NCBI RefSeq assembly: GCF_016908635.1
Contig: NZ_JAFBEG010000021.1
Span: forward strand, 1-38,728
From: Sporohalobacter salinus
GTDB lineage: Bacteria; Bacillota; Halanaerobiia; Halobacteroidales; Acetohalobiaceae
DNA length: 38,728 nt
Direction: 5' to 3'
Position 1 is the stretch's first letter. Every line of letters begins with the position of its first letter. Made by a program: the position numbers and the translations under genes. The notes under the pieces are model-generated. The model was not told the DNA's origin. It saw nothing but the letters and a program-made list of their open reading frames with translations, and did no database searches. Positions 1 through 38,728 of this stretch are shown one piece after another.

Positions 1-71
1 GGACTTCAAATCCGGCGGCGGGCCAGCCTTGAGCTGTCCGCGGTAGGTTCGATTCCTACACATTCCCGCCA
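1..71 (+). tRNA. selC: tRNA-Sec (UCA) 3' portion; attachment-site core next to integrase
   Basis: The sequence starts inside a tRNA gene: the anticodon stem-loop GGACTTCAAATCC carries anticodon TCA, followed by a long variable arm, a T arm (GTAGG, TTCGATT, CCTAC), an 8-nt acceptor strand and G-CCA. The long variable arm, 8+5 acceptor/T geometry and TCA anticodon identify selenocysteine tRNA. The 5' half lies outside the window. An identical 71-bp copy at 38658-38728 is preceded by unrelated sequence, so the functional gene is the one at this end and integration has regenerated its 3' half. Confidence 0.92.
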
Positions 72-98
72 TTTATAAAAGTTGAGATGATAGGATTT

Positions 99-126
99 AC
101 AGCACTTTTGATAAGTGCTGTTTTTA
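99..126 (+). terminator. Phage-borne terminator just downstream of tRNA-Sec
   Basis: A perfect 9-bp stem (99-107 with 113-121) with a 5-nt loop is followed by a T tract. The T tract is on the plus side only, so it ends transcription coming out of the tRNA gene and not integrase transcription. It lies in phage DNA immediately after the attachment core. Confidence 0.75.
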
Positions 127-164
127 GTTTTAGAATAGAAAAATACAGAATGATTTTATAGAAA

Positions 165-184
165 TGTCGCCATTTTGTCGCCAT
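165..184 (+). promoter_or_regulatory. Left pair of integrase arm-type sites
   Basis: TGTCGCCAT occurs twice, at 165-173 and 176-184, one helical turn (11 bp) apart, between the attachment core and the integrase stop codon. A matching pair with the same 11-bp phase lies near the other end (38528, 38539). Paired short direct repeats flanking the core are the usual arm-binding sites of tyrosine recombinases with an N-terminal arm domain. Confidence 0.6.
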
Positions 185-186
185 AC

Positions 187-1329
187 TCATTTTTTTAGGC
201 TGTTTTTTAGTTTTTGAACAGCTTCTTTTTGCATTGACGGAACTACATGAGAATAGGTATCTAGTGTTTGAGTAATTGTAGAATGCCCTAATCTTTCTTG
301 GACTACTTTTGGATGAACTCCAGCTTTAAGCATAAGGGTTGCATGGGTATGCCGCAGATCATGTAATCTGAATTCTTCGAGGTTTGCTCTTTTAGCTGCT
401 TGATTAAATCTTTTTGTAGCTCTTCTAGGTTTCGTTGGATTTCCATTGGTTTGACAGATAACTAAATTATATTCATTATTATATTTTTTACCTAACCTGA
501 GCTTATTTTCTTTCTGCTCTTTTCTAGCTTTTTTTAAGAGTTTCACTAGATCATCGTCAATATTAATGGGTCTGGTACTGGATTTGGTCTTTGGTTTTCG
601 AAAAACTAATTTTCCCCCAGATATTTCTGTTACACTTTGACGGACACGGATTAACTGCTCTTCAAGATCTACATCTTTCCAACGTAAAGCTAAGATCTCT
701 CCTCTACGCATACCAGTAAATATTGCTATATAAATCATATTGTAAGCCCACCCATTGGCATTAGCTAATAAGTTATCTATTTGTTCCTGTGTCATGGCTT
801 GTATTTCAGGTGTATCTGGACTAGGTGCTTGAATAACTTCGGCTGGATTATTATCTATTACTCTCCATTTTACAGCGTGTTTAAGTGCTTTTGATAACAC
901 TCTATGATGATATTGGACTGTTCGTTTTGATAGTCCTCCCGGTTTACCATCTTTACGTCCCGATTTCAGTTTGTGGTTTTGGTACTTTTTGATATGCATA
1001 GGCTCTAAATCTTCTAATTTAATAGCTCCAAGAGCTGGAATAAGATGACTTTTAATAATCATTTCGTAACTCTCAAAGGTAGAAGGAGCCAGAGTATTTT
1101 CACAGTAATCTTCTAACCACTGTAATAGATATTCTTTTACTGTTAGGTTTGATGGTTCTATATATTGGCCTGATTCTACTTCATGAGCTAATTCATGCAT
1201 TCTAGCTTCTGCTTCCTTCTTAGTTCCGTCTACAGTTTCATAAATTCGCTTTCTTTTACCTGTGATCGGATCACGTCCAGCTTCAACTGTTACTTGCCAA
1301 CTGTCACCTCTTTTGCGTAAGTGAGCCAT
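187..1329 (-). CDS. int: Phage tyrosine-type site-specific integrase
   Basis: Integrates and excises the prophage at the selC attachment site. The 380-residue protein has an N-terminal arm-binding domain (about 1-55, KRGDSWQV...), a SAM-like core-binding domain (about 62-165) and a C-terminal catalytic domain. Visible catalytic residues are R208 (TGMRRGE), K247, H323 and R326 (HDLRHTHAT), H349 (LGHS) and the nucleophile Y359. Length is normal for the Tn916/phage Int family and nothing is broken. The ATG at 1329 has a GAGGAGG site just upstream. It reads toward the tRNA, the classical arrangement for an attP-linked integrase. No convincing promoter was found in the AT-rich leader. Confidence 0.97.
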   Translation of the reverse strand: MAHLRKRGDSWQVTVEAGRDPITGKRKRIYETVDGTKKEAEARMHELAHEVESGQYIEPSNLTVKEYLLQWLEDYCENTLAPSTFESYEMIIKSHLIPALGAIKLEDLEPMHIKKYQNHKLKSGRKDGKPGGLSKRTVQYHHRVLSKALKHAVKWRVIDNNPAEVIQAPSPDTPEIQAMTQEQIDNLLANANGWAYNMIYIAIFTGMRRGEILALRWKDVDLEEQLIRVRQSVTEISGGKLVFRKPKTKSSTRPINIDDDLVKLLKKARKEQKENKLRLGKKYNNEYNLVICQTNGNPTKPRRATKRFNQAAKRANLEEFRLHDLRHTHATLMLKAGVHPKVVQERLGHSTITQTLDTYSHVVPSMQKEAVQKLKNSLKK

Positions 1330-1642
1330 TTTTATGCCTCCTCTAATAGAACTTGTGTTCGATTAAACTTTATATATAATTTAGATCTGAAACATAGGAA
1401 TACCTGCAAATTTTTCGTTTGTTTTATAATAGTTTTAATTTGGGTTGGGATGAAATTCTTTGGTATAGATTAATTTTGCAAGGTTAATCTATCTTTTTGA
1501 CTTCATAGATTGATTAATAGTTACATAATCACACAGTTGTAGAAGTTAGAGAGGTTTTTTCCAGTTTGCTTATTTTTATTGGAGGGAGATCCGAGTGTAA
1601 ATAACTATTTTTACTTAGTTTTATTATAAATTTTAAATAAAA
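1330..1642. other. Non-coding spacer between integrase and cargo genes
   Basis: About 310 bp with no credible ORF. It holds the integrase ribosome-binding site, AT-rich sequence that must include the integrase promoter (no clear -35/-10 pair), and an inverted repeat at 1465-1492. Confidence 0.5.
1465..1498 (+). terminator. Inverted repeat with T tract, possible plus-strand terminator
   Basis: ATAGATTAA (1465-1473) pairs with TTAATCTAT (1484-1492), 9 bp with a 10-nt loop, followed by CTTTTT. The stem has little GC. No plus-strand gene lies upstream, so its role is unclear; it may insulate the integrase promoter or end an antisense transcript. Confidence 0.35.
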
Positions 1643-1663
1643 ATGACTCCATGATGGAGTCAT
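1628..1663 (-). terminator. Terminator of the cargo operon
   Basis: ATGACTCCA (1643-1651) and TGGAGTCAT (1655-1663) form a perfect 9-bp stem with a 3-nt loop. Read on the minus strand the hairpin runs into TTTTATTTAAAA. It sits 10 bp past the stop codon of the DUF1828/1829-like gene and separates the cargo from integrase. Confidence 0.75.
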
Positions 1664-1672
1664 AAATTACGG

Positions 1673-2434
1673 TTAAGCTATCTCAGTTAATAATTTATCT
1701 TTTTGGTTCCATTTTATTAACTTGCTATAACTTTTTAATATATTAATTTGAGTTTCAGTCCAATTTTTATTTTTATCTTCAATTAATGATATACTATTAA
1801 CATATTTATTTTTTCTTTTAATATCACTGAAGGCAAAAGCAATTTTTTCAACTTTAGATATAGAAATTGAATTTTCATTTATTGTTTGAATCAAATTTAC
1901 TTTTTCTAATTCTTTAGATTTTACAAAAAAGTCTATTTTATGTTCTTTTGAATATCCATCGAAAGGATAATCTTGTTTATAGTTTATTTTATTTTCATTT
2001 AAAAAGTTAGATACTTCGCTTTTAAAACTAGATTTCTTTATTCTTCTAGAAGTATAAGTTAATAAGCTGATTTCTTGTATAGCATTAATTAATTTATTAA
2101 TATAAGTTTCTATTTTTTCATAGTTTCCTGTAATTTTCAGTTCTCCTTTTTCAAATTTTACATTATATTGTCTGCATTTATTATTTAATATTCTTTTTCT
2201 TCTACTTGAATTTTCAATTTCAATTCCACTAAAAAAAAGATAATCATATACAAGGCAGTTATCAGATAGTAATATTTCTTCATTATTTAGTGGTTCAATT
2301 TTTAATTCTATAATATCATTATCAGGTAACGTAAAAGGGGTGACAATAAAAATTTGACCATTTTTTTCTTTGCAACTAAAGTTATTTTCTATGAATTTAA
2401 TGTAGTTATTAATAGCTTTTTCACATATTTTCAT
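1673..2434 (-). CDS. DUF1828/DUF1829-like protein
   Basis: Function unknown. The N-terminal third (PFTLPDND...LLSDNCLVYDYL) has the pattern I associate with DUF1828, and the C-terminal part (HKIDFFVKSKE...VNLIQTI) resembles DUF1829. Spaced acidic and basic residues in the latter are loosely reminiscent of a PD-(D/E)XK fold, which is only a guess. I place the start at 2434 because an AAAGGGGTGAT site precedes that ATG; an in-frame ATG at 2461 overlaps the upstream stop as TAATG and has no ribosome-binding site. It forms a bicistron with the 2461-2886 gene and is followed by a terminator. Very AT-rich, Lys/Asn-rich composition suggests imported cargo. It could be a toxin-antitoxin or defence pair. 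Confidence 0.72.
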   Translation of the reverse strand: MKICEKAINNYIKFIENNFSCKEKNGQIFIVTPFTLPDNDIIELKIEPLNNEEILLSDNCLVYDYLFFSGIEIENSSRRKRILNNKCRQYNVKFEKGELKITGNYEKIETYINKLINAIQEISLLTYTSRRIKKSSFKSEVSNFLNENKINYKQDYPFDGYSKEHKIDFFVKSKELEKVNLIQTINENSISISKVEKIAFAFSDIKRKNKYVNSISLIEDKNKNWTETQINILKSYSKLIKWNQKDKLLTEIA

Positions 2435-2460
2435 AATAATCACCCCTTTTATTAATATCA

Positions 2461-2886
2461 TTAATAAATCAATAAATCTTTATACCTTCCCTTTTTAGTT
2501 ATTTTACATTCATCTAAAAAATCATGAAAAGCTTGGTTAATATCAGAAATATCTATGTCTGAAACTTCATAAGCAATTTTATCTTCATATTCTTGATGCC
2601 ATTTGTGTTTATGAGGGCCTGTAATAAGTGTGCCATCTGGGTTATAATGTCTTTCCTCAAAATCAAACCTTCTTATACGAATGCAATTTTGATATAAAAG
2701 TACAAATCCAAATTTATTGTTTCTTAATACTCCGTGTAAGTCTAGGTTTTTACTAGTTTTTTTAGTGATCACATTGGCCTTTAATTTATATGAACCAGAA
2801 AAATCATTCCATCTCCATTTGATAACTTTATCAGTTAAGATTTTTGGTTCATTATATATTCTATCTGCTTCCATTTCAGTTATCAT
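2461..2886 (-). CDS. Hypothetical protein, DUF6978-like, paired with DUF1828/1829 gene
   Basis: A 141-residue soluble protein with no membrane segment. A conserved-looking centre (GPHKHKWHQEYEDK) and an acidic C-terminal helix recall small proteins (I believe DUF6978) found beside DUF1828 proteins; this is from memory and unverified. The start at 2886 has GGAGGAG 7-8 nt upstream. Its stop codon touches the next gene, so the two are probably co-translated from the promoter at 2915-2944. Function unknown; a two-gene antiphage or toxin-antitoxin unit is plausible because the pair sits in the lysogenic-conversion region. Confidence 0.6.
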   Translation of the reverse strand: MITEMEADRIYNEPKILTDKVIKWRWNDFSGSYKLKANVITKKTSKNLDLHGVLRNNKFGFVLLYQNCIRIRRFDFEERHYNPDGTLITGPHKHKWHQEYEDKIAYEVSDIDISDINQAFHDFLDECKITKKGRYKDLLIY

Positions 2887-2914
2887 TAAAGGCTCCTCCC
2901 TATAATTATACCAA

Positions 2915-2944
2915 ATTATAACCTAAGTTATTATAAAAATACAA
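2915..2944 (-). promoter_or_regulatory. Predicted promoter for the DUF6978/DUF1828 pair
   Basis: On the minus strand TTGTAT (2939-2944) and TATAAT (2915-2920) are 18 bp apart, upstream of the 2886 start. A second TATAAT-like hexamer lies slightly downstream. Confidence 0.4.
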
Positions 2945-3051
2945 TAAAATAAAAAATAATCCTGTAAGAATTTCCAACTAATTTAATTTATTAGGCGAAA
3001 TTAAATTATGTGAGTACTTTTTTTCAATTGTTTTTTAAAATAATATTGTTA

Positions 3052-3615
3052 TTAATATCCGCTGCCAATTGCTGCATTTGAAAAGGTAAATTGAGTTGCA
3101 TTAACTGTTATGTCAATTAATAAGAAAACTTCAGAAGGGTCTTCATATTCAAGTAACCTATTGCAAGAAACTTTTACAGAAGTTATAAGAGCATCGTCTT
3201 TTAATAAACAAAAGAACGGAGTTCTATTAGATGTTAGCTTTGCATTATTTGGAATTTGTTGTTCATCAGGGCATTGGAGAGCATCAAATAATGTTTTAAG
3301 TTGATTATCAATATCTCCGTTATTTGTTATAATATTACCCGGTTCTTCAGGTCTAAGTAAGGTTATATCTAAAGAGGCAATAAGATAAAGTTCATCAGTT
3401 ATTAGTGGGGCAAATTTAAATTCTTTTATTTCTTGTATAATTGAATTATTATTTTGGTTAGGGTCAGTTTGTAAATGTTCTTTTTTAATTTCTTTTAAAG
3501 GAGATTGACTCCAGAGTTCTTTTAATTGAGGATGAAATTGTTTTCTGATTTCATGCTTATGTTTAATTCCTCCATTTGATTTGAGTTTTCCTTTATATAT
3601 GAGTGGAAAGTTCAT
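3052..3615 (-). CDS. RusA-fold nuclease-like protein
   Basis: The 187-residue product carries the acidic signature of the RusA Holliday-junction resolvase fold: GDIDNQLKTLFDAL (D101, D103, N104, K107, D111) and a later DD pair (D140, D141 in LLKDDAL) before a beta strand. In RusA the DxDN motif and the DD pair bind the catalytic metal. An N-terminal extension of about 75 residues and a long insertion (112-135) set it apart from phage RusA proteins, which usually sit in replication modules; this phage has RecU there. ATG at 3615 follows AAGGAGG. It lies 38 bp after the exonuclease gene, probably in the same transcript, so a role on branched or broken DNA with that exonuclease is possible. Fold call moderately sure; activity inferred. 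Confidence 0.62.
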   Translation of the reverse strand: MNFPLIYKGKLKSNGGIKHKHEIRKQFHPQLKELWSQSPLKEIKKEHLQTDPNQNNNSIIQEIKEFKFAPLITDELYLIASLDITLLRPEEPGNIITNNGDIDNQLKTLFDALQCPDEQQIPNNAKLTSNRTPFFCLLKDDALITSVKVSCNRLLEYEDPSEVFLLIDITVNATQFTFSNAAIGSGY

Positions 3616-3653
3616 TATTTAGCCTCCTTTGTTATTTCAATTTATATTTATTT

Positions 3654-5291
3654 TTATAACAAACACTCATACAGATAGGTTTTTCCATTCTTACTTTCTT
3701 GATTTAATAGTTCAATGGAAGTTGCAACATCGTTTTGAGCTCTATGTAATTGTTTTTCAGCGATTTGATGTTTTTTTATAAGATTTTCTAATGATTTAGA
3801 TTCAAATCCTTTCTTTTTCCAATTAATATCATTCATAGAACATAACCAAGTTTTATTTTTGACTTCTGGGAATAGTTCTTTAACAAATCTTTTATCAAAT
3901 GAAGCATTATGCGCTATTAAATAATTTGCTTTCTTTATGATATCTTTTATTTTATCTTTATTTAGTTCTTTATCTTTAACATCTTCGTTTTTTAATCCAT
4001 GAATTTTAGTAGCATCTTTTGGTATTTTGATTCCAGGATCGCGTAAATCGGAATAACTATCTTTGATTTCAATAATTTGGCCAGTTTTTTCATCAAACTC
4101 AAATAAAGTTATAGCTAATTCTATAATTTTATCTTGTTGACTTAAGCCTGTTGTTTCTACGTCTATAAAAGCTGCAGTGTTGATTATTTTTTCTTTGTTG
4201 GAAAGTTCTTTTCTTAATTTTTTAGTCTTTCTTTTAACTCCTACTCTGTTATTTATATAAAGGGCTTTTTTAAAATGTTTAAGTGCATCAGATTTATTAT
4301 CTAGTTCAAGATGTATTTCTCCCATGTATCTATGGAGTTGAGAGCCTTTAGTTTTGCTATTTTTGATTTTAGTATCCAAGAGCTCGGTGAATTTCTTCAG
4401 CATAGATTCCAGTTCTTCTTTTGACATTTCTTTTAAATTTTCTTTATGTTTTTCTTTTAATTCTTGAAAGTGATCATAAGGACTCATATTAGCTCGCTTT
4501 TCTTTTCGAAGCTTTTCATGATCTAAAAAGTCTCCATCAAAATTATACTTGTAGCTAGTTCCATCGTTATATTTAAGAATTATCTTTTCTTGTTCTGGGA
4601 GAATCTTTATTTCATTAGCCCCCCAACCAGAAGCAGGAGAAACTGACCATAAAAGTTTGGTTTTAGATAAATTAAAGAAGAACAGCTTTCCAGCATGTTT
4701 TTCATAATTACTGTTGGCGGTTGAACAAATAGCATACTTACCATCATTGGATAAAGAGTTTTGAAATAAATTAGCTTTAAAATTCTTTTTTATTAAGATG
4801 TCTCCTGAACTATCGAAAGCATAAAAAGTACTTGATAAATTTTTTGTTCCCCAATCGTTTATTATACAGTTTCCATTATTAGCTATTTTGCCGTCATTGG
4901 GTCTAGGTAGTTCTTTTTGAAATAACACTTCATCATTTTTTAAAGCAGCCATTTTACCACCGATTTTTTTACCGTTTTCATAATGTCTATCTTTGCAAAC
5001 AATTTTGTAGGTTCCATTAGGAGAGGTAGTTGCGTGACCAATTAGGTCAATTTTTTTGATATGTTCTATATTGATTTCATCTTTTTGATCATTATTGTCT
5101 GATTTATTATTCTTGGTTTTAGTTGTTGATGAAGATGATATTGGAGATTGTTTTTGCTTCTTTTTAAGCGGCAGTATTTTATAAGTTATTAGAGCTAATA
5201 TTATAGTTCCAATAATTTTTCCCTCTGCTAATAAACCAATTGTGATAAGGGCTGTAATAATTCCAAGGATCCATCTTATTATTTTTATCAA
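3654..5291 (-). CDS. Membrane-anchored propeller-TPR-DEDDh 3'-5' exonuclease fusion
   Basis: A 545-residue multidomain protein. Residues 1-45 form a two-helix membrane anchor, followed by a Lys/Ser/Asn-rich linker (45-75). Residues 80-255 look like WD40/PQQ-type propeller strands (SPNGTYKIV, SNDGKYAIC, FFFNLSKTKLLW). Residues 280-365 contain TPR-like helices (ALKHFKKALYIN). Residues 372-530 are a DnaQ-like exonuclease with intact motifs: D377 and E379 (FIDVETTGL), D466 (AHNASFDKRF), H516 and D521 (HRAQNDV). The start is TTG at 5291 with AAAGGAG upstream; the next Met is residue 114. Its membrane module resembles that of the HIRAN protein (6033-6851). Catalysis on DNA or RNA 3' ends is family knowledge; a defence or surveillance role is inference from position among lysogeny genes. 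Confidence 0.85.
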   Translation of the reverse strand: MIKIIRWILGIITALITIGLLAEGKIIGTIILALITYKILPLKKKQKQSPISSSSTTKTKNNKSDNNDQKDEINIEHIKKIDLIGHATTSPNGTYKIVCKDRHYENGKKIGGKMAALKNDEVLFQKELPRPNDGKIANNGNCIINDWGTKNLSSTFYAFDSSGDILIKKNFKANLFQNSLSNDGKYAICSTANSNYEKHAGKLFFFNLSKTKLLWSVSPASGWGANEIKILPEQEKIILKYNDGTSYKYNFDGDFLDHEKLRKEKRANMSPYDHFQELKEKHKENLKEMSKEELESMLKKFTELLDTKIKNSKTKGSQLHRYMGEIHLELDNKSDALKHFKKALYINNRVGVKRKTKKLRKELSNKEKIINTAAFIDVETTGLSQQDKIIELAITLFEFDEKTGQIIEIKDSYSDLRDPGIKIPKDATKIHGLKNEDVKDKELNKDKIKDIIKKANYLIAHNASFDKRFVKELFPEVKNKTWLCSMNDINWKKKGFESKSLENLIKKHQIAEKQLHRAQNDVATSIELLNQESKNGKTYLYECLL

Positions 5292-5380
5292 TTTATCAAA
5301 CTCCTTTTAATTTGTCTTTAATTAGAATAATAGCTAAATATTTATGAAAAGGATAAAAATAAAACACTATTTAATAGTAA

Positions 5381-5470
5381 CTATATTTCAGCAGCAAAGT
5401 TGTCAGCAGTATCTTCTATGGATGTATACTGCATGTTCAAATCGGTTATGTAGTTACGTTCCATAAGCAT
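5381..5470 (-). pseudogene. Remnant 3' end of a second immA-like gene
   Basis: On the minus strand this stretch encodes ERNYITDLNMQYTSIED and TADNFAAEI before a stop, clearly matching the C-terminus of the intact peptidase at 6914 (EHNYIIGLDMHHTSLED, then DADDFALEM). The HExxH part is missing. Similarity continues past the stop into the intergenic region (CTAAATATTT at 5334 and at 6881). It is a diverged duplicate, not a functional gene. Confidence 0.85.
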
Positions 5471-5494
5471 TGCATTTTTTTATGTTATTACTTC

Positions 5495-6019
5495 TTAGTT
5501 ATTAAATTTATCATGTATTTTATTAATAGCATCTGCAGAACCATCTAAAGGGAAACGAAAATAAACTTCACCTTCTCCGTGCCAGTTTAATTCAAGTAAT
5601 AATGTATTTGAGCTCTTAATTTTAGAGATTATACCCTTATCATTTCTGAAATTAAGAAATTTTGACCCCCAATCTTGTGTCAAGGTTGTATTTTTTATTT
5701 TATCATCAAACTTAACTCGGGTATAAATTACATTGTATCCATCTTCAGTTTCAGTATCACTTAGGTTTGGTGCGTTAGAAAAAGCAACATAACCCCATTC
5801 ATCTTCTCCATCATATCCTACAATTAGTGATGCTTTTGTGCCAGTGTATGGAAAATCCATTTTTTCTGTCGTTGTTACTTCTGGTGAAGTAGCATACCAA
5901 GTTTCTGTGCCTTCCATTTCATCTTTTGAAACAAAAGTATCCCATTCATTAGCAGCATAAACCGTATAAGATAACAACAAAACCAGCAAAATACTTAATG
6001 CGATTATTCTTTTTTTCAT
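5495..6019 (-). CDS. Exported TagO/VasI-like protein
   Basis: The 174-residue product begins with a typical signal peptide (KKR, about 15 hydrophobic residues, AxA-type cleavage near residue 22: TVYAANEW). There is no lipobox cysteine. The rest is beta-rich, and the order DDK, W..S.F.., LLLELNW, YFRFPLDGS, AINKI resembles the fold of VasI/TagO-type periplasmic proteins, an assignment from pattern only. It lies 13 bp after the HIRAN gene with a GGGATGAT site before ATG 6019, so the two are co-expressed. An extracytoplasmic product beside two membrane-anchored proteins suggests work at the envelope, perhaps exclusion or sensing. Confidence 0.6.
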   Translation of the reverse strand: MKKRIIALSILLVLLLSYTVYAANEWDTFVSKDEMEGTETWYATSPEVTTTEKMDFPYTGTKASLIVGYDGEDEWGYVAFSNAPNLSDTETEDGYNVIYTRVKFDDKIKNTTLTQDWGSKFLNFRNDKGIISKIKSSNTLLLELNWHGEGEVYFRFPLDGSADAINKIHDKFNN

Positions 6020-6032
6020 AATATCATCCCTT

Positions 6033-6851
6033 TTAATTATATTTGTTTGTCAATCTTCGGAAATCTTTATTAGTGATTCTTTTTTTAAATTCATTTATTT
6101 TGTCGTCTTTTTTTATTTTTAAATATCTATCTAATACTTCAATTGCTTTATTATCTCTTTCAGTGTGATAATATAATTTAGCTAATTGTTCATACATTCT
6201 AGAGTTTGGTTCGTAATCAGGACTTTTATTACAAAATTCGTCTGTTTCAATTGCTTCTAAATATTTGTCTTCTGCTTTTTCTATTTTTCCTCTTTTTCTT
6301 AATTTTTCAGCTTTTTTGTACATTTCAGAAGGAAAATAATCTGAATTAAATTCATCTTCAGATGAAGGTCTGTTTATTTTTATATTACATCCTAGATTTT
6401 TATTTGCCCCTCCAGTCAAATTTGTAATTTCAGCATTTATTTCAGAGCCAGCATTAAGATAGGGAGCTAATTTCTTTGCTAATTTTAATTTTTCTCCTTC
6501 ATTACATTCTTTAAGAATTTCTTGTCTGCTTGTGCCATCGTCATTATCATAAGTGACTCCGACTACTTTAGTATATATAAATTTATTCTGATCAATGTTT
6601 TCTGACAACATTTCGAAAATGATTTTTTCAGCAAATTCTTCATTGTGAGTGGTGTCATTTGTTGATTTTGTATTTTTAGTTGTTGAAATATTATTTTTCA
6701 AATGATCTTGATTTTTATCTTTATTTTTGCGAATAATATGGAAACCCACCATCCCTAAAATAATAGCTATAAATATATTATCACTTAAAAGACCGCCTAT
6801 AGCCATAATGATTATAAAGATTCCAAGAACTAACTTAAATATCCTCTTCAA
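6033..6851 (-). CDS. Membrane-anchored HIRAN-like/TPR protein
   Basis: Residues 1-42 form two membrane helices similar to those of the exonuclease fusion (LGI...IGxLL...IIL). A polar linker leads to a HIRAN-like region at about 92-162 (TKVVGVTYDNDDGTSRQEIL ... LAPYLNAGSEINAEI, GCNIKIN). HIRAN domains bind free 3' ends of single-stranded DNA. The usual middle of the domain (the REPxNPYDxNAI and GY strands) appears to be missing at about residue 124, so this domain is shortened. Residues 175-255 carry two TPR-like repeats. The start is TTG at 6851 with AAGGAGA upstream. It directly follows immA and precedes the exported protein. Confidence 0.72.
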   Translation of the reverse strand: MKRIFKLVLGIFIIIMAIGGLLSDNIFIAIILGMVGFHIIRKNKDKNQDHLKNNISTTKNTKSTNDTTHNEEFAEKIIFEMLSENIDQNKFIYTKVVGVTYDNDDGTSRQEILKECNEGEKLKLAKKLAPYLNAGSEINAEITNLTGGANKNLGCNIKINRPSSEDEFNSDYFPSEMYKKAEKLRKRGKIEKAEDKYLEAIETDEFCNKSPDYEPNSRMYEQLAKLYYHTERDNKAIEVLDRYLKIKKDDKINEFKKRITNKDFRRLTNKYN

Positions 6852-6913
6852 AAACTCATCTCCTTAATTTAGTTATATTACTAAATATTTCTGAATTAGA
6901 CAAAAATAAAAAA

Positions 6914-7258
6914 CTACCTAACGTTAGCCATCATTTCAAGAGCAAAGTCATCTGCATCATCTTCTAAGGAAGTATGATGCATGTCCAACCCAATTATGTA
7001 GTTATGTTCTGGAAAGTGATAGAGAATATGTTCTACTTCATGCATAAACACCTCCCTTTGCATTTCATAGCCGAGATTTTTATCAATTATTACAAAATAA
7101 TTGCAGTATTCAGATTGATATACAAAGCCCCAGACTTCTTTAGGAAGTTTAGCAAACTGATGATGAATGTTATGCTCCTTAGCCCATTCTTGGAAATTTA
7201 TATAAGTATCATTAAGAGCGTTAAGTACTTGGCGTCTAATCTTTTCTTTATCCCCCAT
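6914..7258 (-). CDS. immA: ImmA/IrrE-family metallopeptidase
   Basis: A small zinc protease of the ImmA type, which in ICEBs1 and many prophages cleaves the adjacent repressor to trigger induction. The HEVEH motif (HExxH) and a downstream acidic ligand region (LEDDADDFALEM) are present and apparently intact. The gene overlaps the repressor 3' end; ATG 7258 gives an 11-bp overlap, while in-frame ATGs at 7276 and 7282 would give longer ones. No start has a strong ribosome-binding site, so translational coupling is likely. A truncated duplicate of its 3' end lies at 5381-5470. Confidence 0.85.
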   Translation of the reverse strand: MGDKEKIRRQVLNALNDTYINFQEWAKEHNIHHQFAKLPKEVWGFVYQSEYCNYFVIIDKNLGYEMQREVFMHEVEHILYHFPEHNYIIGLDMHHTSLEDDADDFALEMMANVR

Positions 7259-7664
7259 GTCTTTCACGCTCTTCATCTTCAATAATTTTAACTATTTCTA
7301 TAATTCGGTGAATTGATTCTGGGCTAAGGTCTTTAGTTTGCTTAAACATTAGTTTCAGATCTTCCCGGGTAGATAATTGCTCCCAAAATTCCTGTAAATC
7401 TTCATCATCTTCTAAGGCTTGTTTAATTTTGTTTGCTTTTTTGTTTTCAGTATTTGGGTTACGTTGGTCTACTTGACCAAGAAGATAATCAATACTACAA
7501 TCAAAAAAATTTGCTATTTTTGTTAACATTGAATGATCTGGATTTCTATTTCCCCGTTCATAATTAGATACAGCTTGTTCAGAAATTCCTATTTTTTCTC
7601 CTAATTCTTTTTGAGTCAAACTATTTTCTTTTCTTAGCTTTTTAAACCTATCTTTGAATTTCAT
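7248..7664 (-). CDS. CI-like HTH_XRE prophage repressor
   Basis: The 138-residue protein has an N-terminal XRE helix-turn-helix (about 5-60: FKKLRKENSLTQKELGEKIG, ISEQAVSNYERG) and an acidic helical C-terminal tail. Without an autoproteolytic LexA/CI domain, relief of repression by the coupled ImmA peptidase is expected. I place the start at ATG 7664, preceded by TTGGAGGT; an upstream in-frame ATG at 7739 would put the predicted promoter inside the gene. It is transcribed from 7699-7726 and a TAAACA palindrome at the transcript start suggests self-control. Confidence 0.88.
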   Translation of the reverse strand: MKFKDRFKKLRKENSLTQKELGEKIGISEQAVSNYERGNRNPDHSMLTKIANFFDCSIDYLLGQVDQRNPNTENKKANKIKQALEDDEDLQEFWEQLSTREDLKLMFKQTKDLSPESIHRIIEIVKIIEDEERERHGG

Positions 7665-7678
7665 AATTACCTCCAATG

Positions 7679-7693
7679 TAAACAGTTTGTTTA
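7679..7693. promoter_or_regulatory. Repressor operator palindrome
   Basis: TAAACA-GTT-TGTTTA is a perfect 6-bp inverted repeat around 3 nt, located at the predicted start of the repressor transcript. TAAAC half-sites recur at 7773, 7797 and 7807 around the opposing promoter. Confidence 0.55.
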
Positions 7694-7698
7694 TATTT

Positions 7699-7726
7699 AT
7701 TATATCACCTTTTACCTCCTTGTAAA
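7699..7726 (-). promoter_or_regulatory. Repressor/cargo promoter (PRM-like)
   Basis: On the minus strand TTTACA (7721-7726) and a perfect TATAAT (7699-7704) are separated by 16 bp. It drives the repressor and probably immA and the cargo genes behind it. Confidence 0.7.
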
Positions 7727-7767
7727 TATAATGAAACAAATTGAATAGAAAACTATCAAAATCCCCC

Positions 7768-7796
7768 TTGACTAAACAAAATGAATATGCTAATAT
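7768..7796 (+). promoter_or_regulatory. Early lytic promoter (PR-like)
   Basis: TTGACT (7768-7773) and TAATAT (7791-7796) are spaced 17 bp. It faces right toward the Cro-like gene, back to back with the repressor promoter. Confidence 0.75.
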
Positions 7797-7827
7797 TAAA
7801 CTAAGCTAAACGAAACGAAAAGTTTAG
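7797..7827. promoter_or_regulatory. Operator cluster downstream of the early promoter
   Basis: Half-sites TAAAC occur at 7797 and 7807, and CTAAAC (7806-7811) is mirrored by GTTTAG (7822-7827). They share the half-site of the palindrome at 7679-7693, so repressor or Cro binding here is likely. Confidence 0.45.
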
Positions 7828-7830
7828 GGG

Positions 7831-8079
7831 GTGATAAAAATTAACGTAGGTAAAAATCTAGAAATTATAAGAGAGCATTTTAACAAATCACAAACTGAAA
7901 TGTCTAATATGTTAGAGATTTCATTGCAGAGATATAACAATTATGAAAAAGAACGACGAAGACTTCCTGTTGAAATAGCTAAAAAAATAAGTGAAGAGTT
8001 TAGCTTGTCTTTAGAAGCAGTTTTTTTTGCCAATGAACTATTCGAACTGTTGAATTTTGAAGATCAGAAATCAGCCTGA
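7831..8079 (+). CDS. Cro-like small HTH protein
   Basis: A protein of about 80 residues with an XRE-type helix-turn-helix (about 14-55: SQTEMSNMLEISLQRYNNYE). As the first gene rightward of the switch it is the expected Cro analogue. Start choice is odd: the AGGGGGTGAT ribosome-binding site (7826-7835) overlaps the GTG at 7831, so that GTG is badly spaced, while the codon at the ideal distance is ATT (7840). I keep 7831 but flag the ambiguity. Confidence 0.75.
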   Translation: MIKINVGKNLEIIREHFNKSQTEMSNMLEISLQRYNNYEKERRRLPVEIAKKISEEFSLSLEAVFFANELFELLNFEDQKSA

Positions 8080-8098
8080 TATGAAAAGGAGGGTATAT

Positions 8099-8896
8099 AT
8101 GAGCAACTTAGCAGTGGTTAAACAGAAAGCGGTTGATTTTCAAGGTTCAGAGCTTTTAGGGATTAAAGCTAATGATGGTAATATTTATGTTGGTATGAGG
8201 TGGGTTATGAGAGGTATAGGATTCACTAAAGGAAAAGCTACCAGAGAGATTCAGAAGGCTAAGAAAGATGAAGTAGTTTCTAAAGGGGTTTCAAATTTGA
8301 AGACCCTTACTTCTGGAGGTAAACAGACTGTTAAATGTTTAAATATCGATTTTTTACCTCTTTGGCTAGCTAAAATTAGTATTACTCCAACTATCAAAAA
8401 GGAACAACCTAAAGTAGCTTGGAACATGACTCAGTATCAACTGAAGGCTAAAGATGTGCTAGCAGAAGCTTTTATTGAAAACAAGAAACCTAATAATGAA
8501 TTCGATCTTATGAGACAGATGATCGACAAACTAGAAGAAACTAATCAGAGGGTAATCAGAGCAGAGCAGAAGGTTGATCAGACTCAAGATGAATTAAAAA
8601 CTACTAAACATCGAGTAGATAATCTTGATGCAGTTAATCTTCAGGGAAACTTACGTCAGCGACTTAATAAGATGGTTCGCAAATATGCATTTCAGAATGG
8701 AAATGACTTTAAGCGGGCTTGGAATGACTTTAAGAAAAGCTTTAATACAGCATTTAATACTAACATTGAGCTGCTAAAGACTAATCATCAACAGAAAACC
8801 GGGCGAGAAGTTTCGACTCCAGAGATTCTTGAGATTAAAGGGATGTTAGCAGATGCAATTCGAATAGCAGATAAGATGATTAATCAAAGTGCTTAA
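8099..8896 (+). CDS. Phage antirepressor (P22_AR_N plus ORF6C domains)
   Basis: The N-terminal domain (about 10-115: VGMRWVMRGIGFTKGKATRE, LPLWLAKI) matches the P22 antirepressor N-terminal family, a charged coiled coil follows (about 130-170), and the C-terminal 85 residues (LRQRLNKMVRKYA ... EIKGMLADAIRIADKMI) match the ORF6C domain. Such proteins inactivate repressors or bind operators during induction. ATG 8099 has AAGGAGGG 5 nt upstream; an in-frame ATG at 8057 lies inside the preceding gene and lacks a site. Confidence 0.88.
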   Translation: MSNLAVVKQKAVDFQGSELLGIKANDGNIYVGMRWVMRGIGFTKGKATREIQKAKKDEVVSKGVSNLKTLTSGGKQTVKCLNIDFLPLWLAKISITPTIKKEQPKVAWNMTQYQLKAKDVLAEAFIENKKPNNEFDLMRQMIDKLEETNQRVIRAEQKVDQTQDELKTTKHRVDNLDAVNLQGNLRQRLNKMVRKYAFQNGNDFKRAWNDFKKSFNTAFNTNIELLKTNHQQKTGREVSTPEILEIKGMLADAIRIADKMINQSA

Positions 8897-8914
8897 CTTA
8901 AGGAGGTGACAGAT

Positions 8915-9214
8915 TTGGGGCTTATGGAACAGATCTTAGAACAGTTGGAAGTGCTTAATGAAAAGATAGAACAAATAGACAAACAAGAACAAGTAGTCGA
9001 ACAGAAATTATTAAGTGTTGAGGAAACTACTGAAATAGTTAGTTTAAGTGAAACTAAAATATATGAACTAATAAAACAGGAGAAAATTCCTTATGTGATG
9101 ATTGGTAGGCGTAGAATGATACCCAAGAAAGAATTGAGCGAGTGGATTAGTCAAAAGTCTAAAGGTGATAATAAACTAAATGTTGGTAAAGAAAATATGA
9201 GAATTATAGGTTAA
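8915..9214 (+). CDS. HTH_17/excisionase-like DNA-binding protein
   Basis: About 99 residues: an N-terminal coiled coil (LEQLEVLNEKIEQIDKQE) followed by a MerR/excisionase-type winged helix (about 35-80: LLSVEETTEIVSLSETKIYE, IPYVMIGRRRMIPKKELSEW). The start is TTG 8915, ideally spaced from AAGGAGGTGA; the GTG at 8906 lies inside that site. Likely a small regulator or recombination directionality factor; the other candidate is the 36232-36441 gene. Confidence 0.78.
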   Translation: MGLMEQILEQLEVLNEKIEQIDKQEQVVEQKLLSVEETTEIVSLSETKIYELIKQEKIPYVMIGRRRMIPKKELSEWISQKSKGDNKLNVGKENMRIIG

Positions 9215-9254
9215 TTTCAAATCTTAATTTTGAGTATAGGAAAGGAGTAACTGA

Positions 9255-9323
9255 TTGCAGCTGATAGATCCTGGAAGCTATCGGGCTCTGCAATACGTGA
9301 CTTATCTTCTAATTATATTATAG
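9255..9323 (+). CDS. Possible 22-residue peptide in a hairpin-forming leader
   Basis: TTG at 9255 follows GGAAAGGAG with 7-nt spacing and opens a 22-codon frame (MQLIDPGSYRALQYV, then a hydrophobic end TYLLIIL). The same DNA can fold with ATTGCAG pairing CTGCAAT and GATAG pairing CTATC inside. It may be a real small membrane peptide or a regulatory leader for the 9390 gene. Confidence 0.3.
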   Translation: MQLIDPGSYRALQYVTYLLIIL

Positions 9324-9389
9324 CTTAGAGTTTAAAAACAATCTACTTTTATAATTGCAAATTTGTAAACTAAGAAAGGAGGTAGTTGA

Positions 9390-9950
9390 ATGCGAAAAGT
9401 TGAGTTTCTAAAACAGGAAATGGAGAGGCTTGATATTAGTCAGAAAGAGTTAGCGAAATTGTTGTATTGTTCTCGATCTAACATATGTAAAAAGTTGCAG
9501 AATCCTACTGAAGAATTTTTAAAAAGAGCTGCGAAAGCTATTGGATCTGCTCGGCTTAAAATGATAATGTTCGGTGATACAACAGCTCCAGTATACTTTG
9601 ATCAGGCTTATATTGCTCCGCATTCAAGTTTAGATAAGATGGAAGAAGAAGCATTACAATTAGTAGATTACATTCAAGAGCTTAAGCGAAAGAGGAATTA
9701 TCATAATGTTAGAGATTATGATGAATGTAGTAGAGAATTAAAACAGGCTTATGAGAAAGTAGCAGAAAAGACTAAGGATATTAATCATTGTTCTGAGCAT
9801 GTGGATGTAGCTTTAGATGAGTTTGGGATTGATTTAGAGAAACGGGATAGGAAATGTAACCTTAAGTATATTGATCGAAATTATGTTTCTAAGAAGACTG
9901 TAATAACAAGAAAAGACACCTGCTCTGGGAAAGCAAGTGTCTCAATTTAA
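9390..9950 (+). CDS. HTH-domain protein of unknown function
   Basis: A 186-residue protein with an N-terminal lambda-repressor-like helix-turn-helix (about 1-50: FLKQEMERLDISQKELAKLL, CSRSNICKKLQNP). The remainder is helical and charged with several cysteines near the C-terminus, no known catalytic motif. ATG 9390 follows AAAGGAGGT. The DNA around the stop codon can form a hairpin (AGACAC 9914-9919 with GTGTCT 9937-9942) without a T tract. Probably an early regulator. Confidence 0.65.
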   Translation: MRKVEFLKQEMERLDISQKELAKLLYCSRSNICKKLQNPTEEFLKRAAKAIGSARLKMIMFGDTTAPVYFDQAYIAPHSSLDKMEEEALQLVDYIQELKRKRNYHNVRDYDECSRELKQAYEKVAEKTKDINHCSEHVDVALDEFGIDLEKRDRKCNLKYIDRNYVSKKTVITRKDTCSGKASVSI

Positions 9951-10003
9951 ATTCTTATTAAATTTCATTACTAATATTATATCAAATTGAGAGGATGATT
10001 ACA

Positions 10004-10387
10004 ATGACAATTACTACTAAAGTTACTGATATTAGGGACTGTATAGATTCTAAGAATGTAATCTATGAGTATAACTACTTAAGCTTAATTAATAAATATG
10101 CTAACGTTATTAGAACTAAGCTGACTATTCAAGAGATTATAGATGAACTGTTGCACCTACAGGATGTGGAAATATCTCAGAGGATTGGCAATGAATATTA
10201 TTATCCACATGATGAATCTATTATTTTTGCAGATATTATTAATTTAGCTAGGCAAGGACAGCTTGTTAAAGTATTTCACTTAGATATGGAGATTAGGCAG
10301 CACTATTATTTAGTTATTGAGGTGCTGGATCAAAAGCTAATCTGGAAGATAGCTGGAACTAGCTGGAGTGGTCGTCATGTCTGCTAG
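10004..10387 (+). CDS. Hypothetical early phage protein
   Basis: About 127 residues, not recognised. It is mixed alpha/beta with an aromatic-rich centre (NEYYYPHDESIIFADIINLA) and no membrane segment. ATG 10004 is correctly spaced from GAGAGGATGAT; the ATG at 9995 lies inside that site. Its end overlaps the next gene by 11 bp, so the two are translationally coupled, immediately before the Gam/Rad52-like recombination genes. Confidence 0.6.
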   Translation: MTITTKVTDIRDCIDSKNVIYEYNYLSLINKYANVIRTKLTIQEIIDELLHLQDVEISQRIGNEYYYPHDESIIFADIINLARQGQLVKVFHLDMEIRQHYYLVIEVLDQKLIWKIAGTSWSGRHVC

Positions 10388-10679
10388 ATACCTAGAAGTT
10401 AATCTTAAGAGAGATGGTGGGGAACAAAGGCGCGGTTATTTGGAGCGGTCTGGGGTAGAAGAATTTGTTCAGGAATTAGGAGCAGATGTAAATCCTGAAC
10501 AAATATATATGATTGAGAGAGTTAACTGCAACAAGACTGTTCATTTTCTTATCAAACATGGAGATAAGTCTAGAGAGGATACTAGGAGATATATTTTAGA
10601 CAGGTATAGATCAGGTAAACTGGTGTGGCTTGATCGGATTAGAGATAAGGTTAAAACTGAAAGGAAGGTGGCGGTTTAA
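10377..10679 (+). CDS. Hypothetical early phage protein
   Basis: About 100 residues, basic, not recognised. Visible features are a Lys/Arg-rich body and C-terminus (YILDRYRSGKLVWLDRIRDK). ATG 10377 follows GGAG with about 8-nt spacing. It overlaps the preceding gene by 11 bp and ends one base before the Gam start, so it belongs to the recombination operon; a nucleic-acid role is possible. Confidence 0.6.
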   Translation: MSARYLEVNLKRDGGEQRRGYLERSGVEEFVQELGADVNPEQIYMIERVNCNKTVHFLIKHGDKSREDTRRYILDRYRSGKLVWLDRIRDKVKTERKVAV

Positions 10680-11267
10680 ATGAAATTAGAAGAACAATTA
10701 TCTGCTCAGGAAGATAAATTTTCTGGACAGGATCAAGAAGAGCAAGAAGAATTCAGAATTGAGGATGACAGCCAGGCTAATTGGGCATTGAAAAAGACCA
10801 GACAGTTAAAGCAAAAACGACAGGAAAAAGAAGAGTTTGCTCAACAGGAGATAGATAAGATTATGAAGGAAATTGAGATGATTGAGCAGTGGTTAGAAGA
10901 TGAAGTCAGTAAGATTGATGATAGTATAGATTGCTTTGAAGGGCTATTAGCTGATTATGCTATGCAGCTGAAAGAAAAAGATGAAAATCTGAAGACTCAT
11001 AGCTTACCATTTGGGGAATTGAAGTTTAGGAAGCAACGGCCGAAATATAATTACAATGATGATAAGCTACTGGAGTTCCTGGAAGAGAATGAAATTGATG
11101 CGGTAAGGATCAAGAAGAAACCAGATAAGCGGAAACTTAAGCAGATGGCTAATAGGGCCGGTAATAAATTAGTGTTAGAGTCAGGTCAGGTGGTTGATGG
11201 AGTCGAGATCCAAGAGCGTGGAGAAAAGTTTAATATTGATGTGCCGAAGGGTGATACCGGTGAGTGA
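10680..11267 (+). CDS. Gam-family host-nuclease inhibitor
   Basis: The 195-residue protein matches the Mu-Gam-like family: an N-terminal acidic stretch, a long coiled coil (about 33-95: ALKKTRQLKQKRQEKEEFAQ ... IEQWL), then a compact beta/alpha domain (LPFGELKFRKQRPKYNYND). Gam proteins coat double-strand DNA ends and protect them from RecBCD/AddAB nucleases. ATG 10680 directly follows the previous stop with AAGGAAGGTGG upstream. It sits just before a Rad52-like annealase, the usual pairing. Phage Gam can also act as an anti-defence factor. Confidence 0.85.
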   Translation: MKLEEQLSAQEDKFSGQDQEEQEEFRIEDDSQANWALKKTRQLKQKRQEKEEFAQQEIDKIMKEIEMIEQWLEDEVSKIDDSIDCFEGLLADYAMQLKEKDENLKTHSLPFGELKFRKQRPKYNYNDDKLLEFLEENEIDAVRIKKKPDKRKLKQMANRAGNKLVLESGQVVDGVEIQERGEKFNIDVPKGDTGE

Positions 11268-12018
11268 TTGGAAGCTACCTTTGGATCAACTGCGGCAGCC
11301 AATAGAGCTAGAAGAAGACTATGACGGTCACCTATATGCTCCAATAGAAGATGTTACTGAAAGATTGAATCAGGTATTTGATGGCCTCTGGGATGTAGAG
11401 ATACTGGAGCGTGACTTCCTGGAACAGACAGATGAAACTCTAGTTAAGGTGAGAGTTACCTTTCATACTCTTGAAGGTGTTCCAAATATAGTCAAGGAAG
11501 CTTTAGGCGGTAATAAAGTAGTAAGACTAAATAAAAATAATGAGATCAAGAGTCTAACAGATAGCTTTGAATCAGCAGTGTCTCAGGGCATCAAGAGAGC
11601 GGCCAAGAGGATAGAGGTAGCATTAAGGAAGCAATTCCAGAATCCTGCTTTAAACAACAATGAACCTACTAGAAATACAAGTAATAATCAGAGTAGCAGT
11701 CAAAACCAAAATGATAGATCAAAATCTAATGGTGATGATCTAGATAGAAATAAGATATTGAAAAAGGTTGAACAAGTAAGAAAGGATAGAGGTTTGAATG
11801 AAAGAGAAGCAAAAACAATGATGGTTAATAGCTTTAATAAAGCTGGTACCAAGGACTGTTCAACTAAGCAGCTTAAAGAATTTCTAGAAATTCTGCAGAA
11901 GAAAAGATGCGAAGAGTGCAGAGAAGAGATTTCGAAGAAAGTAGTTGGATTTTGCAAAAATAATGAAAATAGATTCGATGGCAAGATACTTTGCATGAAT
12001 TGTCAAAAGGAGTATTAA
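11260..12018 (+). CDS. Rad52/Sak-like single-strand annealing protein with C-terminal zinc finger
   Basis: About 252 residues. The first 120 (DGHLYAPIEDVTERLNQVFD, LVKVRVTFHTLEG, ESAVSQGIKRAAKRIEVAL) have the Rad52/Rad22 annealase pattern. An Asn/Ser-rich linker, a helical segment (KKVEQVRKDRGLNEREAKTM) and a CEEC...CMNC zinc finger close the protein. It anneals single strands during phage recombination. I chose GTG 11260, which overlaps the Gam stop by 8 bp and has GAAGGGTGAT upstream; an upstream in-frame ATG at 11194 would overlap Gam by 74 bp. Confidence 0.82.
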   Translation: MSDWKLPLDQLRQPIELEEDYDGHLYAPIEDVTERLNQVFDGLWDVEILERDFLEQTDETLVKVRVTFHTLEGVPNIVKEALGGNKVVRLNKNNEIKSLTDSFESAVSQGIKRAAKRIEVALRKQFQNPALNNNEPTRNTSNNQSSSQNQNDRSKSNGDDLDRNKILKKVEQVRKDRGLNEREAKTMMVNSFNKAGTKDCSTKQLKEFLEILQKKRCEECREEISKKVVGFCKNNENRFDGKILCMNCQKEY

Positions 12019-12033
12019 TCAGCAGAAATGACC

Positions 12034-12058
12034 AGGTCCAGCTATTGGAGCTGGGCCT
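12034..12058 (+). other. Stem-loop after the recombination genes
   Basis: AGGTCCAGCT (12034-12043) pairs with AGCTGGGCCT (12049-12058), 10 bp with one wobble and a 5-nt loop. There is no T run, so it may be an mRNA 3'-end or processing structure and not a full terminator. Confidence 0.45.
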
Positions 12059-12117
12059 AACTTTCAATAATTAACGTTAGTATTAACTTTAGATATGTAA
12101 CCTAGGAGGTGAATAAA

Positions 12118-12642
12118 TTGGATTCTAAATTAATTAATGCTTCAATATGGCATGATCCTGAATTTAGAAAACTGAAACCAAAACTAAGAGAAATGTATTT
12201 TAGATGCATAACAGTTTGTGATAATGAATGTATTGTTAATCTTGATGAAATGATGGAAGAGTTCCCGGAAATTACTCTATCCAGTGCTTATGATCCGCTT
12301 ATCAAACTTAAAAACAAAGGTTTTCTAGAAAGGAAAAGTGGTTATAAGTTCAAGGTTCTTTATTTGGGTAAGTTTTGGAAGTTTAGAAAGTATCCTCGTG
12401 ATAGATATGGGAAGTTAAGAGAAGAGGTATATAGAAGAGATAACTTTACTTGTCAGTATTGTGGAGCCGAAGAAGATTTGAGTTTAGACCATATCATTCC
12501 TCAATCAAAAGGTGGAGAAGATAAGATATCTAACCTGGTGACTGCTTGTTGTAGTTGTAATAGCAAAAAAGGAGCCAGGACCCCAGAAGAATTGGGGATG
12601 GAACTAATGAATGACCCAAGAGAGGGTGATCATAATGGCTAG
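12118..12642 (+). CDS. HNH endonuclease fused to a small N-terminal domain
   Basis: The C-terminal 75 residues form an HNH nuclease with a zinc knuckle: RRDNFTCQYCG, SLDHIIPQSKGG, NLVTACCSCNSKKG. The metal-binding C-x2-C pairs and the catalytic D-H are present. The N-terminal 95 residues resemble small winged-helix-like replication-module proteins (WHDPEFRKLKPKLREMYF). The start is TTG 12118, spaced from AGGAGGTGA; the GTG at 12109 lies in that site. It overlaps the next gene by 8 bp. It may be a free-standing nuclease or a homing-type nuclease captured by the replication module. Confidence 0.8.
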   Translation: MDSKLINASIWHDPEFRKLKPKLREMYFRCITVCDNECIVNLDEMMEEFPEITLSSAYDPLIKLKNKGFLERKSGYKFKVLYLGKFWKFRKYPRDRYGKLREEVYRRDNFTCQYCGAEEDLSLDHIIPQSKGGEDKISNLVTACCSCNSKKGARTPEELGMELMNDPREGDHNG

Positions 12643-13654
12643 GCCGCAAAAAGATGGACTAGATTATTTTCCGCTAGATGTAGACATGGACCAAGATGAC
12701 AAAGTATATATGCTGCAAGCTGAATGTGGCTTAGAAGGTTTTGCTCTTGCAGTTAAATTATTTATGAAGATTTATAGTAACGGTTATTACCTTAATTGGG
12801 GTGAAAGAGATGCAAAAATATTTGCTCACAAAAACTCAGTTGAAGTTAATGTAGTCAATAACGTAGTTAATGTATGCATAAACGAAGGAATATTTAATGC
12901 AGAGCTTTACAAAACATACGGCATATTAACCTCTCATGGCATACAAAAAAGATTCTTTAAAGCAACCGCCAGAAGAAAAGAGGTCAAGTATAATCCCGAT
13001 TTTATGCTTGTTGATGTTTCTGAATACAATAACTTAGTTAATGTTAACAAAAACTCTAACTCAGTTGAAGATAATGAAGACAATAAAAAACAAAGTAAAG
13101 TAAAGCAAAGTAAAGTAAATAAAAGTATTAATAATAAATGTTCGGACTCTGAATCGAGTCCAAACGATGATCAGGAACAATCAGGAGAAGAGAAAGAGCC
13201 TGAGGAAGAACATTCAAAACCTAAGTTTGGTAAAGATAGTAGAGCTTTCAAGGCTGCTTGCTACTTGCGAGATAGAATTGAGCAAAATAATCCTAAAGCC
13301 GTATTGCCAGATAAAATTCCAAAAGATGTAGAAGATTGGGCTATAGAGTTAGATCGGTTAAATAGACTTGGTCCAGTAGGTGCCAAAGAGTCTGAAAATA
13401 AAGGATATAGCTGGCAGGAAATTAGGCAGATAATCGATTGGTGTCAGGATGATAGTTTCTGGAAGTCAAATATATTAAGTGCTGGTAAGTTGAGAGAGAA
13501 AATTGTAACACTTGAAAATCAAATGGATAGAGGAGGTAATCAAAATGGACGAAGTTCAGGAGGCGATCAGCAAAGTAATAGAAAAAGCTCAAAAGACGAA
13601 GGAGCAAGAATCCAAGAAAAAGCCTTCGAAATTATGGGGTACAGAGAAAAGTAA
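12635..13654 (+). CDS. Phage replication initiator (DUF4373/Lin1244-like)
   Basis: The N-terminal domain (about 1-115: KDGLDYFPLDVDMDQDDKVY, GLEGFALAVKLFMKIYSNGY) is the DUF4373/Lin1244-Lin1753 domain typical of Firmicute phage initiators. A low-complexity linker (KKQSKVKQSKVNKS and acidic stretches) follows, and the C-terminal region (YSWQEIRQIIDWCQDDSFWKS) is the DnaD-like part that probably recruits the helicase loader. ATG 12635 follows GAGAGGGTGAT. The linker-coding DNA contains iteron-like repeats, so the origin may lie inside the gene. The 3' end overlaps the loader gene by 110 bp out of frame. Confidence 0.82.
   Translation: MARPQKDGLDYFPLDVDMDQDDKVYMLQAECGLEGFALAVKLFMKIYSNGYYLNWGERDAKIFAHKNSVEVNVVNNVVNVCINEGIFNAELYKTYGILTSHGIQKRFFKATARRKEVKYNPDFMLVDVSEYNNLVNVNKNSNSVEDNEDNKKQSKVKQSKVNKSINNKCSDSESSPNDDQEQSGEEKEPEEEHSKPKFGKDSRAFKAACYLRDRIEQNNPKAVLPDKIPKDVEDWAIELDRLNRLGPVGAKESENKGYSWQEIRQIIDWCQDDSFWKSNILSAGKLREKIVTLENQMDRGGNQNGRSSGGDQQSNRKSSKDEGARIQEKAFEIMGYREK
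13091..13161. other. Candidate phage replication origin inside the initiator gene
   Basis: Two tandem 15-bp repeats (13091-13105 and 13106-13120, one mismatch; unit CAAAGTAAAGTAAAG) are followed by an AT-rich stretch and a hairpin GGACTC-TGAATC-GAGTCC (13144-13161). Initiator-gene-internal iterons with a flanking AT-rich region are common for phage origins. The same DNA also encodes a simple linker, so chance repetition is possible. Confidence 0.4.
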
Positions 13655-14399
13655 TTGCCCTTATAATCGGTGTAACGGCAATGGATTTCAAATTATAGAG
13701 CAGGATAACCGGACAGTAGCTATAGAATGTAACTGCCGTGAAGAGCAGATAATCAGCAGAAAACTGGAATTTGCCACTATCTTAGAAGAGTTTCAAGATG
13801 CTGAAATAGTTGATTTTAAAGTTAATAATGAGCATTATAAAAAAGCTAAGTCTAGAAAATTCGCAGAGGTTTGTAAAAGAGCAGCTGCTAAATATGTGAG
13901 AAAGTTTCAAGAGATGAAGAAGAAACGAAAAGGACTTTATTTTTACTCTGAGACTGCTGGATCAGGCAAGACAATGTTGATATCAGCTATAGGTAACGAG
14001 TTAATACATCAGCATAAGGCAAAGGTTAAGTTCGCTACAGCAGGAGATTTACTTAATGCTATTCGTTCTACATATAGCAGAGATTCAGAGATTTCTACTC
14101 ATGAGCTAATAGATGCAGCTAGGAAGGTTGAAGTGTTAATTCTGGATGATATGGGACAGCAGTCAATTAAATCAGATACTAATGATCATTTATTTGATAT
14201 TCTCAATCACCGACTTAATCATCCAGTAGTGACTATTTTCAGCAGTAATTGCAAAATTGAAGAGTTACCTTACAGTTTTAGAATCAGGGACAGAATTAAG
14301 AAGATGGCTATACCTATTCAGGCTCCTGAGGAATCAGCTAGAGAGAATTTGGCTGAACAGGAGAATAACCGATTACTTGAAGAGTTATTGACTGGATAA
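13545..14399 (+). CDS. dnaC: DnaC/IstB-like replicative helicase loader
   Basis: An AAA+ ATPase of about 284 residues. A zinc-binding module (C38, C43, C62, C64) precedes the ATPase core, which has Walker A at about 135-143 (SETAGSGKT), Walker B at about 198-204 (LILDDMG) and a sensor/arginine region (SFRIRDRI). It loads the host replicative helicase at the origin with the upstream initiator. I chose ATG 13545, preceded by GAGGAGGT, giving an unusual 110-bp out-of-frame overlap with the initiator gene; ATG 13512 lies upstream without a site. Confidence 0.87.
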   Translation: MDEVQEAISKVIEKAQKTKEQESKKKPSKLWGTEKSNCPYNRCNGNGFQIIEQDNRTVAIECNCREEQIISRKLEFATILEEFQDAEIVDFKVNNEHYKKAKSRKFAEVCKRAAAKYVRKFQEMKKKRKGLYFYSETAGSGKTMLISAIGNELIHQHKAKVKFATAGDLLNAIRSTYSRDSEISTHELIDAARKVEVLILDDMGQQSIKSDTNDHLFDILNHRLNHPVVTIFSSNCKIEELPYSFRIRDRIKKMAIPIQAPEESARENLAEQENNRLLEELLTG

Positions 14400-14516
14400 T
14401 AAAGGCTAAAGATATTCATTGATCATAAGCTGACTAAGGAATATTGCAGTAATGGTAAAGTTTACTTTTAAGGGAAATTTGAGGTTTATTAATTAATGTT
14501 AAGGAGAGTGATTATA

Positions 14517-15074
14517 ATGGCTAATTATCATAAAGGTGGAATTGAACAGGTAGAAAATATTGCTCAGAAAGTTATTCAGGAGGATTTTGAGAAGTTAAGT
14601 AATATTACTATTGGATACCAATTTAGAGAAGAGGCGCGAAAATCAAAAGGACGTGTGATATATGCTTCACCCAAAAAGATACCTGGTAAGCTGCAAAATT
14701 TTGTTAATCTAGACTTGATTATCACTGTAGCTGAGGACAAATGGAATGCAGCTGATTCTAATACTAAGAAGAAAGCTATTCTTGATGATGTGTTCCGAAC
14801 AATTCATCTGGAGGATAAGGAAGGAGTAGAAGGATTTCCACGAAGAGTTGCTGATGATAGATATATGCTGTCAGACGGTCGGAAAATTAAAGGTAAAAAG
14901 GCTGCTGAAGAAGCTCAGCAGAAAATATGCGATTATGACATCAAAATATATGATCATGCAATCAAGGCTAATGGTAGTAACTTTCGAAAATATGGAGCTT
15001 GGAGAAAGGATTTAGAACAGATGCAGAAGTCAGTTCAACAAACAAATATTTTTTCAAGGACTGCCGGTGAATAA
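14517..15074 (+). CDS. Putative phage metallopeptidase-family protein, active site degenerate
   Basis: About 185 residues. Flanking patterns (VIYASPKKI, DLIITVAEDKWNAADSNTKK, and the C-terminal FRKYGAWRKDLEQM) match the putative phage metallopeptidase family found between phage replication and late genes. Where that family has LDHELCH, this protein reads LDDVFRTIH (about 89-97), so the HExxH zinc site is lost. ATG 14517 follows AAGGAGAGTGAT. It may be an inactive or repurposed relative, for example a protein-binding or inhibitor form. Confidence 0.6.
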   Translation: MANYHKGGIEQVENIAQKVIQEDFEKLSNITIGYQFREEARKSKGRVIYASPKKIPGKLQNFVNLDLIITVAEDKWNAADSNTKKKAILDDVFRTIHLEDKEGVEGFPRRVADDRYMLSDGRKIKGKKAAEEAQQKICDYDIKIYDHAIKANGSNFRKYGAWRKDLEQMQKSVQQTNIFSRTAGE

Positions 15075-15076
15075 CC

Positions 15077-15610
15077 ATGACTAGACTAGCCAGCTACGCT
15101 AACAGAGGGCAGGATCTAGAGGACATGATTGAGACTACTAATCAGATATACATACAACAGGGTAGATTATTAGTCCAGAAAATACCCACTCCAGTTAAGG
15201 TTTTGAATACAAACCAAAAAACAGGAAAGGTAACAGGATTTTATGAGAAAAAATCTACTGTAGACTATATCGGAATATTCCAAGGGAAAGGGATTGCTTT
15301 TGATGCCAAGCAGACAAGTGTAGATACTAGGTTTGACCTGAGCAACGTAAAAGATCACCAATATCTATTTCTATCTAGCTGGGTTGCAAGCGGAGGTATT
15401 GGCTTTTTAGTAGTGTATTTTAGCAGTCTGGATGAATTTTATTATCTGCCTTATGATCTGCTGGATGAATATTGGCAGAATAAACTAAAGGGTGGCCGAA
15501 AATCAATTCCTTATGAAGAGATAGCTCGAAAAAAGTACAGAATTAAGAGTCAGCAGGTACCGGTTGATTATCTAAGTGTGGTAGAAAGATCAGTTAAGAA
15601 AGGAGAATAA
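15077..15610 (+). CDS. recU: RecU-like Holliday junction resolvase
   Basis: The 177-residue protein starts with the RecU-type N-terminus (YANRGQDLEDMIETTNQIY), then has a flexible stalk region and the nuclease core STVDYIGIFQGKGIAFDAKQ. Acidic D63 and D76 (often E) and K78 form the metal site of the PD-(D/E)XK-like fold, and the C-terminal half (HQYLFLSSW...GGIGFLVVYF) is typical. It resolves or branch-migrates recombination and replication intermediates before packaging. The gene follows 2 bp after the previous stop. Confidence 0.9.
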   Translation: MTRLASYANRGQDLEDMIETTNQIYIQQGRLLVQKIPTPVKVLNTNQKTGKVTGFYEKKSTVDYIGIFQGKGIAFDAKQTSVDTRFDLSNVKDHQYLFLSSWVASGGIGFLVVYFSSLDEFYYLPYDLLDEYWQNKLKGGRKSIPYEEIARKKYRIKSQQVPVDYLSVVERSVKKGE

Positions 15611-15613
15611 AGT

Positions 15614-15937
15614 ATGTATTGTCCTGAATGCGGAGAAGAGATATATCTCAAAGATAAATTCGGAGATATTGATTACACTTATTGCGAAAAGTGCGGCTAT
15701 GTATATTCTATCAAGTCCTGTGGAATAGATCAGGAAGCTATTAGAGAAAAGCAGCGGTGTCTTCAAGAAAATTATGAGAAAGAAGTTAAAACAGGAGGAG
15801 ACCAAGGGGCTGTTAATCGGTTATTGGCTAACAATCAACAGAATCAAGTTAACCTGCACAGTCCTAATAATAGAGTTGATTCAGATATAGGTGAAATTAG
15901 AACTAGATATACTTATCGAGATATAAAAGGAGCTTAA
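15614..15937 (+). CDS. Small zinc-ribbon protein
   Basis: A 107-residue protein with an N-terminal zinc ribbon (CPECGEE at 3-9 and CEKCGYVYSIKSC at about 24-36). The remainder is polar and helical, ending in a basic RTRYTYRDIKG segment. ATG 15614 follows AAAGGAGAATAAAGT and lies 3 bp after recU. Function unknown; probably nucleic-acid or protein binding in the middle operon. Confidence 0.7.
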   Translation: MYCPECGEEIYLKDKFGDIDYTYCEKCGYVYSIKSCGIDQEAIREKQRCLQENYEKEVKTGGDQGAVNRLLANNQQNQVNLHSPNNRVDSDIGEIRTRYTYRDIKGA

Positions 15938-15952
15938 GATAGGAGGTTGGTT

Positions 15953-16093
15953 ATGGCCGAAATAACTCAAAAATTACTGGAAGAGATTATTAATGAAGCT
16001 GATGATATAGATTATGGCAAGGTAGAATTAATTATCAAAGATGGAGAAATAATTGATATAGTAAAGCAGAAACGGAAAAGAGTCGGACAATAG
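15953..16093 (+). CDS. Small DUF2292-like protein
   Basis: A 46-residue protein. The pattern LLEEIINEADDIDYGKVELI, then IKDGEIIDIVKQKRKR, matches the small DUF2292-type proteins (helix, then YGxVxLIIxDGxIVxI). ATG 15953 follows AGGAGGTTGGTT. It precedes a terminator and ends the middle operon segment. Function unknown. Confidence 0.75.
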   Translation: MAEITQKLLEEIINEADDIDYGKVELIIKDGEIIDIVKQKRKRVGQ

Positions 16094-16117
16094 AATAGGC
16101 TGAGGGAAAAACCCAGG

Positions 16118-16154
16118 CCGCTGTCCTTAATTGGATGGCGGTCTTTCTTTATTT
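16118..16154 (+). terminator. Intrinsic terminator
   Basis: CCGCTGTCC (16118-16126) pairs with GGATGGCGG (16133-16141), 9 bp with two wobbles and a 6-nt loop, followed by TCTTTCTTTATTT. Confidence 0.6.
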
Positions 16155-16167
16155 GGAGGTGAATAAT

Positions 16168-16425
16168 GTGGGGAGATATAGCAGAGTGATACGTAATATA
16201 TGTCGCATGCTAGAAATTGAGTATACAGATCCGTTAGTAATCGAATGTCCAGTATGTGAGGAAGAGTCGCTTAAAATTCAAAGTGATGATTCAGAAGCTA
16301 AGTGTAATAACTGCGGGCTAGAGTGGAAGATGAGAGAATTGGAGATCATCATGGAAGAGAAATATGATTATGAGAAGCGGGAGATAGCCAATCTTATGAG
16401 AGAAAAGAAAGGGGTGCCGCTTTAA
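16168..16425 (+). CDS. Small zinc-ribbon protein
   Basis: About 85 residues. A helical N-terminus (RVIRNICRMLEI) is followed by a zinc ribbon (IECPVCEEESLKIQ ... AKCNNCGLEW) and a charged C-terminal helix. GTG 16168 is well spaced from TTGGAGGTGA; the ATG at 16135 falls in the upstream terminator stem. Its stop overlaps the next start as TAATG, so it is coupled to the late regulator and may assist it. Confidence 0.68.
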   Translation: MGRYSRVIRNICRMLEIEYTDPLVIECPVCEEESLKIQSDDSEAKCNNCGLEWKMRELEIIMEEKYDYEKREIANLMREKKGVPL

Positions 16426-16850
16426 TGGATAATGAGAAGAAAGAAGTGGTTGAAGATGTGTTGAGAGATTATCCAAAGCTCAAAGCAAAAATAAAAATTA
16501 GAGTTATTCAAAGTTTCGAGGAATATTCTTTGGCATCAATTGATTATCAGAAGGTAGCTGGAGGGACAACTAATAATATCTATTCTAGTGTTGAAGACCA
16601 CTTAGTAAGGAAATCAAAGAAGAAGAGTGAAGTGGTTAAAATGATAGCTAAAAGAGATAAGATAGAAGCTGCGCTTAAAAGTCTTCCTAGAAAGCAGCGT
16701 ATGGTTATTCAGTACAAATATTTTGATTGCTTAAAGGTTGAGGACATAGCTTATGAAATGAATGGCATTGGCGAAGCGACAGTTTATCGATATATAGAAG
16801 ATGGAATTAGTAATCTTATCGATGTTGAATTGCATATGATAGAAAATTGA
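16425..16850 (+). CDS. ArpU/RinA-like late transcription regulator
   Basis: A 141-residue protein with an N-terminal helical region and a C-terminal sigma-70 region 4-like helix-turn-helix (about 85-135: ALKSLPRKQRMVIQYKYFDC ... MNGIGEATVYRYIEDGI). Proteins of this ArpU/RinA/Ltf type end the early-middle region of Firmicute phages and activate the late operon, which is its place here: right before the promoter, terminator and packaging genes. The start overlaps the preceding stop codon. Confidence 0.82.
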   Translation: MDNEKKEVVEDVLRDYPKLKAKIKIRVIQSFEEYSLASIDYQKVAGGTTNNIYSSVEDHLVRKSKKKSEVVKMIAKRDKIEAALKSLPRKQRMVIQYKYFDCLKVEDIAYEMNGIGEATVYRYIEDGISNLIDVELHMIEN

Positions 16851-16886
16851 TAGAAAAATGATAGATATTTGATAGGACAAAACTAT

Positions 16887-16909
16887 ATATCATGTGATAT
16901 GGTTATAAT
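16887..16909 (+). promoter_or_regulatory. Candidate activated promoter
   Basis: A perfect TATAAT (16904-16909) has no -35 box at the right distance. Instead an inverted repeat ATATCA-TG-TGATAT (16887-16900) lies directly upstream, suggesting a promoter that needs an activator, plausibly the adjacent ArpU-like protein. Confidence 0.4.
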
Positions 16910-16940
16910 AAGCAATAAAATTTAATTGAATATCTTACTG

Positions 16941-16990
16941 AGCTTCACCGGAGTCTAGTATGACCTCTTGGTGGAGCTTTTTGTATTTCG
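16941..16990 (+). terminator. Intrinsic terminator after the late regulator
   Basis: AGCTTCACC (16941-16949) pairs with GGTGGAGCT (16970-16978), 9 bp with one wobble and a 20-nt loop, then TTTTTTGTATTTCGTTTTT. Confidence 0.7.
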
Positions 16991-17002
16991 TTTTTACTTA
17001 TA

Positions 17003-17075
17003 CTTACATGTAAGCAGTATAGATGTCAAATATAGTTTTTTTATTTTTTATTAAGCATGTAAGATATCATGTGAG
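17003..17075. promoter_or_regulatory. CATGTRAG repeats upstream of the packaging genes
   Basis: CTTACATGTAAG (17003-17014) is a perfect palindrome, and CATGTAAG (17056) and CATGTGAG (17068) are tandem 12 bp apart. A related CATGTGAT lies at 16891. They may bind the late regulator or the packaging machinery. Confidence 0.4.
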
Positions 17076-17106
17076 CATAAAAGATCTAAGAAGTGAGGAA
17101 ATAACA

Positions 17107-17418
17107 ATGGCTAAAAAGTGGGCTAAAGCTTTTTATAATAGCAAAGAGTGGCGAGAGTGTAGAGAAGCATATATTAAAAGTGTGAATGGACTATGTGAAA
17201 GATGTCTAGAGAAAGGAATAATCAAACCTGGATACATTGTTCATCATACAGTAGAACTAACCCCAGAGAATATTAATAATCCAGAGATAACTTTGAATTG
17301 GGATTTGCTAGAATATTGCTGTAAAAAATGTCATGATGAAGAACATTTTGTTGAGAGAGCAAAAGTAACTAGAGAAGGATTAAAGTTTAATGAGGCTGGA
17401 GAGCTGGTTGAATGTTAA
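17107..17418 (+). CDS. HNH endonuclease of the packaging module
   Basis: About 103 residues: W...FYNSKEWRECREAYIK, then LCERCLEKG, YIVHHTVEL, LEYCCKKCHDEEH. The paired CxxC motifs and the HH motif define an HNH nuclease of the HK97 gp74 type, which in cos phages assists terminase in generating packaging ends. ATG 17107 follows GTGAGGAAATAAC; an earlier in-frame start at 17023 runs through the regulatory repeats and adds an unrelated hydrophobic stretch. It lies immediately before the small terminase. Confidence 0.88.
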   Translation: MAKKWAKAFYNSKEWRECREAYIKSVNGLCERCLEKGIIKPGYIVHHTVELTPENINNPEITLNWDLLEYCCKKCHDEEHFVERAKVTREGLKFNEAGELVEC

Positions 17419-17514
17419 CCCCCCTTGGTTAAAAGCTAGGGGTGGGGTGATTGGAGACCGGAGAGTGGACACAGAATTAATAAATACGTCGCACGCGAGG
17501 GGGGTGTGGTTAAA
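17419..17514 (+). other. Probable cos/packaging-site region
   Basis: A short non-coding gap between the HNH and small terminase genes is strikingly GC- and G-rich (AACCCCCC, GGGGTGGGGTG, GTCGCACGCGAGGGGGG) in an AT-rich genome. HNH-TerS-TerL phages with 3' cohesive ends usually carry cos here. The exact cut cannot be read from sequence. Confidence 0.45.
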
Positions 17515-17904
17515 TTGTCAGGTGCAGCAGAAAAACAAAAGCGGTATTTAGAGAAAGATAAGCGAGTTAAAGAAGAGATAGAGAGATTAAAAAATATTTT
17601 TCGTGACTTAGGGCTTGATGAGAAAAAAATAGAAGCAGTTAATTCCTTGATTGAAAATACTGCTTTTATGGCTGTGACTCTCGAGGACCTAAGAGAGAAA
17701 ATTAATAAAAATGGTTGTGTATCCAAATATCAAAATGGGGAAAATCAATGGGGCACTAAACAATCTCCTGAAGCCAAGACTTATAATCAGATGCTTAAAA
17801 ATCATCTGTCGGTTACAAAGCAATTAACCAGCTTGCTCCCCGAGAAAAAACAGAAGGAGGCAAAAGACGGATTTATAAAATTCGTGGAGAGTCGTGGAGA
17901 CTAA
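17515..17904 (+). CDS. terS: Terminase small subunit (P27-like)
   Basis: About 129 residues, basic and helical: an N-terminal DNA-binding segment (KQKRYLEKDKRVKEEIERLK) and a C-terminal oligomerisation part (SPEAKTYNQMLKNHLSVTKQ ... EKKQKEAKDGFIKF) recalling the P27 family. It recognises packaging DNA and delivers it to the large subunit. The start is TTG 17515; the GTG at 17506 overlaps the AGGGGGGTG ribosome-binding site. It overlaps terL by 11 bp. Confidence 0.75.
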   Translation: MSGAAEKQKRYLEKDKRVKEEIERLKNIFRDLGLDEKKIEAVNSLIENTAFMAVTLEDLREKINKNGCVSKYQNGENQWGTKQSPEAKTYNQMLKNHLSVTKQLTSLLPEKKQKEAKDGFIKFVESRGD

Positions 17905-19732
17905 AACTTTAAGATGTACTGGTGAAAACACTGACGGATCAATGTGCAAAAGAACGAAAGAGTTTTCGGTAGATAAAGCTCCTAAGGAATGGCGGTGTTG
18001 GGATCACCCGCTGGAAGGCGAGAATGATCCAGAAAACAATAATGATTTTATTGCTTATTCTTCAGACTATAACCCTATAATTGAGTATTATAACAAGATA
18101 GATTCAGGAGAAATTGTTGTATCAAATAAAGTTGAAAGAGTTTATAGAAAACTTGTTAATGACATTGGAAATAAAGATAGTGAGTATGAATATAGTCCTG
18201 ATCATGCTAATCATGCAATAGAGTTTATCGAGAATTTTTGTAGGCAGTCGAAAGGGAAATGGGGTGGAAAGCGTCTTAAACTAGAGCTGTGGCAGAAAGC
18301 TTTTATAGCTGCTACTTTTGGATTTATTCATAAGATAGATAGAACTAGAAAATATGAAGAAGTTTTATTAATTGTGGCTCGGAAAAACGGTAAGTCTACT
18401 TTATCATCTGCTATAAGCTTATATTTGTTAGCTGCAGATAATGAACCGGGTCCAGAAGTGTATGCGGTAGCGACTAAGGAAAAACAGGCTAAAATAGTTT
18501 GGCTTGAAGCTAAAAAGATGGTTAAAAAATCTCCGACACTACTTAAACGGATTAAACCATTAGTAAAAAAGCTTAGAGCCGATTTTAACGATGGTGTTTT
18601 TACACCTCTGGGTTCTGATAGTGAAAGGCTAGACGGTCTTAATGTTCATGGGGCTTCTCTTGATGAGATACATGCCTGGAAAGATAAAAACCTATATGAT
18701 GTGATTAAGGACGGTACTTCTTCTAGGGAGCAGCCGCTGATCACAATGATAACTACCGCTGGAACAGTTAGAGAATCAGTATATGACCTTAAATATGATG
18801 AAGCAGAAATGGTTATCAATGGTTATGATGATCCAGATGGTTATAAAGATGAAACTTTCTTACCAATCATTTATGAGCTTGATAAAAGAAGCGAATGGAC
18901 TAATGAAGACTGTTGGAAAAAAGCTAATCCAGGTCTAGGAACTATCAAGCAGACTGATAAACTCGAAAATAAAGTTAATAAAGCTAAAAATAATTCTTTG
19001 TTGGTGAAAAATTTACTGACAAAGGATTTTAATATTAGAGAAACAAATAGCGAAGCTTGGTTAACCTTTGAACAGTTAAATAATCAGGAGGCTTTTGAGC
19101 TAGAAGAATTAAAACCTAAATACGGTATTGGAGGCACTGACTTATCAAGCACTACTGACCTAACAGCTAGTAGTGTTCTTTTTATGCTTCCGTATGATGA
19201 TAACATATACTGCCTTTCTATGTATTGGCTTCCGGAAGAATTGCTAGAAGAAAGAGCCAGAGAGGATAAAGTTCCTTATGATGTTTGGCATGAACAGGGT
19301 TATTTGAGAACTTGCCCAGGTAATAAAATTCATCCTAAGTTTGTTACTCAATGGTATCTTGAAGTGCAGAATGAATTAGATATTTATATCCCTTGGATTG
19401 GTTATGACTCCTGGAGTGCAGAGTACTGGGTCGAAGAAATGCAGGGACACTTTGGCAAAGAAGCCATGATACCTGTCATCCAGGGTAAAAAGACATTGTC
19501 TGGTCCTATGAAAAGCATGGGGGCAGACTTAAAAAGCAATAAAATTAATTATAATTCAAATCCAATCACCAAATGGTGCCTTTCAAATACAGCTGTAGAT
19601 GTAGATAAAAATAATAACATTCAACCAGCTAAACAAAGAAATAAAAGAAAAAGAATAGATGGAACCGCTGCAATGCTTAATGCCTATGTAGTTTTACAGG
19701 ATAAATATCAAGATTATATTAATATGATTTAG
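17894..19732 (+). CDS. terL: Terminase large subunit (HK97-type)
   Basis: A 612-residue packaging motor. An N-terminal cysteine/histidine cluster (CTGENTDGSMC ... CWDH) precedes the ATPase domain with Walker A at about 162-169 (ARKNGKST) and Walker B at about 254-260 (ASLDEIH). The C-terminal nuclease domain shows acidic metal ligands in GIGGTDLSSTTDLTA and WIGYDSWSAEYW and a closing GTAAMLNAYVVL segment. Length is normal or slightly long, the extra being the N-terminal metal-binding-like region. GTG 17894 overlaps terS. Confidence 0.95.
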   Translation: METKTLRCTGENTDGSMCKRTKEFSVDKAPKEWRCWDHPLEGENDPENNNDFIAYSSDYNPIIEYYNKIDSGEIVVSNKVERVYRKLVNDIGNKDSEYEYSPDHANHAIEFIENFCRQSKGKWGGKRLKLELWQKAFIAATFGFIHKIDRTRKYEEVLLIVARKNGKSTLSSAISLYLLAADNEPGPEVYAVATKEKQAKIVWLEAKKMVKKSPTLLKRIKPLVKKLRADFNDGVFTPLGSDSERLDGLNVHGASLDEIHAWKDKNLYDVIKDGTSSREQPLITMITTAGTVRESVYDLKYDEAEMVINGYDDPDGYKDETFLPIIYELDKRSEWTNEDCWKKANPGLGTIKQTDKLENKVNKAKNNSLLVKNLLTKDFNIRETNSEAWLTFEQLNNQEAFELEELKPKYGIGGTDLSSTTDLTASSVLFMLPYDDNIYCLSMYWLPEELLEERAREDKVPYDVWHEQGYLRTCPGNKIHPKFVTQWYLEVQNELDIYIPWIGYDSWSAEYWVEEMQGHFGKEAMIPVIQGKKTLSGPMKSMGADLKSNKINYNSNPITKWCLSNTAVDVDKNNNIQPAKQRNKRKRIDGTAAMLNAYVVLQDKYQDYINMI

Positions 19733-19750
19733 AGGAAAGGAGGTGATGGT

Positions 19751-20935
19751 TTGAGGTTATTCAGCACTATCAAAAGCTGGTTTACTAATAAAAATCCAAC
19801 TAAACAGGGGATGAAATTAGTAACAGAGCGGGGGAACGGGTTTTACTCCTGGAACGGCAAACTATTTCAATCAGATATTATTCGTTCTTGTATCAGACCC
19901 AAATATAAAGCTATTGGTAAATTAAATGCAAAGCACATAAGGGAAGCAGAGGGAGGTAATAAGATAAATCCAGAGCCTTATATGAAGTTTCTTTTAGAAG
20001 AACCCAATCCATTTATGACAGGGCAGCTGCTACAAGAAAAATTAACTATTCAATTACAACTTAACAATAATGCTTTTGCTTTAATTGTTAGGGGGCAGGG
20101 CGGGGTTCCTAAAGAAATATATCCAATTCCAGGAACAGGGGTTCAAGTAACTTATGATGATCAGAATAAAATGAGGCTTAAATTTACTTTAAAGAACGGT
20201 AATATTATTGAGCCTTTTTACAGTGATGTTATTCATCTTCGCCAGGACTTTAATGAGAACGATATCTTTGGTGAAAATCCAAAAGAGTCTTTAGACCAAC
20301 TGATGGAAGTAGTTAATACTACCGATCAGGGAATAGTCAAGGCTATTAAAAATGGAGCTATAATTAGGTGGCTTCTTAAGTTTAAACAGACTATTAGACC
20401 AGAAGATAAAGAGAAAGAGCTTAAAAAGTTTGTAGATAATTATTTATCCATTGAAAATGAGGTAGGAGCAGCTGCTACCGATCCGAAGTATGAGGCAGAG
20501 CAAGTTGAACCTAATGATTATGTACCTAATGCAAAGCAGATGGACCGGACTACTAAGAGAATATATAACTTTTTTAACACCAACGAGAAAATAGTTCAGT
20601 CAAAGTATAATGAAGACGAGTGGAATGCTTATTATGAGTCAGAAATTGAGCCACTGGCTAGACAAATGAGTGAAGAATTTACAAGAAAGTTATTTACTAG
20701 AAAAGAAAGAGGGCACGGGAATAAAATTGTATTTGAAGCCAGTAGTTTACAATATGCTTCAATGAAAACCAAAATAAATCTTGTTCATATGGTTGATCGT
20801 GGAGCTTTAACGCCTAATGAGTGGCGTGAGATTATGAATTTAGGCTCAATAGAAGGTGGAGATAAGCCAATCCGGAGAAAAGATACCGGGGAAGTAGGAG
20901 GTGGAGATTTATATGGCGACAAAGATTCCAATTAA
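19751..20935 (+). CDS. HK97-family portal protein
   Basis: A 394-residue protein forming the dodecameric DNA gate at the capsid vertex. Characteristic segments are IRSCIRPKYKAIGKLNAKHI, LLEEPNPFMTGQLLQEKLTI, LQLNNNAFALIVRG and the C-terminal ALTPNEWREIMNLG. The start is TTG 19751, with AAAGGAGGTGATGG just upstream. The 3' end overlaps the protease gene by 23 bp, the usual order terL-portal-protease-capsid. Confidence 0.95.
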   Translation: MRLFSTIKSWFTNKNPTKQGMKLVTERGNGFYSWNGKLFQSDIIRSCIRPKYKAIGKLNAKHIREAEGGNKINPEPYMKFLLEEPNPFMTGQLLQEKLTIQLQLNNNAFALIVRGQGGVPKEIYPIPGTGVQVTYDDQNKMRLKFTLKNGNIIEPFYSDVIHLRQDFNENDIFGENPKESLDQLMEVVNTTDQGIVKAIKNGAIIRWLLKFKQTIRPEDKEKELKKFVDNYLSIENEVGAAATDPKYEAEQVEPNDYVPNAKQMDRTTKRIYNFFNTNEKIVQSKYNEDEWNAYYESEIEPLARQMSEEFTRKLFTRKERGHGNKIVFEASSLQYASMKTKINLVHMVDRGALTPNEWREIMNLGSIEGGDKPIRRKDTGEVGGGDLYGDKDSN

Positions 20936-21617
20936 AGGTGTTATAGTCCCAAATGATCAGAAAGATATATATGAGTTATTTGGTTTTGATGCTGTTTCTC
21001 CTTCAGATGTTAATGAAGCTTTAGAAAAAGCAGAAGATCAAAATGTTGAAGTCGTGATCAACAGTCCAGGAGGTGATGTTTATTCTGGTTCAGAAATATA
21101 CACAAGTTTAATGGATTATAGAGGTAATATTGTTGTGAAAATAGTTGGAGTGGCTGCTAGTGCTGCTAGCGTAGCGGGGATGGCAGGCGGAGAAGTGAAA
21201 ATATCTCCTACAGCTCAAATAATGATTCACAATGTTAAAAGTAGAGCTGAGGGAGATTATAGAGACATGAAACACCAAAAAGAAGTACTTGAAAATTATA
21301 ATAAATCAATAGCTAATGCTTATAGACTTAAAACCGACATGTCAGAATCAGAATTACTTAATTTGATGGATAAAGAAACTTGGTTAAGTGCTCAACAGGC
21401 TAAAGAGTACGGTTTTGCTGATTCTATAATGTTTGATACAGGTCAGAAATTAGCTGCAAGTGGTAATCTTATGTTACCACCCAAGGTTATAAAAGAGACT
21501 AGGAATAAATTAGCCAATGAAGTTTTTTCTAATAATACTAGCGATAATTTGGATAATGAATTAGAAAGATGTAAAGCTAAATTAAATTTATTAAAATTAA
21601 AAGGAGATGATGTTTAA
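20913..21617 (+). CDS. ClpP-type prohead protease
   Basis: About 234 residues of the ClpP/S14 fold that matures the capsid. The core shows VEVVINSPGGDVYSGSEIYT, the nucleophile region GVAASAASVAGMAG, the histidine segment AQIMIHNVKS and LSAQQAKEYGFAD. A C-terminal tail (about 180-234) may act as a scaffold or targeting segment. ATG 20913 follows TAGGAGGTGGAG; the GTG at 20901 lies within that site. Confidence 0.93.
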   Translation: MATKIPIKGVIVPNDQKDIYELFGFDAVSPSDVNEALEKAEDQNVEVVINSPGGDVYSGSEIYTSLMDYRGNIVVKIVGVAASAASVAGMAGGEVKISPTAQIMIHNVKSRAEGDYRDMKHQKEVLENYNKSIANAYRLKTDMSESELLNLMDKETWLSAQQAKEYGFADSIMFDTGQKLAASGNLMLPPKVIKETRNKLANEVFSNNTSDNLDNELERCKAKLNLLKLKGDDV

Positions 21618-22855
21618 TGTTTATGACACAAGAGGAATATAAGAACAAAAGAAATCAGTTGCTTAATAAAGCAGAAAAGTTGCTGGAAAACGGAGATATC
21701 GAAGGTTACGAAGCTAAAGAGCAGGAAATCAAAAATTTAGATGAAAAGTTTAAAAAAGCATCTAAAGCTAAAGCGAATATGGAAGCATTAAAAAATAAAA
21801 CTGCTACTAAAAATAATTTTATTGGTGATACTCAACCTTCTCCGAATAACAAAGAAAAAGACAAAGTAGAAAATCCATTCAATACTTTAGAATACAGAAA
21901 AGAATTTATGAATTTTTGTCAGACTGGAGAAATGTCTAATGAGTATCAAAATTTAGCCTCAGATTTTATTAATGCTGATGTAGCTACAACTACTAGTGAT
22001 GCTGGAGCTGTAATTCCTACTACAATTATGGAAGAAATTATTGACGAGATGGAAGAGTATGGTCAAATATTCAACAGAGTAAGAAAGACTAATATTAAGG
22101 GCGGAGTAGAAGTTCCTATTTTAACTCTTAAACCATCTGCTTCTTGGATTGGAGAAGATACTACTTCAGATAAACAAAAGGCTAAATCAGATGATAAAGT
22201 AAGCTTTACTTACTATGGTTTAGAGTGCAAAGTGGCAATTTCTTTGCTTGCAGATATAACTACTCTTGATATGTTCGAAGATAAAATTGTTGATTTGATT
22301 GGCGAAGCCATGATTAAAGCTATGGAAAAGGCGATTATTAGCGGCTCTGGATCTGGACAGCCTCTTGGAATAACCAATGATGATAGAGTTCCTTCTAAAA
22401 ATACTATAACTTTATCTTCTACTGATTTTGTCGAGTGGAAAGGCTGGAAAAAGAAAGTATTTGCAAAGATTCCTTTAGCATATAGAGCAGGTGGTAGTTT
22501 CATTATGGCAGCAGGGACTTTTGAAGGATATATTGATGGCATGACGGATGCGAACGGACAACCTATTGGGCGTACTAATTATGGTATTACTCGAGGTCCG
22601 CAAGAAAGATTTGGGGGGCGAGAGGTTATTCTTGTAGAAGATGATATAGTTGCCCCCTATGAATCAGCTTCTGAAGGAGATATAGTTGCTGTGTTCTGTA
22701 AGTTATCTGATTACTGTATTAACTCTAATATGCAGATGACTATGTATCGTTGGACAGATCATGATAATAATGAAAACGTAAATAAAGCTTTATTAATTGC
22801 TGATGGAAAAATTCTTGATCCTAACGGGGTAATCATTGTTAAGAAGGGAGCATAA
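21617..22855 (+). CDS. HK97-fold major capsid protein
   Basis: A 412-residue shell subunit. The first ~100 residues are a charged coiled-coil delta/scaffold domain (YKNKRNQLLNKAEKLLENGD ...) expected to be removed by the protease. The mature part starts near NPFNTLEYRKEFMNF and contains TTTSDAGAVIPTTIMEEIID, ASWIGEDTTSD, ISGSGSGQPLGI and PYESASEGDIVAVFC, all typical of the family. ATG 21617 overlaps the protease stop as TAATG and has AAGGAG 11 nt upstream. Confidence 0.95.
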   Translation: MFMTQEEYKNKRNQLLNKAEKLLENGDIEGYEAKEQEIKNLDEKFKKASKAKANMEALKNKTATKNNFIGDTQPSPNNKEKDKVENPFNTLEYRKEFMNFCQTGEMSNEYQNLASDFINADVATTTSDAGAVIPTTIMEEIIDEMEEYGQIFNRVRKTNIKGGVEVPILTLKPSASWIGEDTTSDKQKAKSDDKVSFTYYGLECKVAISLLADITTLDMFEDKIVDLIGEAMIKAMEKAIISGSGSGQPLGITNDDRVPSKNTITLSSTDFVEWKGWKKKVFAKIPLAYRAGGSFIMAAGTFEGYIDGMTDANGQPIGRTNYGITRGPQERFGGREVILVEDDIVAPYESASEGDIVAVFCKLSDYCINSNMQMTMYRWTDHDNNENVNKALLIADGKILDPNGVIIVKKGA

Positions 22856-22868
22856 TTAAAAAATATTT

Positions 22869-22905
22869 AGAGAGTGGGCTTTTAATAGTCCTCTCTTTAA
22901 TTTTT
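22869..22905 (+). terminator. Weak hairpin with T-rich tail after the capsid gene
   Basis: AGAGAG (22869-22874) can pair with CTCTCT (22891-22896), followed by TTAATTTTT. This weak attenuator would favour capsid over downstream expression. Confidence 0.4.
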
Positions 22906-22918
22906 AAGGAGGTATAAT

Positions 22919-23500
22919 ATGAATGCTTATAAGCATGATTTAGGACAAAAAATAACTACTGATGTTGGTTCGATTGCAGTTGATAGAGGGTTTGTAGCTC
23001 ATCTAAATTTTGAAACACCAGTTGCACAATCTATTACTGCTGTATTAGGTGCTACTGCTTTAACTACTGAAACTCAAACTATTACAGATGGTATTACAGA
23101 CCCAGATATACCTAGAAACATAAGAATAAAAGGTAGTGCTTCAGGAATGACTGGAGATGTGGTAATCAATGGTACAAATATTAATGATGATGCGATCAGT
23201 GAAACTTTAGCGCTCAATGGGACTACAGAAGTACAAGGTGACAAAGCGTTTAAGACTATTACAAGCGTTGAATTACCTGTTCAGACTAATTCAGGTGATG
23301 AAGTTAGTGTTGGAACAGCTAATAAATTAGGGCTGCCTTATAAGCTGTCTTTAAATACTGTTTTCAAAGCTTATAGAGATGGAACTTTGGAAGGGACTGC
23401 TCCATCTGTTGCTGTTGATTTTGCTAATATTGAAAATAATACTGTATTGCTTGATTCAGCACTGAATGGTACAAATATCGACGTCTATTTGATTGTGTAG
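22919..23500 (+). CDS. Putative capsid-associated structural (decoration-like) protein
   Basis: A 193-residue, beta-rich, acidic protein with few cysteines and many Thr/Asn/Gly residues (VGSIAVDRGFVAHLNFETPV, ITDPDIPRNIRIKG, SGMTGDVVINGTNINDD). Located between the capsid and connector genes, the place where decoration or auxiliary head proteins are encoded. Not recognised beyond that. ATG 22919 follows AAGGAGGTATAAT. Confidence 0.6.
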   Translation: MNAYKHDLGQKITTDVGSIAVDRGFVAHLNFETPVAQSITAVLGATALTTETQTITDGITDPDIPRNIRIKGSASGMTGDVVINGTNINDDAISETLALNGTTEVQGDKAFKTITSVELPVQTNSGDEVSVGTANKLGLPYKLSLNTVFKAYRDGTLEGTAPSVAVDFANIENNTVLLDSALNGTNIDVYLIV

Positions 23501-23508
23501 GTGATTAG

Positions 23509-23958
23509 ATGACTCTAATAGATGAAGTTAAGACAGCGTTAAGAGTTACAACAACTGAATTAGATAGTGAAATAGAAGGATTAATTGAAGCCTGTAAAGT
23601 TGACTTGGAGATAGCTGGATTATATGTAGTTGATGAGACCGACAAACTGATTAAAAGAGCTATTATTTTGTATTGCAAAGCTAATTTTGGCTATGATAAT
23701 CCGGAAGCAGATCGGTTTCAGGAGAGTTATGAAATGCTTAAAAATCATTTGGCTATGTCAGTTGATTATGCTTATTATACTGTTACTTTTGAAATTATCA
23801 AGCAGACAAAAGTAGAATTTGATGGAGAAATTAAAGAAACTAATGCTAATGGTAAAGTTGTATTTTATAGTCGTGAGAAAAATCATGTCCCTTATAAAAT
23901 TGGGGACGGTGATATTAAATATATTGATATAAATAGCGACATGACAGTGAGCGGGTGA
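23509..23958 (+). CDS. Head-tail connector (gp6-like) with C-terminal Ig-like domain
   Basis: The N-terminal ~85 residues are the helical connector fold (LIDEVKTALRVTTTELDSEI ... IKRAIILYCKANFGYDNPEA). The C-terminal ~60 residues (YTVTFEIIKQTKVEFDGEIK, TNANGKVVFYS, VPYKI) form an extra beta domain resembling carboxypeptidase-regulatory/Ig-like modules of virion proteins. The protein attaches to the portal; the added domain is probably exposed at the neck. ATG 23509 follows TAGGTGATTAG. Confidence 0.8.
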   Translation: MTLIDEVKTALRVTTTELDSEIEGLIEACKVDLEIAGLYVVDETDKLIKRAIILYCKANFGYDNPEADRFQESYEMLKNHLAMSVDYAYYTVTFEIIKQTKVEFDGEIKETNANGKVVFYSREKNHVPYKIGDGDIKYIDINSDMTVSG

Positions 23959-23962
23959 TTGT

Positions 23963-24268
23963 ATGAGACATAACAAAGTGATATATCTACCGATTACTAC
24001 TATTGAAGAAGACGAATTTGAAAATGAGGTTGAAGTGATAAGTGATTGGCGGAGAGTTTACGCTAATAAATATTCTATTAATTCTAGTGAATTTTATAAT
24101 GCAGCTAAAGAAGGTTTAAGGCCGGAATTAGCTTTTAGAATTTATGATTTTGAGTATGATGGTGAAGATAAATTCAAATATAATGGTGATGAATATAATA
24201 TCATTCGTACTCAAGGTAGTGGTGAAAAAATGATTTTGGTTGGAGAGAAGGTGACTGCTGATGTCTAA
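23963..24268 (+). CDS. Head closure/head-tail joining protein (SPP1 gp16-like)
   Basis: About 101 residues, beta-barrel-like with the joining-protein pattern: a conserved RRVYANKYSINSSEFYNAAK segment and a closing FKYNGDEYNIIRTQGSGEKM, ILVGEKV. It seals the connector below the portal. It overlaps the next gene by 8 bp. Confidence 0.82.
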   Translation: MRHNKVIYLPITTIEEDEFENEVEVISDWRRVYANKYSINSSEFYNAAKEGLRPELAFRIYDFEYDGEDKFKYNGDEYNIIRTQGSGEKMILVGEKVTADV

Positions 24269-24653
24269 AAACGTCAGTGTAGATGATTTAGCTGATGCTA
24301 TTGTTGGAGAAGTTAAGAAATATACCAAAGATGTATCTGAAGCAATTGAGAATGAAGTCAATGAGACTTCAAAAAAAGTTAGAAAAAAGATAAAAGATAA
24401 TTCTCCAGAAGATAGCGGAGAGTACAAAATGGGTTGGAGAAGGAAGAAAAGCACTGCTGGTGGGAAAATTGAAATTACTGTGCATAATACAGTAAAGCCG
24501 ACCTTAGTCCATCTACTTGAATTTGGTCATGAACAAGTAGGAGAAGGTAAAGATAGAGTATCAGCAATTAAGCATTTAAGACCGGCATATGATACTTTTG
24601 TTCCTGATATGCAGAAAAGAATTGAAAAAATCATTAAGAATGGCGGTGATTAG
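24261..24653 (+). CDS. HK97 gp10-like tail-completion protein
   Basis: A 130-residue protein: a helical N-terminus with repeated charged residues (VEEVKKYTK-type helices, NETSKKVRKKIKDNSPEDSG), then GWRRKK and HLLEFGHEQVGEG, the hallmark of the HK97 gp10 tail-completion family. Works at the head-tail interface. Confidence 0.85.
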   Translation: MSKNVSVDDLADAIVGEVKKYTKDVSEAIENEVNETSKKVRKKIKDNSPEDSGEYKMGWRRKKSTAGGKIEITVHNTVKPTLVHLLEFGHEQVGEGKDRVSAIKHLRPAYDTFVPDMQKRIEKIIKNGGD

Positions 24654-24968
24654 ATGACTTACATTGATTTAATAAATGAATTAGAGACAACAGGGATACC
24701 AGCAACTTATAGTAGTTTTAAGTCTAAACAGAAGCCGCCGTTTATCACAGTTAATTTAAGCAATAATAATGACTTCATGGCTGATAATATCAATTTTAAA
24801 GAGATAGAAAACTTTCAAGTTGAGCTTTATACTGCAAAGAAACATCCACCAACAGAAGAATTGATACAAGATAAACTAAAAGAGTTAAAGTTGCCTTATA
24901 TAAAGGCAGAAACTTATTTGGAAAGTGAAAAATTAAGGCAGATTGTATATGAAATCCAATTAATTTAA
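24654..24968 (+). CDS. Tail terminator/minor tail protein
   Basis: A 104-residue protein in the position of the tail-tube terminator. Segments LETTGIPATYSSFKSKQKPP and NFQVELYTAKKHPPTEELIQ resemble the DUF806/DUF3168-type tail completion proteins. It starts directly after the previous stop (TAGATG). Confidence 0.72.
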   Translation: MTYIDLINELETTGIPATYSSFKSKQKPPFITVNLSNNNDFMADNINFKEIENFQVELYTAKKHPPTEELIQDKLKELKLPYIKAETYLESEKLRQIVYEIQLI

Positions 24969-24980
24969 GGAGTGAAAATT

Positions 24981-25886
24981 ATGAGTCAAAATAAAGTTAA
25001 ATTTGGGTTAGAGCAGGTTCATATAGCTTTTATGGGTGTTGCTCAGACCGAAAGCATAGAAGTAACTGATCCGCCCGGAACGGATGGAGAGATTACTATT
25101 ACTATAACAGCAGATACATTGTTGGGAGAAGATTCCCCACATGATATTGTAGTTCCTTTGGCAAGCGAAACTCATACTAATGTAACTAAAGTTGCTTCTA
25201 CCATAGTAAATGTTTTAAATGATGATAGTGTGATTAACTCGGTGTTTCAAGCTAGGCATGATGGTGGAACTATTTATTTGACTACTTTAGTGGCCCGGTC
25301 TAATGATTCAACTCTAGATATTTCTTTTACAGATACAGCAACTACTGGAGCTACAATGGGTACTTCTACAGCTGTTGAAGAAGGTGCTACAGGATGGGGA
25401 AAACCACAAGCTGTGAAAGGTGCAGTTAACTTCTCTTCTGATCCTGAGGGGGATAGCTCAGAATTTTACGCCGATAACACTAAATATTATACGCACACTT
25501 CAAACAATGGTTATACCGGAGAGCTAGAAATTGCAAATGTCCCGGATGATATATTAGCCGAAATGTTGGGGATGACTATAGATAATAATGATATGTTGGT
25601 TGAATCTTCTGATGATGAAGTAAAAGAATTTGCATTAATGGGGCAAATTCAGGGGGATGAAAGAAACAGACGTTTTGTATATTATCGTTGTAAAGCTAGT
25701 AGACCATCAGAAGAAAATAGTACTACTGAGTCGAGTATAACGCCTTCTACTGACACTGTAAGCATAACAATGTTACCACTTGAAGATCAAGGTAAGATTA
25801 TCAAAGGGGTTATGGAGCTATCTAACACAAATCAAGCTGCATATGACAGTTTCTTTGATTCGGTAACTTTACCTGATGTATCTTAA
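24981..25886 (+). CDS. Major tail tube protein (phi13-like) with inserted beta domain
   Basis: The N-terminus (QNKVKFGLEQVHIAFM) and the second half (GAVNFSSDPEGDSSEFYADN, NGYTGELEIANVPDDILAEM, ETLG-like LEDQGKIIKGVMELS) match phi13-type tube proteins of roughly 190 residues. About 110 residues are inserted near residue 20-140 (DGEITITITADTL ... TTGATMGTST), a repetitive Thr/Asp-rich beta domain of a kind seen in several virion proteins, probably displayed on the tube. ATG 24981 follows AAGGAGTGAAAATT. Confidence 0.85.
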   Translation: MSQNKVKFGLEQVHIAFMGVAQTESIEVTDPPGTDGEITITITADTLLGEDSPHDIVVPLASETHTNVTKVASTIVNVLNDDSVINSVFQARHDGGTIYLTTLVARSNDSTLDISFTDTATTGATMGTSTAVEEGATGWGKPQAVKGAVNFSSDPEGDSSEFYADNTKYYTHTSNNGYTGELEIANVPDDILAEMLGMTIDNNDMLVESSDDEVKEFALMGQIQGDERNRRFVYYRCKASRPSEENSTTESSITPSTDTVSITMLPLEDQGKIIKGVMELSNTNQAAYDSFFDSVTLPDVS

Positions 25887-25904
25887 TTTAAGGAGGGATA
25901 ATCA

Positions 25905-26279
25905 ATGAAAACAGTACAAATGGGGGATAAAGAGCTAGGTTTGAAAGCGTCACCTTTAGCTCTTTTGTATTATCAACAGGAATTTGGTCAAGATCTTATG
26001 GGAGATTTAGTTAGTATGCAAGATATGGCTGACATGGCAGATGGGGACTTTTCTAGTTTTGACTCTGTAAAGATACTTCAAATTTGCTATGCAATGAATA
26101 AGGCCAATAATTATGGTAAGCAATTTCCTGATTTTGAAAAATGGCTATCTGAATTAAACAGTATAGATTTTGCAGATGAAGATTTTATGCTGGATGTAAT
26201 TGAGGAAGCAACAGACGGTTTTTTTCGTGGAGCAAAAGAAGAACCCCAAAAACCAGAATCAAAACAAAGAAATAAATAA
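25905..26279 (+). CDS. Tail assembly chaperone, short form (gpG-like)
   Basis: A 124-residue protein (LGLKASPLALLYYQQEFGQD, VKILQICYAMNKANNYGKQF) that coats the tape measure protein during tail assembly. It is followed, in the +1 frame, by the gpT-like reading frame, so a longer fusion is expected by programmed frameshifting. ATG 25905 follows AAGGAGGGATAAT. Confidence 0.85.
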   Translation: MKTVQMGDKELGLKASPLALLYYQQEFGQDLMGDLVSMQDMADMADGDFSSFDSVKILQICYAMNKANNYGKQFPDFEKWLSELNSIDFADEDFMLDVIEEATDGFFRGAKEEPQKPESKQRNK

Positions 26280-26472
26280 TGATAGATTAGACCTTGTTTT
26301 GATATCTAATGCAAAACAAATAGGATTATCATTTAAAGAATTAAATAATCTAAGAGTTAGAGATTTTGTTGAAATGATAGATATTGAGACACAACGTACG
26401 AATGGTGTTGGAGATAATAGTATTGATCTAGCTCTAGCCACTCAAAAAGATATAGATAAATTATTATCATAG
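26200..26472 (+). CDS. gpT-like extension of the tail chaperone (frameshift product)
   Basis: This frame has no ribosome-binding site or convincing start; it opens after a stop at 26197 and continues 64 codons past the gpG stop (LDLVLISNAKQIGLSFKELN, FVEMIDIETQRTNGVGDNS). It lies +1 (equivalently -2) from the gpG frame. Slippage candidates in the overlap are CCC-C within CCCCAAAAACC (26244-26254) and a seven-T run (26219-26225). The T-domain is expected to contact tail tube subunits. Confidence 0.75.
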   Translation: MRKQQTVFFVEQKKNPKNQNQNKEINNDRLDLVLISNAKQIGLSFKELNNLRVRDFVEMIDIETQRTNGVGDNSIDLALATQKDIDKLLS

Positions 26473-26502
26473 GCAAGCTCTCGAAAAAGAAAAGGGGAGG
26501 AG

Positions 26503-29283
26503 GTGATTATTATTGCTAAAACAATCCGCGGTATAAATGTCAAAATCGGATCGGATACTTCTGGACTTTCCGCAGCTCTTAAAGACGTGAATAAGAAAAG
26601 TAGAGATATTCGTAGTGAATTGCGTAAGGTTGAGAGATTACTAAAATTTAATCCTGATGACACGGAGCTACTTGCTCAAAAACAGCAATTGCTTTCTGAT
26701 CGAGTAGAAAATACTTCTGAGAAATTAAGAAGATTGAAGAAAGTTCAAGATCAAGTGAATGAACAATTTAAAAAAGGCGAAATTGGAGAACAGCAATATA
26801 GGGCCTTTCAGCGTGAGATTAAAAAGACGGAGTCTAAACTAGAGACATTTGAGGCTCAACTTAGTGAGACAACTTCATCTTCCGGGAAACTTGCAAGAAA
26901 ACTGCAGGCGGCTGGAAATAAGCTTAAAGGTATAGGTGAAAAAATGAAAGGTGTAGGGGAATCTATCTCTATGAAAGTGACTGCACCGCTAACCGGAGCT
27001 TTTGTTGCTCTAACAGAAGGTACTAGGAATTTTCGCAAAGAAATCTCTGTTCTTGATAATAATATTAAATCAGCAGGAGCTAGTTCAGAAAATATAAATA
27101 AAGCAATGGCTAAGACTAAAGCGATTACCGGAGAAACAAAGGATAGTGTAGAGGGATTATCTAATTTACTTGCTACAGATTTTAGAGGAGATAAGTTTCA
27201 GCAAGTTTTAGATAATTTAATCGGAGCTTCTATTAAGTTTAAAGAAACTATCAAATTTGAAGAAGTTGCTAATTCATTTCAAGAGACAATAGCTTCTGGT
27301 GAAGCGGTTGGTCAGTTCGGTGAGCTATTAGAAAGAACAGGAGTTAATCTAGATGAATTTGAAGCAGGATTAAGAGAAGCAAAAAAACGTGGTAAAGAAC
27401 AGAATTATATACTGCAAACCTTAGCTGATACAGGACTTTCTCAGATCTATGAGCAGTATAAGAAGAATAATTCTGAACTGGTAAATAATGCAGAGGCAAA
27501 TTATATGTTCCAAAAAGCTCTAGGGAAGTTAGGTAGTACTTTAGATCCAATCATGACTAAACTCATTAAATTTGCTACTAAAGTTGTAGATAAATTCAAT
27601 GAATTTTCTCCGGCAGCAAAGAAGCTTACAATCACAATAGCGGGGGTAGCTGCAGTTATAGGTCCTGTTATTACTACTATGGGTGTTTTGGCAGCGTCAT
27701 TATCAGCATTGTTAAGCCCTGTCGGTGCTGTTGTAGCAGCCATTTCAGCGTTAAGTGTTGTAGGTATAGAAGTGTATCGTAATTGGCAAGAAGTTAAGAA
27801 TTCTCTATCTGCTATTTGGGACTTTCTTAAAACCGAAGCTCAAATATTTGCAACTCAAATTCAATTAGCATTTGCCGGTGTTCAATTTGGGATTAGTAAA
27901 ATGATTAATGTAATAGTTGATAAGGCTTCTATATTATCTAAATTACCTGGTAAATGGGGAGATAAATTTGATAAATTTAGCAGTTCTGTTAGTAAGAGCA
28001 CTGAAAAAACAAAAGATAAATTAGATAACCTAACAGGAAGATTATCTAGTCTAAATGATGAAGCTGGCGAAAACTTGAATAATATGGGAGTTTCTTTTTC
28101 AAACCTAGGATCAAACATTAAAGAAGATGTAAAAGGAATAGTAAGTGTGGTTACTGGATTAGGAGAAAGTTATGATACAGCGGGGGAAAAAGCAGAGGAA
28201 GCAGCCGAAAAAGCTAAAGAAGCAGTTAAAAAATATAAAGATCAAACTAAGCCTACTAAAGAAGAAATTAAAAAAAGGGAAAAATTTGAGCAAAAATGGA
28301 ATGATAAATTATTTAATTTAACTGCTTCTAGAATAGAAAAGTTAGAAAAAGAAAAACAGGAAGCTATTAAGAACGCAAAAGAAAAAGGAGCAAAAACTAC
28401 TGCTATTGAGGAATATTATGCCGAGAAGAAAAATCAAATTAGAGAAGGCTTTGAAGAATCATGGAAAGATAAGTTATTTCAAATAACCGCTACTAGAGAA
28501 GAGAAATTGGAGAAAGAAAAACAAAGAGCATTAGAAAGAGCAGAAGAATTAGGAGCAAGTAAACTTGCAATCAAGAAATATTATGTCCAAAAGGAAAAAG
28601 AGTTATTAAGCAACCAGTTAGCCAGATATCAAAAGCAAAGTAGTGCTATATCCACAGCTATCAAAGCAATGAAAGATAATATAATTGAATATACGAAAAG
28701 ATTGTATAATAATACTGCGCAAGCTTCTTTGGCTATGTCAAAGTCGATGACAAGTTTTTTTGATAGCTTTACAAATGGTTCAAAAACTTTCAAAGAAGCA
28801 GTTAAAGAAATGGCACTATCATTTGTAACTATGGCTGAACAACAAGTAATTGCAGCTGAAGCAATGGGGGTTGCCCAATCATGGGCTCAGGCTCCATCAA
28901 CTCTCGGGGCTTCATTAGCTTATATAGGCGAGATTGTATCTAAGTCAGCTGCAGCTATAGCAACATTTGAGTCTGTTAAAGCGGTTATTAGAGAATTCGC
29001 TGATGGTGGACTTGTTACTGGGCCAACTCTCGGAATGATCGGTGAAGCAGGAGACGACGAAGCCGTATTACCTCTTAATCAGAAAACGATGTCAACTCTT
29101 GGAGCAAGCATAGCAGCAAATATGCCTCAACAGCAACAAACAGTCCAGCCTGTTTCTCAAAGACCGATTGAACTCCACGTTGGAACACTCGTTGCTGACA
29201 AAATGGGCCTTAAAAAGTTAGAAAGAAAGTTAAGAAGTATTAGAATATCTGAAAATAAACGGTTAGGGGTGAATAATGCATGA
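26503..29283 (+). CDS. Tail tape measure protein
   Basis: The 926-residue protein sets tail length (about 0.15 nm per residue suggests roughly 140 nm). The N-terminus (AKTIRGINVKIGSDTSGLSA) is the typical TMP start, followed by coiled coils, a hydrophobic stretch (about 365-425: ITIAGVAAVIGPVITTMGVL, ALLSPVGAVVAAISALSVVG), long charged helices, and the C-terminal FADGGLVTGPTLGMIGEAGD motif. Start codon uncertain: GTG 26503 or the ATT at 26512, which stands where homologues usually have the Met of MAKT; AGGAGGTGAT is optimal for the latter, AAGGGG could serve the former. Confidence 0.93.
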   Translation: MIIIAKTIRGINVKIGSDTSGLSAALKDVNKKSRDIRSELRKVERLLKFNPDDTELLAQKQQLLSDRVENTSEKLRRLKKVQDQVNEQFKKGEIGEQQYRAFQREIKKTESKLETFEAQLSETTSSSGKLARKLQAAGNKLKGIGEKMKGVGESISMKVTAPLTGAFVALTEGTRNFRKEISVLDNNIKSAGASSENINKAMAKTKAITGETKDSVEGLSNLLATDFRGDKFQQVLDNLIGASIKFKETIKFEEVANSFQETIASGEAVGQFGELLERTGVNLDEFEAGLREAKKRGKEQNYILQTLADTGLSQIYEQYKKNNSELVNNAEANYMFQKALGKLGSTLDPIMTKLIKFATKVVDKFNEFSPAAKKLTITIAGVAAVIGPVITTMGVLAASLSALLSPVGAVVAAISALSVVGIEVYRNWQEVKNSLSAIWDFLKTEAQIFATQIQLAFAGVQFGISKMINVIVDKASILSKLPGKWGDKFDKFSSSVSKSTEKTKDKLDNLTGRLSSLNDEAGENLNNMGVSFSNLGSNIKEDVKGIVSVVTGLGESYDTAGEKAEEAAEKAKEAVKKYKDQTKPTKEEIKKREKFEQKWNDKLFNLTASRIEKLEKEKQEAIKNAKEKGAKTTAIEEYYAEKKNQIREGFEESWKDKLFQITATREEKLEKEKQRALERAEELGASKLAIKKYYVQKEKELLSNQLARYQKQSSAISTAIKAMKDNIIEYTKRLYNNTAQASLAMSKSMTSFFDSFTNGSKTFKEAVKEMALSFVTMAEQQVIAAEAMGVAQSWAQAPSTLGASLAYIGEIVSKSAAAIATFESVKAVIREFADGGLVTGPTLGMIGEAGDDEAVLPLNQKTMSTLGASIAANMPQQQQTVQPVSQRPIELHVGTLVADKMGLKKLERKLRSIRISENKRLGVNNA

Positions 29284-29624
29284 TTAATCTTAAGTTAAAT
29301 GGAACAAAAATACCATCTCCTAAGGAAGAGGTGAAAATTGATCCACTCGAAATTGCAAGAGAAGATAGAATGGCCAGTGGTCGTAAAGTTAAAGATATAA
29401 AGACTACTAAAGATACATTCACCCTTGATTATGATGGGCTTCTTCCGGATGATGCAATGACTTTCATAAATGCTTATAGAGATGGTGGACCGGTAACTTT
29501 TGAATATGAAGACGTTGAGGGAAAGCAATCTAAGCAGGTGTATATACAGCCCCTTCCTAGAAAAATATACGCTCCTAAACCACAATATACAAAAGAAATT
29601 ACAATAACTTTGGAGGAAGAATAA
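29280..29624 (+). CDS. Small tail protein following the tape measure
   Basis: A 114-residue beta-rich protein (LNGTKIPSPKEEVKIDPLEI, KTTKDTFTLDYDGLLPDDAM, FINAYRDGGPVTFEYEDVEG). Position right after the tape measure suggests a distal-tail or tail-tip component. The start overlaps the tape measure end by 4 bp. Confidence 0.7.
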   Translation: MINLKLNGTKIPSPKEEVKIDPLEIAREDRMASGRKVKDIKTTKDTFTLDYDGLLPDDAMTFINAYRDGGPVTFEYEDVEGKQSKQVYIQPLPRKIYAPKPQYTKEITITLEEE

Positions 29625-29625
29625 G

Positions 29626-30846
29626 ATGCTGCCAGTTAGTGATGAATTTCTAGAGAAGATCAAAGCTGGAACACGAAACATTAAAGCAAGAGTAGAGATT
29701 GTATGGACTGACTCGCAAATAGACAAGTCAATTAGAATGTCAGCTAATGAAAATGCAAGAATATCATGGACTTATCAAGCTGCGGATGCTGTTGAGAATA
29801 CACCACATAAATGGTTGTCTCTCGATGGGTCATGTACTCTTGATGGAACATATCATCCGGCGCCTGGGAGCAAGAAAACAGCTGAAGAATACCAAATGGG
29901 TTGGTGGGGGAGACAATTATCAGATAGTAATAGTAATTTTGCTACTCCATATCCAACGCTTACAGTATCATTTACTGAACGCCCAGTTTTTTCTTTGAAA
30001 GTAATTGGCGACAATGCAAGAGAAGAATATCCGGTTGATTTTGATATTAATATATACAGTAACGGCAGCTTGATTCATACGGAAACGGTCACCGGTAACA
30101 CTAATATATTCTGGAATAGAGACGTATCAGATCAAAATTTAGAGGCCATAACTAGAATGGAATTAGTAGTCAAAAAATGGTCCCATCCCGGACGGCAGGT
30201 AAAAATAGTAGAATTTTTCACAGCTATACGCGAAATATATGAAGATGATGATATCTTGCAACTTAACCTATTGGAAGAAAGAGAAATATCTGAGGGCAGT
30301 CTTCCGATCGGGAACATAAGTGCTAATGAAATTGATCTGCGAATTAATAATATTAGTGGTAAATTCTTTGCTGGGAATCCAGATTCACCTTTCTTTGGTC
30401 TAATCAAGAAAAATAGACGTATCAGGCCATATCTAGGGATTGAACTTGATGATGGTACTACTGAGTATCATCCGCTCGGAGTGTACTGGAGCGGGGATTG
30501 GGATACTCCTGAGCAGGAAGTGTACGCTGGGACTACGGCTAGAGATAGACTGCAACTCATGGATGAAACTGAATATTCAACTAGCAAAGTGCAACAAGAT
30601 GTATCATTATATCAACTTGCAGTTGATATTTGTGAGGATTATGATCTTGCTAGCAATCAATACTGGATAGATTTAGAGCTTCAAAATTTCGTTATTCCTT
30701 ATGCTTATTTTGAGCCTGTATCACACCGTGAAGCATTGCGGCAGATAGCTACAGCATGTGCAGGTCAGGTTTATGCAGACCGTAAGGGCGTAGTAAGATT
30801 AGAAGGACCTAGTTTCATACAGAACAAATATAATGTTATATTATAA
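29626..30846 (+). CDS. Tail-tip protein, N-terminal part of an apparently split gene
   Basis: A 406-residue protein not assignable to a named family but clearly a tail-tip component by position. It contains a jelly-roll-like insert (about 60-200, FSLKVIGDNAREEYPVDFDI) and then EISEGSLPIGNISANEIDLR, HPLGVYWSGDWDTPEQEVYA, REALRQIATACAGQVYADRK. It stops abruptly after VRLEGPSFIQNKYNVIL. The expected continuation (SIPDGAYLIDKDNYRSKNQP ... YAWGADITIEN ... DVELDWRGNPALIL) is instead found fused to the RCC1-like gene 1.85 kb downstream, in the same frame relative to a shared 9-bp repeat. Confidence 0.75.
   Translation: MLPVSDEFLEKIKAGTRNIKARVEIVWTDSQIDKSIRMSANENARISWTYQAADAVENTPHKWLSLDGSCTLDGTYHPAPGSKKTAEEYQMGWWGRQLSDSNSNFATPYPTLTVSFTERPVFSLKVIGDNAREEYPVDFDINIYSNGSLIHTETVTGNTNIFWNRDVSDQNLEAITRMELVVKKWSHPGRQVKIVEFFTAIREIYEDDDILQLNLLEEREISEGSLPIGNISANEIDLRINNISGKFFAGNPDSPFFGLIKKNRRIRPYLGIELDDGTTEYHPLGVYWSGDWDTPEQEVYAGTTARDRLQLMDETEYSTSKVQQDVSLYQLAVDICEDYDLASNQYWIDLELQNFVIPYAYFEPVSHREALRQIATACAGQVYADRKGVVRLEGPSFIQNKYNVIL
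30836..30844 (+). repeat. 9-bp direct repeat TTATATTAT, left copy
   Basis: Identical copy at 32693-32701; distance 1857 bp, a multiple of three. Reading frames on both sides are in register across the repeat. It marks the left edge of the inserted fibre module; the stop codon and the ribosome-binding site of the next gene begin immediately after it. Confidence 0.5.
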
Positions 30847-30861
30847 GGAGGATGGTAATTA

Positions 30862-31491
30862 ATGAATATGACTGATTTTTTAGAGCAGAAACTGCTTGAA
30901 CATAGTTTTCTTAATCTACCTTGGAGTTCTCCGAGCACGGTATATGTAGCACTTTGCACAGCAGATCCTACAGAAACAGGCGATCAAACTAATGAAATTA
31001 GCGCTACTAATTACAGTAGACAATCTATAGATTTCAGTGATGTAGCAGCTGACTCTAACAGTGAAGCTTCATTAATAGAAAACAATCTTGATATAGAATT
31101 TGGACAGGCAAGTGTAGACTGGGGAGAAATTACTCACGCTGCTATAATGAACGCTGAAACTGATGGTAATATGCTTATGTATTCTCAATTGACTGCTTTT
31201 GTAACTGGTGAAATTTTCACAAGTAATTATGATACTGCCGTATCACTTGATCAAGACGGTATTATAGAAGGAAGCGAAACTGTTACTGATACTGATGGTA
31301 CTGGAGAATACTATGAAGGTAGAGACTATACAATGAACTATACTAACGGAGAAATTACGGTATTATCTTCCGGGGCTATGTCGGATGCTGCGGATTATCT
31401 AATTGATTATGAATATGCTAATTCAAAAGTAATTAACAGTGGTGATCTATTTAGGATTCCTGCTACTGAATTAGTGGTTGCATTTGATTAG
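30862..31491 (+). CDS. Tail fibre-like protein
   Basis: A 209-residue protein. The N-terminal half (MTDFLEQKLLEHSFLNLPWS, PSTVYVALCTADPTETGDQ, NYSRQSIDF, DWGEITHAAIMNAETDGNML) matches a widespread phage fibre-tip family, which normally ends with GDLFRIPATELVVAFD as here. About 65 residues are inserted before that end (EGRDYTMNYTNGEITVLSSG), a module resembling DYTVDY-type beta repeats. ATG 30862 has AAGGAGG 10 nt upstream. Probable host-binding or adaptor component. Confidence 0.75.
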   Translation: MNMTDFLEQKLLEHSFLNLPWSSPSTVYVALCTADPTETGDQTNEISATNYSRQSIDFSDVAADSNSEASLIENNLDIEFGQASVDWGEITHAAIMNAETDGNMLMYSQLTAFVTGEIFTSNYDTAVSLDQDGIIEGSETVTDTDGTGEYYEGRDYTMNYTNGEITVLSSGAMSDAADYLIDYEYANSKVINSGDLFRIPATELVVAFD

Positions 31492-31530
31492 TTTGATTAG
31501 GGGGATTTTTATGTATAGAGTGATGATTAA

Positions 31531-33381
31531 ATGCTAAGTTATCATAGTGTAGCACTAAAAGAAGATGGAACACTGAAAGCCTGGGGACATGATGATTATG
31601 ATCAAGTAACAGACACACCTACAGATAGCGGGTATGAACAGGTAAGTTGTGGAATGTTTCATAATGTAGCACTAAAAAAAGATGGAACACTGAAAGCCTG
31701 GGGACTAGATAATGATAATCAAGTAACAGACACGCCTACAGATAGTGGGTATGAACAGATAGCGTGTGGGCGTTACTATAATGTGGCACTAAAAGAAGAT
31801 GGAACACTGAAAGCCTGGGGACGAGATAATGATAATCAAGTAACAGACACACCTACAGATAGTGGGTATGAACAGATAGCGTGTGGGCGTTATCATAGTG
31901 TAGCACTAAAAGAAGATGGAACACTGAAAGCCTGGGGACATGATGATTATAATCAAGTAACAGACACGCCTACAGATAGCGGGTATGAACAGATAAGTTG
32001 TGGATTATACCATAGTGTAGCACTAAAAGAAGATGGAACACTGGAAGCCTGGGGACATGATGATTTTGATCAAGTAACAGATACACCTACAGATAACGGG
32101 TATAAACAGGTGAGTTGTGGAATATTTCATAATGTAGCACTAAAAGAAGATGGAACACTGAAAGCCTGGGGACGAGATAATGATAATCAAGTAACAGACA
32201 CACCTACAGATAACGGGTATAAACAGGTAAGTTGTGGAGGTTACCATAATGTAGCACTAAAAGAAGATGGAACACTGAAAGCCTGGGGACGAGATAGTAA
32301 TAATCAAGTAACAGACACACCTACAGATAGTGGGTATATTTTTTTAATGACTTCTTCGGGTAATATTATTACTGAAGATCCTCCAATAGAAAGTTCAGCG
32401 TTTTTTTATGGGAGGGGTAAACAATATGTCAATGCTGAAACAGAAGAAATACCGTTAATAACTAGCTCAGTGTCTTTTCAGGGATCAGGTAAAAAACAAA
32501 TTAATGGTACATTAATTATCACTACTGCAAGCGTACAACATCAAGGAACAGGTGAACTGCAAGCTCCAGCAGATAAAATTAAAGGTGCTAGGTTGCACTA
32601 TACTGGAGATGGAACCCAGCAGTCCAGAGCAAAGGCTGAGATGAATGCTAGTTCTAATGCTTATGGGAAAGGGAAGATGAAATACAAGGCGCTTATATTA
32701 TCTATTCCAGATGGTGCTTATTTAATAGATAAAGATAATTATAGAAGCAAAAACCAGCCTTCTAAGTCTGATGAGATGGCGAATAAAATCATAATTAATA
32801 CTCAACCACTTGTTCCGCTTTCAGAACAGCAAGTATATGAGAAAGAATTAACACTTAGTGTCGGAGAAATCAAAAATATTACAGCAAAATATGATGACAG
32901 CGACATACCAGTTATTGATTCTATTGCTAGTCTTACTGGTAATACAAATAGTACCATCAATAGTACTGAATATTATGCCTGGGGGGCTGACATAACAATA
33001 GAAAATACAGGAAGTAGTGAAGAAACCTTCACATTAATTATTAATGCGAAACCTCTGGAAGTACAAGGAATAGAAAAAGTAACTGCTAAGGATGAAGCAA
33101 GTATTAGAGAGCATGAAGAAATTAAGTATGATCTAGAAGAGAATCATTTAATTCAAAAAGAAGAAATGGCGCAACAAATAGCTGATATTGTTCTTGCAAG
33201 CGCAAAAGATCCGCGACGTGATGTAGAACTTGATTGGCGTGGAAATCCAGCATTAATATTAGCTGATTTAATTACTGTCCCCGAATATAGTGACTATGGG
33301 AATTTCTATGTAACAAGACAAAATTTAGAATATGATGGTGCATTAACTGCAAATACAGAGGGGAGGAAGATCAATGTCTGA
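31531..33381 (+). CDS. Seven-bladed RCC1-like fibre protein fused to a tail-tip C-terminal domain
   Basis: A 616-residue fusion. Residues 1-270 contain seven near-identical 39-residue RCC1-type repeats (VALKEDGTLKAWG ... QVTDTPTDSGYEQ), the number for a closed propeller. Residues about 280-385 have spaced G-x-G fibre repeats (SSVSFQGSGKK, ASVQHQGTGELQ). Residues 388-616 (SIPDGAYLIDKDNYRSKNQP onward) look like the missing C-terminus of the 29626-30846 tail protein. ATG 31531 has only a weak ribosome-binding site. ATG 31511 has AGGGGG upstream but its frame ends after MYRVMIKC; a one-base change would join it to SYHSVALKEDG. Likely receptor-binding. Confidence 0.8.
   Translation: MLSYHSVALKEDGTLKAWGHDDYDQVTDTPTDSGYEQVSCGMFHNVALKKDGTLKAWGLDNDNQVTDTPTDSGYEQIACGRYYNVALKEDGTLKAWGRDNDNQVTDTPTDSGYEQIACGRYHSVALKEDGTLKAWGHDDYNQVTDTPTDSGYEQISCGLYHSVALKEDGTLEAWGHDDFDQVTDTPTDNGYKQVSCGIFHNVALKEDGTLKAWGRDNDNQVTDTPTDNGYKQVSCGGYHNVALKEDGTLKAWGRDSNNQVTDTPTDSGYIFLMTSSGNIITEDPPIESSAFFYGRGKQYVNAETEEIPLITSSVSFQGSGKKQINGTLIITTASVQHQGTGELQAPADKIKGARLHYTGDGTQQSRAKAEMNASSNAYGKGKMKYKALILSIPDGAYLIDKDNYRSKNQPSKSDEMANKIIINTQPLVPLSEQQVYEKELTLSVGEIKNITAKYDDSDIPVIDSIASLTGNTNSTINSTEYYAWGADITIENTGSSEETFTLIINAKPLEVQGIEKVTAKDEASIREHEEIKYDLEENHLIQKEEMAQQIADIVLASAKDPRRDVELDWRGNPALILADLITVPEYSDYGNFYVTRQNLEYDGALTANTEGRKINV
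31551..32340 (+). repeat. Seven tandem 117-bp RCC1-type repeats
   Basis: AGCACTAAAAGAAGATGG-type blocks (GGCAC in the third) recur at 31551, 31668, 31785, 31902, 32019, 32136 and 32253, exactly 117 bp apart. Units are nearly identical except at two short clusters: after AWG (HDDYDQ, LDNDNQ, RDNDNQ, HDDYNQ, HDDFDQ, RDSNNQ) and after CG (MFHN, RYYN, RYHS, LYHS, IFHN, GYHN). Confidence 0.9.
32693..32701 (+). repeat. 9-bp direct repeat TTATATTAT, right copy
   Basis: Right partner of the copy at 30836-30844. Joining the two would give an uninterrupted frame NKYNVIL-SIPDGAYLIDK and a tail protein of about 632 residues. Confidence 0.5.
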
Positions 33382-33880
33382 TTGGCAAGGAGCTAAAACA
33401 GATTGGACACCTGAAGATGATGTTACTGATGAAGATTTTGATCGAATTGAGACGAATACGAAAGCTAATAGAGAAGATATAGATGATTTATCTTTTGATG
33501 TCAATAATATTGATAGAAGATATTCTGCAGGTAATTTTAGAGTATATATTGATCAAAGTGAAGACTCAGGCCATAGTGACAATTACAAAAAAACAAAAGA
33601 AGTAACAGTAGGTTTCGGAAGTGAATGTAGAGTTAAATTTAAGTTTTGTGCACCAACTGGTGGTGCAGCAACCGTATATGCAAAAATATACAAAAATAGT
33701 CAACCGGTTGGTATAGAAAGATCAACTAAGTCTGCAGATTATAACACCTATACTGAAGATATAAATATAAATCCCGGAGATAAAATTCAAATATATACTA
33801 AATCAGATTTTTACCTTAATAATCATCCTGTAGTTAAAGATTTAGAGATATTAGTCGATAAAGGATTAGTTGCAGGTTAA
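33374..33880 (+). CDS. Tail fibre/tip appendage protein
   Basis: A 168-residue protein. The N-terminus (DWQGAKTDWTPEDDVTDEDF, DRIETN) is the common attachment motif of Firmicute phage fibre proteins; a short coiled coil and a beta-sandwich-like C-terminal domain follow (FRVYIDQSEDSGHSDNYKKT, GGAATVYAKIYKNSQ). ATG 33374 follows GGGGAGGAAGATC and overlaps the previous gene by 8 bp. Confidence 0.72.
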   Translation: MSDWQGAKTDWTPEDDVTDEDFDRIETNTKANREDIDDLSFDVNNIDRRYSAGNFRVYIDQSEDSGHSDNYKKTKEVTVGFGSECRVKFKFCAPTGGAATVYAKIYKNSQPVGIERSTKSADYNTYTEDININPGDKIQIYTKSDFYLNNHPVVKDLEILVDKGLVAG

Positions 33881-33913
33881 AAGTATAGATAAAATATAGA
33901 AAGGGTGTGACTA

Positions 33914-34102
33914 ATGAAAGATATAGCTAATTTCATTCAACAAGTTGGTTTCCCGGCGTTTGTAGCAATATATGTTCTTGTGAGGTTAGAGCCTCTTATA
34001 CAAAGCAATACAGAAGCTATCAATAAATTAGCCATAGCAATATCTAATTTGAGTGAAGTTGATGGCAATGAGTTATCTGAACAACTTAATGATAATAATT
34101 AG
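33914..34102 (+). CDS. YvrJ-like small membrane protein
   Basis: A 62-residue protein with one N-terminal membrane helix. The pattern FIQQVGFPAFVAIYVLVRLE, then IQSNTEAINKLAIAI, is that of the YvrJ family, often encoded in phage lysis regions. Role unproved, possibly holin-associated. ATG 33914 follows AAAGGGTGTGACTA. A terminator overlaps its stop codon. Confidence 0.8.
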   Translation: MKDIANFIQQVGFPAFVAIYVLVRLEPLIQSNTEAINKLAIAISNLSEVDGNELSEQLNDNN

Positions 34103-34127
34103 ACTCCCGATAGGGTGTCTTTTTTTA
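34101..34127 (+). terminator. Intrinsic terminator before the lysozyme
   Basis: AGACTCCC (34101-34108) pairs with GGGTGTCT (34113-34120) with one mismatch and a 4-nt loop, followed by seven T. It overlaps the stop codon of the YvrJ-like gene. Confidence 0.75.
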
Positions 34128-34155
34128 ATATGATAATAAGGAGGTGATGTTATTT

Positions 34156-34611
34156 ATGCCGAGCATAAAAGATCAATTAATTTTACATGAAGGCTTAGAA
34201 ATTGAGTTATATAAATGTCCTGCCGGCCACTGGACCATCGGTGTTGGTAGAAATTTAGAGGCTGATCCACTATCTCAAGAAGAGGTTCTGGAGCTACTTA
34301 AAGAACAGGGCGTAACCAAAGAAATTGCTATAAAGTGGTTAGATGAAAAAATAGATGAGATCACAGATCAATTAGAGCAATATGATTGGTATTGCAGTCT
34401 TGATGACATACGCAAGAAAGTGATTATCGATATGGTTTTTAACCTGGGGATCGATGGTCTGCTTTCATTTGAGAATATGATCAATGCTTTAAAGGAAGAA
34501 GATTTCGAGAAAGCTGCAGAGGAGATGAAGGATTCACAATGGTACCATCAAGTAAAGATAAGGGGAAAACGGCTAGTTAAGATGATGCGAACCGGAGAGG
34601 ATTATCAATAA
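34156..34611 (+). CDS. GH24 (T4-type) lysozyme endolysin with E-C-T triad
   Basis: About 151 residues. The catalytic block HEGLEIELYKCPAGHWTIGV shows E12, C21 and T27, spaced E-8aa-C-5aa-T; T4 lysozyme has Asp at the second position. The rest (RNLEADPLSQEEV, VFNLGIDGLLSFENMINALK, QWYHQVKIRGKRLVKMMRTG) is standard for phage muramidases. No signal peptide, so release needs a holin. I chose ATG 34156; upstream GTG 34144 and ATG 34147 sit in or next to the AAGGAGGTGATG site. Confidence 0.9.
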   Translation: MPSIKDQLILHEGLEIELYKCPAGHWTIGVGRNLEADPLSQEEVLELLKEQGVTKEIAIKWLDEKIDEITDQLEQYDWYCSLDDIRKKVIIDMVFNLGIDGLLSFENMINALKEEDFEKAAEEMKDSQWYHQVKIRGKRLVKMMRTGEDYQ

Positions 34612-34629
34612 TTAGAGGAGTGATTATTC

Positions 34630-34974
34630 ATGAAAGAATTAATCTTAAGTCAAATTAATCTAGACACTATTATTTGGGTACTGGGAGGATTGTCAGCTAT
34701 GATTACTTTCTTAGTCAAGCATAACCCAAATCTGGATCCATACTTTGATAAGGCTATGCCTACTCTTATTGAAGTGGACGATTTCATCGATTCATTAGCT
34801 GTTGAATATGAAGATGTTGCTAACTTACAACGCGCTAGTGAGTTTACAGATAAGCTAGTAGAAGAAATGAGACAAGCAGGTTACAAACTAGATGAAGAAG
34901 ATAAGAAAAAGATAGAGGTTAGAACTAAGAGTAGGTTGTCGGGAAACGAAAAGATTCTTCAAGATACAGAGTAG
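34630..34974 (+). CDS. Holin-like single-membrane-helix lysis protein
   Basis: A 114-residue protein with one N-terminal membrane helix (about 12-29: DTIIWVLGGLSAMITFLV) and a long charged helical domain. Position 18 bp after lysozyme suggests a holin or, in a diderm host, an inner-membrane spanin-like protein. Near its end lies a canonical slippery heptamer GGGAAAC (34941-34947) in register (G-GGA-AAC), and the -1 frame then stays open for 36 protein-like codons. Confidence 0.65.
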   Translation: MKELILSQINLDTIIWVLGGLSAMITFLVKHNPNLDPYFDKAMPTLIEVDDFIDSLAVEYEDVANLQRASEFTDKLVEEMRQAGYKLDEEDKKKIEVRTKSRLSGNEKILQDTE

Positions 34975-35057
34975 GAGAATTGCCCGATGCTGGTTTGCAT
35001 ATCGATATGGACTTCGGAGAGAAGGAAATATATGCTGAATATAATTGGAGATTTTAA
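34947..35057 (+). CDS. Putative -1 frameshift extension of the lysis protein
   Basis: After slippage at GGGAAAC the product would read RKDSSRYRVGELPD, then AGLHIDMDFGEKEIYAEYNWRF in two overlapping blocks (AGLHIDMDFGEKEIY and EIYAEYNWRF) to TAA at 35055-35057. The alternating, aromatic-rich sequence looks coding. Independent translation would need TTG 34980, only 2 nt from AGGAGA. It could also be a gene damaged by a one-base indel. Confidence 0.45.
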   Translation, partial: RKDSSRYRVGELPDAGLHIDMDFGEKEIYAEYNWRF

Positions 35058-35062
35058 CTTTG

Positions 35063-35100
35063 CCCGCTGCTAGCTGAAAGGCTTGCGGCGGGATTTTTTA
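35063..35100 (+). terminator. Strong terminator of the late operon
   Basis: CCCGCTGCTAGC (35063-35074) pairs with GCTTGCGGCGGG (35081-35092), 11 of 12 positions, 6-nt loop, then ATTTTTTATTTT. Confidence 0.9.
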
Positions 35101-35123
35101 TTTTAATTAATAGTACAAAATGC

Positions 35124-35152
35124 TTGACAACGTTCCATATATATACAACAAT
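35124..35152 (+). promoter_or_regulatory. Possible promoter for the RHH gene
   Basis: A consensus TTGACA (35124-35129) lies upstream of the 35172 gene, but the -10 is poor (AACAAT at 17 bp) and would place the start next to the ribosome-binding site. Confidence 0.3.
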
Positions 35153-35171
35153 AATAAGGAGGTGATTTTGA

Positions 35172-35759
35172 ATGAAGAGAACTACTGAATTGATAGCTAG
35201 AACTACCGAACAATTTAAGAATCATGTGGAAGATGAATGTAGACGTCGAGGTATGACTCAAAGTGATCTAATACATTGTGCAATAGAAGATTTTTTTAAA
35301 CAAGATATTTTATTACCTAAAATTGAGCTTATTAATGGAGAATTTAAACAGAGAAGTAAATTTACTAAGTTGCTGTTTTCCTTTGATGAAAGTGTAGTAT
35401 ATCTTTTTTTAAGAAAAGATTATTCAAGCCATTATCGTACAGTAAATGTTGTAATAGAAGATATTAAAACAAATGATTATTATCCTTTCAGTAAACAACT
35501 TTCTTTTAATAAACCAGGTGGAGGATGGAATAATGCTAAAAGAATACATGATAGAGTTCAGGAAGCGAAAGAAAAAGACTTAGATGTTCATATTTCAGTA
35601 AGAGTTATTGATAATGATGTTTTGAGTTTATTTTTAAAGGGAAATTTATCTTGGAATAAACTAAAAGAGAATAGTATACCAGCTCATATAGTGAAAGATG
35701 AACAAGTTAAATCCAGATATGAAGAGTTTAAAAAAGAAATACTTGAAGAAAAAGAATAA
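35172..35759 (+). CDS. Ribbon-helix-helix N-terminal protein of unknown function
   Basis: A 195-residue protein. Residues 1-45 (TTELIARTTEQFKNHVEDEC, RRRGMTQSDLIHCAIEDFF) resemble ribbon-helix-helix DNA-binding domains. The remaining 150 residues (LLFSFDESVVYLFLRKDYSS, FNKPGGGWNNAKRIHDRVQE) are not recognised. It follows the late terminator, is flanked by its own terminator, and so is an independent accessory gene, possibly lysogen-expressed. ATG 35172 follows AAGGAGGTGATTTTGA. Confidence 0.65.
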   Translation: MKRTTELIARTTEQFKNHVEDECRRRGMTQSDLIHCAIEDFFKQDILLPKIELINGEFKQRSKFTKLLFSFDESVVYLFLRKDYSSHYRTVNVVIEDIKTNDYYPFSKQLSFNKPGGGWNNAKRIHDRVQEAKEKDLDVHISVRVIDNDVLSLFLKGNLSWNKLKENSIPAHIVKDEQVKSRYEEFKKEILEEKE

Positions 35760-35803
35760 ATTATCAGTAAAATATAGGGTAAACATGATAGATATTTGTA
35801 AAT

Positions 35804-35836
35804 GACCGCCGTCAGAGAGGCGGTCATTTTTTATTT
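35804..35836 (+). terminator. Intrinsic terminator after the RHH gene
   Basis: GACCGCC (35804-35810) pairs with GGCGGTC (35819-35825), 8-nt loop, then ATTTTTTATTTT. The same stem recurs at 36443. Confidence 0.85.
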
Positions 35837-35872
35837 TATATGCAAAATATAGAAATAAACCATCTATATGAC

Positions 35873-35901
35873 TTGACGTATGTCTAGTATTATGGTATAA
35901 T
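35873..35901 (+). promoter_or_regulatory. Promoter of the type I toxin
   Basis: TTGACG (35873-35878) and TATAAT (35896-35901) are spaced exactly 17 bp, 29 bp upstream of the toxin start. Confidence 0.8.
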
Positions 35902-35930
35902 ATATATAGAAGATGAAAGGAGGTGAAGGA

Positions 35931-36026
35931 ATGGGGTTGATAAATTTAGCGACATCAATTATCGCACTTATAACAGCGATAATTAATCTAGTCGCTATAC
36001 TAAAAAAGCGCCACTCAGATGAGTAG
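35931..36026 (+). CDS. Small hydrophobic type I toxin-like peptide
   Basis: A 31-residue peptide: GLINLATSIIALITAIINLV then AILKKRHSDE, one membrane helix plus a short charged tail, the build of TxpA/Fst/BsrG-type membrane toxins. ATG 35931 follows a very strong AAAGGAGGTGAAGGA site and a near-consensus promoter. An antisense RNA with its own promoter and terminator covers the 3' end (36001-36069), and the mRNA ends at a hairpin (36043-36060). Over-expression of such peptides depolarises membranes; in prophages they stabilise the element or limit phage spread. Confidence 0.75.
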   Translation: MGLINLATSIIALITAIINLVAILKKRHSDE

Positions 36027-36069
36027 CGCTCACACACAAATCGGGGAGGGAAACCTCCCCAACCTTTTC
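36001..36069 (-). ncRNA. Antisense RNA antitoxin of the type I module
   Basis: Predicted from a minus-strand promoter (36076-36104) and a strong intrinsic terminator: stem with AGCGC/GCGCT and ACTC/GAGT arms (36007-36030) followed on the minus strand by six T. The resulting ~70-nt RNA pairs with the last codons and 3' untranslated region of the toxin mRNA, as RatA does with txpA and SR4 with bsrG. Confidence 0.65.
36043..36060 (+). terminator. Hairpin at the end of the toxin mRNA
   Basis: GGGGAGG (36043-36049), loop GAAA, CCTCCCC (36054-36060), then AACCTTTT. The stem is present in both toxin mRNA and antisense RNA and could form the first contact between them. Confidence 0.55.
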
Positions 36070-36075
36070 AACCTC

Positions 36076-36104
36076 ATTATATCATATGAAAAAAATAAGC
36101 GCAA
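36076..36104 (-). promoter_or_regulatory. Promoter of the antisense RNA
   Basis: On the minus strand TTGCGC (36099-36104) and TATAAT (36076-36081) are 17 bp apart. Confidence 0.7.
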
Positions 36105-36229
36105 ACACAGTCATTTTTATACTGTTGGTATTGGTGTTTGTTCTGCAGAAGGATTGGACACCGGTTATTATTACTGGTGTTGCTACTGTAATATCAGTAA
36201 TTACCGATATTGTTGTAAGGGAGGGATAA
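36086..36229 (+). CDS. Small two-helix membrane protein
   Basis: A 47-residue frame: KKISANTVIFILLVLVFVLQ, then a KDW turn and PVIITGVATVISVITDIVV, two clear membrane helices. It lacks a ribosome-binding site and its start lies within the antisense promoter, so translation is uncertain; it stops just before the next gene. It may be an unexpressed relic, a second toxin-like peptide or a holin-like protein. Confidence 0.4.
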   Translation: MKKISANTVIFILLVLVFVLQKDWTPVIITGVATVISVITDIVVREG

Positions 36230-36231
36230 GT

Positions 36232-36441
36232 ATGTTTGAAAGTAAGAAAGAATACGAACAATTTCTTAATAATAATGTTATGAGTACAAAGGATGCAGCT
36301 AAATATTTAGATATAACGAGAAAAGGGATAAGCTATTTAGTAAAGGAAGGAAAGTTAAAACCATTTAAGGATCAGGATCGAGTTCGATTATTTTCTAGAC
36401 GTGAAATAGATAGATACAAAAAAGAACGAGCTGGAAAGTAA
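36232..36441 (+). CDS. Excisionase-like HTH protein
   Basis: A 69-residue protein with a MerR/Xis-type winged helix: NNNVMSTKDAAKYLDITRKG, ISYLVKEGKLKPF, RLFSRREIDRYKKE. Size and fold fit a recombination directionality factor or small regulator. ATG 36232 follows AAGGGAGGGATAAGT; it ends at a terminator. Its distance from integrase makes an Xis role only a possibility. Confidence 0.75.
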   Translation: MFESKKEYEQFLNNNVMSTKDAAKYLDITRKGISYLVKEGKLKPFKDQDRVRLFSRREIDRYKKERAGK

Positions 36442-36442
36442 T

Positions 36443-36469
36443 GACCGCCAAGTAAGGCGGTCTTATTTT
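36443..36469 (+). terminator. Intrinsic terminator after the HTH gene
   Basis: GACCGCC (36443-36449) pairs with GGCGGTC (36456-36462), then TTATTTTAT. Same stem sequence as the terminator at 35804. Confidence 0.75.
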
Positions 36470-36612
36470 ATAATGTAGTTTTTTGTTATCTGTGATAAAA
36501 TAATATTACAATTTGTAGAGGTGAAATAAAGTATTGAGCGAATTATTAAGTAATAAGAGTGATTATATAACAATAGTTTTAATTAGCTCAATTTTAGACT
36601 TACGAACAATAT

Positions 36613-36666
36613 TTGCAAAATAATCCAATTGTGTTAGAATATTATTAAAGAGATCCTATTCTAACA
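36613..36666 (+). promoter_or_regulatory. Panacea operon promoter within an inverted-repeat operator
   Basis: TGTTAGAATA (36632-36641) and TATTCTAACA (36657-36666) form a perfect 10-bp inverted repeat with a 15-nt spacer. The left arm contains the -10 TAGAAT (36635-36640), 16 bp after TTGCAA (36613-36618). Binding here would block transcription. Confidence 0.55.
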
Positions 36667-36751
36667 TCTAACTCAGTCTTATTATGTATAATTGTAATTT
36701 TTTAGGAGAAGATATATTATACATTAAGATAGTAATTAATAAATTAGGAGG

Positions 36752-36760
36752 TGTTAGAAT
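36752..36760 (+). promoter_or_regulatory. Third TGTTAGAAT copy at the Panacea start codon
   Basis: TGTTAGAAT repeats the operator arm of 36632-36641 and overlaps the ribosome-binding site and start codon of the 36759 gene. Confidence 0.5.
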
Positions 36761-37280
36761 GGGGGAGGTAGTTTGGTTAAGTGAAAGGAGGGGGAGCATG
36801 GGTGAAATAACTTATGAAGATATTGCAAATTATTTCATAGCTAGAGCTAATGTAACGGGGGATTTAATTACAAATTTAAAGTTGCAAAAACTAGTTTATT
36901 ATGCTCAAGCTTGGCATTGGACAATATATGATGAAAAATTATTTGAAGGTAAATTTGAAGCTTGGGTCCATGGACCAGTATTACGTTCTTTATATAATGA
37001 ATACAAACAATTTGGATGGAAGCCGATAGAAAAGGATGACTTAGATAGAGATGCTTTATCTAAAATACGAGCAAAATTAGGACAAGAGAAGGTAGATTTT
37101 ATGGAAGAAGTAGTAGAAGAATATTTTGGTCTTAGTGCGTATGAATTAGAAAGATTGACTCATGTAGAAGATCCTTGGAAAAAAGCCAGAGCAGGTTTAG
37201 ATCCAGACCAACCTTCTAACAAAAAAATTGAAAGTAGTTGGATGAGAGAATATTATAGTAAATTTTTAGGTAGTGATTAA
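36759..37280 (+). CDS. Panacea (DUF4065/SocA-like) antitoxin
   Basis: About 173 residues with the Panacea signature: TNLKLQKLVYYAQAWHW, KFEAWVHGPVLRSLYNEYKQ, FGLSAYELERLTHVEDPW. Panacea domains neutralise many different toxin partners and occur often in prophages. Two starts have good sites: ATG 36759 (AGGAGGTGTTAGA) and ATG 36798 (AAGGAGGGGGAGC), the latter matching the usual domain start. The partner gene begins 1 bp after its stop. Operator-like repeats upstream suggest autoregulation. Confidence 0.85.
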   Translation: MGEVVWLSERRGSMGEITYEDIANYFIARANVTGDLITNLKLQKLVYYAQAWHWTIYDEKLFEGKFEAWVHGPVLRSLYNEYKQFGWKPIEKDDLDRDALSKIRAKLGQEKVDFMEEVVEEYFGLSAYELERLTHVEDPWKKARAGLDPDQPSNKKIESSWMREYYSKFLGSD

Positions 37281-37281
37281 T

Positions 37282-38019
37282 ATGGGAAGTCGTATAAATA
37301 GAACTAAAATTCCAACTAAAGATAATGAATATACTAAATTTAAAAACAAAACTTTAGAAAGCTTGGAAGATAAAATTGTTTTTTCATTTAAACATCTTTA
37401 CTTTAATTCTAAATTTACTATTAGCGAGTGTGGCATAAATTATTTTGATCAACTTATAAGAATATTCCAAGATCTTGGAGATATGTATATGAAAACGTTC
37501 AAAGAAAGGTACAACAGAGTTTTAAGAAATCACAGAATAAATTGGAATAGAGAAGAAGTAACGGAAAATGGCTTTGGTTTACCATTAGATGATGATGATG
37601 GGGTATTAAATGAATCTTGGCAGTTTTCTATTAGTAGAAACAAACACGGTAGAGTTCATGGTTTTATTATAGATAATATTTTTTATATAGTTTGGTTAGA
37701 TCCTGAGCATAATTTGGATATTGGTAAAAATGGAGAAGTAACTGAGATTAAAGAATCACCTAGAGCTAAATTGTTAGAAGAATTATTTTCGGGTGAAGAT
37801 CGGGAAATTTATTTACAAAATACAAATGTAATAGATAAAATGGTGCTTGCTTATGAGGAAGAGTGTAACAATTGTGATTTAGAATTAGAAAGGCTATGGT
37901 ATAATTGTGTTATCTGTAATGAATCAGATGAAGATAATTTATTGAAGTGGAATGGTGTGAACGTTTGTTATGACTGTTTAAAAGAAATGAAAAATTTAGA
38001 TATCGAGGAATCTGCCTAA
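37282..38019 (+). CDS. Probable Panacea-linked toxin with C-terminal zinc fingers
   Basis: A 245-residue protein. The central block (HLYFNSKFTISECGINYFDQ ... RNHRINW ... WQFSISRNKHGRVHGFIIDN, FYIVWLDPEHNLD) resembles the widespread partner type whose core ends in FYIVWLDPxH. The C-terminus adds three CxxC pairs (C195/C198, C209/C212, C229/C232), an uncommon zinc-binding extension. ATG 37282 follows AGGTAGTGATTA; ATT/GTG codons further up are less likely. Operon position with Panacea supports a toxin role; the mechanism is not readable from sequence. Confidence 0.7.
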   Translation: MGSRINRTKIPTKDNEYTKFKNKTLESLEDKIVFSFKHLYFNSKFTISECGINYFDQLIRIFQDLGDMYMKTFKERYNRVLRNHRINWNREEVTENGFGLPLDDDDGVLNESWQFSISRNKHGRVHGFIIDNIFYIVWLDPEHNLDIGKNGEVTEIKESPRAKLLEELFSGEDREIYLQNTNVIDKMVLAYEEECNNCDLELERLWYNCVICNESDEDNLLKWNGVNVCYDCLKEMKNLDIEESA

Positions 38020-38033
38020 TAAATAAAGAATTA

Positions 38034-38062
38034 ACCTCCTGTTAAGGGAGGTCTTTATTTTT
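38034..38062 (+). terminator. Terminator of the Panacea operon
   Basis: ACCTCC (38034-38039) pairs with GGAGGT (38047-38052), 7-nt loop, then CTTTATTTTT. Confidence 0.7.
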
Positions 38063-38527
38063 GGATTCACCTAATTTCATAGTCAATTATCTCTGCTATT
38101 TCTAGATATTTAGTATATTTAAGAGTTTCTTTCTTTAGTTATTACTAAAATTTTGTGATATGTAGAATTGGCGTTTACTTGTCGTTACGATTATTTAATT
38201 ATAAAATTTTTATTTTTTGACTATGATTTTATTATCCTTTTGATAATTACAAGGGCTAATAAACCTTATTAATGTTAGTAAAATTAGGATTAAAAAACTG
38301 GGGGGGAGGGGTCGCTGGTTCAAATTCAGTCAGCCCGACCATTTATAACTGCTACGATATCAAGTATTAATAGTTATTATTTAAGTGGTAATTTTTATTT
38401 TATAGTAAAATGAGGATTAGTTATGGTATTTAAATTTACATTATTATTTTTCCATTGTTCTTCTAAAAAAGGTATCCTATTTAGTTTTTAAATAATTGAG
38501 CTTAGTTAAATAAAATTGACAATATAA
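38063..38527. other. Non-coding right end
   Basis: About 460 bp, AT-rich, without a credible gene. It holds the tRNA-Pro-like remnant at 38308-38341. A minus-strand 23-codon open stretch near 38070-38145 lacks a start codon. Confidence 0.5.
38308..38341 (+). pseudogene. 3' fragment of a second tRNA (tRNA-Pro-like)
   Basis: GCTGG-TTCAAAT-TCAGT forms a T arm (with wobbles), followed by a 7-nt acceptor strand CAGCCCG, discriminator A and CCA. The CCCG-ACCA end is typical of tRNA-Pro. The 5' part is missing; a G-rich run precedes it. The 10 bp CCATTTATAA at its end also occur at the end of the tRNA-Sec core at 70-79. Confidence 0.6.
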
Positions 38528-38560
38528 TGACGCCAGCATGTCGCCAAACTTAACGGCGTC
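38528..38560 (+). promoter_or_regulatory. Right pair of integrase arm-type sites
   Basis: TGACGCCA (38528-38535) and TGTCGCCA (38539-38546) are 11 bp apart, matching the left pair in sequence, orientation and phase. An inverted, weaker copy (GGCGTCTA) ends at about 38562. Confidence 0.6.
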
Positions 38561-38657
38561 TATTTTACTTATTATAATTTAATGAAGTAACATCCTTGAT
38601 ATATAAGAAATTGAAATGATATTTCATACTATTTCATAAGCATAAAATGCTCAAATA

Positions 38658-38728
38658 GGACTTCAAATCCGGCGGCGGGCCAGCCTTGAGCTGTCCGCGG
38701 TAGGTTCGATTCCTACACATTCCCGCCA
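38658..38728 (+). repeat. Right attachment core (71-bp copy of tRNA-Sec 3' part)
   Basis: Identical over 71 bp to positions 1-71. The sequence just upstream (CATAAAATGCTCAAATA) cannot form the 5' half of a tRNA, so this is the displaced tRNA 3' end at the distal prophage junction. Confidence 0.93.

Follow-up and report, generated by a model that had tools for sequence, protein, structure and literature searches.

Lysogens of lambda express the RexA/RexB exclusion pair, one member of which binds DNA while the other sits in the membrane; RexB forms an ion channel, and RexA is no exonuclease. SNIPE is a nuclease bound to the membrane that cleaves the DNA of phages as it is injected (PMC13190303), and Zorya and Kiwa are membrane-localised defences (reviewed in PMC12904381). 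In the diDNase-HIRAN-HipA clusters of mobile elements, which often lie close to defence genes, a DEDD nuclease gene adjoins one for HIRAN (PMC11706625), while TREX1 is a tail-anchored DEDDh DNase (PMC11904002). Here we analyse a prophage gene, P0002, whose product combines a predicted membrane anchor with a DEDDh exonuclease. We see about an even chance that the prophage expresses it as a membrane-tethered 3'-5' exonuclease that serves superinfection exclusion, with the product of a nearby gene, P0001, as its probable partner or adaptor.

The window, the whole stretch of 38,728 nucleotides that was analysed, is a complete prophage with identical 71-bp att repeats at both ends. The repeat looks like the 3' portion of a tRNA, presumably tRNA-Sec, that has TCA as its anticodon and a long variable arm; ARAGORN found no complete tRNA. 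P0001 and P0002 are framed by the following features:

1..71, no strand: left end repeat (att), identical to 38658-38728
187..1329, minus strand: tyrosine integrase (Pfam Phage_integrase 3e-32)
1673..2886, minus strand: PDC-M24A/M24B pair (DUF6978 + DUF1828/1829; PADLOC 5e-18 and 3e-39)
3052..3615, minus strand: P0004, RusA-like protein, weak assignment (Pfam RusA, phrog_140)
5495..6019, minus strand: P0003, 174 aa, exported protein (hydrophobic, signal-like segment at the N-terminus, seen in the sequence)
6914..7282, minus strand: ImmA/IrrE-like protein (Peptidase_M78, below cut-off)
7248..7739, minus strand: cI-like HTH repressor (Pfam HTH_3 5e-18)
38658..38728, no strand: right end repeat (att), identical to 1-71

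Both open reading frames lie on the minus strand where the first-pass annotation had placed them, with the ImmA-like gene on one side and the integrase on the other. The P0002 gene is part of the lysogeny module and runs on the strand opposite to the remaining phage genes. The tight spacing described earlier holds for two junctions, P0001 to the exported gene (about 14 bp) and P0002 to the RusA-like gene (about 38 bp), but a gap of 204 bp lies upstream of P0002; scans for promoters and terminators gave results no better than shuffles. Two of the earlier gene names fared less well: P0003, called TagO-like, has no Pfam match and its sole match was phrog_1848, of unknown function (E=5e-4), and the RusA fold proposed for P0004 is a weak call (Pfam RusA E=0.12; the PHROG RusA family, phrog_140, E=0.054). 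Searches for these two proteins in phages gave no matches, and a link between them and P0001 or P0002 was not demonstrated. The PDC-M24A/M24B pair, sited between the cluster and the integrase, is a candidate defence pair.

P0002 is made of four parts, assigned as follows:

3654..5291, minus strand: P0002, two membrane helices (2TM) - propeller - TPR - DEDDh exonuclease, 545 aa, TTG start (domain matches and model)
5166..5291, minus strand: two-helix membrane anchor, residues 1-42 (homology to the P0001 anchor)
4521..5069, minus strand: beta-propeller, residues 75-257 (model; Foldseek propeller fragments 6r60, 6r5y)
4194..4520, minus strand: TPR region, residues 258-366, with the family motif GVKRK at its end (Pfam TPR_2 8.5e-4, below cut-off)
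3657..4193, minus strand: DEDDh exonuclease domain, residues 367-545, PRK09182-like (Pfam RNase_T 2e-18)

The intact active site reported for the exonuclease was confirmed, with D377, E379, D466, H516 and D521 all present, and the domain has both marks of the DEDDh superfamily, the residues of the three Exo motifs and the fold, here of Pol III epsilon type (TMt 0.74 to 2gui). In Foldseek, the model of this domain matched the folds of Pol III epsilon, ExoX and TREX. The closest annotated subfamily is PRK09182, whose model NF006615 matches residues 335-542 with E=6.6e-52 and 176 bits, short of its curated cut-off of 207 bits. The propeller was also confirmed: it has 16 predicted strands, modelled with a pLDDT mostly of 81-98, and belongs to a family of homologues that includes a stand-alone protein, 40% identical to it, in another prophage. 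It may act as a sensor. The TPR region aligns with other propeller-TPR proteins, although the confidence of the model is low there.

The propeller-TPR unit is an unannotated family, which we name here and which is fused to two unrelated nucleases. We defined it as a propeller followed by a C-terminal TPR region with a GV[KAS]R-type motif at its end, and alignments place P0002 within it. A six-row alignment of the propeller was too divergent to yield matches in a contig scan. The HMM of the family matched P0002 with E 4e-122, P0002 being one of its training sequences, and tblastn independently found relatives with 26-33% identity. In sphingomonads the unit is fused to a VRR_NUC nuclease; in several loci its genes lie downstream of AbiE pairs, and they were also seen near CBASS and after SbcCD-like genes.

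P0001 is a smaller protein, with these parts:

6033..6851, minus strand: P0001, 2TM - HIRAN remnant - TPR protein, 272 aa, TTG start (model mean pLDDT 71)
6723..6851, minus strand: two-helix membrane anchor, residues 1-43 (homologous to the P0002 N-terminus)
6366..6584, minus strand: HIRAN remnant, residues 90-162 (alignment, two-piece HMM match and DNA; junction near 6477-6485)
6036..6326, minus strand: TPR region, residues 176-272 (Pfam TPR_2 2e-5, TPR_12 1.2e-4)

TPR repeats had been proposed in both proteins and are supported, but only below Pfam's curated cut-offs. The description of P0001 as HIRAN-like needs correcting. The domain is HIRAN-derived, since an HMM built from five HIRANs matches it in two pieces (E=2.3e-19), but the Pfam HIRAN model (PF08797, gathering score 24.7) gave no match at E<1, and among the matches listed by Foldseek for the P0001 model none was to a HIRAN structure, those of TPR type being weak. 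Aligned with the host RecJ-HIRAN and with stand-alone HIRANs, P0001 is 30 residues short, which rules out a full HIRAN domain. The gap coincides with the segment that in relatives carries the REPxNxYDxxA...GYL motif (N-x-[YF]-D plus the GY/GF pocket). In the HIRAN family, this pocket segment binds 3' ends. Its absence makes canonical 3'-end binding by P0001 unlikely, and the earlier proposal that the HIRAN binds 3' ends which the exonuclease then digests is unsafe.

The N-termini of the two proteins, whose similarity the first-pass annotation had noted, are homologous. Membrane helices were called by hydropathy only, and the model of P0001 places helices at residues 2-18 and 24-53. The two modules align over 72 aa with a BLOSUM score of 91, which was reached by none of 5000 segment-preserving shuffles (0/5000), so that a mere common hydrophobic composition is ruled out. 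In a whole-genome search, P0001 and P0002 retrieved each other (E 1.6e-4 and 5.7e-4). A recent DNA duplication is also ruled out, as DNA similarity is limited to one short piece. The P0002 anchor is further homologous to those of a 2TM-DEDDh-BRCT protein (L033) and a 2TM-HNH protein (L319), both encoded in one genome other than that of the window (0/5000 shuffles each). With homologues on P0002 and on these two proteins, the anchor has been repeatedly joined to nucleases. Taken alone, the P0001 anchor is not demonstrably related to that of the HNH protein (397/5000 shuffles as high), nor could the same anchor be demonstrated in 2TM-HIRANs of other phages (L251, L256, L261), where the shuffles were not clearly exceeded.

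The proposal that P0001 and P0002 act together at the membrane on incoming DNA stands in part: the shared anchors, the intact exonuclease and a probable role at the membrane are supported, and the joint action of the two proteins remains a proposal. The exact pair of a 2TM-HIRAN-TPR and a 2TM-propeller-TPR-DEDDh protein was seen once, here. Phage and plasmid records contained no match to P0001, and viral contigs searched with either protein by itself gave back the record of the window and nothing else. In 11 viral records that encode relatives of the exonuclease, some of which are fragments, HIRAN was likewise not found. A DEDDh domain is fused to a degenerate HIRAN in G271, and in another prophage a TM-HIRAN adjoins a DnaQ-like DEDDh protein (L273). 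Because the pair was found nowhere else and HIRAN and DEDDh domains meet elsewhere in other arrangements, we infer, rather than observe, that P0001 and P0002 work as one system. The strongest competing explanation, unlikely though not strongly so, is that they are independent morons whose anchor is shared by duplication, P0002 alone being active and P0001 a decaying remnant. The 30-residue deletion, the uniqueness of the pair and the 204-bp gap before P0002 would fit this. However, the P0001 reading frame stays intact across the deletion and on into the TPR region, an intact HIRAN-TPR gene occurs in another integrase-repressor module (L141), and anchored pocketless HIRANs are found in several other phages (L246, L248, L249, L251, L253, L256 and L312), which points to recurrent loss of the pocket and not to mere decay. 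Among the matches listed, pocket loss in viral HIRANs is confined to the anchored ones.

Genes for anchored exonucleases and for anchored HIRANs recur in the lysogeny modules of unrelated prophages. We defined a lysogeny-module anchored exonuclease as a close exonuclease relative with a membrane helix and with a repressor and an integrase within 3 kb, an arrangement found in the window and in L153, L154, L155, L156, L157 and L159. The last six are simpler prophages, in which a single tail-anchored exonuclease is encoded between repressor and integrase. Among the matches listed, 6 of 7 viral close relatives of the P0002 exonuclease are anchored, as opposed to 3 of the 21 close relatives encoded on chromosomes (p=0.001). 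All of the six closest anchored viral exonucleases adjoin a repressor and an integrase, as against 2 of 58 unanchored phage exonucleases (p=4e-7; among the matches listed), absolute adjacency counts being approximate because the repressor and integrase HMMs were partly built from the same loci; the tags of the loci and, for some of them, Pfam calls agree. Anchored viral HIRANs likewise lie near a repressor or an integrase in 11 of 15 cases and unanchored ones in 3 of 57 (among the matches listed). The exonuclease tree is poorly resolved, with anchored and unanchored proteins intermixed (8 label changes, compared with 8.8 in shuffles), which suggests, without proving it, several origins. The single occurrence of the exact pair, the missing pocket segment, the failure to find HIRAN in the 11 viral records and the poorly modelled TPR region of P0002 count against an exclusion role. 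So do the functions that DEDDh enzymes have in proofreading and in the repair of DNA, and the absence of an anchor, among the matches listed, from 18 of the 21 chromosomal close relatives.

We consider it improbable that P0002 is instead an enzyme of phage or lysogen DNA metabolism (end trimming, repair or recombination), anchored at a membrane-associated site of replication or excision and with no defence role. Many phage DEDDh proteins are annotated as Pol III epsilon-like, one propeller-TPR gene lies near umuC, and the host genome encodes a RecJ-HIRAN-helicase fusion, so HIRAN domains and nucleases do meet in repair. Against this stand the lysogeny-module position and opposite strand of the P0002 gene and the fact that, among the matches listed, the repressor and integrase always accompany the close anchored relatives and hardly ever the unanchored ones. 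Less probable still is a barrier to plasmids or transforming DNA and not to phages; some propeller-TPR genes are carried on plasmids, and a membrane-placed 3'-5' exonuclease would presumably meet the incoming single-stranded DNA of conjugation or transformation, but a role in superinfection agrees better with the prophage location and with the linkage to repressor and integrase. Very unlikely is a TREX1-like clean-up, in which the tethered exonuclease would clear stray DNA ends near the membrane, leave host end- or DNA-sensing defences untriggered and so protect the lysogen, since the TREX1 layout (PMC11904002) of L153-L157 and L159, a DEDDh domain with a membrane tail at the C-terminus, and TREX1 among the fold matches of P0002 amount to a likeness of layout and general fold, with no sign of a DNA-sensing pathway to silence.

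Sequence and model together give the domains, the active-site residues, the anchor homology, and the position and recurrence in lysogeny modules; for superinfection exclusion, we infer the steps that follow. P0002, expressed in the lysogen, would be kept in the inner membrane by its two N-terminal helices, with both termini, and hence the enzyme, predicted by the positive-inside rule to lie on the cytoplasmic side. The propeller-TPR unit would serve as a regulatory or docking module recognising an injection-associated or DNA-associated protein, and would bring the DEDDh domain into position or set it free to degrade the exposed 3' ends of linear DNA on entry. The integrated DNA of the lysogen, without ends and away from the membrane, would be spared, and superinfecting phage would be excluded. 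P0001, whose anchor would be a duplicate of that of P0002, would most likely be a partner or adaptor, its TPR region could bind P0002 or the target of P0002, and its HIRAN remnant was probably repurposed away from 3'-end binding.

A wider and more tentative reading, to which we give somewhat less credence than to the proposal for P0002 itself, is that prophages of many lineages carry an undescribed class of superinfection-exclusion proteins, expressed in lysogeny, in which DNA-end-processing domains (DEDDh, HIRAN) are mounted on interchangeable anchors; the propeller-TPR unit would be a portable sensor controlling unrelated nucleases (DEDDh here, VRR_NUC in sphingomonads), and the anchored HIRANs would repeatedly have traded their 3'-end pocket for a new ligand. 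If true, membrane-tethered attack on incoming DNA would extend beyond SNIPE, Zorya and Kiwa, and temperate phages would have built it time and again from parts of exonucleases and HIRANs, keeping such genes by the repressor, where lysogens express genes. This reading would provide a gene-finding rule, namely an anchored DEDDh or HIRAN gene between repressor and integrase, and a testable prediction of how a prophage could distinguish its own integrated DNA from entering DNA.

Among the known systems, NF006615 (PRK09182) covers only the C-terminal part of P0002. TREX1 shares the DEDDh 3'-5' exonuclease and a membrane anchor, but it is eukaryotic, has a C-terminal ER anchor and removes self DNA, whereas P0002 has an N-terminal anchor and a propeller-TPR unit. 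The diDNase-HIRAN-HipA clusters resemble the locus in having a DEDD-superfamily nuclease beside a HIRAN gene on a mobile element; diDNases, however, are NrnC-like deoxydinucleases with a HipA partner, while the window has a PRK09182-like DEDDh domain, membrane anchors and TPR, and no HipA was found among the cluster genes scanned. With Zorya and Kiwa the locus shares membrane components and DNA-acting proteins at a proposed injection site, and the six cluster proteins scanned gave no match to ZorA/B/C/D or KwaA/B. Among the other PADLOC models, P0002 matched only generic DEDDh and PDC-S48, and two neighbours matched PDC-M24A/B. The lambda Rex pair would be alike as a lysogen exclusion pair and differs in that P0002 is an exonuclease. 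SNIPE has an N-terminal anchor, a middle recognition domain and a C-terminal cytoplasmic nuclease, a layout predicted for P0002 too, and an action on entering DNA is proposed for P0002 likewise. The parts of SNIPE are a single helix, DUF4041 and a GIY-YIG endonuclease, whereas a Pfam scan of P0002 found neither of these two domains (RNase_T and weak TPR only), and P0002 has instead two predicted helices, a propeller-TPR unit, a DEDDh exonuclease and a place in a prophage lysogeny module. The best explanation is that P0002 would work like SNIPE without being a member of the SNIPE family.

The window is the entire contig C21 of the host genome and is identical to a listed viral contig. The same 71-bp repeat stands at its start and at its end, and the window is therefore a complete prophage. 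The repeat resembles the 3′ part of a tRNA (anticodon TCA, long variable arm) and, from its sequence, probably derives from tRNA-Sec; ARAGORN found no complete tRNA gene. The lysogeny genes all lie on the minus strand, in this order:

7248-7739, minus: HTH repressor
between the HTH repressor and P0001, minus: ImmA-like protein
6033-6851, minus: P0001, with two transmembrane helices (2TM), a HIRAN remnant and TPR
between P0001 and P0002, minus: exported protein
3654-5291, minus: P0002, with 2TM, propeller, TPR and DEDDh exonuclease
between P0002 and PDC-M24A/B, minus: RusA-like protein (weak likeness)
1673-2886, minus: PDC-M24A/B (DUF6978 and DUF1828/1829), candidate defence pair, adjoining the integrase
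last in the order, after PDC-M24A/B, minus: tyrosine integrase

Elsewhere in the window, by eye, 36684-37280 looks like a Panacea/SocA-type (DUF4065) antitoxin, and 31531-33381, close to the tail genes, encodes a long protein with RCC1-like repeats, possibly a receptor-binding protein.

The first-pass annotation had read P0002 as a propeller with an intact DEDDh exonuclease, and both parts held. All five DEDDh residues are present (RNase_T, 2e-18), the closest annotated subfamily is PRK09182 (6.6e-52, under its cut-off), and the AlphaFold model contains two N-terminal helices, a confident propeller of 16 strands (residues 75-250), a TPR stretch of poor confidence and an exonuclease part, predicted with very high confidence, that matches the structures of Pol III epsilon, ExoX and TREX. 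The two-helix modules of P0001 and P0002, previously described as similar, are homologous, as the observed score was reached in none of 5000 segment-preserving shuffles. This anchor is scarce: of 299 genomes from the phylum, a three-row profile search found it in 4. Two G218 proteins begin with it, one DEDDh-BRCT (L033) and the other HNH (L319), and for each comparison with the P0002 anchor 0 of 5000 shuffles scored as high. Coordinates of the anchored HNH nuclease:

L320:4822-5364, minus: HNH nuclease with a two-helix anchor homologous to that of P0002, in the genome that also has the 2TM-DEDDh-BRCT protein

Residues 76-370 of P0002 fall in a family without a Pfam name. A second prophage has the propeller alone, without TPR, in its lysogeny region, at 40% identity; propeller-TPR proteins of 290-370 aa are found on plasmids of Pseudomonas, Pantoea, Sphingobium and Salinibacter, and such proteins also in at least 33 genome contigs; their N-termini are, by eye, short amphipathic or membrane segments. 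Sphingomonads have propeller-TPR fused to a VRR_NUC nuclease, and thus one module is attached to two unrelated nucleases, DEDDh in P0002 and VRR_NUC. An AbiE pair is followed by a propeller-TPR gene in at least about ten cases (AbiEii confirmed in L105 and L079). Sphingomonad loci L080, L090, L098, L100, L104, L105 and L108 encode the VRR_NUC fusion or a propeller-TPR protein of like length, several immediately downstream of an AbiEi-AbiEii pair, and AbiEi-AbiEii with propeller-TPR/VRR_NUC is a candidate three-gene system. At L084:3040-8846 a metallophosphoesterase and a 1192-aa AAA protein, together of SbcCD type, and a propeller-TPR gene follow one another, tightly spaced.

Viral relatives of the exonuclease were gathered by profile, those scoring >=180 being taken as close, with helices called by hydropathy. 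Among the matches listed, 6 of 7 viral but 3 of 21 chromosomal close relatives carry a membrane helix in a part of the protein other than the exonuclease domain (p=0.001). All six anchored viral exonucleases (L153, L154, L155, L156, L157 and L159) have as neighbours a cI-like repressor and an integrase of the tyrosine or serine type, Pfam confirming the integrases in L153 and L155 and the repressors in L157 and L159, whereas only 2 of the 58 unanchored phage exonucleases among the matches listed have both within 3 kb (p=4e-7, window left out; the repressor and integrase HMMs were trained in part on the loci under test). Since the anchors of these relatives are mostly C-terminal, unlike the N-terminal one of P0002, what recurs is the tethering and the location rather than a single inherited protein; the exonuclease tree is too poorly resolved for counting origins.

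The HIRAN-like domain proposed for P0001 survives in shortened form: the P0001 model (mean pLDDT 71) shows the two anchor helices together with a shortened HIRAN and helices of TPR type, but Pfam does not score the protein as HIRAN, and in alignment it lacks 30 residues present in the host RecJ-HIRAN-helicase and in stand-alone HIRANs. This segment carries R-[ED]-P-x-N-x-[YF]-D-x-x-A...G-[YF] in all aligned HIRANs except the degenerate one of G271, and it makes up most of the HIRAN 3′-end pocket. In the DNA, the reading frame is open across the deletion junction. The host RecJ-HIRAN-helicase fusion is one protein of ~1220 aa (L002/L122; G000:C3, near 169640-169933), and long HIRAN proteins resembling it recur throughout the phylum.

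Among the matches listed, 15 of 72 distinct viral HIRAN genes encode a membrane helix, and a repressor or integrase lies within 4 kb of 11 of these 15 versus 3 of the 57 without a helix (p=1e-7; same hydropathy calls and HMMs as for the exonucleases). Among these genes, loss of the pocket motif is confined to membrane-anchored HIRANs (7 by pattern, 8 with L312 by eye; p about 5e-7, with independence overstated as some are kin). In G229 (L141), a HIRAN-TPR gene with an intact pocket is flanked by an integrase and a repressor. As for the expected co-occurrence, HIRAN does meet DEDDh elsewhere, fused in its degenerate form in G271 (hhalign probability 92) and adjoining a DnaQ-like DEDDh in prophage L273, but the full P0001/P0002 arrangement has been seen in a single prophage. 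A search of 11 viral records carrying exonuclease relatives detected no HIRAN, and 1 of 15 records with an anchored HIRAN has a DEDDh match. Other membrane-type HIRANs are a membrane-anchored double HIRAN and a lipoprotein-like HIRAN (L115:1183-2352 and L011:1288-1818). The prophage lysogeny region L248:6367-9972 holds a LexA-like repressor, an ion-channel-like gene, a pocketless TM-HIRAN and a serine recombinase, and L054:8604-13230, in a same-family genome, is a disrupted defence-like region with a fragment like the P0001 C-terminus amid transposase and SIR2-like genes.

Given the domains, residues, anchors, position and recurrence observed here, we put at even chances that P0002 is a membrane-tethered exonuclease expressed in the lysogen for superinfection exclusion. 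The protein would be made in the lysogen and take up its predicted membrane topology, the propeller-TPR part may recognise the target, P0001 might act as a partner, and the outcome would be exclusion of superinfecting phage. P0002 belongs neither to SNIPE nor to diDNase-HIRAN-HipA, a published precedent in which DEDD nucleases are joined with HIRAN genes on mobile elements (PMC11706625), because the DUF4041 and GIY-YIG features of SNIPE are absent from P0002 and HipA is absent from the cluster genes scanned. SNIPE, a membrane-bound nuclease that cleaves phage DNA at injection and is toxic when deprived of its membrane domain (PMC13190303), is nevertheless a precedent for the principle of a membrane-tethered nuclease acting against entering phage DNA.
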